Origin: Halofilum ochraceum | GTDB lineage: Bacteria; Pseudomonadota; Gammaproteobacteria; XJ16; Halofilaceae | Direction of reading: 5' to 3' | NCBI RefSeq assembly: GCF_001614315.2 | Contig: NZ_LVEG02000005.1 | Coordinates: 1-64,000 of the forward strand | DNA: 64,000 bases | In this document: positions 1 through 64,000 of the stretch, piece after piece | How the letters are laid out: every line of letters starts with the position of its first letter | How positions within the stretch are numbered: the first letter of the stretch is position 1 | Position numbers and translations under genes: made by a program | Notes under the pieces: generated by a model | Databases searched by the model: none | Seen by the model: the letters and a program-made list of their open reading frames with translations, nothing else | Told to the model about the DNA's origin: nothing

Positions 1-232
1 GAATGCCCTGGTAGACGAACTGTGGGTCGAGTTCCTGCAGCTCGGTCGGATAACCCATCGTCTCAAGCAACTGGCGGGCGACCTCGGTCTTCACGGTCAC
101 GCCGGGCCAGGCCTGGATGGCGAAACGCACCGGTTCGGCGGCGGCGGCGCGCAGCGGCAGCAGGAGCATGGCGGTCATCACTACGGCTGCGCCTACAGTG
201 GCGGCGCGCTGGATTACTCGTTGTCGTTTCAT
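1..232 (-). CDS. Glycine betaine/choline ABC transporter substrate-binding protein (partial, N-terminus only)
   Basis: Periplasmic binding protein that would hand betaine or choline to an ABC permease. Only the first 77 codons are in the window; the gene runs off the left edge. Residues 1-32 form a Sec signal peptide (basic KRQR start, hydrophobic core, Ala-rich cleavage region). The mature start, with a WPGVTVKTEVARQLLETMGY-like stretch, matches the OpuAC/ProX family. It lies 59 bp downstream of the dioxygenase gene on the same strand, so the two are probably co-transcribed. Substrate choice among betaine, choline and carnitine cannot be told from this fragment. Confidence 0.75.
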   Translation of the reverse strand, partial: MKRQRVIQRAATVGAAVVMTAMLLLPLRAAAAEPVRFAIQAWPGVTVKTEVARQLLETMGYPTELQELDPQFVYQGI

Positions 233-291
233 GGTTATCCCCCATGGGTTGCGTCGTGATGTGCGGGCACGGTGGAACGTCGGCACCACGG

Positions 292-1503
292 TCAGGCCCT
301 GGACCGCTCCAGTACCCGCTGGCGTGACCGAATGAGGTCACGGTCGAGATAGGTCCCCTGCAGGTGGCGGTGTCCGGTATTCGGGTCGAACGCGTCGCGC
401 CCGTGCAGGACACGGAGATTGTCGAAGGCGATCATCTCGCCCGGGCGCAGCATGAAGCGCAATGTCCAGGCGGGGTCGCGCAGCATCTGCCAGAAGCGCC
501 GGTAGGCGCGATAGAAGGCGTCGACCTCGGCTGCGGGGAGGCGCAGCGTGTCCCGGATCCAGTTGTTGAAACGCAATACGGTCGGGTTGCCGTAGTCGTC
601 ACAGCCGATCACGGGGGCGCGATAATGGATGTCCGAGCTTTCGTCCTGGAAGCGGAAGTCGATCTCCGTCTCGGTCAGGACGCGGTAGGCCTCGGGATCG
701 CGGTCGCGCAGCGCGCGGGCGACGGCCATGCCGTCGGTCAACGTCGATTCGCCACCTTCCGATTCATTCGCGAGGCAGTAGAGCATCTGGAAATCGGGCG
801 GGCGCTGCCAGTTCGGCAGATCGACGTGCGGTTCCAGCGCCACGGCGGTGTAGGCGGCGTTGTTGGGGTCGGGCATCGAGACGACATCGAAATGCCGGCC
901 GAAGTTGGTCTCGCGCGGCCAGCCGACACGTTCGGCTACCCGAATGACCTCGCCGGGCTCGGTCGGTCCGTTGCGCAGCACCGCGAAACCGTAGCGGTCG
1001 AGTGCCTGCAGCCAATCGGAGAGGCCCGCTTCCGTGTTCATGAAGGCGTGATGGTCGACCACCGGAAGGGCATCCGCGATCGCGGACGTCCAGGGCGTCT
1101 TGCGGTCGACATCGAGCGGGTCCGCCCGGGACGCGTCCGCGCGCTGATGGAGCCAGCCGGCATCGAACAGGCTCTCGTGTACACCGAATCCCTCCATGGC
1201 CGGCCATTCGAGGTGCAGGGCGCCGGATTCGGTGAGCGTTACCGCCGGTTCGGGCAGGGTCTCGGGGAGATCGATGATCCGAACGAGGCGTTCGCGGGTC
1301 TGTGGATGCCGACACTGGGTGCAGGCACAGTGGTCGCGCAGCCACATCAGTGGGAAATCAGCCTGTGTACCGTCCTCCCAGGTCAGCTGTACCGAACCGT
1401 TATGGCTCGCCGCGTCCGTGAGATCGGGTCCCCCGGCGTACGGGGCAAGTTCGCCCATATCCGCGGTGGTGGTGTACTCGGCTGCGAGCGCTTCGGCGGT
1501 CAT
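292..1503 (-). CDS. Gamma-butyrobetaine dioxygenase-like Fe(II)/2-oxoglutarate oxygenase
   Basis: 403 aa. Probably hydroxylates a trimethylammonium acid such as gamma-butyrobetaine, using 2-oxoglutarate and O2, in the cytoplasm. The N-terminal DUF971-like domain (about residues 35-105) has the zinc ligand pattern C59, C61, C64, H66. The C-terminal TauD-like domain carries the iron facial triad H226-x-D228 and distal H367 (in RVLHGRD). The start at 1503 was chosen because AAAGGAG precedes it; an upstream in-frame ATG at 1572 would add 23 unlikely residues. It sits beside a betaine-type transporter and opposite a LysR gene. A related trimethyl-lysine dioxygenase function is possible. Confidence 0.75.
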   Translation of the reverse strand: MTAEALAAEYTTTADMGELAPYAGGPDLTDAASHNGSVQLTWEDGTQADFPLMWLRDHCACTQCRHPQTRERLVRIIDLPETLPEPAVTLTESGALHLEWPAMEGFGVHESLFDAGWLHQRADASRADPLDVDRKTPWTSAIADALPVVDHHAFMNTEAGLSDWLQALDRYGFAVLRNGPTEPGEVIRVAERVGWPRETNFGRHFDVVSMPDPNNAAYTAVALEPHVDLPNWQRPPDFQMLYCLANESEGGESTLTDGMAVARALRDRDPEAYRVLTETEIDFRFQDESSDIHYRAPVIGCDDYGNPTVLRFNNWIRDTLRLPAAEVDAFYRAYRRFWQMLRDPAWTLRFMLRPGEMIAFDNLRVLHGRDAFDPNTGHRHLQGTYLDRDLIRSRQRVLERSRA

Positions 1504-1592
1504 GCGCGATCTCTCCTTTGGTTGGCTGCTGATGCGCTGGGCAGTCTGGGGTGTGCTCCACGGAGGCGGCAAACGAATAATCCCGGGGAAGC

Positions 1593-1613
1593 GGGTATAA
1601 TTTTTTTATACCC
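1593..1613. promoter_or_regulatory. Inverted repeat in the divergent LysR/dioxygenase promoter region
   Basis: GGGTATAA, five T's, then TTATACCC: perfect 8-bp arms in the 127-bp gap between the dioxygenase and the divergent LysR gene. The ATAA-T-rich-TTAT core fits the T-N11-A style of LysR operators, and the AT-rich centre could also overlap a -10 element. The likely role is the binding site for the adjacent regulator; this is inferred from position. Confidence 0.5.
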
Positions 1614-1630
1614 TGTTTATTGGAGGCCCG

Positions 1631-2518
1631 ATGTCTCGACGCCTGCCGCCCGCGCAGACCCTCCATGCCTTCGACGCGGCCGCCCGTCACATGAGTTTCA
1701 CCGAGGCCGCACGCGAGCTCGGGGTCACCCAGGCGGCGGTCAGCCAGCGGATCCGACTGCTGGAACACCAATTGGGCCAGACGCTGTTTCTGCGCCATGC
1801 GCGCGGACTGGAACTGACGGAGGCGGGGCAGGCCTTCATGCCGGCGGTTACCGAGGCCTTTGAGCGCTTGTCGACCGGGATCGCCGAGGCCTTTGGTACG
1901 CCTCGGGATGCGCCGTTGACGGTCCGTACGACCCCGGGATTCGCCGCTCATTGGCTGGCGCCCCGTTTCCACGACTTTCAGCGCGCACACCCGGGGATTT
2001 CGTTGCGAATCACGACCGCGGTCTGGCCGAACGATTTCGATCTCGACGGGGCGGATCTGGAAGTCCGGTACGGCCATGGCGAGTGGGACGGTGTCGAGTG
2101 TCAGCGACTCACGCATGAACGGCTGGCGCCGGTGTGCACGCCCGCGACCGCGCGTGAGCTGCGCGATCCGGAGGATCTCGCGGGTCGCCAGCTGCTGCAC
2201 GCGGCGGGATTCGCCACGGGCTGGCCGCAGTGGCTGGCCTGGGTCGGCGCCGGGCATCTGCTCGATCGGACCACACCGTTGATCGGCGACACGATGGCGG
2301 TGGTCCTGGCGCTGACGATGCGCGATGCGGGGATCGCGCTCGCGCGGAGCGGATTCGTCGAAACCGCGCTCGCGGAGGGGACGCTCGTGGCACCGTTCGA
2401 TCTCTGGCTGGAGACCGACGAGTCGTTCTTTCTGACCCGGGTCGCCGGCCGCCAGCCCCGTCCGGACGCGGAAATCTTCTGGACCTGGCTGGTGGGTCAG
2501 CGGGAAGCGGGTACGTAA
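1631..2518 (+). CDS. LysR-family transcriptional regulator (GcvA-like)
   Basis: 295 aa. The N-terminal winged helix-turn-helix (about residues 5-65) contains the typical SFTEAARELGVTQAAVSQRI recognition helix region, followed by a periplasmic-binding-like effector domain. The sequence resembles the GcvA/AmpR branch. It is divergent from the dioxygenase-transporter operon, with a palindrome between them, so it probably controls that operon in response to a quaternary ammonium compound. The effector is inferred from context only. The start ATG follows TGGAGG. Confidence 0.85.
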   Translation: MSRRLPPAQTLHAFDAAARHMSFTEAARELGVTQAAVSQRIRLLEHQLGQTLFLRHARGLELTEAGQAFMPAVTEAFERLSTGIAEAFGTPRDAPLTVRTTPGFAAHWLAPRFHDFQRAHPGISLRITTAVWPNDFDLDGADLEVRYGHGEWDGVECQRLTHERLAPVCTPATARELRDPEDLAGRQLLHAAGFATGWPQWLAWVGAGHLLDRTTPLIGDTMAVVLALTMRDAGIALARSGFVETALAEGTLVAPFDLWLETDESFFLTRVAGRQPRPDAEIFWTWLVGQREAGT

Positions 2519-2543
2519 CATCTCAGACCCGCGCATAACCGCG

Positions 2544-3668
2544 TCAGCAGTCGAGTTCCACCGCGCCCGCCGGGTACGTGCAACAGGCGAGAACGTAACC
2601 CGCGGCTTCTTCGTCGTCGGAGATGCCACCCATGTGCTGCATGCGGGTGTCGCCTGCGGTCTTGAGGACCTTGCACGAACCGCACACGCCCATCTGACAG
2701 GCACAGGGTATCCATGCGCCGTTATTCTGGACCGCTTCGAGCAGTGTCTCGGAGGGTGCACAGGTGAACTCGATGCCCGTGCGGGCGAGCCGCACCGTGC
2801 ACCCGGTTTCGACTGCCGTGGCTTCGACGACGTCGCCGGTATCGTCGTCGTCCGCATCGACCACCGGCTCCGGCATTTCCCTGTCGGGTTCGGCCGGCGG
2901 CGCACCGCCGAAGCTCTCTTCATGATACTGGCTGGCGGGAAAGCCGAGCCCGCCAAGGATATCGCGCACGGCCTCCATGTACGGTTCCGGACCGCAGGTA
3001 AACACCGTACGCTCGCTCAGGTCCGGGACCATCTGCTGGAGCATCGATGCGCTCAGCCGCCCGCGGTGACCGGACCAGGAGCCGTTACCGGTCGATTCGC
3101 AGGTCACCGACAGCCGCAGGCGATCGTTGGCCCGGTCCATTGCCTCGAGTTCGCGGCGGAAAATGATGTCCTCGGGGGAACGTGCCGCGTGGACGAAGTG
3201 GATATCCACATCCGCGGCCGTGTCGTGCAACCAGCGCAGCATCGACATCACGGGGGTTATGCCGCTGCCGCCCGACAGCATGAGGATCCGCTCGGCCGGG
3301 CGATCGACGATGTTGAAGTCCCCCTGCGGTGCCGAAACGGTCAGTCTGTCGCCAGCGCGCAGATGGTCATGAAGCCAGTTGGACACGAGACCGCCGGGCA
3401 CGCGCTTGACGGTGATGCTGAACGTGCACGGGCGCGAGGGTGTGCTCGATATCGAGTAGCAGCGCGGCACCGTCCGTCCATCGATCACGGGTTCGAGGGT
3501 GACGAACTGACCGGGCCGGAAATCGAACAGCGTCGGCTGCTCCGACCGGAACACGAAGGTGGCGACATCGTGCGTCTCGGCTTCGACCCGCAGACACTGC
3601 ATCGTCATGCGGCCGCCGTTCCAGCCGGGCAGTGTGTGGATCGTGTCGGGCTGCAGTGATTCGGACAT
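2544..3668 (-). CDS. gbcB: Glycine-betaine demethylase reductase subunit (GbcB-like)
   Basis: 374 aa. Flavin and [2Fe-2S] reductase that passes electrons from NAD(P)H to a Rieske oxygenase partner (GbcA-type) demethylating glycine betaine. The FAD-binding motif RCYSISS lies near residue 79, the NAD-binding GGSGITPVMSM near 131 and CGPEPYM near 230. The C-terminal plant-type ferredoxin domain has the C-x4-C-x2-C cluster at residues 324-332 and a last Cys at about 362. Overall order and wording match Pseudomonas GbcB closely. The start at 3668 is preceded by GGGAG; in-frame codons further upstream look non-coding. No GbcA gene is in the window. Confidence 0.8.
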   Translation of the reverse strand: MSESLQPDTIHTLPGWNGGRMTMQCLRVEAETHDVATFVFRSEQPTLFDFRPGQFVTLEPVIDGRTVPRCYSISSTPSRPCTFSITVKRVPGGLVSNWLHDHLRAGDRLTVSAPQGDFNIVDRPAERILMLSGGSGITPVMSMLRWLHDTAADVDIHFVHAARSPEDIIFRRELEAMDRANDRLRLSVTCESTGNGSWSGHRGRLSASMLQQMVPDLSERTVFTCGPEPYMEAVRDILGGLGFPASQYHEESFGGAPPAEPDREMPEPVVDADDDDTGDVVEATAVETGCTVRLARTGIEFTCAPSETLLEAVQNNGAWIPCACQMGVCGSCKVLKTAGDTRMQHMGGISDDEEAAGYVLACCTYPAGAVELDC

Positions 3669-3907
3669 TCGGGACTCCCGGCGTTGGATATTGCTTCGCG
3701 CGTTCTCAGAGGGGCAGTGTATTGACCGGGAAAATCGATTTGTCTGCGTTATCAATCGGTACCGTGAATCGTCGATGCGCGGATACGATCGTTGCCGCCT
3801 GCTGGATCGATTGATCCGGCTGACGGACCCGGCCAAGCCCACCGATTGGCCCGCTCGCCGGGGATCCCGCATGGATCCCCTGCATCGTCCCCCTCAGGAG
3901 ATCGACT

Positions 3908-4936
3908 TTGTCGTCTACCGTTGAGTCCGCGGAACGCGGAATAGCTCGCGTGCAGAGGTTATGGCCGGGATTGCTGACGGCGATCACGATCGCCATGGCG
4001 GCCGTGTTCGTCTCGGATCATTACGGTGGGCCGACCCTGCTGTATGCCCTGCTGCTGGGTATCGCCTTCAATTTCCTGGCGCAGGAACCCCGCACGGCGC
4101 CTGGCGTTGAATTCTCTGCCCGTCAGGTGCTCCGCGTCGGGGTGGCGCTGCTCGGTGCCCGGATTGGCCTTGAACAGATCGGCACCCTCGGTGCGGACGT
4201 GATCGGAGTCGTGGTCGCGACCGTGATCGCAACGGTCATCTTCGGCCGTATCCTCGCGGCCGCGTTCGGGCTGAGCCGCCGACAGGGCGTTCTGACCGGC
4301 GGCGCCGTGGGCATCTGTGGCGCATCGGCCGCGCTCGCGATCGCGGCGGTGTTGCCGCGCGACGAGCATGCCGAACGCGACACGCTGTTCGCGATCGTCG
4401 GTGTGACTACGCTCGGTACGCTGACCATGATTCTCTACCCGGTGATCGTCGCGGCGATCGGCCTGGATGGGGTGTCCGCGGGGATATTTCTGGGGGCGAC
4501 CATCCACGACGTCGCCCAGGTCGTCGGTGCCGGTTACATGGTGTCGGGGACGGCGGGTGACACGGCTACGGTGACCAAGCTCCTGCGCGTGGCGATGCTG
4601 GCGCCGATGGTCCTCGCCATCGCGCTGTTCTTCCGCCGGGAAACGGGACAGCGCGCCGTGGACGTGCGCTGGTGGCGGCGGCTGCCTGTCCCGCTGTTTC
4701 TGCTGGCATTCATCGTGATTGCCGGCCTGAACAGCCTCGGTCTGTTGTCGAGCGCCGTCGCCGGAGGGGCGACCGAGGTATCGCGGTGGTGCCTGATCTG
4801 CGCGATCGCCGCGATCGGCATGAAAACGGATCTGCGCGAGCTGGCCCGCGTCGGCTGGCTCGCGGTCGCCCTCATGGTCGCGGAAACGCTGTTCATGGCG
4901 GCGATCGTGCTCGGCTTCCTCGTCACGTGGCAGTGA
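3908..4936 (+). CDS. YeiH/UPF0324-family integral membrane protein (putative sulfate exporter)
   Basis: 342 aa, about ten hydrophobic segments. The family is annotated as putative sulfate/organosulfur exporters, though direct biochemical proof is sparse. Recognisable family stretches include TGGAVGICGASAALAIAAVLP (about residues 128-148) and a C-terminal AIAAIGMKTDLREL segment. The start is a TTG at 3908, eight bases after CAGGAG; there is no better ATG near. It is divergent from gbcB, and its stop nearly touches the convergent LysR gene. Confidence 0.8.
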   Translation: MSSTVESAERGIARVQRLWPGLLTAITIAMAAVFVSDHYGGPTLLYALLLGIAFNFLAQEPRTAPGVEFSARQVLRVGVALLGARIGLEQIGTLGADVIGVVVATVIATVIFGRILAAAFGLSRRQGVLTGGAVGICGASAALAIAAVLPRDEHAERDTLFAIVGVTTLGTLTMILYPVIVAAIGLDGVSAGIFLGATIHDVAQVVGAGYMVSGTAGDTATVTKLLRVAMLAPMVLAIALFFRRETGQRAVDVRWWRRLPVPLFLLAFIVIAGLNSLGLLSSAVAGGATEVSRWCLICAIAAIGMKTDLRELARVGWLAVALMVAETLFMAAIVLGFLVTWQ

Positions 4937-4950
4937 CGGTGGCCGCCAGG

Positions 4951-5802
4951 TCAGGCGTTCAGGTCGAGCGTCGACAGCAGCGCGAGGGCGTGTTTCACGT
5001 TGGGGCGGTAGCGATGCCGGGAGACGTAGGTCGCGTATACCGGCTGGTCGATGACGGGGGCGCCCGCGACCGGGAACAGGTCGCCCGACTCGATCAACGG
5101 TCGACTCATGCGCTCCGGCAGATACGCGATTCCGGAGTACCGCCGCAGGTAGGCAATGGTCATGTTGCTGAGCCCCATCGACAGGGGGGCATGCTGGAGT
5201 TGCGGCAGCAGCTCGCCGTGGCGGGCCTTGAAGTACGGGCTCGAAGCCACGAACAGATACGACTCGGGCTGAACGTCTTCCAGTGCGCAGGCAGTCGTCG
5301 CGACCATACTGAAGCGCTCGTCGAACAGATGATCGACCGCGAGTTCAGGGCGGTACTCCGGGGTGTAGATCACGGCGACGTCGAGATTGCCGAAGACGAT
5401 TTCGTCGATCATCGCCCTGGAGTAATCCGATTCCACGTGCACGGCCGTGTCGGTGAGGATCCGGCGGAGTTCGCCCACCCAGTCGATGATCAGTTTGTCC
5501 CAGAGGCTCACCTGCATCGCGACGCGGAGCTGACCGTGATAACCGGCCGGCATCGCGAGTTCCTGACGCGCAAGGTTCCAGCCGAGGCGGATATTCACTG
5601 CGTAACTCTCGAATTTCTGGCCGTCTGGCGTCAGTTCGGCACCGCCACGACCCCGCACGAACAGGCGCACGCCGAGTTGCTCCTCGAGTCCACGTACACG
5701 GGCACTGACTGTCGACTGCGTGATCTGCAGGTTGTCCGCCGTGCGGTTGAAGTTCCGCGTCTCGAGGAGATCAAGGAAGGTGTCGAGCATTTCGATATTC
5801 AT
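4951..5802 (-). CDS. LysR-family transcriptional regulator
   Basis: 283 aa. N-terminal winged helix (residues 2-60, with NFNRTADNLQITQSTVSARV) and a LysR substrate-binding domain. It is 42 bp downstream of the flavin reductase gene on the same strand and convergent with the YeiH gene, so its targets are unclear. YeiH genes are often paired with a LysR gene, which makes control of the neighbour plausible, but no operator was found. Confidence 0.85.
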   Translation of the reverse strand: MNIEMLDTFLDLLETRNFNRTADNLQITQSTVSARVRGLEEQLGVRLFVRGRGGAELTPDGQKFESYAVNIRLGWNLARQELAMPAGYHGQLRVAMQVSLWDKLIIDWVGELRRILTDTAVHVESDYSRAMIDEIVFGNLDVAVIYTPEYRPELAVDHLFDERFSMVATTACALEDVQPESYLFVASSPYFKARHGELLPQLQHAPLSMGLSNMTIAYLRRYSGIAYLPERMSRPLIESGDLFPVAGAPVIDQPVYATYVSRHRYRPNVKHALALLSTLDLNA

Positions 5803-5844
5803 GCATGCATTCCCGGAGCAGGGTGGATCGGGCCGAGTTCGGTC

Positions 5845-6612
5845 TCACCGCCCGGGAGGATATCGATAATCGAGATCGGTTGCGCCGGGCGTGAACGCGT
5901 CGGCGTGGATGTCGCTGGCATCGATTCCCTGTTTCCGGAGTACCTGAATTGCGGCCTCGACCATCGGGGGCGGGCCGAAGAGATGCGCAACACGGTCATG
6001 CACATCCCACTGCTGCTGGTCGATAAGCTGATCCGGCGTCCCGGTCGCACCTTCCCATTCGGCATCCGGTACCCGCAGGGTCGGCCGGTAACCGAATGAG
6101 GGATGCTCCCGGCTCCAGTGTTCCAGTTCTTCGTGGGCGAACAGGTCTTCGCGCCGCTCGTCACCGTGGACGAGGTCAATCGTCCGCGACGGATCCCGGG
6201 CCAGTTCGGCCCGTACGATCGCCCGCGCGGGCCCGAGCCCGGTACCGCCGGTGACAAGCAGCAGGGGGCGGTCGTCGTCGCGCACCCAGGCATCGCCGAG
6301 TGGCCCCTCGAAGTCCCACTGCTCACCCGTGACGAGACGATCGAACACATGACGACTGAAGTCTCCGCCGACATCACGGACCCACATCTCGAGGAGATTT
6401 TCACGGTCGTGGGCATTGGCGATGGACAGATCGCGGCGTCGGCCATCCGCGAGTTGAATGCGGATGTACTGCCCTTCGCAATAGGCGAAGGGCGATTCCG
6501 TCTCCACGCGGATTTCCACCGACATGACCGCGGGTGCGATACGGCGTGCGCCCACTACGGTGGCCGTGAACCAGGCGGCTTCCGGCGGTTTCCGCTGCGA
6601 ATGACCGGTCAT
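5845..6612 (-). CDS. FNR-like NAD(P)H-flavin oxidoreductase
   Basis: 255 aa. One FAD-binding and one NAD-binding domain, with no ferredoxin domain. RRDLSIAN (about residues 58-65) is the FAD-binding R-x-x-S region, VTGGTGLGPARA (about 116-127) binds the nicotinamide nucleotide, and FGPPPMVEAA (about 214) is the C-terminal signature. It resembles Fre/AscD-type flavin reductases, which supply electrons to an oxygenase or reduce free flavin. The partner is unknown. It probably forms a two-gene unit with the downstream LysR gene. Confidence 0.75.
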   Translation of the reverse strand: MTGHSQRKPPEAAWFTATVVGARRIAPAVMSVEIRVETESPFAYCEGQYIRIQLADGRRRDLSIANAHDRENLLEMWVRDVGGDFSRHVFDRLVTGEQWDFEGPLGDAWVRDDDRPLLLVTGGTGLGPARAIVRAELARDPSRTIDLVHGDERREDLFAHEELEHWSREHPSFGYRPTLRVPDAEWEGATGTPDQLIDQQQWDVHDRVAHLFGPPPMVEAAIQVLRKQGIDASDIHADAFTPGATDLDYRYPPGR

Positions 6613-6829
6613 CCTGCACCCATTCCGTCGTATCGGGCATAGAGCCCTGTGAGAGGAGAGCGTCCGGTTTCCAGTGTAGTAGTCGGTCGAAGCTGGCGAC
6701 CAGGGTCGAAGGGATCGGCCTTCGCCCGGGCTGGATAGCGGCGGCGCGATCCCCCGGCCTTCCGCTTGTAGTGGCCGCCGGAAACCCGCAGATTAGAGTG
6801 ACAGAGCAAGGTTTCTGGAGGTGTGTGCA

Positions 6830-7492
6830 ATGGCGGTGCACTTCGATAAAAGCCGGTCAGCCCTTGTGCTGGTGGATATACAGCCCGATTTCGTCCCGGG
6901 CGGTCCGTTGGCCACGGCGGACGGAGACCGGATTCTGGACCCGGTGCAGCGGCTTCTCGATGCGGGGCTGTTCCGTGTGAACGCCGCAACCCAGGACTGG
7001 CATCCGCCCGGACACGTGTCCTTCGCCAGCGAGCACGAGGGCAGGCAGCCGTTCGAGACCATCGATCTTCACGGTCACGAACAGACGCTCTGGCCCGACC
7101 ACTGTGTCCAGGGCAGCGACGGGGCGCGTCTGCATCCGGCGATCGATTGGAATCGCGCCGATGTGATCGTCCGCAAAGGCAGCGACCCGAACGTGGATTC
7201 GTACAGCGGGTTCCGCGATAACTGGGGGCCTACTGGCGATCGGCCGCCGACCGGGCTGGCCGGTTATCTGCGGGAACTGGGCGTCACGGACCTGTTCGTC
7301 TGCGGGCTGGCCCGTGATGTCTGTGTGAAGTGGACGGCGGAAGACGGCGCCGGAGCTGGGTTCAACGTGCATCTCATATGGGATCTCACTCGGCCCGTGA
7401 CGTATGACAGTGACGAGCAGACGCGGGTCGATCTTGAGCATGCCGGTGTGCATATCGTCGGGCTTGCCGATCTGCCGGAGGAGTCCTCCTGA
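6830..7492 (+). CDS. pncA: Nicotinamidase
   Basis: 220 aa, usual length for PncA. Hydrolyses nicotinamide to nicotinate and ammonia in NAD salvage, in the cytoplasm. The Cys-Asp-Lys catalytic triad is visible as D16 (LVDIQPDF), K116 (VRKGSD) and C165 (GLARDVCV). The metal site is D56, H58 and H62 in QDWHPPGH. ATG 6830 was chosen because GGAGGTG at 6817-6823 is a good ribosome site and would overlap the alternative GTG at 6821. It is the last host gene before the attachment region. Confidence 0.9.
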   Translation: MAVHFDKSRSALVLVDIQPDFVPGGPLATADGDRILDPVQRLLDAGLFRVNAATQDWHPPGHVSFASEHEGRQPFETIDLHGHEQTLWPDHCVQGSDGARLHPAIDWNRADVIVRKGSDPNVDSYSGFRDNWGPTGDRPPTGLAGYLRELGVTDLFVCGLARDVCVKWTAEDGAGAGFNVHLIWDLTRPVTYDSDEQTRVDLEHAGVHIVGLADLPEESS

Positions 7493-7701
7493 CAGTTGAT
7501 GCTTGTCCAGTTTGCCCTTGCGTAAACGCTGATCGGGGCGAAAAAGGTCCGGCCAAGCGTATCGGTGGAAGAGATCGAGAACGGTGTCGAGCACTGCCGC
7601 GGGCGGCGGTGGATCGCTCGGCGTGTTGGGTTTCCTTCGTCAACCCAACCTACGTTGGCCGGTGGAACCGACTGGGATCGTTGTTTTTGGATCCGTGGGT
7701 G
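7493..7701. other. Intergenic region between pncA and the attachment site
   Basis: No gene supported here. It contains the palindromic repeat at 7625-7649 and little else; short reading frames in this stretch lack ribosome sites and normal codon use. Confidence 0.5.
7625..7649. repeat. Intergenic palindromic repeat (GTTGGGTT...AACCCAAC)
   Basis: Perfect 8-bp arms GTTGGGTT and AACCCAAC around a 9-base loop, followed by CTACG. Very similar 'CGTAGGTTGGGTT...AACCCAAC' units recur in intergenic DNA of many proteobacteria. Its copy number here cannot be counted from one window. Confidence 0.5.
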
Positions 7702-7736
7702 ATGAAAAAGGCCGACATTGAGCCGGCCTTTTTCAT
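7702..7736. terminator. Bidirectional rho-independent terminator, outer copy
   Basis: ATGAAAAAGGCCG / CGGCCTTTTTCAT stem with a short loop containing CATTGA and A/T runs on both sides. It is nearly identical in design to the terminator at 7871-7907, next to the tRNA fragment. Confidence 0.8.
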
Positions 7737-7737
7737 G

Positions 7738-7758
7738 TGGCGCACCCGGGAGGATTGC
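7738..7758 (-). repeat. Decayed copy of the tRNA-Arg 3' end
   Basis: TGGCGCACCCGGGAGGATT on the plus strand matches the tRNA end at 7910-7929 with one change, and the same terminator type precedes both. The tRNA similarity stops at 7757, inside the T arm. This could be the remnant of a tandem tRNA gene or the scar of an earlier integration. The 100 bp between the two copies holds two GC-rich hairpins (around 7790 and 7808-7829) and no gene. Confidence 0.5.
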
Positions 7759-7870
7759 GCGGCCCTTCCATGGGCCGCGTCCCTTCGGGACTCGCTTCGC
7801 TCGCGCTGATCGGCTTCCTGCCGATCAGTCGAACCGGGGGGTTCTCATCAAGGCCCCCGGACTCCCCGGA

Positions 7871-7907
7871 CATAAAAAAAGCCGGCATTGAGCCGGCTTT
7901 TTTTATG
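7871..7907. terminator. Bidirectional terminator adjoining the tRNA-Arg fragment
   Basis: Perfect stem CATAAAAAAAGCCGG / CCGGCTTTTTTTATG with a loop containing CATTGAG. It lies 2 bp beyond the tRNA 3' end and would terminate transcription of the minus-strand tRNA gene. Confidence 0.85.
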
Positions 7908-7909
7908 TC

Positions 7910-7956
7910 TGGCGCGCCCGGGAGGATTCGAACCCCCGACCTCATGGTTCGTAGCC
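7910..7956 (-). other. attL: 3' half of tRNA-Arg(ACG) at the prophage boundary
   Basis: Read on the minus strand, this gives the anticodon loop CTACGAA (anticodon ACG), the 3' anticodon stem CCATG, variable AGGTC, a T arm with TTCGAAT, acceptor CGGGCGC, then G and CCA. The 5' half is missing: bases beyond 7956 cannot pair with CCATG and look like phage DNA. Tyrosine-recombinase phages commonly insert at this point of a tRNA gene. The complete tRNA-Arg should therefore be restored at the right end of the prophage, outside this window. Confidence 0.8.
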
Positions 7957-8009
7957 GAGCGGTCGGAACCCCGATTTTTCCAGCATATACAATATGTTGC
8001 GATCTTTGA

Positions 8010-8083
8010 CTGTCCCACGGTATCACGTTTCGTGTTGAGTTAAGTTACTGATTTCCGGGGAGTGCGATTTCACTGTGGGACAG
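8010..8083. promoter_or_regulatory. Inverted CTGTCCCAC / GTGGGACAG repeats inside the att arm
   Basis: Nine-base arms at 8010-8018 and 8075-8083, 56 bp apart, flank an operator-like palindrome (8022-8036). They lie between the tRNA core and the integrase genes, where arm-type integrase or excisionase sites are expected. The assignment is by position only. Confidence 0.4.
8022..8036 (+). promoter_or_regulatory. Operator-like palindrome, site 1 (near attL)
   Basis: ATCACGTTTCGTGTT. This is the only one of eight family members with the ATCACG half on the left of the plus strand. It has no promoter of its own in view, and lies downstream of the leftward moron and integrase genes. Confidence 0.55.
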
Positions 8084-8106
8084 CCGGCGGGGCATCCCCG
8101 CCGGCT
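8082..8106 (-). terminator. GC-rich hairpin after the moron gene
   Basis: Perfect 11-bp stem AGCCGGCGGGG / CCCCGCCGGCT with a 3-base loop, 10 bp past the stop of the leftward gene. There is no T run on the exit side, so termination may be weak or factor-assisted. Confidence 0.55.
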
Positions 8107-8115
8107 CATCACTGG

Positions 8116-8457
8116 CTACTCGATCAGCGTCCATTTCACTTCAAGGCCGATCATCGTGGAGCCGTCGGAGTCGCCACCGCTTCCGCCCAGGCAGCTCCGG
8201 TACTCGCCGACATATCCGAGCCGGACGGAATCCGTCAGCTCAACGATGGTGCCCCGCAGTCCGATGGCCCCGAGCGTCTGTGAACGGTACTCGTACTGTG
8301 ACCCGCCTCCTATGGTCGTCTGTGTCTCGACCGCGCACTCCGCGGCGCCGTCGTCGAGGTCCTGCTGGACGGACGTGTAGGCGATCATGGCGTCCTCGGC
8401 CTGTGCCGGGGCGATAATTGCAGCCGCGAAGATGGCTGCCAGTGCGATGCTTCTCAT
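8116..8457 (-). CDS. Small secreted protein of unknown function (candidate moron)
   Basis: 113 aa. A clear Sec signal peptide (MRSIALAAIFAAAIIAPAQA, residues 1-20) precedes a mature domain of about 93 residues with two Cys (C41 and C89, possible disulfide) and a Gly/Ser-rich stretch near residues 91-100. AAGGAG precedes the ATG. It lies between attL and the integrase with its own terminator hairpin, the usual place for lysogenic-conversion genes. I do not recognise the family. A periplasmic or extracellular role in the lysogen is the reasonable inference. Confidence 0.7.
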   Translation of the reverse strand: MRSIALAAIFAAAIIAPAQAEDAMIAYTSVQQDLDDGAAECAVETQTTIGGGSQYEYRSQTLGAIGLRGTIVELTDSVRLGYVGEYRSCLGGSGGDSDGSTMIGLEVKWTLIE

Positions 8458-8497
8458 GGTTTTTCTCCTTGCTGGTAGTGATAGGTGGCGCGTGCTA

Positions 8498-9580
8498 TTA
8501 CCGGGCCGGTTTGATCCGCTCGGGCAGCCGCCGGTACCACTTCTGCGTGGTCCGGGCGTCGGCCTGTTGCAGCAGCTCGCGCGCGCGCTCCAGATCGCCG
8601 ACGTCGGTGGCGGCCTTGGCGCGCAGATCCCGCTCGGCGAATGATGCCTGCAGCGGGTTGTCGGTATCGTCAACGCAGCGCTTGATAAAGCGTTTCCACA
8701 CGCTCTCGAACCCTGCCGGCCGTTTCCCGTTGTCGGGTACGTAGCACTCGCCCTTGCGATTGCAGAACAGCCACGGGCCGAGGTCGACCGGCCGTGCGGC
8801 CAGGGCCATGTTCCAGGCATCGCGGAGCTGGTCGGTCCATTCGTAGATGCCGGCCTTGCCGGTGGTCTTGGCGGTCTTGCGCGGCTTGACGTGGATGCCG
8901 TCCTGCCGGCCGTCCGCGACCCGGAGCAGGAGCATGTCCGTCATACGCAGGCCGGTGAGCAGCTTGATCCGAATGTAGGCCTGGCACATGAGTACGGAGC
9001 CGCTCTTGCGCCGCGACGACAGGCTCAAGGCCGCCACGACTTCCCAATCCTCGACGTAGCGCCCGCGCCCCTTGGAGCTGCCCGACGGCATACGGATATT
9101 GCCGAGCAGGGGGTTCCCGCTGGTGGGGATGCCGAGGCGCTGGACCGATTCGGTGTATGCGTGGCGCAGCACCTGGATCTCATGCTTGGCCGCGGTCGGC
9201 GCCCCGCGCTTCTCGGCGTATTTCCAGACGTGGTGCGGCTTGATCCCGTCGATCGGCATGTTGGCGAAAACCGGCCGCAGCTTCTTGAGCGAGTTGTGGT
9301 TGTCGGTCTGTGTCGCGGCGGCTTTCTCGGGGATGATGGTATTCGCGTACCAGTCGAGCAGGTTCCCGATCGTGCGGATGCGCTCCGCCTGTCCGTCCTC
9401 CATGCGATCGGACCACGTCTTGTACGCCTCGCGCAGCGTCGCCCCGAGGCGAAATTCGCTCTTGCCGTCCCAAAGGTGGCGGGCGGCCGTCGGCACCCGG
9501 TAGTAGTAGGCGCCGTGCTTGATCCGCCAGCGGGCGGGCAGTGGGCGATTCTCCCGTTTACGGCTGGCGCGTTTAGCCAT
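8498..9580 (-). CDS. int: Tyrosine-family site-specific integrase
   Basis: 360 aa. Catalyses integration at the tRNA-Arg site. The N-terminal SAM-like core-binding region spans about residues 60-160. The catalytic domain has R212 (TGLRMTD), a basic beta-hairpin (KPRKTAKTTGK, near 241), R320 in R-D-L-R, and the nucleophile Y349 (QKWYRR). The usual His of H-x-x-R is Arg (R317), and the second His/Trp region reads LLQQAD. The start at 9580 overlaps the DUF4224 gene by 8 bp; an upstream in-frame ATG is inside that gene and less likely. Confidence 0.9.
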   Translation of the reverse strand: MAKRASRKRENRPLPARWRIKHGAYYYRVPTAARHLWDGKSEFRLGATLREAYKTWSDRMEDGQAERIRTIGNLLDWYANTIIPEKAAATQTDNHNSLKKLRPVFANMPIDGIKPHHVWKYAEKRGAPTAAKHEIQVLRHAYTESVQRLGIPTSGNPLLGNIRMPSGSSKGRGRYVEDWEVVAALSLSSRRKSGSVLMCQAYIRIKLLTGLRMTDMLLLRVADGRQDGIHVKPRKTAKTTGKAGIYEWTDQLRDAWNMALAARPVDLGPWLFCNRKGECYVPDNGKRPAGFESVWKRFIKRCVDDTDNPLQASFAERDLRAKAATDVGDLERARELLQQADARTTQKWYRRLPERIKPAR

Positions 9581-9797
9581 CGAGTGCGCTCCAGTCCGGT
9601 TCCGGCTCCTTGTTGCGTCCGGCCCCGGTGTCGTCGATCCCGAGCAGGCGGTCATGGTGCGCGCGCAGCACGCGCGGTTTCCCGTCCGGCCGAACCACAA
9701 ACACGAATCCCATGTAGGCGAGGGCCTGGCATTGCGCGCCCGGCCGTTCTTTGCCGGTCAGGCTCTCGATCTCCTCCTGCGTAAGATACGGATTCAT
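9573..9797 (-). CDS. DUF4224 family protein (excisionase-like position)
   Basis: 74 aa. It has the start LTQEEIESLTG and the VRPDGKPRVLRAHHDRLLG segment typical of DUF4224, a small helix-turn-helix-like family found directly upstream of phage integrases. It overlaps the integrase start. A recombination directionality or regulatory role is inferred from this fixed association rather than shown. Confidence 0.75.
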   Translation of the reverse strand: MNPYLTQEEIESLTGKERPGAQCQALAYMGFVFVVRPDGKPRVLRAHHDRLLGIDDTGAGRNKEPEPDWSALDG

Positions 9798-9804
9798 AGC
9801 CCCC

Positions 9805-10050
9805 TCAGCTCCCCTCGTCCACTGGCGCGACGTTGACCCCCTCGCTGTTGCGCCATACGGCCAGCTCCAGGGCGGGGCCGTCGCCCCGTCCGTACTCGTA
9901 GGTGATCGCCTGCCCGGGGCCGTACATGCCCCGGCCTTCACCGAGCCCGTCCTCGCCGCCGTGCAGGAAATTCATGGCCGCGGCGTAGGCGCAGGCCCAA
10001 AGGTCGCGGTCGTCCGGCCGGTCCATGTTGTGCAGGGTTATCCGATCCAT
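9805..10050 (-). CDS. Hypothetical phage protein
   Basis: 81 aa, acidic, no recognised domain. It contains WACAYAAAMNFLHGG near residues 17-31. The ATG at 10050 shares a base with the stop of the upstream gene (TGATG) and is preceded by GAGAGG, which fixes this start over two upstream Mets. It is part of the leftward early operon. Confidence 0.6.
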   Translation of the reverse strand: MDRITLHNMDRPDDRDLWACAYAAAMNFLHGGEDGLGEGRGMYGPGQAITYEYGRGDGPALELAVWRNSEGVNVAPVDEGS

Positions 10051-10259
10051 CAGTATTTCGCCTCTCTGGGGCATACTTCGGCCTCCATCCACGCGTCCCA
10101 TGCGGACCGCCCGCCGCCTATGATCCGCGGCTGGGGTGGGTCCTCGTTGCTAAAGACGAGGTATGTCCGGCCGCCATCGACTGCGTGACAAGATGCCTTC
10201 GGCCATCGACTGGTTGCTCCCGGCTTGGGCGAACGGCGATTGGTTCTTTCATCGAACAT
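10050..10259 (-). CDS. Hypothetical phage protein
   Basis: 69 aa, basic N-terminus and a C-terminal SAWDAWMEAEVCP helix. No family recognised. It is translationally coupled to the next gene through a TGATG overlap; its own ribosome site is weak (AGGGG). Confidence 0.45.
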   Translation of the reverse strand: MFDERTNRRSPKPGATSRWPKASCHAVDGGRTYLVFSNEDPPQPRIIGGGRSAWDAWMEAEVCPREAKY

Positions 10260-10270
10260 GGATTAAGCCC

Positions 10271-10432
10271 CTATCGGTGTATCGCCATCATGGCCCACCA
10301 GCTCACGCACATGAGGTCTGCACGCGGGCAATCAAGCAGTCCGGCGGCGACGTCCATCATCACCGTCTGTGCGGTGCGGCGGGCGCGTGGATCGGGAGCC
10401 CGCCAGCCTATGTAATATCCGGCGGCTTTCAT
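10271..10432 (-). CDS. Hypothetical phage protein
   Basis: 53 aa. Its start ATG overlaps the stop of the upstream zinc-finger gene (ATGA), which supports it despite its size. It has a middle amphipathic helix (QTVMMDVAAGLLDCP). Function unknown. Confidence 0.5.
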   Translation of the reverse strand: MKAAGYYIGWRAPDPRARRTAQTVMMDVAAGLLDCPRADLMCVSWWAMMAIHR

Positions 10433-10569
10433 TTCGTCCGCGCCTTCCGCTGGGCGGCCAGATCCGCGCAGGCCTGGCACATGGACGGTTTCCCCTTCGG
10501 CCGTGCGATCTTGACCGACTTCGGCTTGTCCCGGCCGCAGGACATACAGGTGAATCGCGGTTCGTTCAT
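10429..10569 (-). CDS. Small zinc-ribbon protein
   Basis: 46 aa with two CxxC pairs (C8-MS-C11 and C31-QA-C34), basic between them. A zinc-binding nucleic-acid or protein adaptor is likely. ATGA overlaps with both neighbours place it in the same tightly packed operon. Confidence 0.6.
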   Translation of the reverse strand: MNEPRFTCMSCGRDKPKSVKIARPKGKPSMCQACADLAAQRKARTK

Positions 10570-11159
10570 TGCGGTACTTTCTCCTTCGGTATCTTGTGGC
10601 CGAGGCGTTTGTTCATGTCCTGGCGGACGACTTCGAACCGGGCGACAGGCGGCCGTCGCCGCAACAGGCGCCGGAAGCCCGCGCCCTCGATGCCCTTTTG
10701 CTCGCAGTAGAAGCGGACGGCTTGCGCCCATCCCGCCATGACCTCGCCACGGCGGACGCGGATCGTGCGGGTGAACACACGATTGTCGTTGCTCCCGTGG
10801 ACGACGAACGCCGGGGCGTAGTAGTGGACGTTCCGGCCGGCCCGGTGCTTGCGAGTCACCGTGAACGTCATGCGGATGCCGCCCACGCCGGTCGATGTGG
10901 GGCTGTCGGCGTTGCGATTCGGCCGCGCCTCGTCCCGCCGGCCCTTTTGTTCGCGGGCCTGCTGTTGGCGCCATTCCTTGTCGATCGCCTTGGCTTCCCG
11001 GCGCATCGCCTTCTCACGGGACGGCGTGACACGCTTGCCGCGGTGGCGGAAGTTGAAATAGCGCTGGTGGATGCCCGAACGGCAGCACGAAACGACGACG
11101 CGCAGGCCCTCGAATCCGCCGCCGTGCGGGTTGTGGCTGTTGTACTCGTAGATCGCCAT
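10566..11159 (-). CDS. Hypothetical basic phage protein
   Basis: 197 aa, strongly basic (many Arg/Lys), so nucleic-acid binding is likely. Residues 28-62 (SGIHQRYFNFRHRGKRVTPS and a following charged helix) resemble an AP2/integrase-arm type DNA-binding segment, but this is only an impression. The start at 11159 overlaps the upstream stop (TAATG) and the end overlaps the zinc-ribbon gene (ATGA). Confidence 0.6.
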   Translation of the reverse strand: MAIYEYNSHNPHGGGFEGLRVVVSCCRSGIHQRYFNFRHRGKRVTPSREKAMRREAKAIDKEWRQQQAREQKGRRDEARPNRNADSPTSTGVGGIRMTFTVTRKHRAGRNVHYYAPAFVVHGSNDNRVFTRTIRVRRGEVMAGWAQAVRFYCEQKGIEGAGFRRLLRRRPPVARFEVVRQDMNKRLGHKIPKEKVPQ

Positions 11160-11629
11160 TACTTCTCGGCTCCCGGTGCTGGCAGAAGGGCCGGCATATC
11201 GCCGGTTTCGTACGCCTCGTCAACCTGCGGCAGCATCCAGCGGCCGACGGTGTAGCCGTTCGGCAGGACGATGTGCGCGAGAAACTCCTCCTGGAACTCT
11301 GTGATGCCGCTCTCCACGGCCTCGAGCTTGGCCTTGATTACCAGGTGCAGGGCGCGCCAGCGCTGGCGTACCGACTGCTCGTAGGCTTTCTCGGCCTGCG
11401 CGGTCGATCGCTCCCGGCCGGTTTCGGTTTTCGTGAACTCCGGTGCCTGCCGATCGGGCATCGGCAGATCGAAGCGAATCCGGCGCTGGTGCATTTCAAA
11501 CGCGACGACGGCGTAGCCGCTCTGCCAGCCGTACATGAAGCCCGAGGCGCCGTAGCGGCCGAGAGTCCGCTCTATCTCCGCGCGGCTTTTGTCGCTCGGG
11601 ACCTGTGTGTTTTCCGCGTACCTCGCCAT
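11159..11629 (-). CDS. Conserved phage protein of unknown function
   Basis: 156 aa. It carries wording I recognise from many proteobacterial phages (SRAEIERTLGRYGASGFMYG, then RFDLPMPDR and QRWRALHLVIKAKLEAVE), a conserved family without a known role. The ATG at 11629 has GGGGGAG upstream and overlaps the previous stop; a GTG three bases earlier is an alternative. It is usually found in early operons with recombination genes, as here. Confidence 0.7.
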   Translation of the reverse strand: MARYAENTQVPSDKSRAEIERTLGRYGASGFMYGWQSGYAVVAFEMHQRRIRFDLPMPDRQAPEFTKTETGRERSTAQAEKAYEQSVRQRWRALHLVIKAKLEAVESGITEFQEEFLAHIVLPNGYTVGRWMLPQVDEAYETGDMPALLPAPGAEK

Positions 11630-11946
11630 CACTCCCCCTCGCCCAGCAGGTCGCGCAGTCGGTCCGAGTAGTTCAGTAGAATTTCGTCGGTCGGATCGGC
11701 GTGTTCGTGCATCTCGTCAGCCAGCGCCCGAATCCCGTCCTCCAGCCGCTCAATCTCCGCGCCCCGCTGCAAGAATCCGGCACGTAGCCAGTCGGTGTCC
11801 TGCGAGCGGTCTTTGCCGATGTCGTCGTGCAGGTCACGCTCGTACCGGGCGAGGCGGTCGGCGTCGTGGATGAATGCCAGTTCCGCATCCGGCGCAATCC
11901 CGCAGTCGAACGCATGACGGCGCATCGTTTCGTTTGTTTCAGTCAT
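11629..11946 (-). CDS. Hypothetical phage protein
   Basis: 105 aa, acidic, mostly helical (RLARYERDLHDDIG, then an EIERLEDGIRALADEMHEH coiled stretch). No family recognised. The start overlaps the stop of the 312-aa gene (ATGA). Confidence 0.55.
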   Translation of the reverse strand: MTETNETMRRHAFDCGIAPDAELAFIHDADRLARYERDLHDDIGKDRSQDTDWLRAGFLQRGAEIERLEDGIRALADEMHEHADPTDEILLNYSDRLRDLLGEGE

Positions 11947-12884
11947 CACTCCCCCTGTTCGTGCTGGCTGGGCGCGGCTGCGATAGCATCTTCCAATTCG
12001 TCGCACATTTGCGCGGCGTCCAGGTTGAACTCAGACTTCGAGATTGGATCGTTAAGCCTGTCGATGTACTTGAGTACGATGCTGTACACCTTCCGCAATT
12101 CATCCATTGTGGCTCGCGGATAATCTGGATGCACCGCAGGCGCGGAGGCGAGGGCGTCTGATAGGTACACGCCGATTCTCCCTGCTGCATCCCGGTAGGC
12201 TTCCGCTCGGGCCATTCTGACCGAGGCTTCTTCATCCATTCCATGCAGTTTGTTGGCCTCGTATTCTTCCTCCTTTGCCAATGACCGAAGATGACCGGGC
12301 AGTTTTTTTATCGACTCCGGCACATACGGCACGCCGCTGGCGGTGAGGTGGGATCGAGCAAGACGCAGCGTGTTGCTGAACTTCTCGTACCAGCGCACGT
12401 CAGCTTCGCTCATGTCTGCATCCCGACGAGCCACCTTTATGTCATTAAGCAACTCGTCTATCGCCGCCAGCGCATCCCCGTGTGCCTGCTCCGGGGTGTG
12501 GGGTGCGGCAGGATCGCCGTACAGCGTGTGGTCGCCTGCGATGATAGAGCGCATCCGCTGACATTCCGCCTCGGCCCGCTCGTACCGCTCGGCGAGTCTC
12601 CGAGTCGGCGCGGCCAGGCCGATATACTCGTCGCCCACTTCGCACCGCTGATGCAGGAGGGCCTTGGCTTCGCAGGCGTCGTCGTAGTCCACGCCGGGGT
12701 TCTCTGTGTGCAGGCCGCGCACCGTTTCTTCGGGATCGAATCCGAAGCGCAGGCACAGCTCGTGCGCGACCGTCGATCCGCAGGCGAAGGCGTCGCGGAC
12801 GGCGACCCACCGGGGATGCGCGACGTTGCTGTGTGGCCGCGCGGCCCGCACGGCGCGTTCGACAAGTTCCGCATCTTCAATCAT
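11946..12884 (-). CDS. Hypothetical phage protein
   Basis: 312 aa, acidic and largely helical, with several Cys and a central ALAAIDELLNDIK-type helical segment. No motif ties it to a known family. It is the largest unassigned gene of the leftward operon and overlaps both neighbours by a few bases. Confidence 0.6.
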   Translation of the reverse strand: MIEDAELVERAVRAARPHSNVAHPRWVAVRDAFACGSTVAHELCLRFGFDPEETVRGLHTENPGVDYDDACEAKALLHQRCEVGDEYIGLAAPTRRLAERYERAEAECQRMRSIIAGDHTLYGDPAAPHTPEQAHGDALAAIDELLNDIKVARRDADMSEADVRWYEKFSNTLRLARSHLTASGVPYVPESIKKLPGHLRSLAKEEEYEANKLHGMDEEASVRMARAEAYRDAAGRIGVYLSDALASAPAVHPDYPRATMDELRKVYSIVLKYIDRLNDPISKSEFNLDAAQMCDELEDAIAAAPSQHEQGE

Positions 12885-13137
12885 TGGCGGCTCCTTCCCG
12901 CTCGGCCGGCAGCGCCAGCTCGAAGCCGAGCATGTAGATCACGTTCCGGTAATTGGCGACGGTTACGTAGTGCTCGCCGTCCCAGGCCTGCTGGATATGG
13001 CCGAAGGTCCGCACCTTGAATCGCTCCCACCAGCCGGCCTCGATGTAATTCCGGGCCGCGTGGAGGAAGGCGATATCGCCGTCGTATGGGTAGTGCTTGG
13101 GCGGCAGCATATCGACCGCGGGCTCGTTCGCCGGCAT
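12877..13137 (-). CDS. Hypothetical phage protein
   Basis: 86 aa. Features an aromatic-rich middle (ARNYIEAGWWERFKVRTFGH) and LPPKHYPYDGDIAF near the N-terminus. The ATG at 13137 follows GGAG. Function unknown; it overlaps the next gene by 8 bp. Confidence 0.55.
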   Translation of the reverse strand: MPANEPAVDMLPPKHYPYDGDIAFLHAARNYIEAGWWERFKVRTFGHIQQAWDGEHYVTVANYRNVIYMLGFELALPAEREGAAND

Positions 13138-13139
13138 GG

Positions 13140-13418
13140 TCAGTCTCCTTCGGTCAGTCGGGCCGGATCGCCGTTGTTGAAGCGCAGGGCCTCGTTGGCT
13201 TCGCCGGCCTCGACGTGGACAGTCACGGACACGCGCCCGTTTTTGAGCTTGCGGATGCCGGCGATCCGGCAGGGCGTTCCCGGCAGCTCGTCGCCTCGCC
13301 GGTTGCGGCTGGCGCGGGCGCGGCACGCGTCGCTGAAATAGATATGGTTCGACCGCTGCGGCTCGAAGCGCTGGCCGCAACCGCAGGCGCACGAGCGCAG
13401 GGTGCGCGGGGGAGTCAC
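13140..13418 (-). CDS. Zinc-ribbon-like small protein
   Basis: 92 aa. The N-terminal C-x-C-x-C cluster (SCACGCG, residues 9-15), the YFSDACRARASRNR segment and another Cys resemble the zinc-binding half of phage and plasmid regulators. The start is a GTG whose last bases form the stop of the upstream gene (GTGA overlap). Likely nucleic-acid binding. Confidence 0.55.
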   Translation of the reverse strand: MTPPRTLRSCACGCGQRFEPQRSNHIYFSDACRARASRNRRGDELPGTPCRIAGIRKLKNGRVSVTVHVEAGEANEALRFNNGDPARLTEGD

Positions 13419-13816
13419 AGCGCCTCCCAAAGCACGCGCCAGTAGGTGATGCGGTTGTCGTCGATGTGGAGCTGTACCGGTGTCCCGGGCAGCTCGGCGA
13501 CGTGCTCCTTGCCGGCCGTCCGCAGTATCCGGTTGAGCTGGCGGACGGCGTCGGCGTACTGGCGGTCGCGGCTGTTCTCCGACCAGTTCGCTTCGGCGCC
13601 CGGGCGTATCTCGATCGGGTAGTCCACCACGACGTAGCTCCCCACGATCGTCGGCCCGCGCCGGAAAGTGACAAGCAGGCCGAACCGGTTGCGCTCGCTG
13701 GTGGTGTATCCGAACCGCGCGTCAGCGATAACGCCGGTAATCGGTACCGGCTCGGATGCCTGCTGCTGGCCCGTGGTTTCTTCGGTCGTTTCGATTGCTT
13801 CGGCTTCTTCGCTCAT
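13415..13816 (-). CDS. Hypothetical phage protein
   Basis: 133 aa. A low-complexity acidic start (residues 1-22) is followed by a beta-rich middle (FGYTTSERNRFGLLVTFRRG) and a basic helical part. No family recognised. The intergenic gap upstream is 53 bp. Confidence 0.5.
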   Translation of the reverse strand: MSEEAEAIETTEETTGQQQASEPVPITGVIADARFGYTTSERNRFGLLVTFRRGPTIVGSYVVVDYPIEIRPGAEANWSENSRDRQYADAVRQLNRILRTAGKEHVAELPGTPVQLHIDDNRITYWRVLWEAL

Positions 13817-13869
13817 TGCTCTGCTCCGGTCGTTTGCGTGGGTGATTCGGCGAAAGCCGGCCCTCGCCG

Positions 13870-14415
13870 TTAGTGCCTTGTCGCCAGCTCCCCGCGCAGT
13901 CGGTCCAGCTTCGCCTTCACGCGGTCGATGCGGCCGAAATCGAGGAATGTGATCGCGTCCTCTACCAGCTCGTCCATCGCGTCGAGGTCGACGGGCGCGG
14001 CGGCTGGCTCCTCGGCCTCGGTGGCCGTATCGGAGGTATCGTTTTCGTGGATCAGCTCCGCCTGTTCCTGATCGCGCGCCGTTCCGGCCGGCCGGCGCGG
14101 GCGGTGGCGCAGGGATGCCTCCACGTCGCGCAGATAGCTGGGACGCACCGTGTAGACGGGCTGCCCGTTGTCCTTGGTCCCCTTGGCCAATCCGCGCTCG
14201 CGATAAATGCTGTGCAGGGCCTGGCTGACCGCACCCCGGTCGGCGCCGGGAAGATCCTCGGTGACGGAATCGGCCGTAACCGGCGCGTCCTGTCCGGCCT
14301 TCGTGCGGTCGTAGAGGTACAGCGCGACGCGCGTGCGCGTGTTGAGCCTTGTGTCCTCGCTGGACTCGGTCAGGGCCAGCTTCTCGATCGGGTACATCTT
14401 CGTTTCGCCTTTCAT
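13870..14415 (-). CDS. Putative winged-helix DNA-binding protein
   Basis: 181 aa. Residues 25-100 look like a winged helix (RVALYLYDRTKAGQDAPVTA, then GAVSQALHSIYRERGLAKG and a VYTVRP wing), followed by an acidic linker and a C-terminal helical pair. The likely role is an early-operon regulator. GGGAG precedes the ATG at 14415; a second Met at residue 7 is possible. Confidence 0.5.
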   Translation of the reverse strand: MKGETKMYPIEKLALTESSEDTRLNTRTRVALYLYDRTKAGQDAPVTADSVTEDLPGADRGAVSQALHSIYRERGLAKGTKDNGQPVYTVRPSYLRDVEASLRHRPRRPAGTARDQEQAELIHENDTSDTATEAEEPAAAPVDLDAMDELVEDAITFLDFGRIDRVKAKLDRLRGELATRH

Positions 14416-14460
14416 TGCTCCCGCTCCATGTCCTGCAGGGTTGGTTCGTGGATGCTTCGG

Positions 14461-14483
14461 GCAGGACCCCGGCGGGGCCCTGC
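14461..14483 (-). terminator. GC-rich hairpin between early genes (possible attenuator)
   Basis: GCAGGACCCC / GGGGCCCTGC stem with one A-C mismatch and a GGC loop, in the 79-bp gap downstream of the conserved 87-aa gene. No T run, so this is a weak or processing signal at most. Confidence 0.35.
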
Positions 14484-14494
14484 GCGAAACAGCC

Positions 14495-14758
14495 TCACTT
14501 GATCCGCGTGTACCCCTGCTCGAAAGCCTCTTTGGGTGACCAGGACTCGTAGCCGTCGGAGTAGACGACGTAGTAGCCGCCGGCCTCCGGTTTATGCTTT
14601 TTCATGTAGGCCGCTTCGACCGTGAAGGGCGATATGCCCGCATCCACCGGGACGATCTCCGCGCCGCCGCCGGCAGTTGGGATTACCTTCTCGATCTGGA
14701 CCGCGCGAACCTCTTTGTGTGAGCGGTACCTGGGCAATTCGCTGTCTGCTGCTTTCAT
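14495..14758 (-). CDS. Conserved phage protein of unknown function
   Basis: 87 aa. It has the family wording seen in many phages: PRYRSHKEVRAVQIEKV at the start, then GGYYVVYSDGYESWSPKEAF and a final EQGYTRIK. Its role is unknown. The ATG overlaps the stop of the Rmf-like gene (ATGA). Confidence 0.65.
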   Translation of the reverse strand: MKAADSELPRYRSHKEVRAVQIEKVIPTAGGGAEIVPVDAGISPFTVEAAYMKKHKPEAGGYYVVYSDGYESWSPKEAFEQGYTRIK

Positions 14759-14892
14759 GCTCCTTCCTCCTCGGCCTCCATCCAGCCGCCTTCCCACTCG
14801 GCCGCTTCGTCGCCTTCGTAGGGGCAGGCGCTCAATGGCTCGCCGTTCATGTAAGCCTCGCGGCCTTCGTCTGCTGGATCTTTCTCCGGCAT
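14755..14892 (-). CDS. Rmf/CrpP-like small protein
   Basis: 45 aa. The stretch GREAYMNGEPLSACPYEGD followed by EWEGGWMEA reproduces the ribosome modulation factor pattern (GR.A...G....CPY......W..GW..A) in shortened form. CrpP-type plasmid proteins share this fold signature. Cellular Rmf dimerises 70S ribosomes; whether this phage copy acts on ribosomes, on the host Rmf system or otherwise is unknown. The start ATG is 13 bp after ssb and the gene is translationally coupled to its downstream neighbour. Confidence 0.6.
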   Translation of the reverse strand: MPEKDPADEGREAYMNGEPLSACPYEGDEAAEWEGGWMEAEEEGA

Positions 14893-14905
14893 GGATTCCT
14901 CCTCG

Positions 14906-15355
14906 CTAGAACGGAATGTCGTCGTCGAAGTCGTCGGTCGGCGGCTGGCCGCCGCCCTGGGAGCTGCCGCCGCCGGCATTGCGGCCGGACGACTGGCCGC
15001 CCTGCTGGCCGCCGCCACCGCGGCTGCCGAGCATCTGCATGTCGTTGCAGACAATCTCGGTGGAGTAGCGGTCGTTGCCCTGCTGGTCCTGGTACTTCTT
15101 GGTCTGCATCCGGCCCTCGATGTAGACCTGCGAGCCCTTCTGCAGGTACTCGCCCATGATCTCGGCGAGCCGGTTGAAGGCCGCGACGCGCACCCACTCG
15201 GTACGCTCCTGCTGTTCGCCGCTGTTGCGGTCTTTCCACGTTTCCGACACGGCGATGCGGATATTCGTGATCGCGGTACCGCTCGGCGTGTACCGCGTTT
15301 CGGGATCGGCACCGAGGTTGCCGATGAAAATGCACTTGTTGACGCCTCTTGCCAC
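14906..15355 (-). CDS. ssb: Single-stranded DNA-binding protein
   Basis: 149 aa. OB-fold at residues 4-108 ([20 protein letters not shown] near the start), a Gly/Gln-rich linker, and the canonical acidic tail ending DDDIPF that recruits partner proteins. It works with RecT, the nucleases and the replication genes. GAGGAGG lies upstream of the ATG. An operator-like palindrome and a hairpin sit in the 70-bp gap before it. Confidence 0.95.
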
Positions 15356-15373
15356 GTTGGCCTCCTCAAAGGA

Positions 15374-15394
15374 CCCCGGCCGGCGCGGCCGGGG
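15374..15394 (-). terminator. Hairpin just downstream of operator site 2
   Basis: Perfect 8-bp stem CCCCGGCC / GGCCGGGG with a 5-base loop, in the leader of ssb. In the direction of leftward transcription it follows the operator at 15402-15416 by 7 bp. There is no T run. Confidence 0.4.
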
Positions 15395-15401
15395 CCCGGA
15401 T

Positions 15402-15416
15402 TACACGAAACGTGAT
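15402..15416 (-). promoter_or_regulatory. Operator-like palindrome, site 2 (inside the leftward operon)
   Basis: TACACGAAACGTGAT on the plus strand. It lies between the DUF2303 gene and ssb, where no clear promoter can be seen, so it could act as a transcription-blocking site (stoperator-like) or regulate an internal promoter. Confidence 0.6.
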
Positions 15417-15425
15417 ATGACCGGC

Positions 15426-16307
15426 CTAGCGATACCGCAGGGCGGACAGCTTCGTTCCCTCCTCGATGGTCTGGACCGTCTCGAGGAAGCACTCCTCCTC
15501 GGCCAGATCCGGGCGGTGCAGGTCGTACCAAAGGACCAGCATCCCCTCCTTGGCGCGGTACCGGAGCTTCGCCTTGATCGGGTAGGCCGGGGAGCCGTCG
15601 AACGGGCGCAGCAGCACGTAGAAGTGCTCCGGCACCGTGACCTTGCCGGTGCGCCCGTTGGCGCTGGCCTCGGTCTGCTCGTTGTACGTCAGCTCCACGT
15701 CGCCGTTGTCGAGGCGCGTGCCCGAGCGGAACTCGGCGCTGGTCTTGGCCTCGAACGAGCGGGCGATCTCCATCATGTCCGCGGCCGTGGGGGCGCCCTT
15801 GTCCTCGTCCGGCACGACAATGTCGTCCGCGTTGTCCTCCAGGAACTCCGCGAAATCGCGCTGGCCCATCTTGGCGCCGTTCTTGCCGGTCCAGATCCGC
15901 CATTCCTTCGACGGCGGGCACGTGAAGTGCGCCGTGTGGCTGCACCAGGAAGGCCGGTCGCCGTACTCGCCGCTCGTGTGGTAGTCGATCACGCACGTCA
16001 CGGTGCGGTCCTCGGGCCGGCTGGCGAACAGGACCGATTGGCCGTGGCGCACGAAGCGGCTCACGTAGTCGATGAAGCTGTCCGGTGTGCCGAGCGTGAT
16101 CGTGTTCTCGATGCGCGCGGGGCGCTCCATGAACTTCTCGACGCTTACGGGCTTGAAGCCTTCATGCTCGGAGCCCGGCAGGACGATGAACGGCTTGCCG
16201 CCCTCGGTCTGCTGGATGCCGACCAGGGCCGAGCCGAACTCGAACATTTCCTGCAGGTTTTGGTTGGGAGCCGACGCGTCCGGCTGGTTCTTCTGTCGTT
16301 CCGCCAT
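15426..16307 (-). CDS. DUF2303 (YfdQ-like) protein
   Basis: 293 aa. It matches the YfdQ/DUF2303 family of phage and prophage proteins (PFIVLPGSEHEGFKPVSVEKF near residues 39-59, a CVIDYH motif, then YRAKEGMLVLWYDLHRP near the C-terminus). The function is unknown, but it is repeatedly found with phage recombination genes, as here next to recT and ssb. Confidence 0.8.
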   Translation of the reverse strand: MAERQKNQPDASAPNQNLQEMFEFGSALVGIQQTEGGKPFIVLPGSEHEGFKPVSVEKFMERPARIENTITLGTPDSFIDYVSRFVRHGQSVLFASRPEDRTVTCVIDYHTSGEYGDRPSWCSHTAHFTCPPSKEWRIWTGKNGAKMGQRDFAEFLEDNADDIVVPDEDKGAPTAADMMEIARSFEAKTSAEFRSGTRLDNGDVELTYNEQTEASANGRTGKVTVPEHFYVLLRPFDGSPAYPIKAKLRYRAKEGMLVLWYDLHRPDLAEEECFLETVQTIEEGTKLSALRYR

Positions 16308-16358
16308 AGATCATGCCTCCTGTGGTTGGCGGATGGGTGGTGCGGGCGGCGCCCGCGG

Positions 16359-16718
16359 TTAGCTGTTGCTGCCCGGGATGCCCCGCACGGGCTGGTCGCC
16401 GGCCGACGGCACGCCGCGCAGCTCCATTTCCCGCTGGCGCGGGTCGTTCCGCATCAGGTCGTTGTCGCCCGTGACGTAGAACAGGGACTCGCCGCGCGGG
16501 AGCTTCGGCGGTTTCGCGGTAATCTCCGGCTGGATCGTGATCTGTTCCTCGTTCACCCACTTGTACTTGAGGGTGATCGTGAGCGCCCCCTGCTTGCCGG
16601 TGTGCTTTACCTTCGCCAGTACGTCCTCGTGCTCCTCGGTCAGGTCGTCCACGAAGTGGCCGCGCTCCAGCTCGTTGAGGATCTGCGTGAGCGGCCGTTT
16701 CTGCTGTTGCTCGGACAT
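16359..16718 (-). CDS. Conserved phage protein linked to DUF2303
   Basis: 119 aa. Helical start (LTQILNELERGHFVDDLTEE), then a beta segment (KQGALTITLKYKWVNEEQIT) and LFYVTGDNDL. I recognise this as a regular partner gene of DUF2303 in phage recombination cassettes; no activity is known. A good GGAGGA site precedes the ATG. Confidence 0.65.
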   Translation of the reverse strand: MSEQQQKRPLTQILNELERGHFVDDLTEEHEDVLAKVKHTGKQGALTITLKYKWVNEEQITIQPEITAKPPKLPRGESLFYVTGDNDLMRNDPRQREMELRGVPSAGDQPVRGIPGSNS

Positions 16719-16747
16719 GGTCCGTCCTCCGTTGCTTCGGTTGGTGG

Positions 16748-16810
16748 TCAGCCCTGCTGCGCGCGGGGCCGGGGTTCCTCCTGCGTGTAGCTGAATTGAA
16801 GGTCGTCCAT
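16748..16810 (-). CDS. Possible 20-aa microprotein
   Basis: 20 codons with a weak GAGGCAA ribosome site, filling an otherwise empty 120-bp gap in the operon. Acidic then basic, ending PRPRAQQG. Kept only as a candidate; it may equally be leader sequence for the gene that follows. Confidence 0.25.
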   Translation of the reverse strand: MDDLQFSYTQEEPRPRAQQG

Positions 16811-16839
16811 TGCGGTTGCCTCGTTCGTGCTGGTGTATT

Positions 16840-17259
16840 TCAGAAGGGCCCGCCGACGAAGCCGAGCACCCACGCCTTCGGGCATGTGCGCTTGCGGCCG
16901 TCGGTGAGCATCACGGTGATGCGCCCGCCGCCGCGGTGGACGCGGTCGACGTAGCACGACAGCGGCCGGTCGGCGCCCGGTACCTCGACGTGGATGCCGT
17001 CGCCGGGGCGGAGCTTGAGCGGCCATGTGCCTTTGCGCTGGCCGACGCGCCGCCGGCACTCCCGCGGACCCTGCCCCGGCTTGTGGTAGCGGGCGCTGCG
17101 TGTTTTGAGCGGCTCCCGGCGCCGTTTCGGGCGCGGTTCATCGACCACTTCGCCGGGTTCGGGCATGGTCGGGGCGCCGCCCCGCAGGGCGCCGGCCACG
17201 GCGTTCATCATGGCTGCGGCCTTGCTGTTGGGGCCGATTACTGCCGATTTCGGATTCAT
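16840..17259 (-). CDS. Hypothetical basic phage protein
   Basis: 139 aa. The C-terminal half (about residues 75-135) looks like a small beta-barrel: KLRPGDGIHVEVPG, SCYVDRVHRGGGRITVML, then a CPKAWVLGF end. A basic linker precedes it (KRRREPLKTRSARYHKPG). Its start overlaps the exonuclease stop. Possible nucleic-acid binding. Confidence 0.55.
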   Translation of the reverse strand: MNPKSAVIGPNSKAAAMMNAVAGALRGGAPTMPEPGEVVDEPRPKRRREPLKTRSARYHKPGQGPRECRRRVGQRKGTWPLKLRPGDGIHVEVPGADRPLSCYVDRVHRGGGRITVMLTDGRKRTCPKAWVLGFVGGPF

Positions 17260-17843
17260 GCTGTCGCTGGCTCCTTCTCCTGCTCGTCGGTCATGGCGAA
17301 GTAGACGGCCATACAGGCGTCGACGTCGGCGAGCGCGCTGTGCGCGCCCTCGTACTCCTCGCCGAGGTAGTGCTCGTAGGCTTCGGTGAGCTTCGGCATC
17401 CGCCGGCCGGTCTGCATGGCCTTCTGGCCGAGCCGCCCGGTACAGGCCGCGTTGCCGGCCTTCCACGCGTCGGCGAGCTGGTCGCCGTAGTAGCGCTTGA
17501 GCGCGATTCGCAGAATCCGCGCGTCGAAGTTCTCGCTGTGGCCGATACGGACCTCCGCGGCCTGCCAGAGGGGGAGCAGGGCATCCAGCGCGACCCGCTC
17601 AGGCACGCCGATCTCATATGCCCGCTCGGTCGTGATTCCGTGAATGTCGACCACGTCCTGCGGGATCTCCCACCCGGCCGGCCGGACGATCAGGTCGATC
17701 ATCTGCACCGTGTTCCGGGTTTCAAGGTCGACCAGGCGCGCGGCGATCTGGACGATATGCGGCTGGTGCTCGCTGTCCGACGGGCTGTGCCAGTCGGGGA
17801 TACCTGTTGTCTCTGTGTCGTAGATAAGGCCCAGGGGGTTCAT
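17256..17843 (-). CDS. DEDDh-family 3'-5' exonuclease
   Basis: 195 aa, DnaQ-like. The ExoI motif is D9-T-E11 in YDTETTG; ExoII has D102 in HSENFDAR; ExoIII has H166 and D171 in AHSALADVD. All acidic residues and the His needed for the two-metal mechanism are present. It is coupled by an ATGA overlap to the ATPase gene, so the two probably act together in processing DNA ends for RecT. Confidence 0.85.
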   Translation of the reverse strand: MNPLGLIYDTETTGIPDWHSPSDSEHQPHIVQIAARLVDLETRNTVQMIDLIVRPAGWEIPQDVVDIHGITTERAYEIGVPERVALDALLPLWQAAEVRIGHSENFDARILRIALKRYYGDQLADAWKAGNAACTGRLGQKAMQTGRRMPKLTEAYEHYLGEEYEGAHSALADVDACMAVYFAMTDEQEKEPATA

Positions 17844-19447
17844 GCCGCGGCCTCCGTGTTTTCGTGGTGAATGTCGCCGCCGTCGATCCAGTACGCGGTG
17901 ACGGAGGCGGGCAGGGCGTTGTTGTCCGGCGCCTGGCGGAACGTGCCGAGCACGATGATCGAGTCGTAGTCGGCCGCGATCGCGTCCAGCCAGCGGATCA
18001 GCGGCGTCCGGTTCTGCGGCGAGAGCACGTCGACGCGGTCGTACATGAAGCAGCGCAGGCCCGTGGCGTAGGCCAGCGCCTCCGCCATGAGAATGTCGGC
18101 GCGCCACCGCTCCGACTCGCTGGCGAGCGGGTAGGGATGCCCGCCGATGGTGAGCGCGCAGTCGGTGTCGATCTGCACCAGCGGCCAGCCGGTGTGGTGG
18201 CTCGACCACGAGAGGCGGTCGTTGATCGGGCGGATCGCCTCGGTGACGAGGTCCGTGGGGATGCCGTCGGGTTTCAGCGCGGCCTCGGCGACGCGGTACT
18301 GTTTGGCCGCCTTGTGGGCCTTCGCAGCACGTTCCGTGATACCACTGGCCGAATCGTGCGCTTCGGCCTGCTGATTCAGCTCCTCCAGCGCGGCCAGCGC
18401 CTTGTCGTAGCGTTCGAGCAGATACGAGTCGACGCCGAGCGAGTAGAGCGTGGCCTGGACGGGGCGCCCGTTGTCCACGTTTCCGACCTCCTGCTGCAGG
18501 CGGGAGCGCTCGTTCTGTGCGCCGCTGATCGCCTGACCGGCGGCTTCCGCTTCCTCCCGGGCGGCCTCCTGGTCGTGCACGGGCTCGTCGCCGCCGTCAT
18601 GAACGTGGAGCCCCTCGTTGCTGATCGTGAGCGCCTGGCCGCACGAGGGGCAGGGGTGGACGTCCGGGGTTTCCCCGGCGAGCTTCGCCTTCGCCGCCTT
18701 CTGGCGCTCATAGGCTTCGGACAGGCGTTCGTCGCGCACCTGTATCTGATCGTCGATCGCCTGCCGGAGCGCGATCTGTACCTCGTTGCGCTCGTTGGCA
18801 GCTTCCTCCAGAGCTTCAACGGCCGGCCGCTCCGGCGCGCTCGCCTCCCAATCCTCGGCCTTGTTGGTGCCGTACTGTTCGCCCGTGATCTGGCGCCACT
18901 CCTGTTCCTTGTTCTTGGCGTTCTGTTCGGCGTACTGGCGGCCGGCGTCGAAGCCGGAGCGCAGCATGGGCGCGACTTCCTCGGCGACGGTCGCCTCCAC
19001 GCCGCGCTGCTTGAGCCGCTCGCCGACGTCCTTGGGCTTGGCCTGGATGCCGGTGGCGCGCATGAGCACGCCACGGCGGTCCTTGTCGGCCATCTGCATG
19101 AACGGGGTGGCGCCCAGGGCAATGTCGAGCCCTTCGAGCTGCGGCAGGTTGGCGCCCTTGATCTCGTCGCCCTTCGGGAGCTTGAAGCCGGCGACGCCGC
19201 CGGTATCGCCGTGGGCCCACGTCACCTTGCCCTGGCCGTTCTTGTGGCCGTGGGTGAGCAGGAGCTTGTAGTCGCCCTTTTTGGTGACGCGCGTGGCGCG
19301 GCCAAGCAGGGCGTGGCGGATCACTTCCGCGAGGCTCGACTTGCCGGCCCCGTTGGGACCGGCAATCAGCGTGACGGCCGTGGCCGGCGCCAGATCCAGC
19401 GCCGCGAGGCCGAGGTAGGCGGTTGCTTCGATGCGATCAATACGCAT
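17840..19447 (-). CDS. SbcC/RecF-like ATPase with zinc-hook CxxC
   Basis: 535 aa. Walker A is GPNGAGKS at residues 30-37 within a RecF/AAA_23-type start. Coiled-coil arms flank a CPSCGQ hook near residue 266. The C-terminal ABC-type half has an ASESERWRADILMAEALAYATG segment at about 445-466, then IIVLGTFRQ. It is shorter than chromosomal SbcC and lacks an adjacent SbcD nuclease; the DEDDh exonuclease overlapping its stop may be its partner. Likely ATP-dependent DNA end handling during phage recombination. The ATG is fixed by its place just after the GGAGGACAAC site. Confidence 0.8.
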   Translation of the reverse strand: MRIDRIEATAYLGLAALDLAPATAVTLIAGPNGAGKSSLAEVIRHALLGRATRVTKKGDYKLLLTHGHKNGQGKVTWAHGDTGGVAGFKLPKGDEIKGANLPQLEGLDIALGATPFMQMADKDRRGVLMRATGIQAKPKDVGERLKQRGVEATVAEEVAPMLRSGFDAGRQYAEQNAKNKEQEWRQITGEQYGTNKAEDWEASAPERPAVEALEEAANERNEVQIALRQAIDDQIQVRDERLSEAYERQKAAKAKLAGETPDVHPCPSCGQALTISNEGLHVHDGGDEPVHDQEAAREEAEAAGQAISGAQNERSRLQQEVGNVDNGRPVQATLYSLGVDSYLLERYDKALAALEELNQQAEAHDSASGITERAAKAHKAAKQYRVAEAALKPDGIPTDLVTEAIRPINDRLSWSSHHTGWPLVQIDTDCALTIGGHPYPLASESERWRADILMAEALAYATGLRCFMYDRVDVLSPQNRTPLIRWLDAIAADYDSIIVLGTFRQAPDNNALPASVTAYWIDGGDIHHENTEAAA

Positions 19448-19473
19448 GGTGTTGTCCTCCGTGGTCGGGGGCC

Positions 19474-20541
19474 TCAGTCGAGGCCCATGTCGTTCTGCGC
19501 GCCGGAGTCGCCTTCCAGCTCCTTGCTGCGATCCCGGTACGCCTTCTGCGCTTCGGCGAGTGCGTCGCCGGTCAGGTCGCGCGAGGCGTCCATCCGCACG
19601 TCCAGCTCCTCGCGGTTCGGCGCCTGGCGGATCGCCTGCACGATCTCGTCGCCCGACGGGCCGCTGTTGTCGCCACTGTCGTTGGCGCTGGCCTCGGCCG
19701 CTGGCGCCTCCGGTTCGGCGGCCGGCGCGTCGGCCGTGCTCCAGTCGGACGGGTCGAGGTCGAGGACGTCGTCGTTGTGCTGCATCCCGGCGTCGCCCTG
19801 TTCGTCGATCGCAACGGCGCGCTGCAGCTCCACGGACACGGGCAGGTACTTGAACAGGGCCCGGATCGCGGACTTCTTCGCCATTTCGGCGTAGTGGGTG
19901 CTCCACGGGCCGCGCTCGTCGGCGGCCTTGGCCTTCGCACCCTTGCGGGACTTGCGGATCGCTTCGATCTTGGCGATCGGGAGCACTTCGAACTGCACGC
20001 CGCCGTCTTTCAGCTCGGCGACCGCGTACACGTGCGTCAGCTCGCCCGCGTTCTCGCCTTCATACGGCTTGTGCGTGAGATCCTCGCGCAGGCCGAACTC
20101 GTAGTGGAACTCGTCCTGTTCGTAGACCGCGCGGGCCCGCAGGCTCACGATCTGCCCCGAGCGGCGGGCCAGGTCGATCATCCCGCGATAGCCGATGATG
20201 AGCTGCACCGTGGTCTGTTCGTTGCGCTTGCCCCGGTTCTCGACGAACGGCAGCAGGTAGCAATGGCCGAGCGCGCCACCGGGCTCGAGTCCGAGCTGGC
20301 TGGCCTGGATCACGGCGCCGAACAGCGTTTTGGGATCGGCGTTCAACAGGTCCGGGGTGCGGCGCATTTCCGTCATGGCGATACGCGCCATGCGATCGGC
20401 GTCCATGTGGCGCGGCAGGGCGCGCTTGATCTCCGCCTGGTTGTTCTTGAGGAAGTAGTTGATCCCCTTCTGTGCCGGCGGCTGGCTCTGGCCGCCGGCC
20501 TGTCCGCGCAGGTTGTCGAGTGTTTCGGTTTGGGCTGCCAT
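19474..20541 (-). CDS. recT: RecT-family single-strand annealing protein
   Basis: 355 aa. The RecT core occupies about residues 30-225 (KTLFGAVIQASQLGLEPGG, TVQLIIGYRGMIDLARRSGQ, then EMAKKSAIRALFKYLPVS). A long acidic, Ala/Ser-rich tail (about residues 240-355) follows, where single-strand proteins often dock. It anneals complementary strands produced by an exonuclease. It is 4 bp downstream of the PD-(D/E)XK nuclease gene, forming a recombinase-exonuclease pair. Confidence 0.92.
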   Translation of the reverse strand: MAAQTETLDNLRGQAGGQSQPPAQKGINYFLKNNQAEIKRALPRHMDADRMARIAMTEMRRTPDLLNADPKTLFGAVIQASQLGLEPGGALGHCYLLPFVENRGKRNEQTTVQLIIGYRGMIDLARRSGQIVSLRARAVYEQDEFHYEFGLREDLTHKPYEGENAGELTHVYAVAELKDGGVQFEVLPIAKIEAIRKSRKGAKAKAADERGPWSTHYAEMAKKSAIRALFKYLPVSVELQRAVAIDEQGDAGMQHNDDVLDLDPSDWSTADAPAAEPEAPAAEASANDSGDNSGPSGDEIVQAIRQAPNREELDVRMDASRDLTGDALAEAQKAYRDRSKELEGDSGAQNDMGLD

Positions 20542-20545
20542 TGGG

Positions 20546-21469
20546 TTACTCCGTGGTTTCTTCAAAGGAACGGAAGCGGCACTGGTTGTGAATCGGGCAG
20601 AAGCGGTGATGGCACATCATCGACCGCGGGTTGCCCCACCAAAGGCCGCTCTTGATGATCCCGGCCGCGTATTCCAGCAGGCCGGTCTGCGTGTTGTTGC
20701 CGAGCAGCAGGCCGCGCCCGTCGGGGATCGTGCCGATCCCGGCGGCCGGGGTGCCCTCGGTCTTGAGGCCGATGATCTTGCCCGGGGCGATCAGCTCCTC
20801 GCCCGTCGTGCGCTGGCCGAGCAGGCCGAGCAGCTCGTAGACCGCGAGCTGTGCGCCGTGCCAGTCCATCTTGACGTTGCCGACCGAATCCACGGCCGCA
20901 CGGCCCGTCTTGAGGTCGGCGATGCCGCGCCGCTCGACTTCGATACCTTCGTCGGTGGTGAATACGTCGCGGTAGATCCGGTCCAGCGTCCCGGTGAGGC
21001 GCAGCACGAGGCCGTCGCCCATGTCGATTTCGACTTCTTCACAGGTCAGCTCGACCGAGTCGAAGTCGAACCCGCCGGCTATGTCCTGGCAGTACAGGGC
21101 GACGAGGCCGACGCCCGTGCGCTCCGCCTCGGCCTTCTTCACGTCGAACCAGTGAACGTGCTCGTCGGCGCGGAACGCCTCCACGAACGCGTCGGCCGCG
21201 TCCGTGGGGTCCATCGTCCGGCCCTCCACGCGGGCCTGATCGAACAGGCCGGTCGCGTGGTGGACAGCCGTGCCCAAATGAGCGCGGCCGGAGTCCGGCA
21301 GGCTCTCGCCCTGCAGATGCTTCGCGGCCCACCGGGCGGGGCAGTCGAACAGCTCCGCCAGCGAGGACGCGCGGACACGCACGGCCACGTTGCCGTCCGG
21401 GCGCTCGGGGAAGCCCAACTCGTCCACGAGCCAGGCAACCCCTTTCGGGATGGGGGTAACGCCGGTCAT
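20546..21469 (-). CDS. PD-(D/E)XK exonuclease with a probable 4Fe-4S cluster
   Basis: 307 aa, RecB/Cas4-like nuclease. The active-site region runs GTLDRIYRD (about residues 153-161) to I-A-D-L-K-T-G (about 181-187). One Cys near the N-terminus (C43 in FDCPARW) and three near the C-terminus (C286, C291, C297) repeat the iron-sulfur arrangement of Cas4 and AddB. It should resect duplex ends to feed RecT. The start at 21469 overlaps the upstream stop (TAATG). It takes the place of the usual RecE/YqaJ partner. Confidence 0.8.
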   Translation of the reverse strand: MTGVTPIPKGVAWLVDELGFPERPDGNVAVRVRASSLAELFDCPARWAAKHLQGESLPDSGRAHLGTAVHHATGLFDQARVEGRTMDPTDAADAFVEAFRADEHVHWFDVKKAEAERTGVGLVALYCQDIAGGFDFDSVELTCEEVEIDMGDGLVLRLTGTLDRIYRDVFTTDEGIEVERRGIADLKTGRAAVDSVGNVKMDWHGAQLAVYELLGLLGQRTTGEELIAPGKIIGLKTEGTPAAGIGTIPDGRGLLLGNNTQTGLLEYAAGIIKSGLWWGNPRSMMCHHRFCPIHNQCRFRSFEETTE

Positions 21470-21906
21470 TACAGGTCCCGGTGTTTCAGCCGCTCGCGGG
21501 CTTCCCGCTCCATGCGGGCTCCATCGACATACGCGTCGCAGTATTGGTGCAGGTCGGGATACAGCGCGTTCAGCAGCGTCCGCGCGGGGCTGTCCGGGGC
21601 GACGCCTTCCAGCAGCTCGTCGATGGGGTAGTCGCGCAGGATGCGGGCGATCGTGGCGCGCTTGGACTCCATGCGCCGGCGCTCGTACTCGTAGGCGTGT
21701 ACGTGCCGCGGCGGGGGATTCGTCGTTTCCGACAGGGCCTCGGGGATCAGCGACGGGACTTCGCTGTCCCATATCTGGCGCTCAATCCTGCGCCGTTCGC
21801 CCTCGATCTCGCGCCCCGCTTCAGCGCGACGGGATACGCGGGATTCGGTTTTCTGCGGCTGGCTGGTGCCGGCCGTGCGGCCGGTTTCTGCGATTTCGTC
21901 CAGCAT
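21469..21906 (-). CDS. Hypothetical phage protein, first gene of the leftward early operon
   Basis: 145 aa, Arg/Glu-rich, mostly alpha-helical, coiled-coil-like around residues 28-50 and 72-90. No known domain. GGAG lies upstream; a GTG three bases earlier is an alternative start. As the first gene behind the leftward promoter it is probably expressed earliest after induction. Confidence 0.55.
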   Translation of the reverse strand: MLDEIAETGRTAGTSQPQKTESRVSRRAEAGREIEGERRRIERQIWDSEVPSLIPEALSETTNPPPRHVHAYEYERRRMESKRATIARILRDYPIDELLEGVAPDSPARTLLNALYPDLHQYCDAYVDGARMEREARERLKHRDL

Positions 21907-21953
21907 CACGATGTTCTCCGTGGTCGGCGCGGTGTGTTACCGCGACGCCCACG

Positions 21954-21982
21954 ATAATACGGTTCGTGATACTACGGGTCAA
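21954..21982 (-). promoter_or_regulatory. Leftward early promoter
   Basis: On the minus strand: TTGACC (21977-21982), 17-bp spacer, TATTAT (21954-21959). This is a near-consensus sigma-70 promoter. Operator 3 lies in its spacer and operator 4 overlaps the -35, so bound repressor would block it directly. Confidence 0.8.
21956..21970 (-). promoter_or_regulatory. Operator-like palindrome, site 3 (in the leftward promoter spacer)
   Basis: AATACGGTTCGTGAT on the plus strand, lying between the -10 and -35 of the leftward promoter. The classic location for repression. Confidence 0.75.
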
Positions 21983-21995
21983 AACATTTTGTGAT
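21981..21995 (-). promoter_or_regulatory. Operator-like palindrome, site 4 (weak)
   Basis: AAAACATTTTGTGAT. It matches the family less well, but is 10 bp beyond site 3 and overlaps the -35, as expected for a second cooperative operator. Confidence 0.55.
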
Positions 21996-22015
21996 ACTGG
22001 CGTGACGTTCGCTGT

Positions 22016-22045
22016 GCGTGAGCCGGCCGGGCGGCCGGCTCACGC
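22016..22045 (-). terminator. Hairpin at the end of the repressor gene
   Basis: Perfect 13-bp stem GCGTGAGCCGGCC / GGCCGGCTCACGC with a GGGC loop, overlapping the repressor stop codon. No T run follows. Confidence 0.55.
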
Positions 22046-22720
22046 GCTGTTGGCGGTGTCCACGGTTGCCATCGACGCCGGCAGGCGGGGGCCGACGTGG
22101 TAGATATGCTCGATCTCCTCACGCGAGAGCGTGACGCGCTCGTTGGCGTCGCGCACGCCGAGCAGGACGTAGCGATCGGGGTGCTGGATGGCGAGTTCCA
22201 TGAACCGCTCGACCCCGTCAGTGGTTTTCACGAGCACGTACTCCCCCGGTACGAGGCTCTCGTTGGGCTCGATGACGACTATTTCCCCGTCGCGGAAAGC
22301 GGGCGAAAGGTGGTGATTGCACACCTGGACCGCGTACGCCGTGGGGTCCCCCGTTGGTGCGTTAATGGCCAGCTCCCTGGGTTCCGTTGGCTCGAGTGTG
22401 CGCCAGCTACCGTCCGCCCCGACACGGGCGGCGCCGGCTAATGTGAGGCGGCGCACATGGTACGTTCCAGGGTCTCCACGGTCTATAGGGCCACCGGGTC
22501 GAATCGGCTTCTCCCCGGTCAGAACCCACTCCTGGCGCACGCCGTAGGCCGCGGCGATGCGGGCGAGGTCGTCGTAGTCCGGGCTGCGCTGGCCGCGCTC
22601 GTACATCGACACGCGGCTCTGCGATTCCCATCCGCAGCGATAGGCCGCGGCCGTCTGAGACAGGCCGAGGCTCTGCCGCGCCTGGCGCAGCCGATCGCCC
22701 ACCGTTTCCTCGTTGCTCAT
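22040..22720 (-). CDS. CI-like phage repressor (HTH + S24 fold)
   Basis: 226 aa. The N-terminal XRE helix-turn-helix (about residues 8-62) contains the QSLGLSQTAAAYRCGWESQS region. The C-terminal domain resembles S24/LexA peptidases, with a possible Ala95-Gly96 cleavage pair. However, the usual Gly-Asp-Ser-Met-x-Pro is NHHLSP here (His137 at the Ser position), and the expected catalytic Lys region reads VERFMELA, so self-cleavage is doubtful. It lies between divergent early promoters and probably binds the ATCACGnnnCGTGTT sites. GAGGAAC precedes the ATG. Confidence 0.88.
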   Translation of the reverse strand: MSNEETVGDRLRQARQSLGLSQTAAAYRCGWESQSRVSMYERGQRSPDYDDLARIAAAYGVRQEWVLTGEKPIRPGGPIDRGDPGTYHVRRLTLAGAARVGADGSWRTLEPTEPRELAINAPTGDPTAYAVQVCNHHLSPAFRDGEIVVIEPNESLVPGEYVLVKTTDGVERFMELAIQHPDRYVLLGVRDANERVTLSREEIEHIYHVGPRLPASMATVDTANSA

Positions 22721-22778
22721 AAAGTCTGTTCCTCGTGGGTTTGATTCACATCAATGCGTTTTTTGTTTTTCCTTCCCC

Positions 22779-22794
22779 TACCCGCTGGCGGGTA
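22779..22794. promoter_or_regulatory. 16-bp palindrome in the repressor leader
   Basis: TACCCGCTGGCGGGTA, arms of 7 bp around TG, upstream of the repressor gene in its probable promoter or leader. A related CCCGCA...TGCGGG repeat lies in the accessory-cluster promoter (32259-32275). It may bind Cro or another regulator; this is inferred. Confidence 0.4.
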
Positions 22795-22831
22795 AGTCTA
22801 GTGCGTTACGTGTTGGCTGTCATACAACGAC

Positions 22832-22860
22832 TTGTGCTCAACCGTTTGACCGGATAACAC
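22832..22860 (+). promoter_or_regulatory. Rightward early promoter (tentative)
   Basis: TTGTGC (22832-22837), 17 bp, TAACAC (22855-22860). A moderate sigma-70 match whose -10 overlaps operator 5. A half-matching palindrome (AGTGCGTTACGTGTT, 22800-22814) lies further upstream. Confidence 0.5.
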
Positions 22861-22870
22861 AAATCGTGAT
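22856..22870 (+). promoter_or_regulatory. Operator-like palindrome, site 5 (rightward promoter)
   Basis: AACACAAATCGTGAT, overlapping the likely -10 and start point of the cro-like transcript, 14 bp before its ATG. Confidence 0.75.
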
Positions 22871-22883
22871 TGCATTGCCCGCC

Positions 22884-23096
22884 ATGAACGGGCTCGAACA
22901 GGCAATCGAAATCGCCGGCGGCATCCCGCAGCTCGCGCGGCTGTGCGGGTATGACTACGACAGCCGCATCCGCAACTGGAGGAAACGGGGCGGCGCCGTG
23001 CCCGGTAAAGAGGTCCGCAAGGTGCGCCGGGCCGTCGATTACCGCGTTTCCGCCGAATCCCTGCTTGAGCCTGTCGATAGCGATCATCCCGTATAA
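22884..23096 (+). CDS. YdaS/Cro-like regulator
   Basis: 70 aa. One helix-turn-helix with the YdaS pattern: AGGIPQLARLCGYDYDSRIR, then NWRKRGGAVP and a basic helix. It is divergent from the repressor, with an operator just before its start, so it is the lytic-side Cro equivalent. There is no Shine-Dalgarno before ATG 22884, and the operator leaves a very short leader, so a leaderless or short-leader mRNA is possible. Its stop overlaps a terminator stem. Confidence 0.7.
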   Translation: MNGLEQAIEIAGGIPQLARLCGYDYDSRIRNWRKRGGAVPGKEVRKVRRAVDYRVSAESLLEPVDSDHPV

Positions 23097-23127
23097 GCCC
23101 GTGCGCGTTATGCCTCGGGCTTTTTTT
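23095..23127 (+). terminator. Rho-independent terminator after the cro-like gene
   Basis: AAGCCCG (23095-23101) pairs with CGGGCTT (23116-23122), followed by seven T's. It is placed to stop rightward transcription before the replication operon unless antitermination occurs. Confidence 0.75.
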
Positions 23128-23170
23128 GGGACACGAAGAAACCCCTCAACAACCCTCGGAGGGTAAAAAA

Positions 23171-23653
23171 ATGACCGACGACGATACAGGCGGCCCCCCG
23201 GTTTCGGGTGATGAAGCGATCCGGCTGCTGTTCGAAGGCTACAGCTCCGACTTCATCGGCATCTGGATGATGGAGAACGAATACTGGCCGGAGCGCAAAC
23301 CGAGCACGGCCGGCGCCCGGGTTCGGGCCAACAACAACACCGACAAGGACCAATACTGGCATTTCTGCGAGCTGACCGGCTTCGCCGCGTACACCGGCCG
23401 GCGCGTGCTCGCGGACCACGTCTGCGACTGCGTCCCCGGCCTCGGCCGTCCGACCTGGAACAACGCGCCGCGTTCCCCGATGCAGGAGGATCTTGACTAC
23501 CTGGACCGTCTGGACGCTGAGCGCGAGAGGACTATCCAGCGGATCAAAACACAGCACCGGATCGAACACGCGGCATCCACGCCCCCGGAGCCCGACAGCG
23601 AAGGGCTCGGCGCCCCCGATTCAGTGCGCCGTGTGCGGTTCAGCCGTGGATAA
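23171..23653 (+). CDS. Phage early protein of unknown function (CII-position)
   Basis: 160 aa. Acidic start, then GDEAIRLLFEGYSSDFIGIW, an ERKPSTAGARVRANNNTDKD segment and HFCELTGFAAYTGRR. The layout hints at a helix-turn-helix regulator, and the gene stands where lambdoid phages keep cII, but no firm family match can be made by eye. GGAGGG precedes ATG 23171, the first gene after the terminator. Confidence 0.55.
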   Translation: MTDDDTGGPPVSGDEAIRLLFEGYSSDFIGIWMMENEYWPERKPSTAGARVRANNNTDKDQYWHFCELTGFAAYTGRRVLADHVCDCVPGLGRPTWNNAPRSPMQEDLDYLDRLDAERERTIQRIKTQHRIEHAASTPPEPDSEGLGAPDSVRRVRFSRG

Positions 23654-23663
23654 AGGGGAAGGC

Positions 23664-23747
23664 ATGGATACCGCCGTGACCGCCAGCGTGTGCGCGCACG
23701 TTCGGCGACAAGGGCGGGAAGAATACGAGGACTACCGCAATGGGTAA
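23664..23747 (+). CDS. 27-aa microprotein coupled to the replication gene
   Basis: A 27-codon frame with a strong GGGGAAGG ribosome site right before its ATG. Its end overlaps the start of the O-like gene by 8 bp. It may be a real small protein or a translational-coupling leader for the replication initiator. Confidence 0.45.
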   Translation: MDTAVTASVCAHVRRQGREEYEDYRNG

Positions 23748-24579
23748 TTCTTTGCGCTGGTTCCGCATGTATGCGGAGGCAATCGACGACGAGAAGCTGC
23801 GGCTCCTCGCGTTCGAGGACCGCTGGCACTTCGTCGCCCTCATGTGCTGCAAGGCCCAGGGCCTGTTCGACACCGACGACGACCCGGACATGGTTCACCG
23901 CAAGCTGGCGGTGAAGCTGGGTGTGCAGGCACGTGAATTGGACGAGATTCACCGCCGGCTGCAGGCGGTGGGATTGGTGAATATTCACCTTGAGCCGGTG
24001 AATTGGGACAAGCGGCAGTTCCGCCACGACAACAGCGCGGACCGCACACGTCGCTACAGAGAGCGGCTTCGCGGGGAAGGGCAGGGTGAAAACGAGGTGA
24101 ATGACTGTGACGGTCACAGTGACGCTCCCTCGCGGGCGCGCGCGACAGAGACAGAGTCAGATACAGAGACAGAGACTTCCCCCGGTGAACGGCGTTCACC
24201 CTCGCGTTCACCGCGCCGAAGCTACCCGCAATGGTTCGAGGACCTGTGGGCCAAAGTGCCCAAGCGCGCGGGAAGCCAGGACAAGAAGGCCGCCTTTGAG
24301 CAATGCAACGGGCGGCTGGCGGAAGGGTTCACGGTTGAGCAGATCGGTGACGGACTCGACCGCTACCGGACCTACCTGCACGCGACGGGGCGGATCGGCA
24401 CGGACAAGGTGCTCATGGGCAAGACCTTCATGGGTCCGGCCGACCCCCCGCATTTCCTCAACGACTGGACGCCCCCGGCCGCCATTGGCGGCGGCAGCTC
24501 CCATGCCGACGTTACGGCGGAGATTGAACGGGACGCGCCCGAGGAGGCCATAGATGGCGAATACGCAAGAACAGGTTAG
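23740..24579 (+). CDS. Phage replication initiator (O-like, winged-helix)
   Basis: 279 aa. The N-terminal domain (about residues 1-95) has the RMYAEAIDDEKLRLLAFEDR start and the Leu/Val-rich wing common to phage replisome-organiser proteins. A Ser/Thr/Glu low-complexity linker (about 125-160) follows, then a C-terminal domain with WFEDLWAKVPKRAGSQDKKA that binds the helicase loader in this family. It is followed directly by a P-like gene. The origin may lie within the linker region, where short repeats such as GTTCACC near 24195 occur. Confidence 0.7.
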   Translation: MGNSLRWFRMYAEAIDDEKLRLLAFEDRWHFVALMCCKAQGLFDTDDDPDMVHRKLAVKLGVQARELDEIHRRLQAVGLVNIHLEPVNWDKRQFRHDNSADRTRRYRERLRGEGQGENEVNDCDGHSDAPSRARATETESDTETETSPGERRSPSRSPRRSYPQWFEDLWAKVPKRAGSQDKKAAFEQCNGRLAEGFTVEQIGDGLDRYRTYLHATGRIGTDKVLMGKTFMGPADPPHFLNDWTPPAAIGGGSSHADVTAEIERDAPEEAIDGEYARTG

Positions 24580-25132
24580 CGAGCTTTTCAATCGGTTTAC
24601 GTACATATTCGGCGCCCGCTTCACGGCCGAGCTGCGCGGCGAGGACCGCGAGCAGACGCGGTCGAAGGTGCGAAGCGCGAAGGCCGAATGGGCGGAAACG
24701 CTCGCCGGCCTGACCGATGAACAGGTCGAGCAGGGAATCCGCGCGACCAAGTACCGCTGCGACTGGCCGCCGAGTCACGCGCAGTTTGTCCGCTACGCGC
24801 TCGGCCTGCCGGAGGCCGGCCAGGTGATCGCCCGGATCGCCCGGGGCGACACCGACGATCTCGTGCGGGCGGTGTGCCGCGCGGCCGGCGGCCGGCGCAA
24901 CGTGACGCTGGTGGATGCCCGCGAGCAGGCCCGCATCGTCGAGCGCGTCTACGCCGAGCTGGTCGAGGACATGGTCCGCGACGTGGCGAGGGGCAGGGCG
25001 GTGGACCCGGCCGCACGTCTGGAGGCGCCCGCGCCGGCCGTCGATCCGCCCAAGCGCGAGGGGCTGCCGAACGAGTCCCGGTCGGTCTGCGACGCCATTC
25101 CCCACAACCTGACCGGAGGGCAGCAATCATGA
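24554..25132 (+). CDS. Replication protein P-like helicase loader
   Basis: 192 aa. The family features are the NRFTYIFGARFTAEL start, an EWAETLAGLTDEQVEQGIRA helix pair and the CDWPPSHAQFVRYA motif (about residues 73-86), as in lambda P-type proteins. It should bring host DnaB to the O-like initiator. It overlaps the O-like gene by 26 bp. Confidence 0.75.
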   Translation: MANTQEQVSELFNRFTYIFGARFTAELRGEDREQTRSKVRSAKAEWAETLAGLTDEQVEQGIRATKYRCDWPPSHAQFVRYALGLPEAGQVIARIARGDTDDLVRAVCRAAGGRRNVTLVDAREQARIVERVYAELVEDMVRDVARGRAVDPAARLEAPAPAVDPPKREGLPNESRSVCDAIPHNLTGGQQS

Positions 25133-25461
25133 CCGCGCCGATGGAGCCCATCGCCCACAACAACGATCCCGGCACGAGCCATCTGGCGGCCGGGCACATG
25201 GAGGAGTCGGGGAAGCTGTCCGCGCATCAGCGGCTTGTGCTGGACATGGTCGAGCGCGACCCCGGCTGTACCTGCGCCGAGCTGGCGAAGCTGAACGAGG
25301 GCCGCCTGCGCCAGCACTCGATGGACATTCTTATGCTCGTGCGGCGGCGCGTCACGGATCTCGTCCGCAAGGGCTGGTGCTACTACGGACCGCGCACGTC
25401 TTGCGCGGTCATGGGCAACACGGCCGGCACCGTCTGGCCGGTGGAGGGCGACAAGCAATGA
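25129..25461 (+). CDS. Hypothetical winged-helix-like protein
   Basis: 110 aa. Residues 30-90 look like a winged helix (SAHQRLVLDMVERDPGCTCA, LRQHSMDILMLVRRRVTDLV, then a short beta wing). Function unknown. Both ends overlap neighbours by ATGA, so it is co-translated with the replication genes and dut. Confidence 0.55.
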   Translation: MTAPMEPIAHNNDPGTSHLAAGHMEESGKLSAHQRLVLDMVERDPGCTCAELAKLNEGRLRQHSMDILMLVRRRVTDLVRKGWCYYGPRTSCAVMGNTAGTVWPVEGDKQ

Positions 25462-26036
25462 GCGAGGACAACGATATGCCGAGCGTGGCCGAGGGCCTGG
25501 GCATGACGGTGGTTGAGCCGAGCAGCCGGTGGGAGTCTCGGCAGCGGATCAACGTCAAGGTGGATCGCTTCCGCGAGCTGCCGGAGGCGATCCGCGACGA
25601 GCCCTATCCGGCGTATGCGAGCGCCGGGGCGCTGGCGTTCGATCTGCGCGCGCTCGAGTTCCTGGAGGAAAACGGCGCGGAGTCGGGCGGCATCGAGCAG
25701 CGCAAGGTGGCGCCGGGGATGAAGTGCTGGATCGGTACCGGCCTGCGGTTCGCCCTGCCGACCGATTGGGGCCTGTCGATCATCCCGCGATCCGGCCTCG
25801 GCGCGAAGGCCGGACTCGTGCTCGCCAACGGTACCGGACTGATCGACAGCGACTACCGGGGCGAAGTGCTGGTCTGCCTCTTGAACCGCACGGGGATGCA
25901 CCACCTGATCGACCACGGCCAGCGGATCGCCCAGGCGCGGCTGGTGTGGTCGCCGCAGGCGACGTTCGAGTTTACTTCGGACCTTGATAACACGGTACGT
26001 GATTCCGGGGGATTCGGTTCTACGGGGAGTCGATGA
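25458..26036 (+). CDS. dut: dUTP diphosphatase (dUTPase)
   Basis: 192 aa. Trimeric-type dUTPase that hydrolyses dUTP to dUMP and limits uracil in phage DNA. All five motifs are visible: GALAFDLRA (1), PRSGLGAKAG (2), GLIDSDYRGEV (3), GQRIAQARLV (4) and the P-loop-like GGFGSTGSR (5). The first 30 residues are extra. The end of the gene holds an operator-like palindrome (25989-26003), so that site is under coding constraint. Confidence 0.92.
   Translation: MSEDNDMPSVAEGLGMTVVEPSSRWESRQRINVKVDRFRELPEAIRDEPYPAYASAGALAFDLRALEFLEENGAESGGIEQRKVAPGMKCWIGTGLRFALPTDWGLSIIPRSGLGAKAGLVLANGTGLIDSDYRGEVLVCLLNRTGMHHLIDHGQRIAQARLVWSPQATFEFTSDLDNTVRDSGGFGSTGSR
25989..26003 (+). promoter_or_regulatory. Operator-like palindrome, site 6 (inside dut)
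   Basis: AACACGGTACGTGAT, one of the best palindromes of the set, lying in the last codons of dut within a rightward operon and away from any clear promoter. Stoperator-like placement. Confidence 0.6.
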
Positions 26037-26365
26037 TCTTCGACGACCGGCCGGCCGAGCCCGCGACGTGGTACGGCACGCAGGGCGAGTGGAACGCCTG
26101 GGTGGAGGCCGGCGGCGACGAGGCGGAGCGCAACCGGCGGCTGGCGCTGGCGCCGGAGGCCATGCGCCCCGGCATCGAGAGCCATCTGCAGACGGCGTTC
26201 CATGAAACGCTCAAGCGCGACGTTCTCCAATGGGTGGAGTACGTGATGCGGGCCCGGGACCGGGCCGGCCGGAACACGCGGCTCGCGCAGGCCCCGGCCG
26301 GGTACCAGCGGGACGTCGAGCAGCGGGTTCGGGCGCGGTTCAATCAGCGGAAGGAGGGCAGCTAA
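26033..26365 (+). CDS. Hypothetical phage protein
   Basis: 110 aa, Arg/Glu-rich with Trp-containing start (EPATWYGTQGEWNAWVEAGG), helical. No known family. The start overlaps the dut stop and its own stop directly precedes the GTG of the DUF1367 gene. Confidence 0.55.
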   Translation: MIFDDRPAEPATWYGTQGEWNAWVEAGGDEAERNRRLALAPEAMRPGIESHLQTAFHETLKRDVLQWVEYVMRARDRAGRNTRLAQAPAGYQRDVEQRVRARFNQRKEGS

Positions 26366-26800
26366 GTGGAAGTCTACGCGGTCAAGACCTCCGACGGCCT
26401 GTTGAAGCCGGCAACGCAGACCGACCGGGACGAGCTGGCCAAGTTGCGTCAAGGGCGGATCGTGCGGCTGTCCATGACGCGCTCGCGCAATCCCGATTTC
26501 CACGCCAAGTTCTTCGCGCTGCTTCGTATCGGGTTCGAGCAGCAGGACCGATACGAGGCATTCGAGGCGTTCCGGTACGAGCTGACGGTGCGGTGCGGGT
26601 TCTTCTACGCGCACACGCACGTCGACGGCTCCGTGTCCTTCTACCCGCGCTCCATCGCCTTTCACAGCATGGATCAGGACGAGTTCGAGCGGCTGTATTC
26701 GCAGGCGATCGACATTCTCCTGCAGCAGTTCCTGGTGGAAATGGACGACGAGGATCTGCGCGAGGCGGTGGCGCAGGAAGTGGTGAGGTTCGCCGCATGA
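26366..26800 (+). CDS. DUF1367 family protein
   Basis: 144 aa. Family wording is clear: RNPDFHAKFFALLRIGFEQQ and PRSIAFHSMDQDEFERLYSQ. DUF1367 genes occur in lambdoid nin-type regions next to recombination nucleases; biochemical function unknown. The start is GTG 26366, immediately after the previous stop. Confidence 0.75.
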   Translation: MEVYAVKTSDGLLKPATQTDRDELAKLRQGRIVRLSMTRSRNPDFHAKFFALLRIGFEQQDRYEAFEAFRYELTVRCGFFYAHTHVDGSVSFYPRSIAFHSMDQDEFERLYSQAIDILLQQFLVEMDDEDLREAVAQEVVRFAA

Positions 26801-27126
26801 TGTTCCCGAAGCGCGAGCCCGTGCGGTCACGCAAGTTGCGCGAGCACGCCAACGGCCAACCCTGCGCGCTGTGCGGGCGCAACGACGGCACGACGGTCCT
26901 TGCCCACTACACCGGCCTGCGCCAGCACCAGTACGGCAAGGGGCGCGGGCAGAAGCCGGACGATCACATGGCCGCGGAGCTGTGCGCCGAGTGTCACCGG
27001 GACATGGACCGGCCGGAGCGGCGCAAGAGCGAGGAGGCCAGCGAGGCGTTCCTGCACGCCATCGCCGTGACGTGGCGGCGCTGGATCAATGACGGGCTGA
27101 TCGAGATTCGGGGTGCGGAGCAATGA
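26797..27126 (+). CDS. DUF1364/HNH-like nuclease-domain protein
   Basis: 109 aa. It has the DUF1364 pattern: REHANGQPCALCGRNDGTTV, an AHY segment, K-P-D-D-H, then LCAECHRDMDRP. The Cys pairs form a zinc knuckle of HNH type, and family members are regarded as nin-region nucleases. Overlaps of ATGA type with both neighbours. Confidence 0.7.
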   Translation: MMFPKREPVRSRKLREHANGQPCALCGRNDGTTVLAHYTGLRQHQYGKGRGQKPDDHMAAELCAECHRDMDRPERRKSEEASEAFLHAIAVTWRRWINDGLIEIRGAEQ

Positions 27127-27380
27127 ACCGGGCGGAAGCGCGACAGACGGCATTGGCCTACGTGCGGAGCAAGGTCATCAACGGCGCGACGCGGCGCAGC
27201 CTCAATGCGGTATCGCATGAAGGGTTCGGTGCTCCGGGCAGGCCGGGATACCTGATCGCGCACGGCCGCATCACGGTCCCGGGGCTTCCGTACAAGGGCG
27301 AACAGCACACGTTCGCAACCGACGAGCTGGTGGACGAGCTGAAGGTCGGCCAGGGCGATCTGTTCGGGATTAGCGCGTAG
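27123..27380 (+). CDS. Hypothetical phage protein
   Basis: 85 aa, basic N-terminal helix, then beta-rich. No recognised family. The start overlaps the stop of the nuclease gene (ATGA); the gap to the resolvase-like gene is 13 bp. Confidence 0.5.
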   Translation: MNRAEARQTALAYVRSKVINGATRRSLNAVSHEGFGAPGRPGYLIAHGRITVPGLPYKGEQHTFATDELVDELKVGQGDLFGISA

Positions 27381-27393
27381 AGGGGAGCTGACG

Positions 27394-27735
27394 ATGGGGA
27401 AACGCAGCCGCGACAAGGGCAAGGTCGGTGAACGCGAGTTTCTTCGGGAACTGTCGAGCTGGCTCGGCCGCCGCATCCGCCGCAATCACGCACAGCCGGA
27501 CCCGCAGGAGTCGGGCGGCGATTCGGCCCCGGGCGATCTGCCGGTGAGTCTGGAGATCAAGCGCGCCAAGGCGTTCCAGCACCGATGGATTACGCAGACG
27601 GAGTCACAGGCCGTCGAGGAGGACAAGCCGCCGATGTTGGCGTACCGCCTCGATCATCAGCCGTGGCGGGTTCTTCTTGTTCTCACGCCGGCCGAGGCCG
27701 CCGACGTGATCCGAAAGCGGGAGTCGGAGGCATGA
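27394..27735 (+). CDS. Resolvase-like PD-(D/E)XK endonuclease
   Basis: 113 aa. Layout of small Holliday-junction resolvase-like nucleases: KGKVGEREFLRELSSWLG (E in the first helix), then a G-D-L strand and S-L-E-I-K-R (the ExK motif, about residues 52-57). It is located where lambdoid phages carry RusA/Rap/NinB, consistent with a recombination-branch resolving role. GGGGAG precedes ATG. Confidence 0.65.
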   Translation: MGKRSRDKGKVGEREFLRELSSWLGRRIRRNHAQPDPQESGGDSAPGDLPVSLEIKRAKAFQHRWITQTESQAVEEDKPPMLAYRLDHQPWRVLLVLTPAEAADVIRKRESEA

Positions 27736-28088
27736 CGCGCCACAAGCTGCCACGGCCGACGTCCCGGGCCGAGCTGGAGCTGCGACAGGAGGCCCTGGTC
27801 GAGGGATTCAAGCGGATAACGCCGATGCCGCGCGCGAAGCTTCGTAACAACTTCGGATTCCAGATGATCGCGCGGGCGGTTCGGGATCTCGGCCGGGAAA
27901 CGGACAGCAATGCGCCCGCGTGGGTGAAATACGGCCTGCAGGAATACTGGCGGCCGGACAACGAGGACTTCGAGCACCACTGTGATCTCTGTGAGCTGGA
28001 CCCCGACACCGTCCGCGAGCACGCCTACTACGCGGGCCTTCTCGACTTTCTCGATCCCGTGCCGGAGGTATTCGATGGAAGCGCATGA
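27732..28088 (+). CDS. Hypothetical phage protein
   Basis: 118 aa. Helical, with TPMPRAKLRNNFGFQMIARAVRD near residue 30 and a CDLCELDPD segment near residue 84. No firm family match. ATGA overlap with the upstream nuclease gene, 14-bp overlap with the next gene. Confidence 0.5.
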   Translation: MTRHKLPRPTSRAELELRQEALVEGFKRITPMPRAKLRNNFGFQMIARAVRDLGRETDSNAPAWVKYGLQEYWRPDNEDFEHHCDLCELDPDTVREHAYYAGLLDFLDPVPEVFDGSA

Positions 28089-28695
28089 GGTACCGCGCGA
28101 CGAGGTCCCGCGCCGGTTCGGCTCCGTGCTGGCGGCGGTGTCATGGGCCTACGAAACGGCCTCCAAATCCACGCACCAGCAGCCGGCCCTCGTGCCGACC
28201 AAGCGCGGGCGGGGCGGTTCGCCGCCGGAGGACTTCCAGGATCTCGCCTACTCCGTACTCGCGCACCTGGCGGCAATCTCCGAGCCGACCATATCGGGCA
28301 TGGCCGAGGCCGGCGGCATGGTCCGGGCGATGGCGGCCGACCCGGACACGCGCAGCCGGAACATGATCGGGCTGTGTTACTACCTGTCGCAGACCGTTAC
28401 AAGCTGGCCGGTCGATATGACCGAGCAGGAGCGTCGGGGAATGGCGATGGTGGCGATCCTGCGGATGGCCGACGAGCTGGAGCGCCCGGACGAGCCCGAA
28501 AGCAGCCGCCGGCCGCCGAAGCGTGCCTATGCCGACGTGGTCGACGTGCCGGCGCAGTCGATCTCGCAGCGGGCCCGGTGGCAACAGGTGGTCGGTGATC
28601 TGGAAAACGCGGTGCGCGTGATTCGGGATCGGGGCTTCAATTCCCTGCGGCTGCGGTTGCAGCTCGCGGGGATCGTGTACGGGGATCAGGAGTAG
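28075..28695 (+). CDS. Hypothetical protein in late-regulator (Q) position
   Basis: 206 aa, all-helical by appearance, no zinc finger. It is the last gene of the rightward early operon, followed by a terminator, where many phages keep the antiterminator Q or a RinA-type late activator. A late-regulatory role is inferred from position only. GGAGG is 5 bp before the ATG. Confidence 0.5.
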   Translation: MEAHEVPRDEVPRRFGSVLAAVSWAYETASKSTHQQPALVPTKRGRGGSPPEDFQDLAYSVLAHLAAISEPTISGMAEAGGMVRAMAADPDTRSRNMIGLCYYLSQTVTSWPVDMTEQERRGMAMVAILRMADELERPDEPESSRRPPKRAYADVVDVPAQSISQRARWQQVVGDLENAVRVIRDRGFNSLRLRLQLAGIVYGDQE

Positions 28696-28718
28696 GCGCC
28701 TTCCCTGGCGCCTCCTTT
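28694..28718. terminator. Terminator between convergent operons
   Basis: AGGCGCC / GGCGCCT stem with a TTCCCT loop and a short T-rich exit, in the 21-bp gap between the rightward early operon and the leftward accessory cluster. Confidence 0.6.
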
Positions 28719-28899
28719 ACGGTAGGCGATTCTCTTTACGGCGCAGCGCCTCGCAGGCGAGGGCCGTTTCTCGTTTGATCGTGCTGGCGCCGGACTCGAG
28801 GTATTCGTAGGAGCGGACGCCGCGCCCGAGCTGGCGCGCGGCCTCCTCCTGCGTCCATCCCATGTCGCGGCGCCACTGGCGGAGCTGTTCGGACGTCAA
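28717..28899 (-). CDS. Small HTH (XRE-like) protein
   Basis: 60 aa. Typical helix-turn-helix: QLRQWRRDMGWTQEEAARQL, then GVRSYEYLESG. The start is a TTG overlapping the upstream stop (TTGA) with a GGAGGCGGGGG site. As the last gene of the accessory cluster it may feed back on that cluster's promoter; this is inferred. Confidence 0.6.
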   Translation of the reverse strand: MTSEQLRQWRRDMGWTQEEAARQLGRGVRSYEYLESGASTIKRETALACEALRRKENRLP

Positions 28900-29336
28900 T
28901 CCCCCGCCTCCTCGTGTTTGTCCCTCATGTGCTGCCAGAGGCCCTCGACCTTCGTGTGCTTCGGGCACAAGGGGCACTGGACCTTTTCGGCGTGATGATA
29001 GCCGTGAATGTCGATCAGGTGGTCGCCGAGCCCGCGTGGTTTGACGTGCTTGCCGCAATGGGGGCAAGCGATTTTGCCGCCAGGGGCAGCCTCCCCGGCG
29101 ATCAGTGGTATATGCGTGGGCTCGTAGGTTACGGGGAATCCCGGCGCCTTTGTCCCGTAGTGCTGCAGGTTGGCGTCGCCGATGTACTCGCCGGTGTGTT
29201 CATCGAGCAGGCCCTCCAGGACCATGTCTGCAACTTCTCCCATTGGTTTCTCCTTTGGTGGATACAGTCGTTCAAGTTCGGTGCGGCTTACCCACCGCAC
29301 CGGCATAACTACGTCGGGGTAGCTGTCGGCCGCCAC
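28896..29336 (-). CDS. Double C2H2-type zinc-finger protein
   Basis: 146 aa. The C-terminal half carries two consecutive fingers, each C-x2-C-x11-H-x4-H: one starting CPHCGKHVKPRGLGDH and one starting CPLCPKHTKVEGLWQH. The start is a GTG at 29336 behind AAGGAGG; an in-frame ATG at 29243 also has AAAGGAG, so a shorter 115-aa form is possible. C2H2 pairs are uncommon in phage proteins. Likely nucleic-acid or protein binding; target unknown. Confidence 0.65.
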   Translation of the reverse strand: MAADSYPDVVMPVRWVSRTELERLYPPKEKPMGEVADMVLEGLLDEHTGEYIGDANLQHYGTKAPGFPVTYEPTHIPLIAGEAAPGGKIACPHCGKHVKPRGLGDHLIDIHGYHHAEKVQCPLCPKHTKVEGLWQHMRDKHEEAGD

Positions 29337-29356
29337 GAAGCCTCCTTATCAGTCGT

Positions 29357-29584
29357 TCACATGAAGTCGACGTCGTCGGGGAGAGGCCAGTCATGGCCGC
29401 AATGCTTGCAATGCAGCCGCTCGTGCTCGCCGTCGTCGCCGGGGCTTATGTTCCCGTCGATCCAGAGGCGGCCGTGCTCGTCGTAGCCGCGCACGTCGCG
29501 GTCCACGAGCACGTATTCGGTATGCACGATGCGGTCGCTTTCGCATTTCGGGCAGGTGAGCGTGGTCAGCGTGTGGGGGCTCAT
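29357..29584 (-). CDS. Small zinc-ribbon protein
   Basis: 75 aa. Two CxxC pairs (CPKC near residue 11, CKHC near residue 59) separated by an acidic loop make a zinc ribbon. Function unknown. ATGA overlap with the upstream gene. Confidence 0.6.
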   Translation of the reverse strand: MSPHTLTTLTCPKCESDRIVHTEYVLVDRDVRGYDEHGRLWIDGNISPGDDGEHERLHCKHCGHDWPLPDDVDFM

Positions 29585-29853
29585 AGGGCAAGCTCCTTCT
29601 GTTCGTTGAATTGCTCGGGGTACGCCTTCGCGCGTCCCTCCGGGTCGATGGCCCAACCGTCGGCCGTGCGCTCGATGGAGGCGCGTTCGCCGTGCTCGCG
29701 GATGAATACGCGGTCGGCCCACTCCCGGCGGCTGGCGTGGAAGTTGGCGGCCTTGTGCTCGCTCGGCCGGACGCACCACGTACCGGCCCGGGCGCCGCAG
29801 TCCGGGCAGGTAACGGCCATGACGGGGTGCTGGTGGGCGGTGAAGTCGATCAT
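29581..29853 (-). CDS. Small zinc-binding phage protein
   Basis: 90 aa. The segment VTCPDCGARAGTWCVRPSEH followed by HASRREWA is a recurring phage/actinophage-type zinc motif (C-x2-C-x6-C). Role unknown. Coupled by ATGA overlaps on both sides. Confidence 0.6.
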   Translation of the reverse strand: MIDFTAHQHPVMAVTCPDCGARAGTWCVRPSEHKAANFHASRREWADRVFIREHGERASIERTADGWAIDPEGRAKAYPEQFNEQKELAL

Positions 29854-30032
29854 TGCGCCTCCGCGATCGGCGTGAGGCGTTCGTGGTGGACGACGTAGGT
29901 GTGGCCGTCCCACTCGCCCGGGTAGTGGACCCGGACCTTCACGTGGCCCTCTCGGGCGTATTCAAGGATCGACACGCGGAAGATTCCGCCCATGCCGCTC
30001 GGGATCGTGTGTGTTGCGTCGTGAATGCTCAT
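29850..30032 (-). CDS. Hypothetical phage protein
   Basis: 60 aa, beta-rich, with VRVHYPGEWDGHTYVVHHER in the middle. No known family. GGAGAACGAC precedes the ATG. Confidence 0.5.
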   Translation of the reverse strand: MSIHDATHTIPSGMGGIFRVSILEYAREGHVKVRVHYPGEWDGHTYVVHHERLTPIAEAQ

Positions 30033-30056
30033 TGTCGTTCTCCGTGGCTGGTTGTC

Positions 30057-30491
30057 TTATTCGGTGGAGCGGATCGCGTTCTCGGCCGCCTGCTGGATCG
30101 TGTCGTAGGCGTCGGTGGGCAGGCCGTCGCGGCGAAACTCGTACAGGTGCCCGGCGCCCTCGGGGGCGGACGGATCGAGCCGGACGTGAATCGACAGCTC
30201 ATGGCCGTTGTATTCGGCCTGCTGGCGGCGGATCAGCTCGTCCAGCGCGATCTGGCGATTGGCGGCATCGTCCTCGCGCGGCCCGGGGCGCGTTGCCGCT
30301 GGCTCGCCGAGCACGGCCGACAGGCGGCCGGAGAGCTTCTGCGCTTCTTCGATCCGGTCGTCCAGCGAGGCGCGGTCGTCGTCGAGGATCACGTTGTCCC
30401 GTGCGTCCTGCAGCTCCTCGATCAGCTCGTCCACGGCCTCGCGGGCCTGCGTTGCGAGTGCGCGCTCCATGTTTACGGTTGGTTCGTTCAT
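30057..30491 (-). CDS. Hypothetical helical phage protein
   Basis: 144 aa, acidic, predicted mostly helical (VDELIEELQDARDNVILDDD, then ASLDDRIEEAQKLSGRL). No known domain. GGAGAAAGACG lies before the ATG, as for several genes of this cluster. Confidence 0.55.
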   Translation of the reverse strand: MNEPTVNMERALATQAREAVDELIEELQDARDNVILDDDRASLDDRIEEAQKLSGRLSAVLGEPAATRPGPREDDAANRQIALDELIRRQQAEYNGHELSIHVRLDPSAPEGAGHLYEFRRDGLPTDAYDTIQQAAENAIRSTE

Positions 30492-30559
30492 CGTCTTTCT
30501 CCGTGGTCGGGTAGTGGGCCCGACGCTGCCCCGGCCGCGCCGGGGCAACGGCTGGCCGG

Positions 30560-30967
30560 CTACGCGAGGTCGTCGTGCTGGCCTTGGATGCAGGCGACAA
30601 CGGCGAGGTCCTCCATGTCCTCGACGCAGCCGGTATCCCGCGTGACCTGTAGGCGGGCGTTTTCAACGGCGTTATCGGGGCCGGTGGCTTCGACGGCTCC
30701 CATCCATGTGTCCTGCCCGTAGTTGTCGGTCATGTAATCCGGGTACAGCAGGATCACGGTGTAGGTCGTGGTGCGGCTGGTGTTGATCTCCTCGCACAGC
30801 TCGTCGATCTGCTCGACCGTCAGGCCCTCGTGGGCGCCGTCGCAGGTAAGGATGGCGCCAATGTCGCCTTCCTCGTGGAACACGGCGCCGGCCTCAATGT
30901 CGCGCTGCAGGCAGCGCAGGCCGGCGAGCATGGCGTCGACTTTCATTTGCTTGGTTGCGGTGCTCAT
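30560..30967 (-). CDS. Hypothetical phage protein
   Basis: 135 aa, acidic, six Cys scattered, with TTTYTVILLYPDYMTDNYGQ forming a beta core. No known family. Ribosome site GGAGATAACCCC resembles those of its neighbours. Confidence 0.55.
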   Translation of the reverse strand: MSTATKQMKVDAMLAGLRCLQRDIEAGAVFHEEGDIGAILTCDGAHEGLTVEQIDELCEEINTSRTTTYTVILLYPDYMTDNYGQDTWMGAVEATGPDNAVENARLQVTRDTGCVEDMEDLAVVACIQGQHDDLA

Positions 30968-30996
30968 GGGGTTATCTCCGTGGTTGCTGGCGTTGC

Positions 30997-31212
30997 TTAT
31001 GCTTTGCGGCCGCAGATTTCGCAGGCCGTGGTGATGCCTTCCTCGTGCTCGACGTGCCGCGCCTCCTCGGGAATGATCTCGACCACTTCCTCTCCGCCCC
31101 GGTCGATGCACGTGTAACGGGTGCTTTCGGGGGCGCAGGCGCCGCAGAAAACGCGGCCGTTGTCGCCGAGATAAAGGAGGTTGTCGCGCAGCAGGGGCTC
31201 TTGTTCGGTCAT
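30997..31212 (-). CDS. Small Cys-rich (zinc-binding) protein
   Basis: 71 aa with CxxC near residue 23 (CGAC), a lone Cys, and a C-terminal CEIC near residue 65. Probable zinc ribbon with strongly acidic middle. Function unknown. Confidence 0.55.
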   Translation of the reverse strand: MTEQEPLLRDNLLYLGDNGRVFCGACAPESTRYTCIDRGGEEVVEIIPEEARHVEHEEGITTACEICGRKA

Positions 31213-31235
31213 GGTTTTCTCCGTGGTCGTGCTTG

Positions 31236-31502
31236 TTACCAGTCGATGCGGTTCTGCTTGAGGAACCACATCGGGACGCCAACCGAGTCGCCAAAATGCT
31301 CGTTGCCCTCGGATGGTGGGAGGCGGCGCAGAAGCGATACCGGGCAACCAAAAGTGCCCAGGTGCTTCGGCTTGTCGAAGTAAGCGGCCTTGCCGCTTTC
31401 GCTCGTTTCGTAAGTGTCGCCTTCGGCCGCGCGGGCTACGCCGACGTAGCTGCGGGCCTTCTTGGGATCGACCCTGGGGATCTGTGTGGCTTCCAGGTTC
31501 AT
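31236..31502 (-). CDS. Hypothetical phage protein
   Basis: 88 aa. Notable strings are KKARSYVGVARAAEGDTYET and GVPMWFLKQNRIDW at the C-terminus. No family recognised. GGAGAACGACG before the ATG. Confidence 0.5.
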   Translation of the reverse strand: MNLEATQIPRVDPKKARSYVGVARAAEGDTYETSESGKAAYFDKPKHLGTFGCPVSLLRRLPPSEGNEHFGDSVGVPMWFLKQNRIDW

Positions 31503-31572
31503 CGTCGTTCTCCGTGGTCGGGGTTGCCCGTCGATGGGCCTTCGTCCTTGAAGGCGCATCGGCTGGCAGGGT

Positions 31573-31944
31573 TTATGACGGTTCTGCGTCCGGGCCGACC
31601 GCTTCGCCCGCCATTTGGGCAACGCGGCTGTCCTCGAACTCGTGGAAGGCGGCAAAGCCTTCGTAGTGGGTCGCATAGCGCGGGACGAAGCCGGCGATCA
31701 GCTCGCCGGAGTCCCGGTCCATGTGCTCAAGGATTCCGCCCACGTCATGGATGAAGTCGGCGTCGGATGCGGCGAGAAGCTCCTCCCACTCGATGGGATA
31801 GTTGCCGTTGGCGCCGTCGGCCGCGAGCAGTCCGATAGTCACGTCGGCCTTGGTGGGCGGCACGCTGCCGGCCCGGGTGCAGATGCCGATAAAGCGTTCT
31901 GCGGCTTCTTTCGCTTGCGGCGTGTTCTGGCTGTTGAAACGCAT
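31573..31944 (-). CDS. Hypothetical acidic phage protein
   Basis: 123 aa, acidic. It has FIGICTRAGSVPPTKADVTI and LEHMDRDSGELIAGF segments. No domain recognised; strong GGAGGCAACC ribosome site. Confidence 0.55.
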   Translation of the reverse strand: MRFNSQNTPQAKEAAERFIGICTRAGSVPPTKADVTIGLLAADGANGNYPIEWEELLAASDADFIHDVGGILEHMDRDSGELIAGFVPRYATHYEGFAAFHEFEDSRVAQMAGEAVGPDAEPS

Positions 31945-31954
31945 GGTTGCCTCC

Positions 31955-32218
31955 TTATCGGGCAGCGGGGCGCCGGGGCGCGTAGATGCTGGACATGGGG
32001 CGCTTGCTCGGGGTGCGCTTGCTCCGCTGCGGCATGGCTGCGGCCTGGCGCTGCGCCCGGTTGATTAATTCGCGGGTGGGCTCGACGCCGTACATGACGA
32101 GCGCATCGCGGGCGTGGAACCGCTCGGATTGTCCGGCCAGCCCGTTGTGCCGGACGTAGTCGATGGCGCGGGCGGCGGCCCGAACGGCGCGGTCGATTTC
32201 TTGCTGCGTGTTTTTCAT
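31955..32218 (-). CDS. Hypothetical basic phage protein, first gene of the accessory cluster
   Basis: 87 aa, basic tail (PQRSKRTPSKRPMSS region). Directly behind the cluster promoter. Likely nucleic-acid binding by charge; no known family. Confidence 0.55.
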   Translation of the reverse strand: MKNTQQEIDRAVRAAARAIDYVRHNGLAGQSERFHARDALVMYGVEPTRELINRAQRQAAAMPQRSKRTPSKRPMSSIYAPRRPAAR

Positions 32219-32252
32219 TGGGTTCTCCGTGGTGTCGTTGTCGACAAGCGAA

Positions 32253-32281
32253 AGCTAACCCGCAAAAACTGCGGGTGTCAA
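32253..32281 (-). promoter_or_regulatory. Leftward promoter of the accessory cluster
   Basis: On the minus strand: consensus TTGACA (32276-32281), exactly 17 bp, TTAGCT (32253-32258). The whole spacer is an inverted repeat (CCCGCA, five bases, TGCGGG; 32259-32275), and operator 7 overlaps the -35, suggesting control by two factors. Confidence 0.8.
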
Positions 32282-32294
32282 CACAGAATGTGAT
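32280..32294 (-). promoter_or_regulatory. Operator-like palindrome, site 7 (accessory promoter)
   Basis: AACACAGAATGTGAT, overlapping the -35 of the accessory-cluster promoter by two bases. Confidence 0.65.
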
Positions 32295-32404
32295 GGTGCG
32301 GTCCAATCCGCCACGGAGCGCAGCACGCCGCGTGTTGCACAGGTGATTATGGGTATGTACCCTTTCGGTCACAGTACGAGGCGTGCGCCCCGGAGGACGG
32401 GAAT
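32295..32404. other. Intergenic region upstream of the phage tRNA
   Basis: No gene seen. It contains GC-rich sequence between divergent transcription units; a rightward promoter for the tRNA or late genes should lie here or near 32370-32420, but none stands out by eye. Confidence 0.3.
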
Positions 32405-32419
32405 CGCACGTTTCGTGAT
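32405..32419 (+). promoter_or_regulatory. Operator-like palindrome, site 8 (before the tRNA)
   Basis: CGCACGTTTCGTGAT, ending 5 bp before the tRNA gene, so a bound protein would cover or block the tRNA promoter or elongating polymerase. Confidence 0.6.
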
Positions 32420-32423
32420 CTGT

Positions 32424-32500
32424 AGCGGGGTGGCGCAGTCAGGCAGCGCGCTGGGCTCATAACCCGGAGGACGCAGGTTCGAATCCTGCCCCCGCTACCA
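32424..32500 (+). tRNA. tRNA-Met(CAT), initiator-like
   Basis: 77 nt including an encoded CCA. It folds as acceptor AGCGGGG/CCCCGCT, D stem GCGC/GCGC, anticodon stem CTGGG/CCCGG with loop CTCATAA, variable AGGAC, and T arm GCAGG-TTCGAAT-CCTGC. Three G-C pairs below the anticodon loop are the hallmark of initiator tRNA. But position 1:72 is an A-T pair, where bacterial initiators have a C-A mismatch. It is surrounded by phage genes and not part of an att site. Confidence 0.93.
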
Positions 32501-32548
32501 GCAGATACCTTATGAGCCCGACTGACCCCTGCGGGGGTATGCCAGCAG

Positions 32549-32586
32549 GCCCCGGCGGCGGCACCGGATCGCCGTCGGGGCTTTTT
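32549..32586 (+). terminator. Terminator after the phage tRNA
   Basis: GCCCCGGCGGC / GCCGTCGGGGC stem (one mismatch) followed by five T's. Confidence 0.75.
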
Positions 32587-32681
32587 GGGTTCATGCCGAG
32601 CACCGGGCGCGGAGCCCCCGCAATCTGCGCGCCCGCTTAGGGCCGCCCCTCCGGTCGTGCAAGAGGGGTTCTTCGTGGTCT

Positions 32682-32712
32682 GCCCCACGGCCAGTGGTCG
32701 TGGGGCTTTTTT
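32682..32712 (+). terminator. Terminator ahead of the terminase operon
   Basis: GCCCCACG / CGTGGGGC stem and six T's, ending one base before a possible ATG at 32713. That placement argues for the later terminase start at 32728. Late transcription must start after it or be antiterminated through it. Confidence 0.75.
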
Positions 32713-32727
32713 ATGGGTGCAAGGAAA

Positions 32728-33321
32728 ATGGCGAGCGGCAAGGCGGACTGGGAGGCAATCGGGCGGGAATACCGTGCCGGCCAGCTCTCCATCCGTGAAA
32801 TCGCGCGCCAGTACGAGGTATCCGAGGGCGCGATCCGCAAGAAGGCCAAGCACTACGGCTGGACACGCGATCTGTCGGACGAGGTCCGGCGCGAGACGCG
32901 CGCCCGCACCCAGCGCGAGGAGCTGAACGAGGGCGTTACCGGCCCGGACAACGAGCGCGCGGCCGTGGATCAGGCGGCGGCCCGGGGCGTGGAAGTGGTG
33001 CGCCAGCACCGGGAGCTGATCGGCAACACCATCGCCACGCTGCGCGAGATGCAGACGCTCGTGCATATGTGGTTCACGGCCGGGGATGAAACCGACGAGA
33101 ACGGCATAAGGGTGCGCGACCGCATCGAGGTCGTGCTGTTCCCCGGCAAGGGCGACGGCATCAGCTCGCTCATGCAATCGCTGTCGTCGAGCCTCGACCG
33201 CGTCGTTCGCCTGGAGCGCAAGGCGTTCAACCTGGACGAGGACGACGAGGGCGGCGACGCGGAGGACATTCTCGCGCGGCTCGAACGGGGCCGGGAGCGG
33301 GTCGCCCGCCGTGGCGGCTAA
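32728..33321 (+). CDS. Terminase small subunit
   Basis: 197 aa. Residues 6-45 form the DNA-recognition helix-turn-helix typical of small terminases (EIGREYRAGQ-like start, SIREIARQYEVSEGAIRKKA, then HYGWTRDL). The remainder is helical with an acidic C-terminus. AAGGA precedes ATG 32728; an in-frame ATG at 32713 sits on the terminator T run. It overlaps the large subunit by 11 bp. Confidence 0.8.
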   Translation: MASGKADWEAIGREYRAGQLSIREIARQYEVSEGAIRKKAKHYGWTRDLSDEVRRETRARTQREELNEGVTGPDNERAAVDQAAARGVEVVRQHRELIGNTIATLREMQTLVHMWFTAGDETDENGIRVRDRIEVVLFPGKGDGISSLMQSLSSSLDRVVRLERKAFNLDEDDEGGDAEDILARLERGRERVARRGG

Positions 33322-34789
33322 CGGCAGCAGGGCGCTACCGCAGACGGCAGCGGAGCGCCAGCTACAGGAGGACGTCGCCGGGTTCTACGCGGACCCTTAC
33401 GGCTTCGTGCTGTATGCGTACCCGTGGGGCGAGCCCGGCGGGTGGCTGGAGAAGGAATCCGGCCCGGACGAGTGGCAGCGCGAGTTCCTCACGGACCTTG
33501 GCCGGCTCGTCGCCGAGGCGGAGACGGCCGGCGAGGAAGCCGAGGCGATCCAGTACGCCATCGCTTCCGGGCACGGCATCGGCAAGACGGCCGAGATCGC
33601 GTGGTTGATCCACTGGTTCATATCCACGCGGCCGTATCCGCAGATCGTGGTCACGGCCGGGACGAAGCCGCAGCTCACGACGAAAACATGGCGCGAGCTG
33701 TCGAAGTGGCACCGGGTGAGCATCAACGCCCACTGGTTCCGCTGGACGGCGACGAGCTTCTACCACGTGCTCGCCCCGGAGTCGTGGGCCGCATGGGCGA
33801 TCCCGTGGTCGAAGGCCAACCCCGACGCGTTCGCGGGTACGCACGAGCGCCACGTCCTCGTGATCTACGACGAGGCATCAACAATCGACGACGTGATCTG
33901 GGAAACGACCGACGGCGCCATGACGACGCCGGGGGCCATCTGGATCGCGTTCGGCAACCCCGTGTGGCCGCAGGGCAGGTTCTACGACTGCTTCAACCGG
34001 TTCAAGCACAGGTGGCATACGCGCCACATCGACAGCCGCACGGCGAAGAAGGCGAACCGCAACAAGCTCGATCAGTGGGTCGCCGACTACGGCGAGGATT
34101 CGGACTACGTACGCGTAAGGGTACGCGGTGCGTTCCCCCGCGCGGGGCTCAATCAGTTCATCAGCTCCGAGGCGACCGCGACGGCGCGCCAGCGCTCGGT
34201 GCCGGCCGAGGTCTACCGGCGCAAGCCGCTGGTGGTCGCGCTCGACGTTGCCCGCCACGGCGACGACCAATCGGTGCTGACGTTCCGGCGCGGGCCGAAG
34301 GTGTTCCCGCAGGAGCGGGCGCGCATCAACGACCTCATGCAGGTCGCTTACTGGTGCGCGAATCGCCTCAACGAGTGGGACACGGACACGGTGATCGTGG
34401 ACGCCTCCGGCATGGGCTGGGGCGTGGTCGACAAGCTGCGCGAGCTGAAGTTCACGGTGGTCGCGGTGCAGACGGGCGAGGCGGCCCGTGACCCGGACCA
34501 CTTCTACAACCGGCGCGTCGAGCTTTGGCACGAGGCCCGTAAGTGGCTCAAGGAGGAGGGCGACATACCGGACGACGAGGAGCTCGCGTCCGATCTGACG
34601 ACGCCGCAATACTTCTTCGACAACAAGCAGCGCCAGCAGTTGGAGAAGAAAGAGGACATCAAGGAGCGCGGCGAAGGCAGCCCGGACTCGGGCGATTCGT
34701 TCGTTCTCACGTTTGCGTACCCAATGGGTGACGGCCGCAAGGGAAGCGGTCTGAACCCGAATCGGGGCCGGCCCGGAAGGATGGTATGA
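33311..34789 (+). CDS. Terminase large subunit
   Basis: 492 aa. The ATPase motor has Walker A GHGIGKT (residues 87-93) and Walker B VLVIYDEAS (about 183-191), and the nuclease domain has acidic residues in VVALDVARHGDD (about 308-319) and VIVDASGMG (about 358). It translocates DNA into proheads. GTG start 33311 overlaps the small subunit. Confidence 0.9.
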   Translation: MAANGSRALPQTAAERQLQEDVAGFYADPYGFVLYAYPWGEPGGWLEKESGPDEWQREFLTDLGRLVAEAETAGEEAEAIQYAIASGHGIGKTAEIAWLIHWFISTRPYPQIVVTAGTKPQLTTKTWRELSKWHRVSINAHWFRWTATSFYHVLAPESWAAWAIPWSKANPDAFAGTHERHVLVIYDEASTIDDVIWETTDGAMTTPGAIWIAFGNPVWPQGRFYDCFNRFKHRWHTRHIDSRTAKKANRNKLDQWVADYGEDSDYVRVRVRGAFPRAGLNQFISSEATATARQRSVPAEVYRRKPLVVALDVARHGDDQSVLTFRRGPKVFPQERARINDLMQVAYWCANRLNEWDTDTVIVDASGMGWGVVDKLRELKFTVVAVQTGEAARDPDHFYNRRVELWHEARKWLKEEGDIPDDEELASDLTTPQYFFDNKQRQQLEKKEDIKERGEGSPDSGDSFVLTFAYPMGDGRKGSGLNPNRGRPGRMV

Positions 34790-34793
34790 CTCC

Positions 34794-36950
34794 ATGAAGG
34801 TCGAGAAGCTGGAGGAGTTCCTGGGCGAGATCCACGACCAGCCCAACTGGCGGTATGAGGCCAACCGGGCGGCGGATTACTACGACGGGAACCAGCTCAC
34901 CTCGCAGACGCTGCAGGACATGGAGGACCGGGGCATTCCGCCCATCGTCGTGAACATCACCAAGCCCACGGTCGACACCGTGCTCGGCATGGAGGCGCAG
35001 ACGCGCCGTGATTGGGTGGTGCGCGGCGAGCGCGACGAGGACACGGATCTGGCCGACGCGCTCACCGTGAAGATGGCGGAGGCCGAGCGCACCACGCGCG
35101 CCAACCGCGTGTGCGGCGACGCCTACGAGGATCAGGTGAAGGTCGGCATCGGCTTCGTGCACGTCGGCCGCCAGAGCGATCCGTTCGAGGAGCCCTACGT
35201 CGTCGAGACGGTGCACCGCTCCGAGCTGCATTGGGACTGGCGGGCGCGCAAGCCGGACCTGTCGGACGCGCGCTACATGGTGCGCGAGCGGTGGTACGAC
35301 CTCGATGAGGCGATCGCCCTGTTCCCGAACAAGAAGGAAGTGCTTCGCGCAGCCGTCAGCAATGAGCCGTGGTGGGACTGGCGCGAGGAGCTCGACACGA
35401 ATCTCGCCCACGATCTGGCCGTGGAGCGGGACTTCACGATCAACGAGGAGCACTGGCTCCTGCGCGATCGCCAGCGGATCAAGCTGTATGAGGTGTGGTA
35501 CCGCGAGTACACCAGCGGGAAGGTGCTCAAGGTCCGCGCCGGCCGCGGCCGCCCGGAGCGCGTGCTCGAGTACGACCCGAAGGATATGCGCCATCAGGCG
35601 CTCGTGCGCGGTGGCCATGCCCGCGTCGAGAAGGCGCGCTTCTCCAAGGTGAGGCTCGCATGGTGGGCCGGCCCGCACCGCATGTACGACGGCCCGAGCC
35701 CGTACCCGCACAACCGGTTCCCGTATGTGCCGTTCATCGGCTACCGCGAGGACCTGACCAACACGCCCTACGGCCTCGTGCGCTCGATGATGAGCCCGCA
35801 GGACGAGGTCAACGCGCGTCGGTCGAAGATGCTGTGGTTGCTGTCGAGCAGCCGCACCATCATGGACTCGGACGCCACGGAGGACTCGCCCGAGAAGGTG
35901 GCGCAGGAGGTCGCGCGGCCGGACGCGATGGTGGTGCTCAACCCGGGGCGCACGAACGCCAACGGCTTCCAGATACAGGACGGCGCGCAGCTCTCCAACC
36001 AGCAGTACCAGGCGCTGCAGGAGTCCAAGGCCAACATTCAAGAGGCGTCGGGGATCTTCGGCGAGGCGATGGGCAATCGCGGCAGCGCCGAGCAGTCCGG
36101 CGTGGCGATCCGCGAGCTGGTGAACCAGTCGGCCACCACGCTCGGGAAGATCAACGACAACTACTCCGAGGGCCGGCGGCTGGTCGGCGAGCTGATGCTG
36201 TACCTGATCGTCGAGGACATTGGCGACGAGCCCGAGGAGGTCAACGTACCGGCCGAGCGCACCCGCGACCGCGAGGAAAAGACGGTCGTGCTCAACGGCC
36301 TTGACCACGACGAGCAGGGCAACGAGTTCATCACCAACCGGCCGCAGCGGCTCGTGAATCGCGTGGCGCTCGATGAAGTGCCCTCCACGGCGAGCTACCG
36401 CCAGCAGTACGCGCAGCAGCTCATGGAGATGGTCAAGACGCTGCCGCCGGAGATCCAGATGAGCGTCGCCGACATGATCGTCGAGGCGAGCGATCTGCCG
36501 AACCGGCAGGACGTGGCCGACCGCATCCGCCGCATGACCGGCCAGGGCAAGGGCGCCGAGCAGCAGCAGGCGCAGCAGGCCGAGCTGAAGCAGCGCCAGC
36601 AGCAGCTCGAAATGGCCGAGCAGGAAGGCAAGGCCCGGGAGGCGCAGGCCAACGCCAAGAAGGCCGAGGCCGAGATCGCCGATACCCGCGCCGAAACCGC
36701 CAAGACGCTCGCCGAAACCGAGCAGACGATGGCGGAAACCGAGCGCGAGGACGCGGATTACGACATGCAGCTCGCCGACGAGATCGCGGCACTGGCGCGC
36801 GGCGAGCTGCCCGCGAGTATGCAGCCGCAGGAACAACAGCGGCCGTCGGGCGGTTCACAGCAGCCGTCCGGCCCGCAGCAGGGCCAACCGCAGCAGCAGG
36901 GCGCCCCGATGGGCGGCCAGCAGCAGCGGCAGCCCGCACCGACTCCGTAG
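34794..36950 (+). CDS. P22-like portal protein
   Basis: 718 aa, the dodecameric DNA gate of the head. The N-terminal half resembles P22-family portals (PIVVNITKPTVDTVLGMEAQ near residues 43-62, PYVPFIGYREDLTNTPYGLV near 307-326, then QDEVNARRSKML). The C-terminal 130 residues are a long Gln/Ala/Glu coiled coil and Gln/Pro tail, like the barrel of P22 gp1. It is 4 bp after the terminase gene. Confidence 0.85.
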   Translation: MKVEKLEEFLGEIHDQPNWRYEANRAADYYDGNQLTSQTLQDMEDRGIPPIVVNITKPTVDTVLGMEAQTRRDWVVRGERDEDTDLADALTVKMAEAERTTRANRVCGDAYEDQVKVGIGFVHVGRQSDPFEEPYVVETVHRSELHWDWRARKPDLSDARYMVRERWYDLDEAIALFPNKKEVLRAAVSNEPWWDWREELDTNLAHDLAVERDFTINEEHWLLRDRQRIKLYEVWYREYTSGKVLKVRAGRGRPERVLEYDPKDMRHQALVRGGHARVEKARFSKVRLAWWAGPHRMYDGPSPYPHNRFPYVPFIGYREDLTNTPYGLVRSMMSPQDEVNARRSKMLWLLSSSRTIMDSDATEDSPEKVAQEVARPDAMVVLNPGRTNANGFQIQDGAQLSNQQYQALQESKANIQEASGIFGEAMGNRGSAEQSGVAIRELVNQSATTLGKINDNYSEGRRLVGELMLYLIVEDIGDEPEEVNVPAERTRDREEKTVVLNGLDHDEQGNEFITNRPQRLVNRVALDEVPSTASYRQQYAQQLMEMVKTLPPEIQMSVADMIVEASDLPNRQDVADRIRRMTGQGKGAEQQQAQQAELKQRQQQLEMAEQEGKAREAQANAKKAEAEIADTRAETAKTLAETEQTMAETEREDADYDMQLADEIAALARGELPASMQPQEQQRPSGGSQQPSGPQQGQPQQQGAPMGGQQQRQPAPTP

Positions 36951-37000
36951 GGGCGCGGATACAGCCCCGCCGAGGCTGCGGCGAAGCAGCCACATGAGGA

Positions 37001-37025
37001 AGGCCCGCCATTGAGCGGGCCTTTT
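37001..37025 (+). terminator. Terminator-like hairpin after the portal gene
   Basis: AGGCCCGC / GCGGGCCT stem with the loop CATTGA and four T's. Confidence 0.65.
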
Positions 37026-37066
37026 CCGTTTCGGTACCCGGATATGGACGGGCGCCCGTTTCGGAG

Positions 37067-37092
37067 AAGGCCTGCCGGTGCGCGGGCCTTTC
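37067..37092 (+). terminator. Second hairpin before the scaffold gene
   Basis: AAGGCCTGC / GCGGGCCTT stem with one G-T pair and a TTTCT exit. The two hairpins may tune the portal-to-scaffold expression ratio. Confidence 0.5.
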
Positions 37093-37135
37093 TCGTTACA
37101 GCGACGCAACCCAGCGATACGGGAGCAGGAAAGGC

Positions 37136-38227
37136 ATGAGTGGAAAAAGCATCGAGGACCTGGACCCCGAAGCACTCGAGAACATGGACCCGACCGAAAT
37201 CGCGGTAGCGATGGAAGGGGACAGCGAGAGCGATGGGGCTCCGGCGCAGCGCCAGAAGCGCGACCCGCGCGGTGATCCGAGCAACGCCGAGGAGGACCGG
37301 GAACGTGGCAGCACGCGACCGGACTACGAGGCCGAGCGGGCCACCAGTGGAAAGCGCGATGGCGACACGGGCGACAAGGGCGATGGCGACACGTCCACCG
37401 GCAGCGAGGCCGGTTCCGAGGATTCGCCGGACTCGGACGAAGGCAAGCCCGTGGAGACGGCCGACGGCAAGCACACGATCCCGCACGGCGTACTCAAGGG
37501 TGAGCGCGAGGAGAAGGCACGGCTGAAGGCCGAGCTGGAACGGCGCGAGCAGGAGCTTGAACAGCTCCGCCAGAACAACCCCGGTGAGACGACCGCCACG
37601 TCGGAAGGCGGGCAGGGGCAGGACGGGCAGGGCGACAACGCCGGCACCCGCACCGACCCGAACGCCTACGACTGGAATCAGATCGCCGAGGAGTATGGCG
37701 ACGAGTACGCGCAGATGATGCGTGAGCGTGTGGAGCGCGAGCAGGAGCTTGAACGCCGCCTGCAGCAGCAGGAGGAGCGCGAGCGAGCCCGCGAGAAGGA
37801 TGCCGAACGGCAGACGCAGGAAACGGTACAGGGTGCGATCGACAACCTGCCGACGCTGGCGACGTGGCAATCGCAGGACCCCGCCATGTTCGAGGCCGCC
37901 AAGGCGGTCGATAACCAGCTCATGCAGGACCCGCAATGGCAGGGTGCTTCGTATGCCGACCGTTTCACCGAAGTCGTGCGCCGTCTGCGCCCCGATGCGC
38001 CGGAAGTCTCCGGCCAATCCAATGCCAACAACCGCGGCAACAGCGGCAAGCAGGAGGACGACGACACACCTCCGCCGCCCACGTCGCATTCCGACGCGCC
38101 GGGTGGATCTTCTCCCGATGCGCGCTCCGAGCGTGAACGGATCGAGGACGCGGACCCGACTGATCTCGAGTCCCGCTTCGATCGCATGACGGACGCGCAG
38201 AAGGAGGAGTTCCTCGCCGGCCTGTAA
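37136..38227 (+). CDS. Putative scaffolding protein
   Basis: 363 aa, very acidic, Gly/Asp/Ser-rich N-terminal third, a long coiled coil (about residues 115-150 and 195-240) and a helical C-terminus. It has no enzyme motif. Place between portal and coat, composition and helical content all match P22-type scaffolding proteins, which direct coat assembly and then leave. Confidence 0.7.
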   Translation: MSGKSIEDLDPEALENMDPTEIAVAMEGDSESDGAPAQRQKRDPRGDPSNAEEDRERGSTRPDYEAERATSGKRDGDTGDKGDGDTSTGSEAGSEDSPDSDEGKPVETADGKHTIPHGVLKGEREEKARLKAELERREQELEQLRQNNPGETTATSEGGQGQDGQGDNAGTRTDPNAYDWNQIAEEYGDEYAQMMRERVEREQELERRLQQQEERERAREKDAERQTQETVQGAIDNLPTLATWQSQDPAMFEAAKAVDNQLMQDPQWQGASYADRFTEVVRRLRPDAPEVSGQSNANNRGNSGKQEDDDTPPPPTSHSDAPGGSSPDARSERERIEDADPTDLESRFDRMTDAQKEEFLAGL

Positions 38228-38251
38228 TCACTTCAGCCGGAGGAATGAGCA

Positions 38252-39466
38252 ATGGCTCAAACCAACGTCCCAATCGGGAGCCCGACGGCGAAGAAGGTCT
38301 ACAGCGTCGCTGTGTTCTCCGAGACGCAGCGGAAGCCGTCCCTTCGCCGCAACCTCGTCGGCCCTGCGCCCAAGCAGTCGGCCGCCGAGAAAAAGCTCCG
38401 GGGTCAGACCTCGGAGGATTACCCGATCGTTCGGGTTACGGACCTGCAGAACACCGCAGGTGACACGGTCAGTGTCGATCTGTTCAACATCATCAAGGGC
38501 AAGCCCACGATGGGCGACCGCAAGATCGCGGGCCGGATGATGGCGCTCAAGACGTCGAGCCTCGACGTGCGGATCGACCAGTACCGGGGTGGCGTCGACC
38601 AGGGCGGGCGCATGACGCAGCAGCGCACCGTCCACCAGCTCCGGGGCATTGCCAAGGGCAACCTCGCAGGCTGGGCCGCACGCCTCGAGGATCAGCTCTG
38701 CATGACCCATATCGCGGGTGCGCGGGGCTTCGACGAGGCCGAGGACTGGGTTGTACCGCTCGAAACGGACGAGGAGTTCGACGAGATCGTGGTCAATCCG
38801 GTGCAGCCGCCCACGCCCAACCGCCGCCTGCTTGGCGGTGATGCCACGGGCGCCAGCGACATCGACTCCGCGGACAAGATGACGCTGGAGATGATCGACG
38901 AGCTGCGCCTGCAGCTCGACGAGATGGCGTTCCCCATGCAGCCGATCCGGCTGCCGGAGGACCCGGCGGTGGACGAGCAGCCGCTCTACTGCCTGATCCT
39001 GTCGCCCCGTCAGTGGCATGACCTGCAGACGCAGACCGGCGACAACGCCTGGCGGACCTTCCTGGCCAACGCGTATCAGCGCGCCAATGGCTGGAGCCAC
39101 CCGCTGTTCAGCGGCAACCCCGGCATGTGGAACGGCATCCTCGTGAAGAAGATGTACCGCCCCATCCGGTTCAATGCCGGTGATCCCGTCCGTGAGTCGG
39201 ACGCCGCGGGCAACGTCAGCTCCACGAACGCGAACACCAAGTTCGACCGTGGTGTGCTGCTTGGCGCGCAGGCGCTCGCCGAGGTCTACGGCAAGGACAA
39301 CGGCTCGGGCTACTACGCCAACTGGCACGAGGAGACGTCCGACCACGGCAACACGGTCGAGCACTCCGTGTCGTTCATGGGCGGCAAGCGCAAGACGCGC
39401 TTCAAGGGCTCGAACGGCGAGTGGACCGACCACGGCGTGTACGCGGTCGATACGGCCGTCAGTTAA
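38252..39466 (+). CDS. Major capsid protein (N4-gp56/DUF4043-like)
   Basis: 404 aa. It resembles the N4-gp56/DUF4043 coat family: MMALKTSSLDVRIDQYRGGV near residue 92, QRTVHQLRGIAKGNLAGWAA near 131, then a final YGKDNGSGYYANWHEE region. It forms the HK97-fold shell. A strong GGAGG site and an isolated position after scaffold fit high expression; a terminator follows. Confidence 0.85.
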   Translation: MAQTNVPIGSPTAKKVYSVAVFSETQRKPSLRRNLVGPAPKQSAAEKKLRGQTSEDYPIVRVTDLQNTAGDTVSVDLFNIIKGKPTMGDRKIAGRMMALKTSSLDVRIDQYRGGVDQGGRMTQQRTVHQLRGIAKGNLAGWAARLEDQLCMTHIAGARGFDEAEDWVVPLETDEEFDEIVVNPVQPPTPNRRLLGGDATGASDIDSADKMTLEMIDELRLQLDEMAFPMQPIRLPEDPAVDEQPLYCLILSPRQWHDLQTQTGDNAWRTFLANAYQRANGWSHPLFSGNPGMWNGILVKKMYRPIRFNAGDPVRESDAAGNVSSTNANTKFDRGVLLGAQALAEVYGKDNGSGYYANWHEETSDHGNTVEHSVSFMGGKRKTRFKGSNGEWTDHGVYAVDTAVS

Positions 39467-39494
39467 GCCGGACGCCACAACACCCCCAGCGTTG

Positions 39495-39519
39495 AAGGCC
39501 GCCATTGAGCGGCTTTTTT
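39495..39519 (+). terminator. Terminator after the coat gene
   Basis: GCCGC-CATTGA-GCGGC stem-loop and six T's. Confidence 0.7.
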
Positions 39520-39565
39520 CGTTGGGGGCCTTCAATTCACCACCTGACAAGGGAGGTACAGCCAA

Positions 39566-40015
39566 ATGGGCGACGTAAACGCCAAAGGGCTGAACGATCC
39601 GTCGAAGGTGCCGTCCGGTACGTGGGGCACGCTGTCTTTCGCCCAGGCGGAAGTCACGGTCCCGAGCGGTACGGCCGTGGACGACACCATCGACTTCATC
39701 AAGCTGCCGGCCGGTGCACGGCCGGTCGACTCGTACGTCATGACCGACGGCAACACCACCGCAACCGCGGACATGCGCCTCGGCCTCAAAGCGGTCGATG
39801 CCAACGTCGATGCGGAGGACGACGCCAGCGACGACGACTTCTTCAACGGGGACTTCGATCTGGACGTCGAGGGCGTGAAGCGCCGCGACTCCACGACCGG
39901 CTACCCGCGTCTGAAGGCCGACCACTACGTGCGCGGCACGGTGAAGTCACAGGCGCTGGATGCCGATACCGTCGTCAGCGTCGGAATCGTGTACGCCTAC
40001 GAGGGCACCGAGTAA
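39566..40015 (+). CDS. Hypothetical head protein (decoration/head-associated)
   Basis: 149 aa, acidic, beta-rich (FAQAEVTVPSGTAVDDTIDF, then VVSVGIVYAYEG). It directly follows the coat gene and has good GGGAGG, which points to a structural head protein; no named family recognised. Confidence 0.55.
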   Translation: MGDVNAKGLNDPSKVPSGTWGTLSFAQAEVTVPSGTAVDDTIDFIKLPAGARPVDSYVMTDGNTTATADMRLGLKAVDANVDAEDDASDDDFFNGDFDLDVEGVKRRDSTTGYPRLKADHYVRGTVKSQALDADTVVSVGIVYAYEGTE

Positions 40016-40089
40016 TCGGGGCCTGACAACGTGGCAGCAGGCGGGGCGCCTCCGGGCGCCCCGTTTTGTTTCCAGAGGAGCGAAGTTCG

Positions 40090-40692
40090 ATGGAATTTCG
40101 ATTCATCCAGTACATCGGCCGGAAGCCGCGCAAGCGCGACACCCTGTATCAAACGGGCGTCGTGTGGGCCGGCTACGGCGACATTCAGCCGGTGGCCGCC
40201 GACGTGGCGCCGCGTCTGTTGAGTCACACCGACGCGTTCGTCGAGGTCGACCGGGAAACCTACGAGGCCGTGCGCGACCAGGCCGAACAGTCGATCGACA
40301 CCAGCGCATTCGAGCGTGCGCGTCAGCGCGTGGCGGCTGGTGGCGCGGTCACGACCGACGGCTCGGCCCTGGAAACCGGTGGCGACGGCACCGACGGCGG
40401 ATCGGGCGAAGATCCGGCCGACGATGGTAGCGATGCCGGCGAGGGCGAGGCCGACAGCGGCGACGACGATGCCGGCGGCCTGGCGGATGCCGATACCGGT
40501 GAGGGCGAGTCCGAGGAGGAGCCCGAGCGCGGCCCGCAGAAGCCGGAGAAGCCGGTCAGTCAGCTCGGCAAGTCGAAGCTGGCCGAGTACGCGGATCGCG
40601 AGTTCGGCGAAACCATCGACGTCACCAGCATGGACGTCGAGGCGGTCCGCAACCGCGTCCGTGAGCTCATGGCCGAGCACGGCGTCAAGTAA
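40090..40692 (+). CDS. Hypothetical structural protein with an acidic low-complexity middle
   Basis: 200 aa. Residues 1-85 look folded (FIQYIGRKPRKRDTLYQTG), about 95-155 are Gly/Asp/Glu repeats, and the last 45 form a small helical SAP-like or HeH-like domain (SKLAEYADREFGETIDVTSM then VRNRVRELMAEHG). Similar proteins are found next to coat genes in phages of this type. GAGGAG precedes ATG 40090. Confidence 0.6.
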   Translation: MEFRFIQYIGRKPRKRDTLYQTGVVWAGYGDIQPVAADVAPRLLSHTDAFVEVDRETYEAVRDQAEQSIDTSAFERARQRVAAGGAVTTDGSALETGGDGTDGGSGEDPADDGSDAGEGEADSGDDDAGGLADADTGEGESEEEPERGPQKPEKPVSQLGKSKLAEYADREFGETIDVTSMDVEAVRNRVRELMAEHGVK

Positions 40693-40704
40693 GGGGCAGC
40701 CACG

Positions 40705-41373
40705 ATGCAGGCGAAGCCGATCATCGACACGGCTGCCCGGCAGTTGTCCGACACGGGCAACACCCGCTGGGGCAGGGACGCCCTCGCGGATTACCTGTCG
40801 TGGACGCTCGCCGAAATGGCGGGCCTCTACCCGGATTCCGTGGCCGAGCTGGACACCATGAAGCTCACCAGCGGCGCCGAACAGGATATGCCGGCGGACG
40901 TGATCCGCTGGATGGGCGGCGTCCGCAACATGGGCAGCGACGGCAGCACACCCGGCCGTGCGGTTCACAACGGCGATCTGGCGACGCAGGAAGCGTTCGA
41001 CCCGGACTGGATCACCCGCCGGCCCAAGAAAGAGGTCCGTGACGTGTTCTTCACGCTCTCGGCCCCGCGCAAGTTCTACGTCGCGCCGCCGATCTCCACG
41101 GCGAACAGCGACGTCCATCTGCAGTACAAGGCGGCCAAGCAGCCGCCCGACGGCGAGGCGATCGCCGCCGACGAGACAGCCGAGCTTCCCGTCACCGACG
41201 ACTACTTCAACGTCGTGCTGAATGGGGTGCTCGCTTACGCCTACGGCGAGGACACGGGGTACGCCGATCTGCAGCTCGCCGACCGCTACGCGCAGTCGTT
41301 CTACCAGGCGCTCGGCATCGACCGGAAGGCCAAGCGGCGCACGGTACCGGCCGCGAAGGAGGACCCGACGTGA
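40705..41373 (+). CDS. Neck/head-completion protein (DUF6682-like)
   Basis: 222 aa, with the recurring family start IDTAARQLSDTGNTRWGRDA and a C-terminal YADLQLADRYAQSFYQALG helix. Such proteins follow the coat gene in podovirus-like genomes and are thought to close the head-tail junction. ATGA overlap with the next gene. Confidence 0.6.
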   Translation: MQAKPIIDTAARQLSDTGNTRWGRDALADYLSWTLAEMAGLYPDSVAELDTMKLTSGAEQDMPADVIRWMGGVRNMGSDGSTPGRAVHNGDLATQEAFDPDWITRRPKKEVRDVFFTLSAPRKFYVAPPISTANSDVHLQYKAAKQPPDGEAIAADETAELPVTDDYFNVVLNGVLAYAYGEDTGYADLQLADRYAQSFYQALGIDRKAKRRTVPAAKEDPT

Positions 41374-41999
41374 AACTCGAGGATCTGCTGCACCGCGTCC
41401 GGCCGCAGGTACCGGGCTGCCCCGAGGACGTCGCCATCGACGCCCTGCGCGTGGCGGCCGAGCAACTATGCCGCCAGTCGCACCTGTGGCAGGAGAAGCT
41501 CCCGGCCGTGTCGATCTACAGCAAGATCGGCGACTACCAGCTCCCCGCGCCGATGCATACGCGCGTCGTATCCCCGCTGACGGTGCATGTGGAGGGCCGA
41601 CTGCTGGAACACCGCCACAAGGGCGAGCTGGACCAGTGGCACCGGGACTGGCGCGACCGCCTCGCCCCGGAACCGCACTTCTGGACGATGAACAGCCCCG
41701 ACGAGGTCGTGATCGTCCCGAAGCCCGAGGGCGACAAGATCGACGCGCTCGTGGCGACCGCCAGCCTGGAGCCCGCCGACGGCGAGGCCGACCTTCCCGG
41801 CTGGTTCCACCAGTACGCCACATGCCTCAAGGAAGGCGCGCTCGCCGAGCTGAAAGAGATCCCCGGCAAGCCGTGGAGCGATCCGAAGATGATGCAGCTC
41901 CACCAGCGCCGATTCGACCGCGAGGTTGCACGCGCGCGCTACGACGTATCCCGCGGTTTCTCCGACCGGCCCATCCGAACGACCGCGTACCCGAGGTAA
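41370..41999 (+). CDS. Putative tail/neck structural protein
   Basis: 209 aa. N-terminal helical part (EDVAIDALRVAAEQLCRQSH), a beta middle with GDYQLPAPMHTRVVSPLTVH, and a helical C-terminus. Similar in layout to T7 gp11-like and neck adaptor proteins. Overlaps its upstream neighbour. Confidence 0.55.
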   Translation: MKLEDLLHRVRPQVPGCPEDVAIDALRVAAEQLCRQSHLWQEKLPAVSIYSKIGDYQLPAPMHTRVVSPLTVHVEGRLLEHRHKGELDQWHRDWRDRLAPEPHFWTMNSPDEVVIVPKPEGDKIDALVATASLEPADGEADLPGWFHQYATCLKEGALAELKEIPGKPWSDPKMMQLHQRRFDREVARARYDVSRGFSDRPIRTTAYPR

Positions 42000-42005
42000 C
42001 GACAC

Positions 42006-44315
42006 ATGGCTCTATCGAACGCCACCGTGACGGGCACCGTCACCGATCCGAAGGGCAATGCGATTGCCAATGCCATCGTCCTGCTGCGGCTGACGGAACC
42101 GGAAACCGAGAACGGGATTCTCGTTCCCTACAGCTATGAGGCGCGGGCCGACATCCAGGGTGACTTCAGCGTCGACGTGTGGCCGAACACGGCCGGCTCG
42201 GAGGACAGCCGCTACCACGTCCTGATCCGCGACCCCGAAAGCGGCGACTACCTCGTCGACACCTATGTGATCGTGCCCGGGGGCGGCGGCGACCTTCACG
42301 CGCTGATCGCGAGCAGCGGCAAGCTGGAGCCCATCGAGTCGTGGCGGTCCGTCGGTCAGGCCCATGCCTACGTCGACTTCGCCGAGAAGTGGGCCAGCGA
42401 GGTCGAGGACACCACGGTTTCCAACCCCGCCACGGGCAATGACACCGGCAAGTATTCATCCCTCCACCACGCCGCGAAATCCGGCCAGTCCGCAACCACC
42501 AGCGAACGGTTCGCGAACGAGGCCGAAGATACGACCGTCGTCGACGCCAAGAGTGGCGCGGACACCGGGCTCTACTCCTCGCTGCATCACCGGAACAAGT
42601 CGGAGCAGGCCAAGGCCGACGCGGAGGCGGCCCGCGACGGCGTGGAGAGCTGGCGCGATACGGCCGACAACCACGCGACTACGGCCGAACGCTGGGCGAG
42701 TGAAACCGGCACAACCGTCGTGGATGCCGAGTCCGGCACCGACAGCGGCGAGTACGGCGCCAAGGAATACGCCCAGGGCGACGTCGAGGAGCACGGCGGC
42801 TCGGCCCGGGCATGGGCGATCGACCCCAGCTCGCCCGACGCCAGCGGCGAGAAGTCCGCCAAGACGCTGGCCGGCGAGGCATCGACCAGCGCGGGCAACG
42901 CGGCCACATCGGAAACCAATGCCGCCGCGTCCGCCTCAGCGGCGTCGACTTCCGAATCCAATGCCGCCGCATCGGAGGCAGACGCCGAAGAGCACAAAAC
43001 GACGGCGCAGCGCTACGCGAGCGAGGCCGAGGACACGACGGTTGTCGATGCCGACACGGGGCTCGACACCGGCACGTACTCGTCGCTGCATCACCGGGCC
43101 AAGGCCGAAGATGCACGGACCGGGGCGGAAACCGCAGAGTCCAATGCGCAGACCGCGGAGACCAACGCCGAGACGGCGGAGACGAACGCTGCCGCATCCG
43201 CTTCCGCGGCCTCAACGTCCGAGACCAACGCCGCGGCATCCGCGAATCTGTCCGAAGCCTGGGCGACCGGGACAGAGCCCGGCGGCGTCGGAACGAAATC
43301 GGCCGAGGAATGGGCGGGCGACGCCGAGGCCGCCGCGGCCACGCTGCCGGACCCCACGGGCAAGACCGCGGGGCAGGTGGTGCAGACCGACGGCGCCGAC
43401 GGCCACGAGCACGCAAACCTCGACCCGTCGAACCTCGCCCCGGCCGGGGCCTCCCAAAACGATTCGCTGGTGTACGACCAAACGACCGGACAGTGGGAAG
43501 TTCAGCCAAGCGTGGCCGCAAAGCTACTCGCAAAGGACGTACGCCGCGGCAAGGAGCCCGTGCGGCTGCACGAATTCGCCAACGACGCGCACCACACGAT
43601 CAACCCGACGGACGCGACCGGGCTGGAACTGGACCTCGATCGCATCTGGACCTTCGCCCGGGACTCCACCGTCAACGGCTGGACGCTGGACGCCAACGGC
43701 GATCCAGTGCTGACGGAGTTCGCCATCGACCAGCCCGCCTTCGTCATCGACCCGGCGACGGGGAAGGCATTGGGCTATCGGGCATTGCAGGGGTTTACGA
43801 ACTCGCTGCTGTGGTCGAGGGATTTGTCGAATGGGGTGTGGACTAAACAAGGAACCCCGTCTCAGGATCAGGTCGGTCTTGATGGGTCTGTAAATACCGC
43901 CTGGACACTACCAGATTCCGCTAGTGGGTCATCAGTTTCTTACCTTCAAGACATTACTATATCGAATGACAGCGCTACCCACGCCGCTCTATTTCAGATA
44001 AGGAAAGACAGCGACACCAGTAGGTTCCCCGCGCTTTACCTTCAGTGTATCGGGGGAACGGTGACAAGTCAGAAGGTGTTTCTTAACACGTCCACGGGAG
44101 AAGTTAAGGATGTCGAAACTGATGGCACATTCCGGGTAGATGATTTGGGGGATTGGTGGGGTGTTGTGCTCACTGTGCCTAATAACAGTACGGGCAACAC
44201 CAGTTTGCGGTATCGAATTGATCCCGCCAATTCCGATGATTTTGTGAGCGGTGGTGGAACCGCCACCGGCTCCATCGTCTACGACTTCGGCGGCGTCTAC
44301 CTCAATTATCCGTGA
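42006..44315 (+). CDS. Tail fibre protein
   Basis: 769 aa. The N-terminal Ig/carboxypeptidase-regulatory-like domain (residues 1-95; VTGTVTDPKGNAIANAIV) probably anchors to the tail. About 100-470 are coiled repeats, with an EDTTVVDA-x-SG-x-DTG-x-YSSLHH unit appearing at least four times and Ala/Ser/Asn-rich heptads. The C-terminal part (about 605-769, WSRDLSNGVWTKQG onward) is a carbohydrate-binding-like beta domain. Base composition drops sharply from about 43840, and the typical downstream 'TEGTPVTRAAD' part is missing here and found in the gene after the HNH gene. Confidence 0.8.
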   Translation: MALSNATVTGTVTDPKGNAIANAIVLLRLTEPETENGILVPYSYEARADIQGDFSVDVWPNTAGSEDSRYHVLIRDPESGDYLVDTYVIVPGGGGDLHALIASSGKLEPIESWRSVGQAHAYVDFAEKWASEVEDTTVSNPATGNDTGKYSSLHHAAKSGQSATTSERFANEAEDTTVVDAKSGADTGLYSSLHHRNKSEQAKADAEAARDGVESWRDTADNHATTAERWASETGTTVVDAESGTDSGEYGAKEYAQGDVEEHGGSARAWAIDPSSPDASGEKSAKTLAGEASTSAGNAATSETNAAASASAASTSESNAAASEADAEEHKTTAQRYASEAEDTTVVDADTGLDTGTYSSLHHRAKAEDARTGAETAESNAQTAETNAETAETNAAASASAASTSETNAAASANLSEAWATGTEPGGVGTKSAEEWAGDAEAAAATLPDPTGKTAGQVVQTDGADGHEHANLDPSNLAPAGASQNDSLVYDQTTGQWEVQPSVAAKLLAKDVRRGKEPVRLHEFANDAHHTINPTDATGLELDLDRIWTFARDSTVNGWTLDANGDPVLTEFAIDQPAFVIDPATGKALGYRALQGFTNSLLWSRDLSNGVWTKQGTPSQDQVGLDGSVNTAWTLPDSASGSSVSYLQDITISNDSATHAALFQIRKDSDTSRFPALYLQCIGGTVTSQKVFLNTSTGEVKDVETDGTFRVDDLGDWWGVVLTVPNNSTGNTSLRYRIDPANSDDFVSGGGTATGSIVYDFGGVYLNYP

Positions 44316-44914
44316 TGGCAAATACTCAACCCAGAAAACCGAAGGGCGAGCGCAACTGCGAAGTATGCGGTGATGCGTTCCCGTATTACCACGTCAATCA
44401 GGTGCGCTGTAAAACGTGCCAGTACGATTATTGGCTGCGCAAGAATCGCGAAAAGCGGTGGGAGATTGAGTGCAAGGAGTGCGGCACGGAGTTTCTTGCC
44501 AAGAATCCTGACAGATCGCGGTGCGATTACTGCCAGCAGTACATCGAGTGCAGGGTGTGCGGTGAGGTCGCGGAGCGAGTCGCGCACACGCAATACTATT
44601 GCTCCAAGGAATGTCTGCAGCTTACGCAGCAGGATTCGTTCTACGGCGGCAACTACTCGAAAGTGATGAAGCGGGACGGATTCCAGTGCCGCAGGTGCGG
44701 AGGGCAGGACAGGCTGGCCGTTCATCATATCGACCACTCGGGTGAAGGCTTAAAGGACGGCAGGGCGAATAACGATATGGATAACCTGATCGTCCTCTGC
44801 ACAAGCTGCCACACCACATATCACCAGCGAGTGGCCAGAATACTTGTCCAAAGGTACATGGACGAAGCGAAGGGCATACTGTCTGATTTTCTGGAGGATG
44901 AACAATGTCGATGA
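44315..44914 (+). CDS. HNH endonuclease with N-terminal zinc ribbons
   Basis: 199 aa. Three Cys-pair knuckles (CEVCGDAFPYYHVNQVRC, IECKECGTEF, CRVCGEVAERVAH) precede an HNH domain: CRRCGGQDRLAVHHIDHS, NNDMDNLIVLCTSCHTTYH. All HNH residues look intact. The start overlaps the fibre stop (GTGATG) and the end overlaps the next gene, so there is no room for intron sequence. Probably a free-standing homing-type nuclease. Confidence 0.85.
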   Translation: MANTQPRKPKGERNCEVCGDAFPYYHVNQVRCKTCQYDYWLRKNREKRWEIECKECGTEFLAKNPDRSRCDYCQQYIECRVCGEVAERVAHTQYYCSKECLQLTQQDSFYGGNYSKVMKRDGFQCRRCGGQDRLAVHHIDHSGEGLKDGRANNDMDNLIVLCTSCHTTYHQRVARILVQRYMDEAKGILSDFLEDEQCR

Positions 44915-45423
44915 TTCCACCCCCCATCGAAACCGAGGGCACGCCGGTCAGCACCGCCGCTGACGATGCGACGGAGCCGCTGCCCGCGAGTTGTCAGGAC
45001 GGGTTTGTGTGGGTGGTGCATGCGCGGATGACCGATGATAGTACGGCGAACCAGTATCTCGGAATTGCGCACGATGGTAGCGCAGCCGAAACTATCCAGA
45101 TTCGCACCCAAGCAAACGGAACCCTTAGATTTGAAGGGCGAAGCGGGAGCGTCAACATATTTGGAATTGTTACGTCGGCTTTTACCACGGGCCAAGACCT
45201 GAAAATTGCGATGCGGGCGCAAGGCGGTAAATACGCGATAAGTGTAAATGGTGGGGCGGTAACAACCGATAGTACACCATCCTTCCCGTCTGGAATGACC
45301 ACTAAATCGATAGGCGCTAATTGGGATGGGAATTTCGTATGGAACTCCACCATCGCCCTAGACTACCTCGACCCCGACCCGTCCGCATGGACCGACGCTG
45401 ATCTACAGGCTGCGACATCATGA
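44905..45423 (+). CDS. Lectin-like fibre-tip protein (detached fibre C-terminus?)
   Basis: 172 aa. It begins MSMIPPPIETEGTPVSTAAD, wording normally found inside tail fibres just after the domain with which the upstream fibre ends. A LamG/concanavalin-like beta sandwich follows (VHARMTDDSTANQYLGIAHD through KYAISVNGG). It has lower GC than its neighbours. It may be the distal receptor-binding part, now encoded separately. Confidence 0.65.
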   Translation: MSMIPPPIETEGTPVSTAADDATEPLPASCQDGFVWVVHARMTDDSTANQYLGIAHDGSAAETIQIRTQANGTLRFEGRSGSVNIFGIVTSAFTTGQDLKIAMRAQGGKYAISVNGGAVTTDSTPSFPSGMTTKSIGANWDGNFVWNSTIALDYLDPDPSAWTDADLQAATS

Positions 45424-45827
45424 GCATCGAGATAATCGTCAACGTCCCGTCTGATTTCGTCGTCAAGGACGAGCCGCAGACGCAGGAAGAACAGCAGCTT
45501 GCCGACACGATGCAGCGCCTTCGGGCTATATGGACAGGCGATCCCCAACCGGGCACCCGCACCTACAACGGGCGCAAGCTGATCGTCGCGAAGGTGCAGG
45601 CGAGTCTGGACGAACTGGAGCAGGCCATCGCCGCGTTCGGCTATGAGTGGCAGGTGCTGGGGGCGAAGGATGACGCCATGATCCGCAAGCCCGCCGCAGA
45701 CGACGTGATGCCCTTCATGCTCGATAAGCCCGTGACGGACGACAGCGGCGAAGTCACCGGGTACGAGCGGCCCACCAAGGCGGCGCTCGGCACCTACGCC
45801 GGAAGCATCCCCTGGAGCTTCCAGTGA
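45420..45827 (+). CDS. Hypothetical tail-associated protein
   Basis: 135 aa, acidic, with a helical middle (QEEQQLADTMQRLRAIWTGD). No recognised domain. Position right after the fibre module suggests a fibre-assembly or tip protein. ATGA overlap upstream. Confidence 0.5.
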   Translation: MSIEIIVNVPSDFVVKDEPQTQEEQQLADTMQRLRAIWTGDPQPGTRTYNGRKLIVAKVQASLDELEQAIAAFGYEWQVLGAKDDAMIRKPAADDVMPFMLDKPVTDDSGEVTGYERPTKAALGTYAGSIPWSFQ

Positions 45828-46183
45828 TGGTGGGTGTTCGCTGGATCTACCGCTTCATCCCCGTGCCGGTGCTGGTTTGTGCTGTTATGCCGGATCGCTT
45901 CGACGCACTGGCGCTCGGCGTGGCGGTGCTGGTCCGCCCCGGGAGCCGTGACGACGAGGCGCTTATCGCGCACGAGCTGGTGCATTGCCGCCAGTTCTAT
46001 CGCTCGTTCGGCCTCAATGCGCTGCGGTACTGGCTGTCGAGGGACTTCCGGTATCAAGCGGAGCTGGAGGCGGTGCGCGAGCAGTTGCGGATCAACCCGG
46101 CCGCCCGATCGGCCGCGATCCAGATGCTCCTCACCGCGTATGACCTCGGTGTATCACGCCGACAGGTCGAGAACGACCTGTAG
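45827..46183 (+). CDS. Small protein with HExxH zinc-protease motif
   Basis: 118 aa. Contains IAHELVHCRQFYR with H49-E50-x-x-H53, the zincin signature, then a basic helical C-terminus. The N-terminus (about residues 10-38) is hydrophobic, so membrane association is possible. Similar small HExxH proteins occur in phage tail/lysis regions; the substrate is unknown. The start may be the GTG three bases earlier. Confidence 0.6.
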   Translation: MVGVRWIYRFIPVPVLVCAVMPDRFDALALGVAVLVRPGSRDDEALIAHELVHCRQFYRSFGLNALRYWLSRDFRYQAELEAVREQLRINPAARSAAIQMLLTAYDLGVSRRQVENDL

Positions 46184-46208
46184 CCGCAACAGCACGAAGC
46201 GATCAACC

Positions 46209-46232
46209 GGCCCGCCTCGAGCGGGGTTTTTT
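46209..46232 (+). terminator. Terminator between tail and lysis genes
   Basis: CCCGC-CTCGA-GCGGG stem-loop followed by six T's. Confidence 0.65.
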
Positions 46233-46262
46233 GTGGGCAACCCAAAACCGACAGGAGCCGGG

Positions 46263-46655
46263 ATGGCGGACCGTGAGCCGAGCGTGGCCGAGCTGGCCAA
46301 CCGACAAGAACGGGTGGAGCGCGAGCAGCGCGACGTATGGGACCACATACACGCCATGCGCGACCGCGTCGCCGCCAACGAGCAGGGCATGGAGCGTCTG
46401 TGGAGCGAGCTGCACGCCTTCCGCACCGAATCGCGCGAGGACGCCAAGGAGGTTACGAGCGCGATCGGCAACCTTGGCGAGCGCCTCGCCAGCAAGGCCG
46501 ACACGGATTCGGATAGCTGGCGGCGCAAGGTCGACGAGGCATTGAGCGCAAGGCGCGGCGGTCTGTCGCTGGCGCGCTGGATTGTCGGCCTCGGCATCCC
46601 TGCGCTCGGGGTGCTCGCGACGATCATTTACTACGCCGAACAGGTGCTGTCATGA
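46263..46655 (+). CDS. XhlA-like holin-associated membrane protein
   Basis: 130 aa. Long N-terminal coiled coil (about residues 8-85) and one C-terminal membrane helix (about 104-125, WIVGLGIPALGVLATIIYYA). This is the layout of XhlA/haemolysin-type holin partners. It overlaps the endolysin gene by ATGA, supporting a role in lysis timing. Confidence 0.65.
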   Translation: MADREPSVAELANRQERVEREQRDVWDHIHAMRDRVAANEQGMERLWSELHAFRTESREDAKEVTSAIGNLGERLASKADTDSDSWRRKVDEALSARRGGLSLARWIVGLGIPALGVLATIIYYAEQVLS

Positions 46656-47179
46656 GCGAACGATTCAACCGGGCGGTGGCCGTCGTCCTCGACCACGAGG
46701 GCGGCGAGGTCAATGACCCGAACGACCCGGGCGGCCACACCAATCTCGGCGTGACGCAGGGCACGCTCGACCGGGCGCGCGAGGCGACCGATCTGGATCT
46801 GCCGGAAAGTGTCGGGCGGCTCACCACCGCCCAGGCGAAAGCGATCTACCGCCGCCTGTATTGGGACGCTGTTCATGCCGACGAGCTGCCGCGTGGCGTG
46901 GGCGTGTTCGCCTTCGATATGGCCGTCAATCAGGGCGTCGGTGACGCAATCCGAGCGCTGCAGGAAGCGGCCGGCGCGACCATCGATGGCTGGTGGGGCC
47001 CAAATACAGCGGCCGCGATCACGCGGATGGACCCGCGCGTCCTGCTGATCGACTTCGCGGCCCTGCGCTCACTCAACTACGCGGAGCTGGCGGATGAACT
47101 GGTCGAACGCTACGGCTTCGGCTGGTACCGCCGGCTGATCCGCACCTTCTGGCACGCGCTCGTGGAGATGGGCGAATGA
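46652..47179 (+). CDS. Endolysin, glycoside hydrolase family 108
   Basis: 175 aa. N-terminal GH108 muramidase domain with catalytic E16 in DHEGGEVNDPNDPGGHTNLG, followed by the PG_binding_3 domain (VGVFAFDMAVNQGVGDAIRA, then DGWWGPNT). No signal peptide, so export depends on a holin. Standard length for the family. Confidence 0.9.
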   Translation: MSERFNRAVAVVLDHEGGEVNDPNDPGGHTNLGVTQGTLDRAREATDLDLPESVGRLTTAQAKAIYRRLYWDAVHADELPRGVGVFAFDMAVNQGVGDAIRALQEAAGATIDGWWGPNTAAAITRMDPRVLLIDFAALRSLNYAELADELVERYGFGWYRRLIRTFWHALVEMGE

Positions 47180-47850
47180 ATATCCCGATCATCGGCGACG
47201 CCATCGAGGGCGTCAGCAATACGGTCCAGAGCTACTTCGAAGGCAAGAAGGCGAAGGTCCAGGCCAAGGCGAAGAAGGCGGTCGAGATTGCGACCGCCAA
47301 GGCCGACGAGAAGATCAACGCCGTACGCGAGGAGGGCAAATCGACCCGCAAGGCGATCGAGGCGGAATCCGGCACGAAGCGGGCATTGATCGCCAAGAAC
47401 ATGCGCCTTATGCGGCGTGTGGTGATGGTCGTGCTCCTGCTGCCGTTCTTCACGGGCGCGCTCATTATCGCCGGTACGTACCTGTCGGCCTGGTGGAACG
47501 GCGTGGCGCCGGAGCCGGACTTCACGGCCCTGTCGCTGTTCTGGTCGGAAGTCGTGGACGGCACGCCGTCGTGGTGGGTCGATGCCATACAGGGCATGTT
47601 CGCTTTCCTGTGGGCCGGCGGCGAGATTACCAACGTCGGCGCCCAGGCCGGCGGCGCGATCATGGACCATATCAAACAGCGCGGCGCCGAGCGCGTTCGC
47701 GAGAAGGAGGCCGAGGCCGAAGCGGCGCGCGAAAACCGCAGGGCCGAGCGCGAGCGGCGCAACCGCGACAAGGAGGCCCGGGGCGAAAAGCCGGAGCCGG
47801 ACGAGGAGAGCGGATCGCGCATCCCCCGGCCGCCGCGGAGTCTGCCGTAA
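47176..47850 (+). CDS. Putative holin/membrane protein with long charged tails
   Basis: 224 aa. A basic helical N-terminus (residues 20-75), hydrophobic segments at about 78-102 and 135-152, and a highly charged C-terminal tail rich in Arg/Glu. It is coupled to the endolysin gene, so a holin or lysis-accessory role is likely. A spanin role is also possible. Confidence 0.55.
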   Translation: MNIPIIGDAIEGVSNTVQSYFEGKKAKVQAKAKKAVEIATAKADEKINAVREEGKSTRKAIEAESGTKRALIAKNMRLMRRVVMVVLLLPFFTGALIIAGTYLSAWWNGVAPEPDFTALSLFWSEVVDGTPSWWVDAIQGMFAFLWAGGEITNVGAQAGGAIMDHIKQRGAERVREKEAEAEAARENRRAERERRNRDKEARGEKPEPDEESGSRIPRPPRSLP

Positions 47851-49466
47851 TGGCGGGCCTCAAGATCGAACGCTTCGAGGGCGCGGTGCACGGCATGGCC
47901 GCGCGCCTGCTGGAACGCAGCCAGGCGCAACGCGCGAGCAACGCGGACGTGCGCGACGGCGATCTGCTGCCCTACCGGGGTACCAGTCAGGTCGACACGC
48001 TGGCCAAGGCCGGGACCATCGAAACGCTCTACCGATGGGCCGAACAGGCGTGGTTCCACTGGCCGCACGACGTCGACGTGGTCGAGAGCCCGCTTCCGTC
48101 GGATACCGAGGACCGTGTCTACTTCACGGGCGACGGCGTCCCGAAGATGACCTATGCGGGCCTTGCCACCAGCTCGGGCGACGGCGTGTATCCGTCCAAC
48201 AGCTACGATCTCGGCGTCCCGTCGCCGGGCAACCCGCCGACAATCACCGTCGTGGGCGATCCCGACGACGAGAACGACATTGGCGAGGACCGGGCCTACG
48301 TCTACACCTACGTCACCGCCAAGGGTGAGGAGGGGCCGCCGTCCGACGCTTCCGCCATCAAGCTGTGGAAGCCGGGGCAGTCCATCGAAGTAAGCGGCAT
48401 GGAGGCGGGCCCGGGCGGCAACCGCAATATCACGCTGAAACGCATTTACCGCACGGCCAGCGGTTCCAGGGGTACGAACCTGCAGTACGTCGATGATATC
48501 GACGTGGCCGCAACGTCCTACACGGACACGGTCCCGACCGATGATCTTGGCGAGCTGCTGCCGTCGGCCGACTGGAACGTGCCGCCCGAGGACATGGTCG
48601 ATCTCGTCGCCATGCCGAACGGCATCCTGATCGGCCACACCGGCAACCAGCTCGTGCCTTCGGAGTCGTACCTGCCGCACGCGTGGCCGGTGGACTATCG
48701 CCTGCAGACCGCGTCGCCCATCGTTGCCAAGGCCGCGATCGGCAATACGCTGATCGTGGCGACAGAGGATTTCCCCGAAATGCTGACGGGCACGGACCCG
48801 TCGGCGCTCGCGCTCGAGAAGGCCGACACGGCGTATCCGTGCCTGTCGAAGCGCAGCATGGCGGATCTCGGCTTCGCGGCCGTCTATGCGTCGACCGACG
48901 GGCTGGTGAAGTTCAGCCAGCAGGGCCCGGAGCTGCTCACGCAGGCCCTGTTCACGCCGGAACAGTGGCGTGGCTACGCACCGGAGTCGATGCACGCGTA
49001 CCGCTTCGACGACTACTACCTCGTGTTCTACGACACGGGCAGCGAACAGGGCGGCATGATCGTCCACCCCAACGGCCGCTGGGTCATGTTCCTGGACCTG
49101 TACGCCTCGGCCGCGTGGCTCGATCCGAAAACCGGCATCCTCAAGCTCGTGCTCAACGACAACGAGGTCCACGACTTCGATGCCGACGGCGTCGCGCGCC
49201 TCACCGCCGAATGGCGATCCAAGACCTTCATCACGCCGAAGCCGGTCAACTTCGCCGCGGCCCACGTCGATGCGGAGGCCTACCCGGTCACGTTCCGCGT
49301 CTACGGCGACGGCCAGCTCAAGGGCGACATAAGCGTCAGCGACAACCGGCCGTTCCGTCTGCCCGGTGGGTACCGGGCAGACCACTGGTCGTTCGAGATT
49401 GAAACCGACACCCGCGTCCATCGCTTCGAGGTCGCCGAGACGATGGAGGAGATCCGGGCACGATGA
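47850..49466 (+). CDS. Tail structural protein (beta-rich)
   Basis: 538 aa, beta-rich throughout. An FN3-like insert lies near residues 125-215 (YVYTYVTAKGEEGPPSDASA), and repeated propeller-like strands follow (NGILIGHTGNQLVPSESY, FAAVYASTDGLVKFSQQG). Similar proteins occur in podovirus-like tails, comparable in size to hub or nozzle proteins. TAATG overlap with the preceding gene. Confidence 0.6.
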   Translation: MAGLKIERFEGAVHGMAARLLERSQAQRASNADVRDGDLLPYRGTSQVDTLAKAGTIETLYRWAEQAWFHWPHDVDVVESPLPSDTEDRVYFTGDGVPKMTYAGLATSSGDGVYPSNSYDLGVPSPGNPPTITVVGDPDDENDIGEDRAYVYTYVTAKGEEGPPSDASAIKLWKPGQSIEVSGMEAGPGGNRNITLKRIYRTASGSRGTNLQYVDDIDVAATSYTDTVPTDDLGELLPSADWNVPPEDMVDLVAMPNGILIGHTGNQLVPSESYLPHAWPVDYRLQTASPIVAKAAIGNTLIVATEDFPEMLTGTDPSALALEKADTAYPCLSKRSMADLGFAAVYASTDGLVKFSQQGPELLTQALFTPEQWRGYAPESMHAYRFDDYYLVFYDTGSEQGGMIVHPNGRWVMFLDLYASAAWLDPKTGILKLVLNDNEVHDFDADGVARLTAEWRSKTFITPKPVNFAAAHVDAEAYPVTFRVYGDGQLKGDISVSDNRPFRLPGGYRADHWSFEIETDTRVHRFEVAETMEEIRAR

Positions 49467-50743
49467 GCAAGACCAAGACCCGCAAGCCGCCGCTGCCGGC
49501 CGCCCGCACGGCCGATCAGGGCCTCAAGCATCTTCTGGACGGCGCCCGTGAACAGCTCATGCGCTGGCGTGGCGATACCGGCTCGCTGCGGGATCGCGTC
49601 GTCACGGTGGGCGATCTTGTCGACAGCGAGGTTGTGAAGCTGCGCGATGGGTGGAGTGACCGCAGCCCGACGGAGTCGGCGATCGAGCCGACGGCCGATG
49701 AAGGCGGCGAAACCTCGGTCGGTGCGCTGGACAGCCTGCAGACGTCGCCCGTTTTCGAGGAAGTCATTCTGACGTGGGACGGGACGAACCAGGAGAACTA
49801 CGCGCTCACCGAAATCTGGCGCAGCACCGAGGACAATCTCGGCACGGCGGTTTTTCGCGGCACCGCGATCGCGGCCGTGTTCGCCGACAATGCGACGCCG
49901 GGGGAGACGTACTACTACTGGATTCGGGCGGTTTCCGACAGCGGACAGCCCGGATCGTTCAACGCCACGGCCGGCACCAAGGCAACCACCAAGCAGCGCT
50001 CGCAGTTTCTTCTGGACGAGCTGTCCGGGCAGATCACCGAGTCCGAGCTGTATCAGGATCTCAACGATCGCATCGACCTGGTCGACGGCCCGGAGAGCCT
50101 GACGGGGTCGGTCAATGCCCGCGTGGCGACCGAGAAAACCGAGCGGCAGAACGCCGACGATGCGCTCGCTTCGGACGTCAGCACCGTACAGGCGAACGTC
50201 GACGACAACACCGCCGCGATCCAGCAGCGCTCCGAGGTCAAGGTAGACGGCGGCGAAGTCTCCGCGCAGTACGACCTTCGCCTGCAGACGACCGTGGACG
50301 GGCAGCTCGTCATGGGCGGCTTCGGCCTCGCCTCCGACGGCTCGAGTGTCGAGGCCGGATTCAACGTCGACCGCTTCTGGATCGGCCAGCCCGGTGTCGA
50401 CTACTCGCAGGAAAGCAAGCGCTTCCCTTTTTTGGTCGATGGCGGCGTGACCTACATCGACGAGGCCATGATCCGCGAGGCGTCGATCGGCTCGGCGCAG
50501 ATCGCGGAGCTGGCCGCGGAAAAGATCAACGCGGGTACCATCGACGTCGCCGTGAATCTCACGGCCGCGGAGATCACGGGTGGCAGTCTGGATATCAACA
50601 ACAAGTTCACCGTCGACAGCAGCGGCAACGCCGATATCCGTAGCGGGACCAGCGGCGCCCGGATGGAAATCAAGAACGACGTTGTCAAGGTTTTCGACGG
50701 CAACGGAACGCTGCGCGTCCAGCTCGGCAATCTCAATGCGTGA
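49463..50743 (+). CDS. Fibre/tail-tip protein related to gpJ C-terminal region
   Basis: 426 aa. An FN3-like domain (about residues 92-175) is followed by a helical stalk with TEKTERQNADDALASDVSTV and a DUF1983-like end (YIDEAMIREASIGSAQIAEL, then KINAGTIDV and GGSLDINNKFTVDSSGNADI). This is the signature of the central straight fibre of lambda J-type proteins. Likely host-contact or fibre-anchoring role. Confidence 0.75.
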   Translation: MSKTKTRKPPLPAARTADQGLKHLLDGAREQLMRWRGDTGSLRDRVVTVGDLVDSEVVKLRDGWSDRSPTESAIEPTADEGGETSVGALDSLQTSPVFEEVILTWDGTNQENYALTEIWRSTEDNLGTAVFRGTAIAAVFADNATPGETYYYWIRAVSDSGQPGSFNATAGTKATTKQRSQFLLDELSGQITESELYQDLNDRIDLVDGPESLTGSVNARVATEKTERQNADDALASDVSTVQANVDDNTAAIQQRSEVKVDGGEVSAQYDLRLQTTVDGQLVMGGFGLASDGSSVEAGFNVDRFWIGQPGVDYSQESKRFPFLVDGGVTYIDEAMIREASIGSAQIAELAAEKINAGTIDVAVNLTAAEITGGSLDINNKFTVDSSGNADIRSGTSGARMEIKNDVVKVFDGNGTLRVQLGNLNA

Positions 50744-50804
50744 GGGTAGGCGAGGGGGCGAGCGGAGCGATGCAATCCTGACGAATCCGCGACTGGAGGA
50801 AGCG

Positions 50805-51341
50805 ATGCGAACGATGATCGTGGCAGTGCTGGCCGTTCTCGCGGCAGGGTGCGCGACCGGACCGGAGCACCGGGACGGCGCGATCGTGCGCGATGGGTAC
50901 GTCTATGAGAATCCGTACTACATGCCGGATGAAGTGCCGCCGGGTGGGCGTTTCTACGAAATGCGGCAATCGGACGGCGAGTGGTCGATAGTCGGCGAGT
51001 ACGAAAGCGCGCGCAAGGACCACGCGGACACGGAGCTGGTGTACGTCTCCGAAGCGGGCATCCAACCGTACTTTGAATGGATCAAGCCGCTGGCCGAGCC
51101 GCACCGCCCGCTCGACATTGCCACCGTGTTCGTGTGTGACGCGGAGGCCGAGGCGGCGGATGACCGGTACTACACCCCCTGCAACAGTGCCTTGACGCGC
51201 GAACATCAGCCACGCTGGCGGCAGAGGAGCTATACCGCCGCGGATGGCCATGAAAGCCAGATGGGGTCGATGGTATCGGCGTCGTTCGTGCGCCTCGATG
51301 ATGCCGAGCTGGCGCGCGTCGGTGCGGTTATCGCTGACTGA
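50805..51341 (+). CDS. Lipoprotein of unknown function
   Basis: 178 aa. Lipoprotein signal MRTMIVAVLAVLAAGC with Cys16 as the lipidation site. The mature part is polar with two Cys (near 107 and 118). Phage lipoproteins in tail regions often block receptors against superinfection; that role is possible but unproven. GGAGGAAGCG precedes the ATG. Confidence 0.7.
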   Translation: MRTMIVAVLAVLAAGCATGPEHRDGAIVRDGYVYENPYYMPDEVPPGGRFYEMRQSDGEWSIVGEYESARKDHADTELVYVSEAGIQPYFEWIKPLAEPHRPLDIATVFVCDAEAEAADDRYYTPCNSALTREHQPRWRQRSYTAADGHESQMGSMVSASFVRLDDAELARVGAVIAD

Positions 51342-51634
51342 TGGCCTGGGGGTTCAAGGTCAACAACCCGTCGGGGCAGTCGCGGCTCACCGGGGATACG
51401 CTGACCCTGCGAACGGTCCATTGGGAGATCCTGTCGGCCGGCAGTTCGGGCCGTCGGTCTGTGCCGGGGTTCTCGGAATCACAGGGGCTGTTGACCTTTG
51501 CCCCCGTCGAGGGCTCGCTGAACACCAGCGACGATGGGGCGTATGTTTCCTGGGATGCGGGGAGCGGCGAGCTGACCTGGGATCTCAGCAACACCAATAC
51601 GGACGTAACCGTGAGCATGTTGATGTATGGCTAG
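51341..51634 (+). CDS. Small tail-tip protein (DUF6453-like)
   Basis: 97 aa, beta-rich. It starts MAWGFKVNNPSGQSRLTGDT, resembling the start of the next gene, so the two are probably paralogous tip proteins. It overlaps the lipoprotein stop and the next gene by 8 bp. Confidence 0.55.
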   Translation: MAWGFKVNNPSGQSRLTGDTLTLRTVHWEILSAGSSGRRSVPGFSESQGLLTFAPVEGSLNTSDDGAYVSWDAGSGELTWDLSNTNTDVTVSMLMYG

Positions 51635-52337
51635 CTTCGGCTTCAAGGCGGTCAGTGATTCGGGCGAGCTCCAGCTCGAGGACGCGGGCGACTTCTTCCG
51701 CTTCCTTGAGGGAGGGACCTCGGACAGCGTCTATTACGAATCCCCGCTCCCGCACTATGAAGTGGATTTCTACTTCAACTCCCGCGTCCCGAAGTCGGAG
51801 CCGTTGATCCTCGCGATTCGGTGCGATTCGGTCGATATGGGGATGGGGTGGTATCTGACCGACTCGAACGGCGAAATCAGGGGATACCATGCTGTCTGCG
51901 GCGGCCCCGAGGGCGCCAATATCCCTTATAAGCTGTTTGCCCGGTACGGATGGAATACGCCGAGTCCCGACGAGGATTACGGGATGCTGCTTTGGGACGA
52001 GAACGGCAAGCTGGTCTACGACTCGCGGGTGGTAGAGGCCCACACGATTGATATCTTGTCGATAAGCTGGGCGGATGGAGACAGCGCCTCACACGTCGAT
52101 CGGCCCGGGGCTTTCTACGATCTTCCCGGGTTGGATTACTACTACGAGGCATACGCCCAGCCAAGCCCTACCGGCGGGTTCCAACAGATGGCGGCATTCA
52201 ACCTGTATCGCCAAAGCGGGAGTGGGGCGCTGGAGTGCTATCGAGCGGAAGGCGCCGTATCCGTAACTTACGCCTCGGATTGGCGGAATGAGCAGACGGG
52301 CGACGGCAAGACGATCATTGTGGACGACGCCCCCTGA
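51627..52337 (+). CDS. Tail-tip protein (DUF6453-like)
   Basis: 236 aa, beta-rich and aromatic (VYYESPLPHYEVDFYFNSRV, LDYYYEAYAQPSPTG). It resembles small tail-tip proteins that follow gpJ-like fibres. Last gene of the tail block, followed by two terminators. Confidence 0.55.
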   Translation: MASFGFKAVSDSGELQLEDAGDFFRFLEGGTSDSVYYESPLPHYEVDFYFNSRVPKSEPLILAIRCDSVDMGMGWYLTDSNGEIRGYHAVCGGPEGANIPYKLFARYGWNTPSPDEDYGMLLWDENGKLVYDSRVVEAHTIDILSISWADGDSASHVDRPGAFYDLPGLDYYYEAYAQPSPTGGFQQMAAFNLYRQSGSGALECYRAEGAVSVTYASDWRNEQTGDGKTIIVDDAP

Positions 52338-52403
52338 TCCGCCCGCCGGGGTTCCCCGCTGATTAGCCTTATGGCACCATGCGTTCAAAGTAGGTGAAGT
52401 GCG

Positions 52404-52432
52404 AACGGCCACCCCCAGCGGTGGCCGTTTCT
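52404..52432 (+). terminator. Terminator after the tail block
   Basis: Perfect AACGGCCAC / GTGGCCGTT stem with an 8-base loop and TTTCT exit. Confidence 0.75.
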
Positions 52433-52440
52433 CGTTCCGG

Positions 52441-52464
52441 GCCCGCCATCGTGCGGGCTTTTTT
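52441..52464 (+). terminator. Second terminator after the tail block
   Basis: GCCCGC-CATCGT-GCGGGC stem-loop and six T's, 9 bp after the first. Tandem terminators mark a unit boundary, though the next gene starts only 15 bp on. Confidence 0.75.
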
Positions 52465-52478
52465 CGTTTGGGGGCACC

Positions 52479-52925
52479 GTGAATATTCGTGAAGCGGACG
52501 CGGATGATCTCGGGCTCATGCTCCACTGGACCGCGCTGCGCCACGCGGGGTCCATCTACCACCACGTCCCGTTTTCCGAGGATCGCGCATCGCGCCTGCT
52601 GGCGTGGTTCATGGTCGACGAGGACGGGCTCCTGATCGTATGCGAGCACGCGGGCGAGCGCATTGGCGGACTCGCCGCACAGGTCATGGACAGCCGCTTC
52701 ATGGAAGGCCGGGTCGCGCTCCTGTGGTCGCTGTATGCCGAAAAGGGGCGTGGCGGCCTGGCCGCGTTTCCCCTCATGCGCCGCTACGTCGAGTGGGCGC
52801 AGTCCCGTGGGGCGAATCTCGTTGAGGCGAACAACAGCGCGAGCATGGACGACGAGGACTTTATGAAGTTCGCCGGGCGTCTTGGGTTCAAACGGTCGGG
52901 CAGTCACGCCCACCTGGAGGTATGA
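52479..52925 (+). CDS. GNAT-family acetyltransferase-like protein
   Basis: 148 aa. GNAT fold: NIREADADDLGLMLHWTALR start, LIVCEHAGERIGGLAAQVMD strand pair, an acyl-CoA-binding region near KGRGGLAAFPLMRRYVEWAQ, and MKFAGRLGFKRSGSH at the end. Such small GNATs recur next to ejection-protein genes in podoviruses. The substrate is unknown. The start is GTG 52479. Confidence 0.7.
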   Translation: MNIREADADDLGLMLHWTALRHAGSIYHHVPFSEDRASRLLAWFMVDEDGLLIVCEHAGERIGGLAAQVMDSRFMEGRVALLWSLYAEKGRGGLAAFPLMRRYVEWAQSRGANLVEANNSASMDDEDFMKFAGRLGFKRSGSHAHLEV

Positions 52926-52926
52926 C

Positions 52927-53550
52927 ATGGGCGGTGGCGGTGGCTCCAGCTACGAGGAAACCCCGGAGCAAAGGGAGCTGGCAAAGATCGGTGTCGAGCG
53001 TATGCGTCACTACGAGGACGTCATCAAGCCGGTCGAAAACGAGTTCATCAATCTCGCCGACAGCATGGGCGAGGGCGAAGCGGAAATGGCGGCCGGAATG
53101 GCGACGGCCGATACCGCCGCACAGATGCAAGGACAGGCCGACCAGGTCGAGGCCGCGCAGGCGCAGTCCGGCGCGAAGCCGGGGAGCGGGCGGTTTGCGG
53201 CAGGCGTTTCCGGCGCGCAGGACGCGGGCGCCCGGGCGGGCGCCCTGTCCGAAGTCTCGGCACGCGAAGGCAGCGAGGACCGCAGCCTGTCGGCCATGAA
53301 CGACGTCGTGAACATCGGCCTCGGCAAGGCCGGCGAGGGTCAGCAGGGGCTTTCGCAGGTGGCCGGCCGTGCGGCGGCCGAGAACATCGCCGACACGCGG
53401 GCCGAGTATCAGGAGAGCGCCAACATGGGCAACGCGCTCGCATCCGCGGGCGGGCTGGCATACAGCCAGATGGATTTCGGGGGCGGCACGCCCTCGAAAA
53501 CCCGCACGACCGGGTACAAGGCGCCCGACGACGGATACCGGGGGGTATAG
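52927..53550 (+). CDS. Virion-internal/ejection-type protein
   Basis: 207 aa, Gly/Ala/Gln-rich, helical (KIGVERMRHYEDVIKPVENE, ADTAAQMQGQADQVEAAQA). No enzyme motif. Resembles small internal virion proteins encoded before large ejection proteins. GGAGG lies 6 bp before ATG. Confidence 0.55.
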   Translation: MGGGGGSSYEETPEQRELAKIGVERMRHYEDVIKPVENEFINLADSMGEGEAEMAAGMATADTAAQMQGQADQVEAAQAQSGAKPGSGRFAAGVSGAQDAGARAGALSEVSAREGSEDRSLSAMNDVVNIGLGKAGEGQQGLSQVAGRAAAENIADTRAEYQESANMGNALASAGGLAYSQMDFGGGTPSKTRTTGYKAPDDGYRGV

Positions 53551-53553
53551 GTC

Positions 53554-54129
53554 ATGCCAGGACCAGGAGGCGGAGCCGGTGGCCCGGGCGGCCCGGGGGG
53601 GCGCAGCCCCACGGGGCCGAACAACCCAAACAACAACCCGGGGATGGTCGAGCAGGGGCCCGAGGATCAGGTGCGGCCGTGGGACGGTGAGATTGACCCC
53701 GGCAACGGCCAGTACCTCGGCGTAGGCGTCGGCACCAGTAAGTTCGCGTCTACGGTCCAGGGGCGGCTGTCGCGCAAGCGCTTCAACGACTGGATGGACC
53801 GTTTTGCCCCTTATGAGCGCCAGCTCGCCGACCGTGCGACCAACGGCGAGTACCTGCAGCAGGGGCTCGCGCAGGCCGACGAGTCCGTGGCGAGCCGATT
53901 CGACAGCGCGGCGGGGCAGACCGAGCGCCGGCTCGGACGCTACGGCGTGTCGCAGACCAGCGAGCAACGGGCGCAGAACGAACGCGCATCCGGCCTCGCC
54001 GAAGTCACCACCAACGTCAACGCGCGCAACCGCGTCCGCCGCGCGGAGCGCGACCGGCGCCTCAAGCTCATGTCCGGCGGCGGGCTGTCCGGTGCCGGCG
54101 ACCGCACGGGCGACGCCGGGGAGGAGTAG
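53554..54129 (+). CDS. Virion-internal/ejection-type protein
   Basis: 191 aa. Gly/Pro/Asn-rich start (residues 1-35), then a helical domain with ATNGEYLQQGLAQADESVAS and RRAERDRRLKLMSGGG at the end. The helical part resembles the preceding gene product, so the two may be relatives. Confidence 0.55.
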   Translation: MPGPGGGAGGPGGPGGRSPTGPNNPNNNPGMVEQGPEDQVRPWDGEIDPGNGQYLGVGVGTSKFASTVQGRLSRKRFNDWMDRFAPYERQLADRATNGEYLQQGLAQADESVASRFDSAAGQTERRLGRYGVSQTSEQRAQNERASGLAEVTTNVNARNRVRRAERDRRLKLMSGGGLSGAGDRTGDAGEE

Positions 54130-54131
54130 TC

Positions 54132-54368
54132 ATGGCGGGACTCGTCAGTGTAGGGCAGTCGCACCGCAACAGCGCCGACAGTGCGTTTTCGCGCGTTTCG
54201 CGCATGGAGCGCCGGAACGAGCGGGCGGAGGAACAGGAGGAGCAGGCCGAGAGCTCGCAGCAGACCAGCATGGTCGGGACCGGCGCGGGGATCGGCGCCA
54301 CGGTCGGCGGCCCGTGGGGCGCGGCGATCGGCGCCGCGATCGGATTTCTCGGCGCAGAGCTGTTTTAA
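54132..54368 (+). CDS. Small glycine-zipper protein
   Basis: 78 aa. Charged helical half, then a glycine-zipper membrane segment (GTGAGIGATVGGPWGAAIG, about residues 49-68). Small glycine-zipper proteins can form pores, so a part in DNA ejection across the envelope is likely. Confidence 0.6.
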   Translation: MAGLVSVGQSHRNSADSAFSRVSRMERRNERAEEQEEQAESSQQTSMVGTGAGIGATVGGPWGAAIGAAIGFLGAELF

Positions 54369-54380
54369 GGGGTATAGGGC

Positions 54381-55886
54381 ATGGCTCGTTTGCAACCCGG
54401 CAACTTCATCAAAAGCGCGGTCGAAGGCTACCAGATGGGTAAGCAGATCGACCGCAACGAAAAGGAGGCCGAGCGCCGCGACCAGCAGTTCCAGATGGAA
54501 AAGGAACAGCACAGCGCGCAGATGGATCGCTGGGACGCGCAGGAGGACCGCTGGGAGTCGCAGGCCGAGCGCCAGAACGCCCAGGAGGAACGCGCGCAGG
54601 AAAAGCACGAGTTCACGATGGGCGAGAAGCGCGAGCAGGCGCGCCGCGCGGAGCTGCAGCGCAGCCTCAATTCGCTCATGGTCGCGCACAGGAACGGCCG
54701 TGCGATTGATCCCGACGACGTGATCGGCCTCACCGAAAGCGCGGAAATGTCCCCGCGCGATCTTCTGTCCGCGGAGCAGGGGCAGGCGCTCGATACGCTC
54801 GAACGGGCCATGAAGGGCGAGGGCGTCGATCAGAAGGACGTGATCGAGGCCGGTAACACCGTCTACAGGAAGCGCCTGCAGAAAGGCGTCGGCGAGAAGA
54901 TCAAGCGCGACGGCAAGGAAATGACCGTCGTGGACAAGTCCATCCGCGACTTCGCCCCCACCGAGGACGGGCGGGGCATCCGCCTTCGCCTCAACGTCAA
55001 GGCCAAGGACAAGGACGGCAATGTCCACACCTACAGCGCCCCCGTGACCGAAAACCGCAGCGCCGAGGACGAGTACGTGCTCGACGTTCCGGTCGACAAC
55101 TTCGCCAAGAACATCAAGGGCCAGCAGCTCATCCGCCGGATGATCCAGAGCGACAAGGGGCTGCAGCAGGGCCTTGAACGCGCGATCGCCAAGGTCGGCG
55201 GCGACGTCGACGATGGCACGTCGGAGGATTCGCTGTCGGCCTCGTTTTACAACTCCGCTTCACGCTCGGTGGAGGACGCGCTGGCGACCGATCAGGACCA
55301 GTGGGGCAGCCCCATCGTGCCGGAGGAACGGCGCGAGCTGCAGCGGGAAGCAACGTCGCTGGCGCACCGGCTCCTTCGCCGCAGCGGTGGCCGGGTCAGC
55401 CCTGGCGAAGCCGCGAACATGGCCGTGAACCGCGTGATGCAGACGGCGCCCACGGTGCCGAAGCACGAGGCGCGGCAGGAAGCGTCCGAGCGGTTCAACG
55501 AGCAGTATGACACCGGCCTGTGGGACGGGACCGGCGACACGGCGCTTCAGGACGGCAAGACGCCGGACGGGCTCACCAAGGAGGAGTGGATCGAAAAGGA
55601 AGCGGCCCGCATCCGCAAGCAGTCCGCGCCGGCCGCGCAAGGGGGTGGCTCCGGTGGCGGCCGTTCCGGGGGCTCCGGTGCCAGCCTGGCCGATGCCGGC
55701 TCCGGTGGTGGCGGTCAGTCCGGGCGGAGCGGCGGACTCGAGAGCGCCGACAGTGGCAGCAGCAGCTCGCAGTCCAGCGGCGGCGGCCTGGCCAAGGGTG
55801 ACGTCCAGACCGACAGCGAGGGCAACAAGTACCGCTATACCGGCGGCAATCCGAACAAGGCCGAAAACTGGGAGAAGGTCGAGTAA
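54381..55886 (+). CDS. Large coiled-coil ejection-type protein
   Basis: 501 aa. Long charged coiled coil at residues 20-105, a mixed domain at about 110-360, and a Gly/Ser linker (about 415-470) before a short conserved-looking end (YRYTGGNPNKAENWEKVE). Probably packaged in the virion and ejected with DNA. Its stop overlaps the start of the giant gene (TAATG). Confidence 0.55.
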   Translation: MARLQPGNFIKSAVEGYQMGKQIDRNEKEAERRDQQFQMEKEQHSAQMDRWDAQEDRWESQAERQNAQEERAQEKHEFTMGEKREQARRAELQRSLNSLMVAHRNGRAIDPDDVIGLTESAEMSPRDLLSAEQGQALDTLERAMKGEGVDQKDVIEAGNTVYRKRLQKGVGEKIKRDGKEMTVVDKSIRDFAPTEDGRGIRLRLNVKAKDKDGNVHTYSAPVTENRSAEDEYVLDVPVDNFAKNIKGQQLIRRMIQSDKGLQQGLERAIAKVGGDVDDGTSEDSLSASFYNSASRSVEDALATDQDQWGSPIVPEERRELQREATSLAHRLLRRSGGRVSPGEAANMAVNRVMQTAPTVPKHEARQEASERFNEQYDTGLWDGTGDTALQDGKTPDGLTKEEWIEKEAARIRKQSAPAAQGGGSGGGRSGGSGASLADAGSGGGGQSGRSGGLESADSGSSSSQSSGGGLAKGDVQTDSEGNKYRYTGGNPNKAENWEKVE

Positions 55887-58800
55887 TGGCGAAGCCGTGG
55901 GAAAACGACTGGCAGGCATCCGGTTCCGGCGATGGCGACAAGCCCTGGGACAAATCCTGGTCGAGCGGTGCCGACAGCGCCGACACCCGGGACGAGGCGC
56001 CCGTCGAATCCGTGGACACGGACGAGGATGCCAAGCCGTCGGGCGGCCTCGGCGACGTCGGCAGCCAGACGAGCGGCGGCTCGTCCCGCTCCGGCTCCCT
56101 CGGCATGACCGATGCCTCCCCGGGCGGCGCGCACCCACGGGCGCGCGGCGGATGGGACGAGAGCAGCGCCCCGTCGCAGGAGCAGGTTGAAGCGGTCAAG
56201 CAGGACGCGAGCGAGTATTACGCCGGCACGACGTTCAGCGAGCGCGCGGGCGAACGCCTGGAAGTCGGCGCCCGGAATCTGGAAACCGCCGTGGATGCGG
56301 TCTCCCTCATGGAGAATTACCGCCAGGCCACGGAAACGAAGTCCAAGCTGGAAAGCCTCCAGGATCAGGCCGAGAAGGCCAAGGCCGCGCTGCAGAAGCG
56401 CGAGGACGTGCCGCAGCAGCAGAAGGAGGCCATGCTCGGGCGCATCGACAACCAGCTCGCCGGTTATCAGAAGCAGCTCGACGCGTCCCGCAAGGATTTC
56501 CGTTCCCGCCTGCAGAGTATCGCCGAGAATCAGAAGAAGAACGCGGAAACGGCCCGCAACCCCATTGCCGAGAAGGCCGTCCAGTCCGAGAGCTTCGAGG
56601 AGTTCTGGACCTATTTCCAGGAGGACCCGATCGGCGTGATCGGGCAGTTCGGTACCGAGAGCGCCCCGCTCATGGCCTCGTCGCTGGCCGGCGGCATGGC
56701 CGGCGGTGCGGTGGGTGGCCCCGCCGGCTTCGCGGCCGGCATGGGTGTGGGGTCCGGCGGGATCGAGTTCGCCCTGTCGCTGGCCGACGGCCTGCGCGAA
56801 CACGGCGCGGACATGAACGATCCGCAGAGCGTGAAGGAAACGCTCGCGCAGCACGGCGAGGATATCCGGCGCAAGGCGGCGACGCGAGGCGTGGCGATTG
56901 GGCTGTTCGACGCGGCGAGCGGCAAGCTCGCGAGCACCGCGCTGACCCCGCGCGCTGCAGCGAATGCCGGCCGTACCGCACAGGTGGCGCGTGAGACGGG
57001 CGAGCAGGTGGCGCAGACCGGCGCCCAGGGCGCGGCCGGCGCCGCTGGCGAGGCGACAGCCCAGGCCGCGACCGGCGAGGAGCTGCGGGCAGGCGAAATC
57101 GCCGTCGAAGGTTTCGCCGAGGGCGTCACGGCGCCGGTCGATGTGGCCGGCGCCGCCGTAACCGGTGCGCGTGGCCGTGGCCGGCGCAAGGGCGACACGG
57201 ACGCCGAGCAGCCCGGGCGGAGCGAGCAGGAAGAATCCGATCTCGCCGAGTTCGAAAACTTCATGGCCGAGCGCCGCGGCGAATCGCAGGGCGATCCGGC
57301 CGAGCTGCCGCGCCCGGTGGTCGAAGTGGACACGCGCGGCGAGGCGCGCACGCAGGCGCAGGGCGATCAGAAGCGAGCGCAGGAGGCGTCCAGCCGCGAG
57401 GACCTGGGGCTCACCCCGGACGTGGAGCGCGCGCAGCGCCGCCGTGCCGAACGGTCGCAGCCCGGTGAATCCGTGCAGGGGCGGGGCGCCCAGGCGAAGC
57501 AGGCGCCGGCCGAATCCGCCAGCGAGCAGCGCTCCCGCCAGAAGCAGCTCAAGCGCGCCAAACGCTACGAGGAGCTGGCCGCCAGCGAAGAAGATCCCGA
57601 AATCGCCCGCGATCTGCGGAATCAGGCCGCGGGCATCCGCCGCGAGCTGGATCAGAACAAGCCGAAGGAAAGCCGCGCCGAGCGGTTCCGGCGTGAGCGG
57701 CGGATCGACGAGGAGAAGGATGATCTACTGACCGCGATCCAGAAGCTCGGCGGCATCAACACCACGATCGAAACCGACTGGAAGGGCCGGCTCAAGGGGC
57801 AGGAGCCCATCAAGAAGGTCGGCTTCCCGAAGCTCGAACGATCCGAGCCGGGGCAGGGCGAAACGCTGGACGGGCTGGCCGAGGTCCTGCACGAGCGCGG
57901 CTATCTGAACACGCGCGACCAGCACGAGCTTGAGGAGAAGCTCCTGCAGGCCGAGAAGGGCAACCCCGTATATTCGAATCAGGCCGACGAAGCGGCCATG
58001 ATCGACGCGATGGAGGAGTCCGAAGCCCGCCCCGTCGGCGACGACGAAGTGCCGGACGCGGACTTCGAGCGCGACGAGCTGGAGCAGGCTCTGCGCGAAT
58101 ACGCGGATATGCCGCCGAGCGAGGCGGAACAGGTGGCCGGTGTCAACGCGGCCATCAACGAGATCCAGCGTCGCGCCGAGCGCATGGACCCGGACGCGAC
58201 CGAGCGGGCCATCGAGGAGGCCGCCCGCAACGAGGAGTCGGACCAGCAGCTCGCCGGCCGGTTGCTCGACGTGGTCGAAAACGCGCAGTCGGACATGGAA
58301 CAGCGCGGCGGGGAACAGCCCGAAACGGCCGCGGAGTCGGCCGCCAGCAGCGAGCGCCGCCAGCAGCCCAGCAAGCGCGAGGCGATCGACCGCCACCTCG
58401 ACGAGGTCGGTGATCTCGACGAGGCCCGTGGGATGATCCAGGCGCTGCGCGAGGATCGGCGCACGGCGAAGGTGGGCGGTACCGACATCGAAGGCGTCGC
58501 CAACATCGTCGAGCACGCCGAGCGCGAGGCCAACGGCGAGCTGAAGCAGTATCAGGGCTTCCTTGATCTGGACAACTTCAAGTCCATCAACGACACGCTC
58601 GGCCACGGCACGGCCGATGAGCTGATCCGCCAGTTCGCCCAGCGGCTCAAGGATTACGTCGGCGACGGCAATATCTTCCACCGCTCCGGCGACGAGTTCA
58701 TCGTCCAGGGCGACGACAAGGCGCAGCTCGAGTCCGCGCTCCGGCAGGCCCAGCAGGATTTCGAGGACGATGCCCGCTTTGTCCTCGATATGCCGGACGG

Positions 58801-61800
58801 TGGTAGGATAGAGCGCAACCAGGTCCGTTTCTCCTACGGGATCGCAGAGAATGTCGAAAGCGCCGAAACAGAGCAGGACAAGCAGAAGCAGCGGCGGAAG
58901 GAAGAAGGATTCCGCTCCGACCGCGAGAGTGGTGAAGGACAGCCCGCAGGCGCGTCGGACAGTGGAGCGGCTGAACAGCCCGGGGCCGATCAGTCCGGCC
59001 CGGATCGCGAAGGCGGCGCCCGAGGGGACGCAGATCAGCCTCAAGTGGCCGAGGACAGCGAAGGACAGCTAGACCTCGCCGGGGGCCGCTCCGAAACCGA
59101 GCAGGCCGCGAAGGACGCGGACGTCGAGCGCGAGCGCAAGGCGGCCGATTCGCCACCCGTTGAGTCCGGCGACGGGGATCTGTTCTCCGGCGCCGACAAA
59201 CAGCCTGATCTACTGGATCAGCCCTCCGAAAAAGCCCCCGCCGAGTCGGGGGCTTCTTCGTTGGACCCCGAGGACAGCTATGAGCGCGCGCAGGCGATCA
59301 TAGACCGCCTGGAGGAGGCCGGGGCGACCCGCACCGCATCGACCCTGCGGGAGCTTCTGGAAGCCCGCCGGTCCGAGGGCCGGCCGTTCCCCACGGCCAG
59401 CCTCAATTCGTGGGAGAAGAACACCGAGGACCGCGTCGAGCAGGCCGTCCAGCGCGAGCGCGAGCAGGCCGGCACGGACGAGGCGACGCAGGCGTTGTCC
59501 GAGTCCGCGAGCTGGTCCGATCAGTTCCGTGTGCCGGACACGCACTTCCCCGACGACATGGCGCGGCGCGCGGCCACGGCGAAGCGCGATGCCGAGGCCC
59601 GCGGTGACAACGAAACGACCAATGAAATCGAGTTCGCCGTGGTCAAGTACCATCAGGCGCGCGAGAGCGGCGACGATACCGGCGCCATGCGGAACATGAA
59701 TCGGCTGCGCCGCGCGCTCGGCATGGACGAGGTCGACCCGCAGATCGAGGATCTGGCGGCGTACCGCAAGCACAAGGGCATGGCGGCCAAGCGCGCGTCG
59801 AAGTTCCTGCGCGATCGCGGCCTGTCGGAGCCGGCGGCGACCGATCCCTCGTTCAGTACGACCCTGCGCGGCGGCAAGGCCCGCGTGTTCCGGGGCGAGG
59901 ATACGCTCACCATCCGCGACGCGGACATTGGCACCGCCGAGTTCTCGCTGGACAAGTACGGCGTGCTGGAGCTGAACGAAGGCCAGAAGTATGACCTGGC
60001 CGGAGCGATCGAGGGCGCCAGCGCGGTCAAGGATTTTCTGGACGAGCTTTCGACCCGCCTGTCGGAGCAGGGCGATACGCCGGCCGAGGCGTCCAGCGCG
60101 GACAACGCCAGCGCACTCGAGCGTGACGTGCCGAAGCTGGAGAAGGCGGCCACGGCCCTGCGCCGCGGCGAGGACCCGAGCGACGGTCAGGATCTGACCG
60201 GCAAGCCGGTCAGCGTGCGCGACGACCTGATCGACAAGGTCGGCGAGCTGCGCGACCGCGTCACACAGGAGCTGGATCAGGCGGGCGCGGACGTCGACCA
60301 GGACCTCGCCCAGCGCGCGGACGCGGCCATCGAAAACGGCCGTCGCGCCCTCGCCGGTCGCACCAAGAGCAAGAGCGGCCAGGAATCCGGCAAGGGTGAC
60401 ACCGATTTCCTTCTGGATGCCCCGGAGTCCGGTGACAGCGGCGAACGTGCGCGCACGCAGGGCGAGTCGGGCGAAACACAGGGCAATGCCGAGGGCGAGA
60501 CTGGCGCCGCTGACAGCGCCGCACAGCCGCCCCTGCGCGTGGAACCGTACACCGAGAAATCCGTCGTGGTGCGCGGCGACACCAAGCCCCACAAGGACCG
60601 GATCAAGAACGCGCTGGGCGGCAAGCCGCGCGGCCTGTTCAACAACCGGGCCGGCGGCTGGATCTTCCCGCGCGCCCGGGCCGATGATCTGCGCCGCGCC
60701 CTGTCGGACCTGTTGCCGCAGGAAACCGACATCGACGCACAGGCCCAGCAGGCAGCTACCAGCCAGCAGAGCCCCGACCCCGAGCCCACGGCCGCGCAGA
60801 AGGAGGCCGGCAACTACCGCAAGGGCGATCTTCGGGTGCAGGGCTTCGATATTGCGGTCGAAACCCCGAAGGGCTCCTACCGGCACAACCTCAGCGAGCG
60901 CGACCTCAATTTCAACGCGCCCGATGCTGCCGATACCATTATCAGGGCCTTGCGGAACAAGAACGTGCCGTCGGCATTCAAGATGCTGCGCGCGTCGAAC
61001 CATCCGATTCTGCGCGAGATGGCTCGCGACGCCTGGATGGTCCGCCTCAAGCACAGCTACGGCTACTTCCGGCGCACCGAAGGCAACGACGGCGATGCGG
61101 TCGACGTGTTCGTTGGCCCGAACCCGGACAGCGAGACGGCCTACATCGTCGATCAGATGCGCCCGCTTTCCGGTGTCGAGCCGGAAAGCACCCCCGGGCG
61201 TAATGTGTTCGACGAGCACAAGGTAATGCTCGGCTTCGACTCCGAGGAGGCCGCGCGCAAGGGCTATCTGGACGGATTCGAGGGCGAGTTTGGCAAGCGC
61301 GTTCTCGGCGCCATCACGCCGGTCGATGTGACCGAGCTGCGTGACTGGCTGGACAGCGGCGACACGAAGCAGCCGTACTCGCCGAAGCTGCGCGACGAAT
61401 CGAAGATCGAGGCGGGCGACCGCGTGATCGCCGTTCGGGACACCGAAGCCTTCGGCACCGATCCGATCGAGGTCCAGTGGTCGGACGGCAGCAAGATCCG
61501 CCTCAAGGGACGCGGCCGGCAGACGTTCAGCGCGGACAAGTTCCGCAAGGTCGAGCAAGAACCGGAGGAGCCGGGTTCCTACATGGAGCGCCGCCCCGAT
61601 CCGCCGGTCGAGGGCGTGGTCAAGCGCGACAGTGACGGCGGGGTGACTTTCGACTTCGACGAATACCGCCGCAAGCAGGATCGGTGGCAGGACGAGGTCG
61701 CCACCGACGAGCAGCTCAAGGCGCTGACGGAGTGGGACAACTCCACCCCGGCGATCTTCAACAATGCGCTTCATGTTCCCGAGGCGGATCGGCAGGCGCT

Positions 61801-64000
61801 TATCGACCATCTGCGCTCGCAGGATTACTACCACGGGGGCGGCGCACCGCGCGCCGAAGAAACCCCGCGTGTGCCCGAAGGCGGCGGCGCCTACTTCTCG
61901 ACGTCGCGTGACTATGCGGCGACGTATGGCGACAGCGTCGGCCGCTATCGGCTCAACTTCCGCAATCCGCTGCTACTGGAATCCGACGACGCGCTGTTCG
62001 ACAGCGACCGTTTCCTGCAGCCCGTTCGGGAGGCCGGTTACGACGCGGTCATAACGCCGGAAGGTACCGAGGTCGCCGTACTCGACCAGTCCGTGATCGA
62101 GGAACAGGACCGCACCCCCGCCAATCTGCAGGGGAGTCAGCAGCAGTCGCAGTCCGAGCTGGTCGACGACGAATCCGAGCTGCAGGACCGCACCCGCGCC
62201 AACATGGCCGGCGAGTCGCCGGAACGCGCCACGCTCATTGCGCTGCGCGATGCGCTGGAAGCCGCGACCGACACCATGAACGAGGGCGGGATGCCCGGCG
62301 AGTTCGCCCGCGAGGCGGACGATCTGGCCGAGCGCATCACCAATGCGACCGACAACGACCGCGATCTGACGCAACTGCAGCAGGACGCGGCGGCGTCGAT
62401 CCGTGACTGGCTCGACCGGGGCGGCATGGACGATGATCTCGCCAACTACCTGCGGGGCATCGAGCAGGCGATCCGCGCGAGCGCCGAGCTGCCGGGAAGC
62501 CAGCAGTCCCGATCCGAGCAGCTCGCCACGGACATTGCGGCCATGCTCCCGAACCGGGTTGGTCGCGCGGCCACCGGCATGAAGGCGATCGGCTCGACCG
62601 AGCTGTTCGAAATGGCCAACCGCACCTACGGCGGCACCCGGGCCGAGGGCGCCTACACCAGCCGGGACGCCTACGACGCGCTGGAAACGGGCGTGAACCT
62701 GTACCTGCGCGGCCGTGATGATCTCGCGCCCGATGGCAACGCCGAGGCCGCGGCGGAGAATATCCGCCAGATTGACGCGATCATCCAGGCGCTGCCGTCG
62801 CAGACCCGGCGCAGCGAGGGGCAGACGCAGCTCCAGCAGTTCTCGACCCCGCCGACGCACGCGCACGCGGCCGCATGGGTGGCAAATCTCGCCGAGCGGG
62901 ACGTGGTGCTGGAACCCTCGGCCGGCACCGGGAGTCTGATCGCTCCGGCGCAGGCCGCCGACGCGCGGGTAATCGCCAATGAGTACGACCCCGGCCGCGC
63001 CGAGCTGCTTGAACGCTTCAACACGACGGTCCACCGCGAGGACGCGCAGCACATCAACGCGACGCTGCCGCGCGATATTCAGCCGTCCGTCGTGCTCATG
63101 AATCCCCCGTTTTCGTCGAACCTCAAGCGCCCGGGCAAGAAGGATCTGCAGGTTGGCGCCCGCCACGTCGAGGAGGCCATGCGCCGCCTGCAGCCCGGCG
63201 GGCGGCTGGTGGCGATTCTCGGCCGGGGGATGCGCCCGGATGCCGCCTCGCAGCAGGTACAGCGTTTCTGGCAGCGGATCGGCGAGCAGTACAACGTGCG
63301 CGCGAATGTCGGCATCAGCGGGCAGGCGTACAAGCAATACGGGACCACGTTCGACAACCGCATCGTGGTCATGGACAACACCGCGCCGGACGGCCAGAAT
63401 CCAGTAACAGGCGACGTCGAGAGCGTCGACGAGCTGCCGGCGCTCCTGGAGGAGGTCCGCAATGACCGGCCTGAAAGCACTGAACCGCAAGCCGGTGCAC
63501 GAAGCGGCGGCGCGCGCCTACCGCAAGCTGACCGGGGAGCCGCCCAGGGCGGTGGATCTGGCCGGACTGGCGCTGGCGGAGTGGGCACTGGATCAGCCCC
63601 CGGCCGTTCACGGACTCAGCGAGGCGAACGCGGAGATTCTTCTGGACGAGGTCAGGGACCGGATGATGCACGCGACGCCGCAGGAACAGCACGAGTTTCT
63701 GACGAGCGCGGCACCGGACGACCCGAAGGGACGGACGATACCGGAGCCGTTTCGCCTGCACCGGATGGAACCGATCGGAGTGGTGCGCGAGCTGGTGGAC
63801 GTACTGCATCACAAGCTGGCCGCGATGGCGACGGGGACGTATCCGATGTAGACGCGGTCACGGTCGAGTCGGCGGATTCGACGAGCACCGAAGCCAACCA
63901 GGAAACCGAGCTTACCGACGACACGTTCGAGAGCTACCGCCCCCGGGCGACGTTCAGCTCCGCCAAAGAGCACCCCGCGAAGCTGTCCGAGTCCGCGGCG
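55886..64000 (+). CDS. Giant polyvalent protein (partial; at least 2,705 aa)
   Basis: The open frame continues past the window edge. Modules, with rough residues: coiled coil 144-215; glycine-zipper membrane-like segment 259-299; GGDEF-like domain 888-988 (LDLDNFKSINDTLGHG and SGDEF); unassigned folded region 1130-1400; InPase-like domain 1640-1825 (SYGYFRRTEGNDGDAVDVFV, FDEHKVMLGF); ADP-ribosyltransferase-like domain 1980-2072 (YYHGGG, YFSTS, GYDAVITPEG); N6-adenine methylase 2270-2490 (VLEPSAGTGSL, MNPPF). A linker 2526-2656 overlaps another gene, then a helicase-type start (YRPRATFSSAKEHPAKLSES). Polyvalent proteins of this kind are injected with phage DNA and protect it in the new host. 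Confidence 0.85.
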   Translation, partial: MAKPWENDWQASGSGDGDKPWDKSWSSGADSADTRDEAPVESVDTDEDAKPSGGLGDVGSQTSGGSSRSGSLGMTDASPGGAHPRARGGWDESSAPSQEQVEAVKQDASEYYAGTTFSERAGERLEVGARNLETAVDAVSLMENYRQATETKSKLESLQDQAEKAKAALQKREDVPQQQKEAMLGRIDNQLAGYQKQLDASRKDFRSRLQSIAENQKKNAETARNPIAEKAVQSESFEEFWTYFQEDPIGVIGQFGTESAPLMASSLAGGMAGGAVGGPAGFAAGMGVGSGGIEFALSLADGLREHGADMNDPQSVKETLAQHGEDIRRKAATRGVAIGLFDAASGKLASTALTPRAAANAGRTAQVARETGEQVAQTGAQGAAGAAGEATAQAATGEELRAGEIAVEGFAEGVTAPVDVAGAAVTGARGRGRRKGDTDAEQPGRSEQEESDLAEFENFMAERRGESQGDPAELPRPVVEVDTRGEARTQAQGDQKRAQEASSREDLGLTPDVERAQRRRAERSQPGESVQGRGAQAKQAPAESASEQRSRQKQLKRAKRYEELAASEEDPEIARDLRNQAAGIRRELDQNKPKESRAERFRRERRIDEEKDDLLTAIQKLGGINTTIETDWKGRLKGQEPIKKVGFPKLERSEPGQGETLDGLAEVLHERGYLNTRDQHELEEKLLQAEKGNPVYSNQADEAAMIDAMEESEARPVGDDEVPDADFERDELEQALREYADMPPSEAEQVAGVNAAINEIQRRAERMDPDATERAIEEAARNEESDQQLAGRLLDVVENAQSDMEQRGGEQPETAAESAASSERRQQPSKREAIDRHLDEVGDLDEARGMIQALREDRRTAKVGGTDIEGVANIVEHAEREANGELKQYQGFLDLDNFKSINDTLGHGTADELIRQFAQRLKDYVGDGNIFHRSGDEFIVQGDDKAQLESALRQAQQDFEDDARFVLDMPDGGRIERNQVRFSYGIAENVESAETEQDKQKQRRKEEGFRSDRESGEGQPAGASDSGAAEQPGADQSGPDREGGARGDADQPQVAEDSEGQLDLAGGRSETEQAAKDADVERERKAADSPPVESGDGDLFSGADKQPDLLDQPSEKAPAESGASSLDPEDSYERAQAIIDRLEEAGATRTASTLRELLEARRSEGRPFPTASLNSWEKNTEDRVEQAVQREREQAGTDEATQALSESASWSDQFRVPDTHFPDDMARRAATAKRDAEARGDNETTNEIEFAVVKYHQARESGDDTGAMRNMNRLRRALGMDEVDPQIEDLAAYRKHKGMAAKRASKFLRDRGLSEPAATDPSFSTTLRGGKARVFRGEDTLTIRDADIGTAEFSLDKYGVLELNEGQKYDLAGAIEGASAVKDFLDELSTRLSEQGDTPAEASSADNASALERDVPKLEKAATALRRGEDPSDGQDLTGKPVSVRDDLIDKVGELRDRVTQELDQAGADVDQDLAQRADAAIENGRRALAGRTKSKSGQESGKGDTDFLLDAPESGDSGERARTQGESGETQGNAEGETGAADSAAQPPLRVEPYTEKSVVVRGDTKPHKDRIKNALGGKPRGLFNNRAGGWIFPRARADDLRRALSDLLPQETDIDAQAQQAATSQQSPDPEPTAAQKEAGNYRKGDLRVQGFDIAVETPKGSYRHNLSERDLNFNAPDAADTIIRALRNKNVPSAFKMLRASNHPILREMARDAWMVRLKHSYGYFRRTEGNDGDAVDVFVGPNPDSETAYIVDQMRPLSGVEPESTPGRNVFDEHKVMLGFDSEEAARKGYLDGFEGEFGKRVLGAITPVDVTELRDWLDSGDTKQPYSPKLRDESKIEAGDRVIAVRDTEAFGTDPIEVQWSDGSKIRLKGRGRQTFSADKFRKVEQEPEEPGSYMERRPDPPVEGVVKRDSDGGVTFDFDEYRRKQDRWQDEVATDEQLKALTEWDNSTPAIFNNALHVPEADRQALIDHLRSQDYYHGGGAPRAEETPRVPEGGGAYFSTSRDYAATYGDSVGRYRLNFRNPLLLESDDALFDSDRFLQPVREAGYDAVITPEGTEVAVLDQSVIEEQDRTPANLQGSQQQSQSELVDDESELQDRTRANMAGESPERATLIALRDALEAATDTMNEGGMPGEFAREADDLAERITNATDNDRDLTQLQQDAAASIRDWLDRGGMDDDLANYLRGIEQAIRASAELPGSQQSRSEQLATDIAAMLPNRVGRAATGMKAIGSTELFEMANRTYGGTRAEGAYTSRDAYDALETGVNLYLRGRDDLAPDGNAEAAAENIRQIDAIIQALPSQTRRSEGQTQLQQFSTPPTHAHAAAWVANLAERDVVLEPSAGTGSLIAPAQAADARVIANEYDPGRAELLERFNTTVHREDAQHINATLPRDIQPSVVLMNPPFSSNLKRPGKKDLQVGARHVEEAMRRLQPGGRLVAILGRGMRPDAASQQVQRFWQRIGEQYNVRANVGISGQAYKQYGTTFDNRIVVMDNTAPDGQNPVTGDVESVDELPALLEEVRNDRPESTEPQAGARSGGARLPQADRGAAQGGGSGRTGAGGVGTGSAPGRSRTQRGERGDSSGRGQGPDDARDAAGTARVSDERGTGRPEGTDDTGAVSPAPDGTDRSGARAGGRTASQAGRDGDGDVSDVDAVTVESADSTSTEANQETELTDDTFESYRPRATFSSAKEHPAKLSESAA
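58851..59072 (+). CDS. Possible nested ORF in the post-GGDEF linker (+1 frame)
   Basis: 73 codons inside the giant gene, in the +1 frame, over its low-complexity Gln/Glu/Gly linker. By hand count 61 of 73 codons end in G or C, against about two thirds in the host frame here. The product is basic and Ser/Pro-rich, with no known motif. There is only a weak AGAGA before the ATG, so this is a candidate, not a firm gene. Confidence 0.3.
   Translation: MSKAPKQSRTSRSSGGRKKDSAPTARVVKDSPQARRTVERLNSPGPISPARIAKAAPEGTQISLKWPRTAKDS
63462..63851 (+). CDS. Gene nested in the polyvalent-protein frame (+1 frame), unknown function
   Basis: 129 aa. It starts behind GGAGGAGG with ATG 8 bp on. About 83% of its codons end in G or C (107 of 129 by hand), typical for this phage, whereas the overlapping polyvalent frame drops to about half and codes a Gly/Arg/Ser/Asp-rich linker. 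The product looks folded and helical: VHEAAARAYRKLTGEPPRAV, NAEILLDEVRDRMMHAT, VVRELVDVLHHKLAAMA. I do not recognise the family. Its stop TAG is at 63849-63851, after which normal codon use returns to the giant frame. Confidence 0.7.
   Translation: MTGLKALNRKPVHEAAARAYRKLTGEPPRAVDLAGLALAEWALDQPPAVHGLSEANAEILLDEVRDRMMHATPQEQHEFLTSAAPDDPKGRTIPEPFRLHRMEPIGVVRELVDVLHHKLAAMATGTYPM

Follow-up and report, generated by a model that had tools for sequence, protein, structure and literature searches.

Why should eleven short genes run against the operons on both sides of them in a prophage, and what switches them on? The window analysed here, a stretch of 64,000 nucleotides, holds a temperate, podovirus-like prophage resident in the bacterial chromosome (no repeat of at least 13 bp was common to the two flanks tested for attL and attR). 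An earlier note on its sequence had described these genes as a separately controlled accessory cluster of small, zinc-finger-rich proteins, possibly anti-defence or host take-over factors expressed early. Judged from the sequence, what first looked like an 'accessory cluster' is most plausibly a third branch of a lambda-type lysogeny regulon. Coordinates are collected in Table 1.

Table 1. Cluster genes, regulatory sites and start-associated sequences (SAS) of the prophage, in window positions.
Feature	Start	End	Strand	Description
g1	31955	32218	-	87 aa, basic; first operon gene; SAS; no family match
g2	31573	31944	-	123 aa, acidic (net -13); DUF6874 (PF21779), E 6.7e-17, above cut-off
g3	31236	31502	-	88 aa; SAS; ORF and gene call
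g4	30997	31212	-	71 aa, acidic; CxxC x2 (zinc-ribbon-like); SAS
g5	30560	30967	-	135 aa, acidic (net -19); SAS
g6	30057	30491	-	144 aa, acidic (net -16); SAS
g7	29850	30032	-	60 aa; SAS
g8	29581	29853	-	90 aa; Phage_zn_bind_8 (PF24623), E 1.9e-10, above cut-off
g9	29357	29584	-	75 aa; CxxC...CxxC, zinc-ribbon-like; profile matches below cut-offs
g10	28896	29336	-	146 aa; GTG start; C2H2 fingers x2 (PF05605, zf-Di19), above cut-off
g11	28717	28899	-	60 aa; DNA-binding, HTH_31/HTH_3; closes the operon; start overlaps g10
Cluster promoter -35, TTGACA	32276	32281	-	6/6 consensus
Cluster promoter operator, ATCACATTCTGTGTT	32280	32294	.	one of four exact genomic matches, all in the prophage
Spacer palindrome, CCCGCAGTTTTTGCGGG	32259	32275	.	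fills 17-bp spacer
CI-type repressor gene	22040	22720	-	HTH_3; S24 peptidase-like, below cut-off
pL operator 1	21981	21995	.	ends 2 bases into -35 TTGACC (-10 TATTAT)
pL operator 2	21956	21970	.	covers spacer and -10
pR operator, AACACAAATCGTGAT	22856	22870	.	between -35 and -10 candidates
SAS of g1, CCACGGAGAA	32223	32232	-	
SAS of g3	31508	31517	-	
SAS of g4	31217	31226	-	
SAS of g5, CCACGGAGAT	30974	30983	-	
SAS of g6	30497	30506	-	
SAS of g7	30038	30047	-	
SAS of first pL-operon gene	21914	21923	-	ATG at 21906
SAS variant before RecT gene, CCACGGAGTA	20547	20556	-	ATG at 20541
SAS variant before SbcC-like gene, CCACGGAGGA	19455	19464	-	ATG at 19447
tRNA-Met	32424	32500	+	upstream of terS leader
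First terminator	32547	32583		between tRNA-Met and leader
Antisense SAS copy, GGGTTCTTCGTGGTC	32666	32680	+	noncoding leader before terS
Candidate small RNA	32631	32712	+	5' end arbitrary; contains two hairpins, an open stretch bearing the antisense, and the terminator
Intrinsic terminator, U6 tail	32682	32706	+	2 nt after antisense copy (one base between), just before terS

The gene inventory of the earlier note stood up well. All eleven minus-strand open reading frames (28717-32218) have the composition of coding sequence (GC3 0.74-0.88) and a ribosome-binding site, and 11 of 11 were picked by a two-strand gene call, while the neighbours on both sides lie on the plus strand. Four products carry zinc motifs (g4, g8, g9 and g10, by motif and Pfam), CxxC being found in 4 of the 11 cluster genes versus 4 of the 64 other phage genes; several (g2, g5 and g6) are strongly acidic, and a helix-turn-helix protein closes the cluster. 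The starts of g8 and g9 overlap the preceding genes, g7 and g8 respectively. Within g10 lies an in-frame ATG (29243) with its own ribosome-binding site, and the Xanthomonas phage relatives of this gene start near that inner ATG; relatives of g2 occur in Burkholderia and Pseudomonas phages. Searches of Pfam, PADLOC, NCBIfam and PHROGs (g1-g10) and a separate profile scan (g11) gave no firm function for any product, and single-sequence structure predictions for g5 and g6 (mean pLDDT 50 and 71, pTM about 0.4) were set aside. Small, acidic or zinc-binding and with few relatives, the genes are of a type that resembles anti-defence or take-over factors.

The control of the cluster proved different from what had been described. 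The promoter is not near-consensus: its -35 is perfect, but the -10 candidates are poor (TTAGCT, 2/6 with a 17-bp spacer, or TAGCTT, 3/6 with an 18-bp spacer), and a sigma-70 consensus scan of the region returned no promoter. So weak a -10 may mean that the promoter is feeble or depends on an activator. The operator that overlaps the -35 is real and was the strongest part of the original observation. This palindrome is common to pR and has a near-copy, one mismatch away, at pL. Its pattern, AWCACRNNNYGTGWT, matches exactly at four sites in the 3.64-Mb genome; all four belong to the prophage, those at pR and the cluster promoter among them, and 10 of the 41 genomic sites with at most one mismatch are in the prophage, two of them at pL; the consensus came from comparing these same promoter regions, which makes the genome count a not fully independent test. 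The phase is also the same, the operator ending two bases into the -35 at both pL and the cluster promoter. The repressor gene sits between the divergent early promoters, and this CI-like HTH repressor (match to S24, the SOS-cleavable type, of 21.3 bits against a cut-off of 23.3) and a Cro-like YdaS-family gene adjoin pL/pR.

An operator in common implies that the phage repressor governs the cluster too, so the claim of separate control is unsupported. That of early expression gains from the same comparison, since the operator is that of pR and pL and six of the genes have an SAS (described below) in common with the pL recombination operon. Our preferred reading, to which we give a probability of about 70% from the sequence, is that the cluster forms a third early operon of the temperate prophage under CI repression, and that the SAS serves its genes and those of the pL operon in translation initiation. 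The CI-type repressor would, in the lysogen, bind the 15-bp palindrome over the cluster -35, as at pL and pR, and keep the operon off. Once repression is lost, whether the prophage is induced or the phage infects a non-immune cell, all three promoters would fire together, so that the eleven small proteins would be made alongside the recombination functions. The genes, the sharing and phasing of the operator and the placing of the SAS can be read from the sequence; binding by CI, expression early in the cycle and a role of the SAS in translation are inferences. In lambda-type regulons the repressor gene lies between divergent pL and pR, which have palindromic operators in common, and cluster A mycobacteriophages such as L5 carry scattered operators (stoperators). 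The present prophage resembles both in having its repressor between divergent early promoters and further operators elsewhere, but differs in a third promoter, apparently under repressor control, that serves a leftward cluster of its own, with the rightward early operon on one side and the late genes on the other.

The inverted repeat that the earlier note saw filling the 17-bp spacer is literally present, but fares less well as a protein site: it has a single genomic copy at up to two mismatches, and there is for that reason no sign of a protein binding it. We also rejected it as the site of a known regulator, as a sequence unique in the genome offers nothing to compare with. The palindrome may mark a second regulator lying outside the repressor-operon model.

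Are the products anti-defence or take-over factors under their own control? We consider this unlikely. Small orphan proteins, acidic or zinc-binding, in an apparent early operon are what such a reading would predict, and a DUF6874 protein like g2 is also encoded in the small-gene cluster adjoining terS in Burkholderia phage CSP3. However, g1-g10 matched no anti-defence family in PADLOC, Pfam, NCBIfam or PHROGs (g11 was covered by the separate scan), which leaves the proposal with no positive evidence; the shared operator indicates co-control and not separate control, and the relatives of g10 sit in recombination operons. The two cluster genes with phage relatives, found elsewhere in small-gene clusters or recombination operons, do not discriminate. 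The likeliest class for the eleven proteins is accessory and host-modulating. A small-gene cluster adjoining terS is a feature of Lessievirus podoviruses such as CSP3 and the Bcep22-like JC1 (PMC9144972), and the likeness extends to about a dozen small hypothetical genes beside the terminase small subunit, one of them coding for a DUF6874 protein. In contrast to the present case, the cluster there lies on the terS strand; DUF6874 alone is clearly common to both, and the SAS was not seen there.

The earlier inventory missed a repeated element and its antisense copy. This start-associated sequence, GACCACGGAGAA-n-ATG, stands before six cluster genes and three genes of the pL operon, all translationally uncoupled. 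Nine genes have CCACGGAG before them, whereas no 8-mer exceeded four in 500 column permutations, and CCACGGAGAW-n-ATG occurs eight times in the genome, six of them in the cluster. The SAS is absent at every start overlapping a preceding gene, g8 and g9 among them, and present at 6 of 8 uncoupled cluster starts and at all three uncoupled starts in the promoter-proximal part of the pL operon. It is an asymmetric repeat a few nucleotides before the ATG of non-structural genes only, conserved past the Shine-Dalgarno core; upstream of about -3, conservation stops. The two early operons contain nine copies, all on the minus strand, and one copy is in the opposite orientation. Taken together, the SAS is most likely a shared translation-initiation element, as far as sequence can tell. 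Its GGAG would pair with 16S rRNA (the assembly contains no 16S from which the host 3' end could be read), and something else would read the conserved flanks.

Elements of this kind were described in cluster K mycobacteriophages, where SAS precede the ATG of many non-structural genes and have had no function described since 2011 (Pope et al., 2011, PMC3203893; PMC11373665; see also PMC12699233). Both are short asymmetric repeats with a Shine-Dalgarno core a few nucleotides before the ATG of non-structural genes, essentially in one orientation, rare in the host genome and conserved beyond that core. The consensus, however, is GACCACGGAGAA here and GGGATAGGAGCCC there, which makes ours an element of the same kind but places it outside the cluster K family. 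Moreover, half of the cluster K sites are extended by a 17-bp inverted-repeat promoter (ESAS), which none of the SAS here has; here the element is confined to uncoupled starts of leftward early operons, and both phage and host are unrelated. An SAS-like 26-bp repeat is also known from the Felix O1-like Citrobacter phage Mordin (PMC4611695); it likewise immediately precedes a series of small hypothetical genes, but its sequence differs and no opposite-strand copy occurs in the 45 kb examined.

The single opposite copy admits two further readings. One, which we regard as possible but do not favour, takes it for a decayed minus-strand SAS left by a lost cassette, the SAS themselves being recombination boundaries of small gene cassettes. 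Read on the minus strand, 32680-32666 is GACCACGAAGAACCC, which differs from the SAS at one position; the genes behind SAS are unrelated and nothing is conserved outside the SAS core; and the phage encodes RecT. Yet the SAS is found at starts only, at uncoupled ones, and with near-fixed spacing to the ATG, which suits initiation more than cassette boundaries, and behind the putative relic, which is situated upstream of the cluster promoter, the gene call has no gene on the minus strand.

The other reading, improbable in our view, is that a phage small RNA from the terS leader would pair with the SAS of up to nine early genes in two operons and silence or time their translation at the switch to late functions, in addition to repression at the promoters. 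A complement to all 12 bases of GACCACGGAGAA is expected 0.06 times per window, and one was found outside the antisense strands of the SAS, with three in the remaining 3.6 Mb. Of about 25,600 segments (64 kb), the antisense copy pairs best with the nine start regions as a whole once trivial matches are set aside, though by a narrow margin in duplex energy (-29.1 versus -27.9 kcal/mol), and a strong terminator with a U6 tail directly follows it. The fold of the 82-nt segment is better than that of all 200 shuffled versions (z = -3.4). For this 5' end the antisense stretch is mostly unpaired, but its openness varies from 0.24 to 0.85 with the 5' end assumed. A search for a promoter of the small RNA found none, which would leave processing from a longer leader, and the first terminator separates the tRNA from that leader. 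A decayed minus-strand SAS accounts for the antisense sequence equally well. Nor do other phages help: Mordin, as noted, has no reverse copy in those 45 kb, and the reverse copy in Anaya is arranged differently. The reverse SAS of cluster K was also considered as an antisense RNA in its own right and dropped; Anaya gives no support, because the terminator-like hairpin is downstream on the SAS-sense strand.

Genome and viral-contig searches found no close relative with the cluster. Among genomes the closest TerL has 53% identity, among viral contigs 51%; the distant TerL relatives are without the cluster altogether and showed no repeated upstream motif, and TerL is missing from two genomes of the same genus. 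The closest portal protein (71%) is on a 10-kb contig that lacks the leader because it begins inside terL. Neither g2 nor g5 has relatives among viral contigs. Two SAS matches on a contig of one genome were set aside as chance, since the genes of the window are unmatched there. The same SAS sequence in six unrelated viral contigs is real, but is no evidence of common descent because these contigs were retrieved by that sequence.

The operator analysis recasts an 'accessory cluster' as a defined third branch of the lysogeny regulon, in which, together with the pL operon, the SAS tags most uncoupled promoter-proximal early starts in two repressor-controlled operons. With a single antisense copy placed where a small RNA could arise, the long-standing question of the role of SAS becomes cheaply testable; a small RNA acting on the SAS would, if true, give start-associated sequences their first functional explanation.

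The window, which is the opening 64 kb of contig C5 in a 3.64-Mb bacterial genome, holds a temperate prophage in which eleven small leftward genes (g1-g11, numbered from the promoter-proximal one) lie between the rightward early operon and a tRNA-Met gene, with terS, terL and the structural genes beyond the tRNA. From ~22 kb a pL-type operon runs leftwards with a PD-(D/E)XK exonuclease, RecT, an SbcC/SMC-like ATPase, an SSB-like gene (so labelled from its sequence) and, at the far end, the integrase; rightwards, a Cro-like gene of the YdaS family belongs to a plus-strand operon that extends as far as 28695. Relatives of the TerL include phiV10/epsilon15-like phages, for example TL-2011b, by which we take the prophage to be a podovirus.

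All eleven cluster ORFs are gene-like in codon-position GC and ribosome-binding sites, and a both-strand gene call chose every one, as the earlier note had read them. Its account of the products also held: g8 (Phage_zn_bind_8), g10 (zf-Di19, matched by two C2H2 fingers) and g4 and g9 (paired CxxC) carry zinc motifs, g2 (DUF6874), g5 and g6 are strongly acidic, and the helix-turn-helix protein at the cluster end is g11 (HTH_31), all four Pfam matches being above cut-off. The anti-defence role suggested there found no backing, searches of g1-g10 against PHROGs, NCBIfam and PADLOC returning nothing informative.

Comparison of the cluster promoter region with pL and pR, the early promoters flanking the repressor gene, yielded an operator consensus, the 15-bp palindrome A(A/T)CAC(A/G)NNN(C/T)GTG(A/T)T. 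Its four exact matches in the whole genome all fall within the prophage (see the table below); of the 41 genomic sites that differ from it at no more than one position, 10 do so, two of them at pL. Since the consensus was taken from these promoter regions, we claim only that the exact pattern defined by the early promoters does not occur in the 3.6 Mb of host DNA and that the prophage has further copies of it. The operator runs into the -35 by exactly two bases, both at pL and at the cluster promoter. Because the operator is common to the early promoters, we conclude that the cluster would be a member of the phage repressor regulon, CI presumably being the operator-binding protein. The operator thus fared better than had been claimed, whereas the promoter strength was overstated: upstream of g1 the -35 is perfect and the 17-bp spacer is itself a palindrome, but the -10 is poor and hardly 'near-consensus'. 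Likewise, 'early' is supported, while 'separately controlled' gives way to probable co-control with pL and pR. Palindrome copies also occur away from pL and pR, some of them within genes; they resemble mycobacteriophage stoperators in this and may be stoperator-like sites. At pR, the best -10 candidate ends ~8 nt upstream of the Cro-like ATG, so the Cro-like mRNA may be leaderless.

Features of the prophage early region and cluster
Feature	Position	Strand	Remarks
Exact operator sites	8022; 22856 (pR); 25989; 32280 (cluster promoter)		
Further palindrome copies away from pL/pR	8022; 12360; 15402; 18326; 25989; 32322		
CI-type repressor	22040-22720		HTH_3, weak S24
pR region	22846-22884	+	-10 candidate TTGCAT
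Final gene of rightward early operon	28075-28695	+	206 aa; no family match; position that of lambda Q
Cluster g1-g11	32218 to 28717	-	
g10	28896-29336	-	in-frame starts GTG 29336 and ATG 29243, good ribosome-binding site at each
Operator-like sequence	32405		two mismatches; immediately upstream of tRNA-Met
Phage tRNA-Met	32424-32500	+	
Second tRNA-Met copy	C5 (same contig): 332872-332950		90% identity over 79 bases
Candidate small RNA	32631-32712		82 nt
Antisense copy	32666-32680	+	GGGTTCTTCGTGGTC; between tRNA-Met and terS

Six cluster genes share a start-associated sequence (SAS), CCACGGAGAA, 4-6 nt upstream of the ATG (in g5 with the variant AGAT), which recurs with small variations at three pL-operon genes, the first gene, RecT and the SbcC-like gene. 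All nine genes have an identical 8-base core, CCACGGAG, flanked by preferred GA and AA, with little conservation farther out; when the columns of the upstream regions were permuted 500 times, the count of any 8-mer reached four at most, against nine observed. Followed by ATG, the SAS pattern has eight occurrences in the genome, of which six are in the cluster. The usual anti-Shine-Dalgarno sequence can pair with the GGAG of the SAS alone, leaving CCAC and the trailing AA unexplained by such pairing; the sequence used is the established one, the host's own 16S having been sought in the assembly and not found. SAS-marked genes all have uncoupled starts, and no gene whose start overlaps the preceding gene has one. 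Among the uncoupled cluster genes the only two without it, g2 and g10, have ordinary AAGGAGG-type sites instead; in the pL operon, the uncoupled genes far from the promoter lack the SAS as well.

The antisense copy of the SAS pairs with GACCACGGAGAA at 12/12 positions, one of them G-U, and with g1 over 14. Any sequence pairing this well is expected 0.06 times per window, a probability that is partly post hoc because the copy was noticed during the promoter-region comparison; the remainder of the genome holds three. By duplex energy against the nine start regions it is the top non-trivial segment on both strands, the margin not being wide. One base 3' of it lies an 11-bp terminator with six U, and the 82-nt segment folds better than 200/200 shuffles (z = -3.4, partly due to the strong terminator itself); the predicted fold starts with two hairpins, followed by an open stretch that includes the antisense and then by the terminator. 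A leader RNA pairing with SAS start sites could be read from this arrangement, but we consider it unlikely: a promoter for the candidate RNA was not found, the predicted accessibility of the antisense stretch varies with the assumed 5' end, and there are no relatives in which to examine covariation. The plain alternative is a minus-strand SAS that has decayed. Cluster K mycobacteriophages, whose SAS is an element of the same kind with a different sequence (as is the repeat of phage Mordin), also have a single reversed SAS; in Anaya, however, the downstream hairpin is on the opposite strand relative to that of the prophage copy, and we therefore do not count it for the antisense-RNA model. The Anaya copy (L163, near 33871; JF704106, ~59870, minus) lies within a 385-nt noncoding gap and is followed on its own strand by a strong terminator-like hairpin, possibly marking a small RNA that bears the SAS sense sequence.

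Some unrelated viral contigs use the same SAS sequence as a repeated start tag; since this sequence was the query that retrieved them, they indicate recurrence, not common descent. A group of five such contigs of 55-57% GC (L070, IMGVR_UViG_3300005613_000686; L049, L089, L174, L186), with an AAA ATPase and other genes, carry ACCACGGAGAA(n)CATCATG, often preceded by a short palindrome, e.g. ATGCGGGCGCAT.

Of the TerL relatives recovered at full length, the closest have 53% identity. The nearest known relative, a 10-kb contig (L165, IMGVR_UViG_3300028304_000048), has structural genes 46-77% identical (portal 71%) and begins inside a partial terL, with the early region outside it. None of the relative loci examined shows the cluster or the SAS. 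DUF6874 occurs in Burkholderia phage CSP3 in a small-gene cluster adjoining terS, and Xanthomonas phages encode a relative of the middle part and first finger of g10 between recombinase and exonuclease, starting near the inner ATG of g10. On this evidence the cluster appears to be a locally gathered set of small genes of the early type. New in the present analysis are the proposed operator regulon, the SAS and, as a candidate open to testing, the antisense copy.
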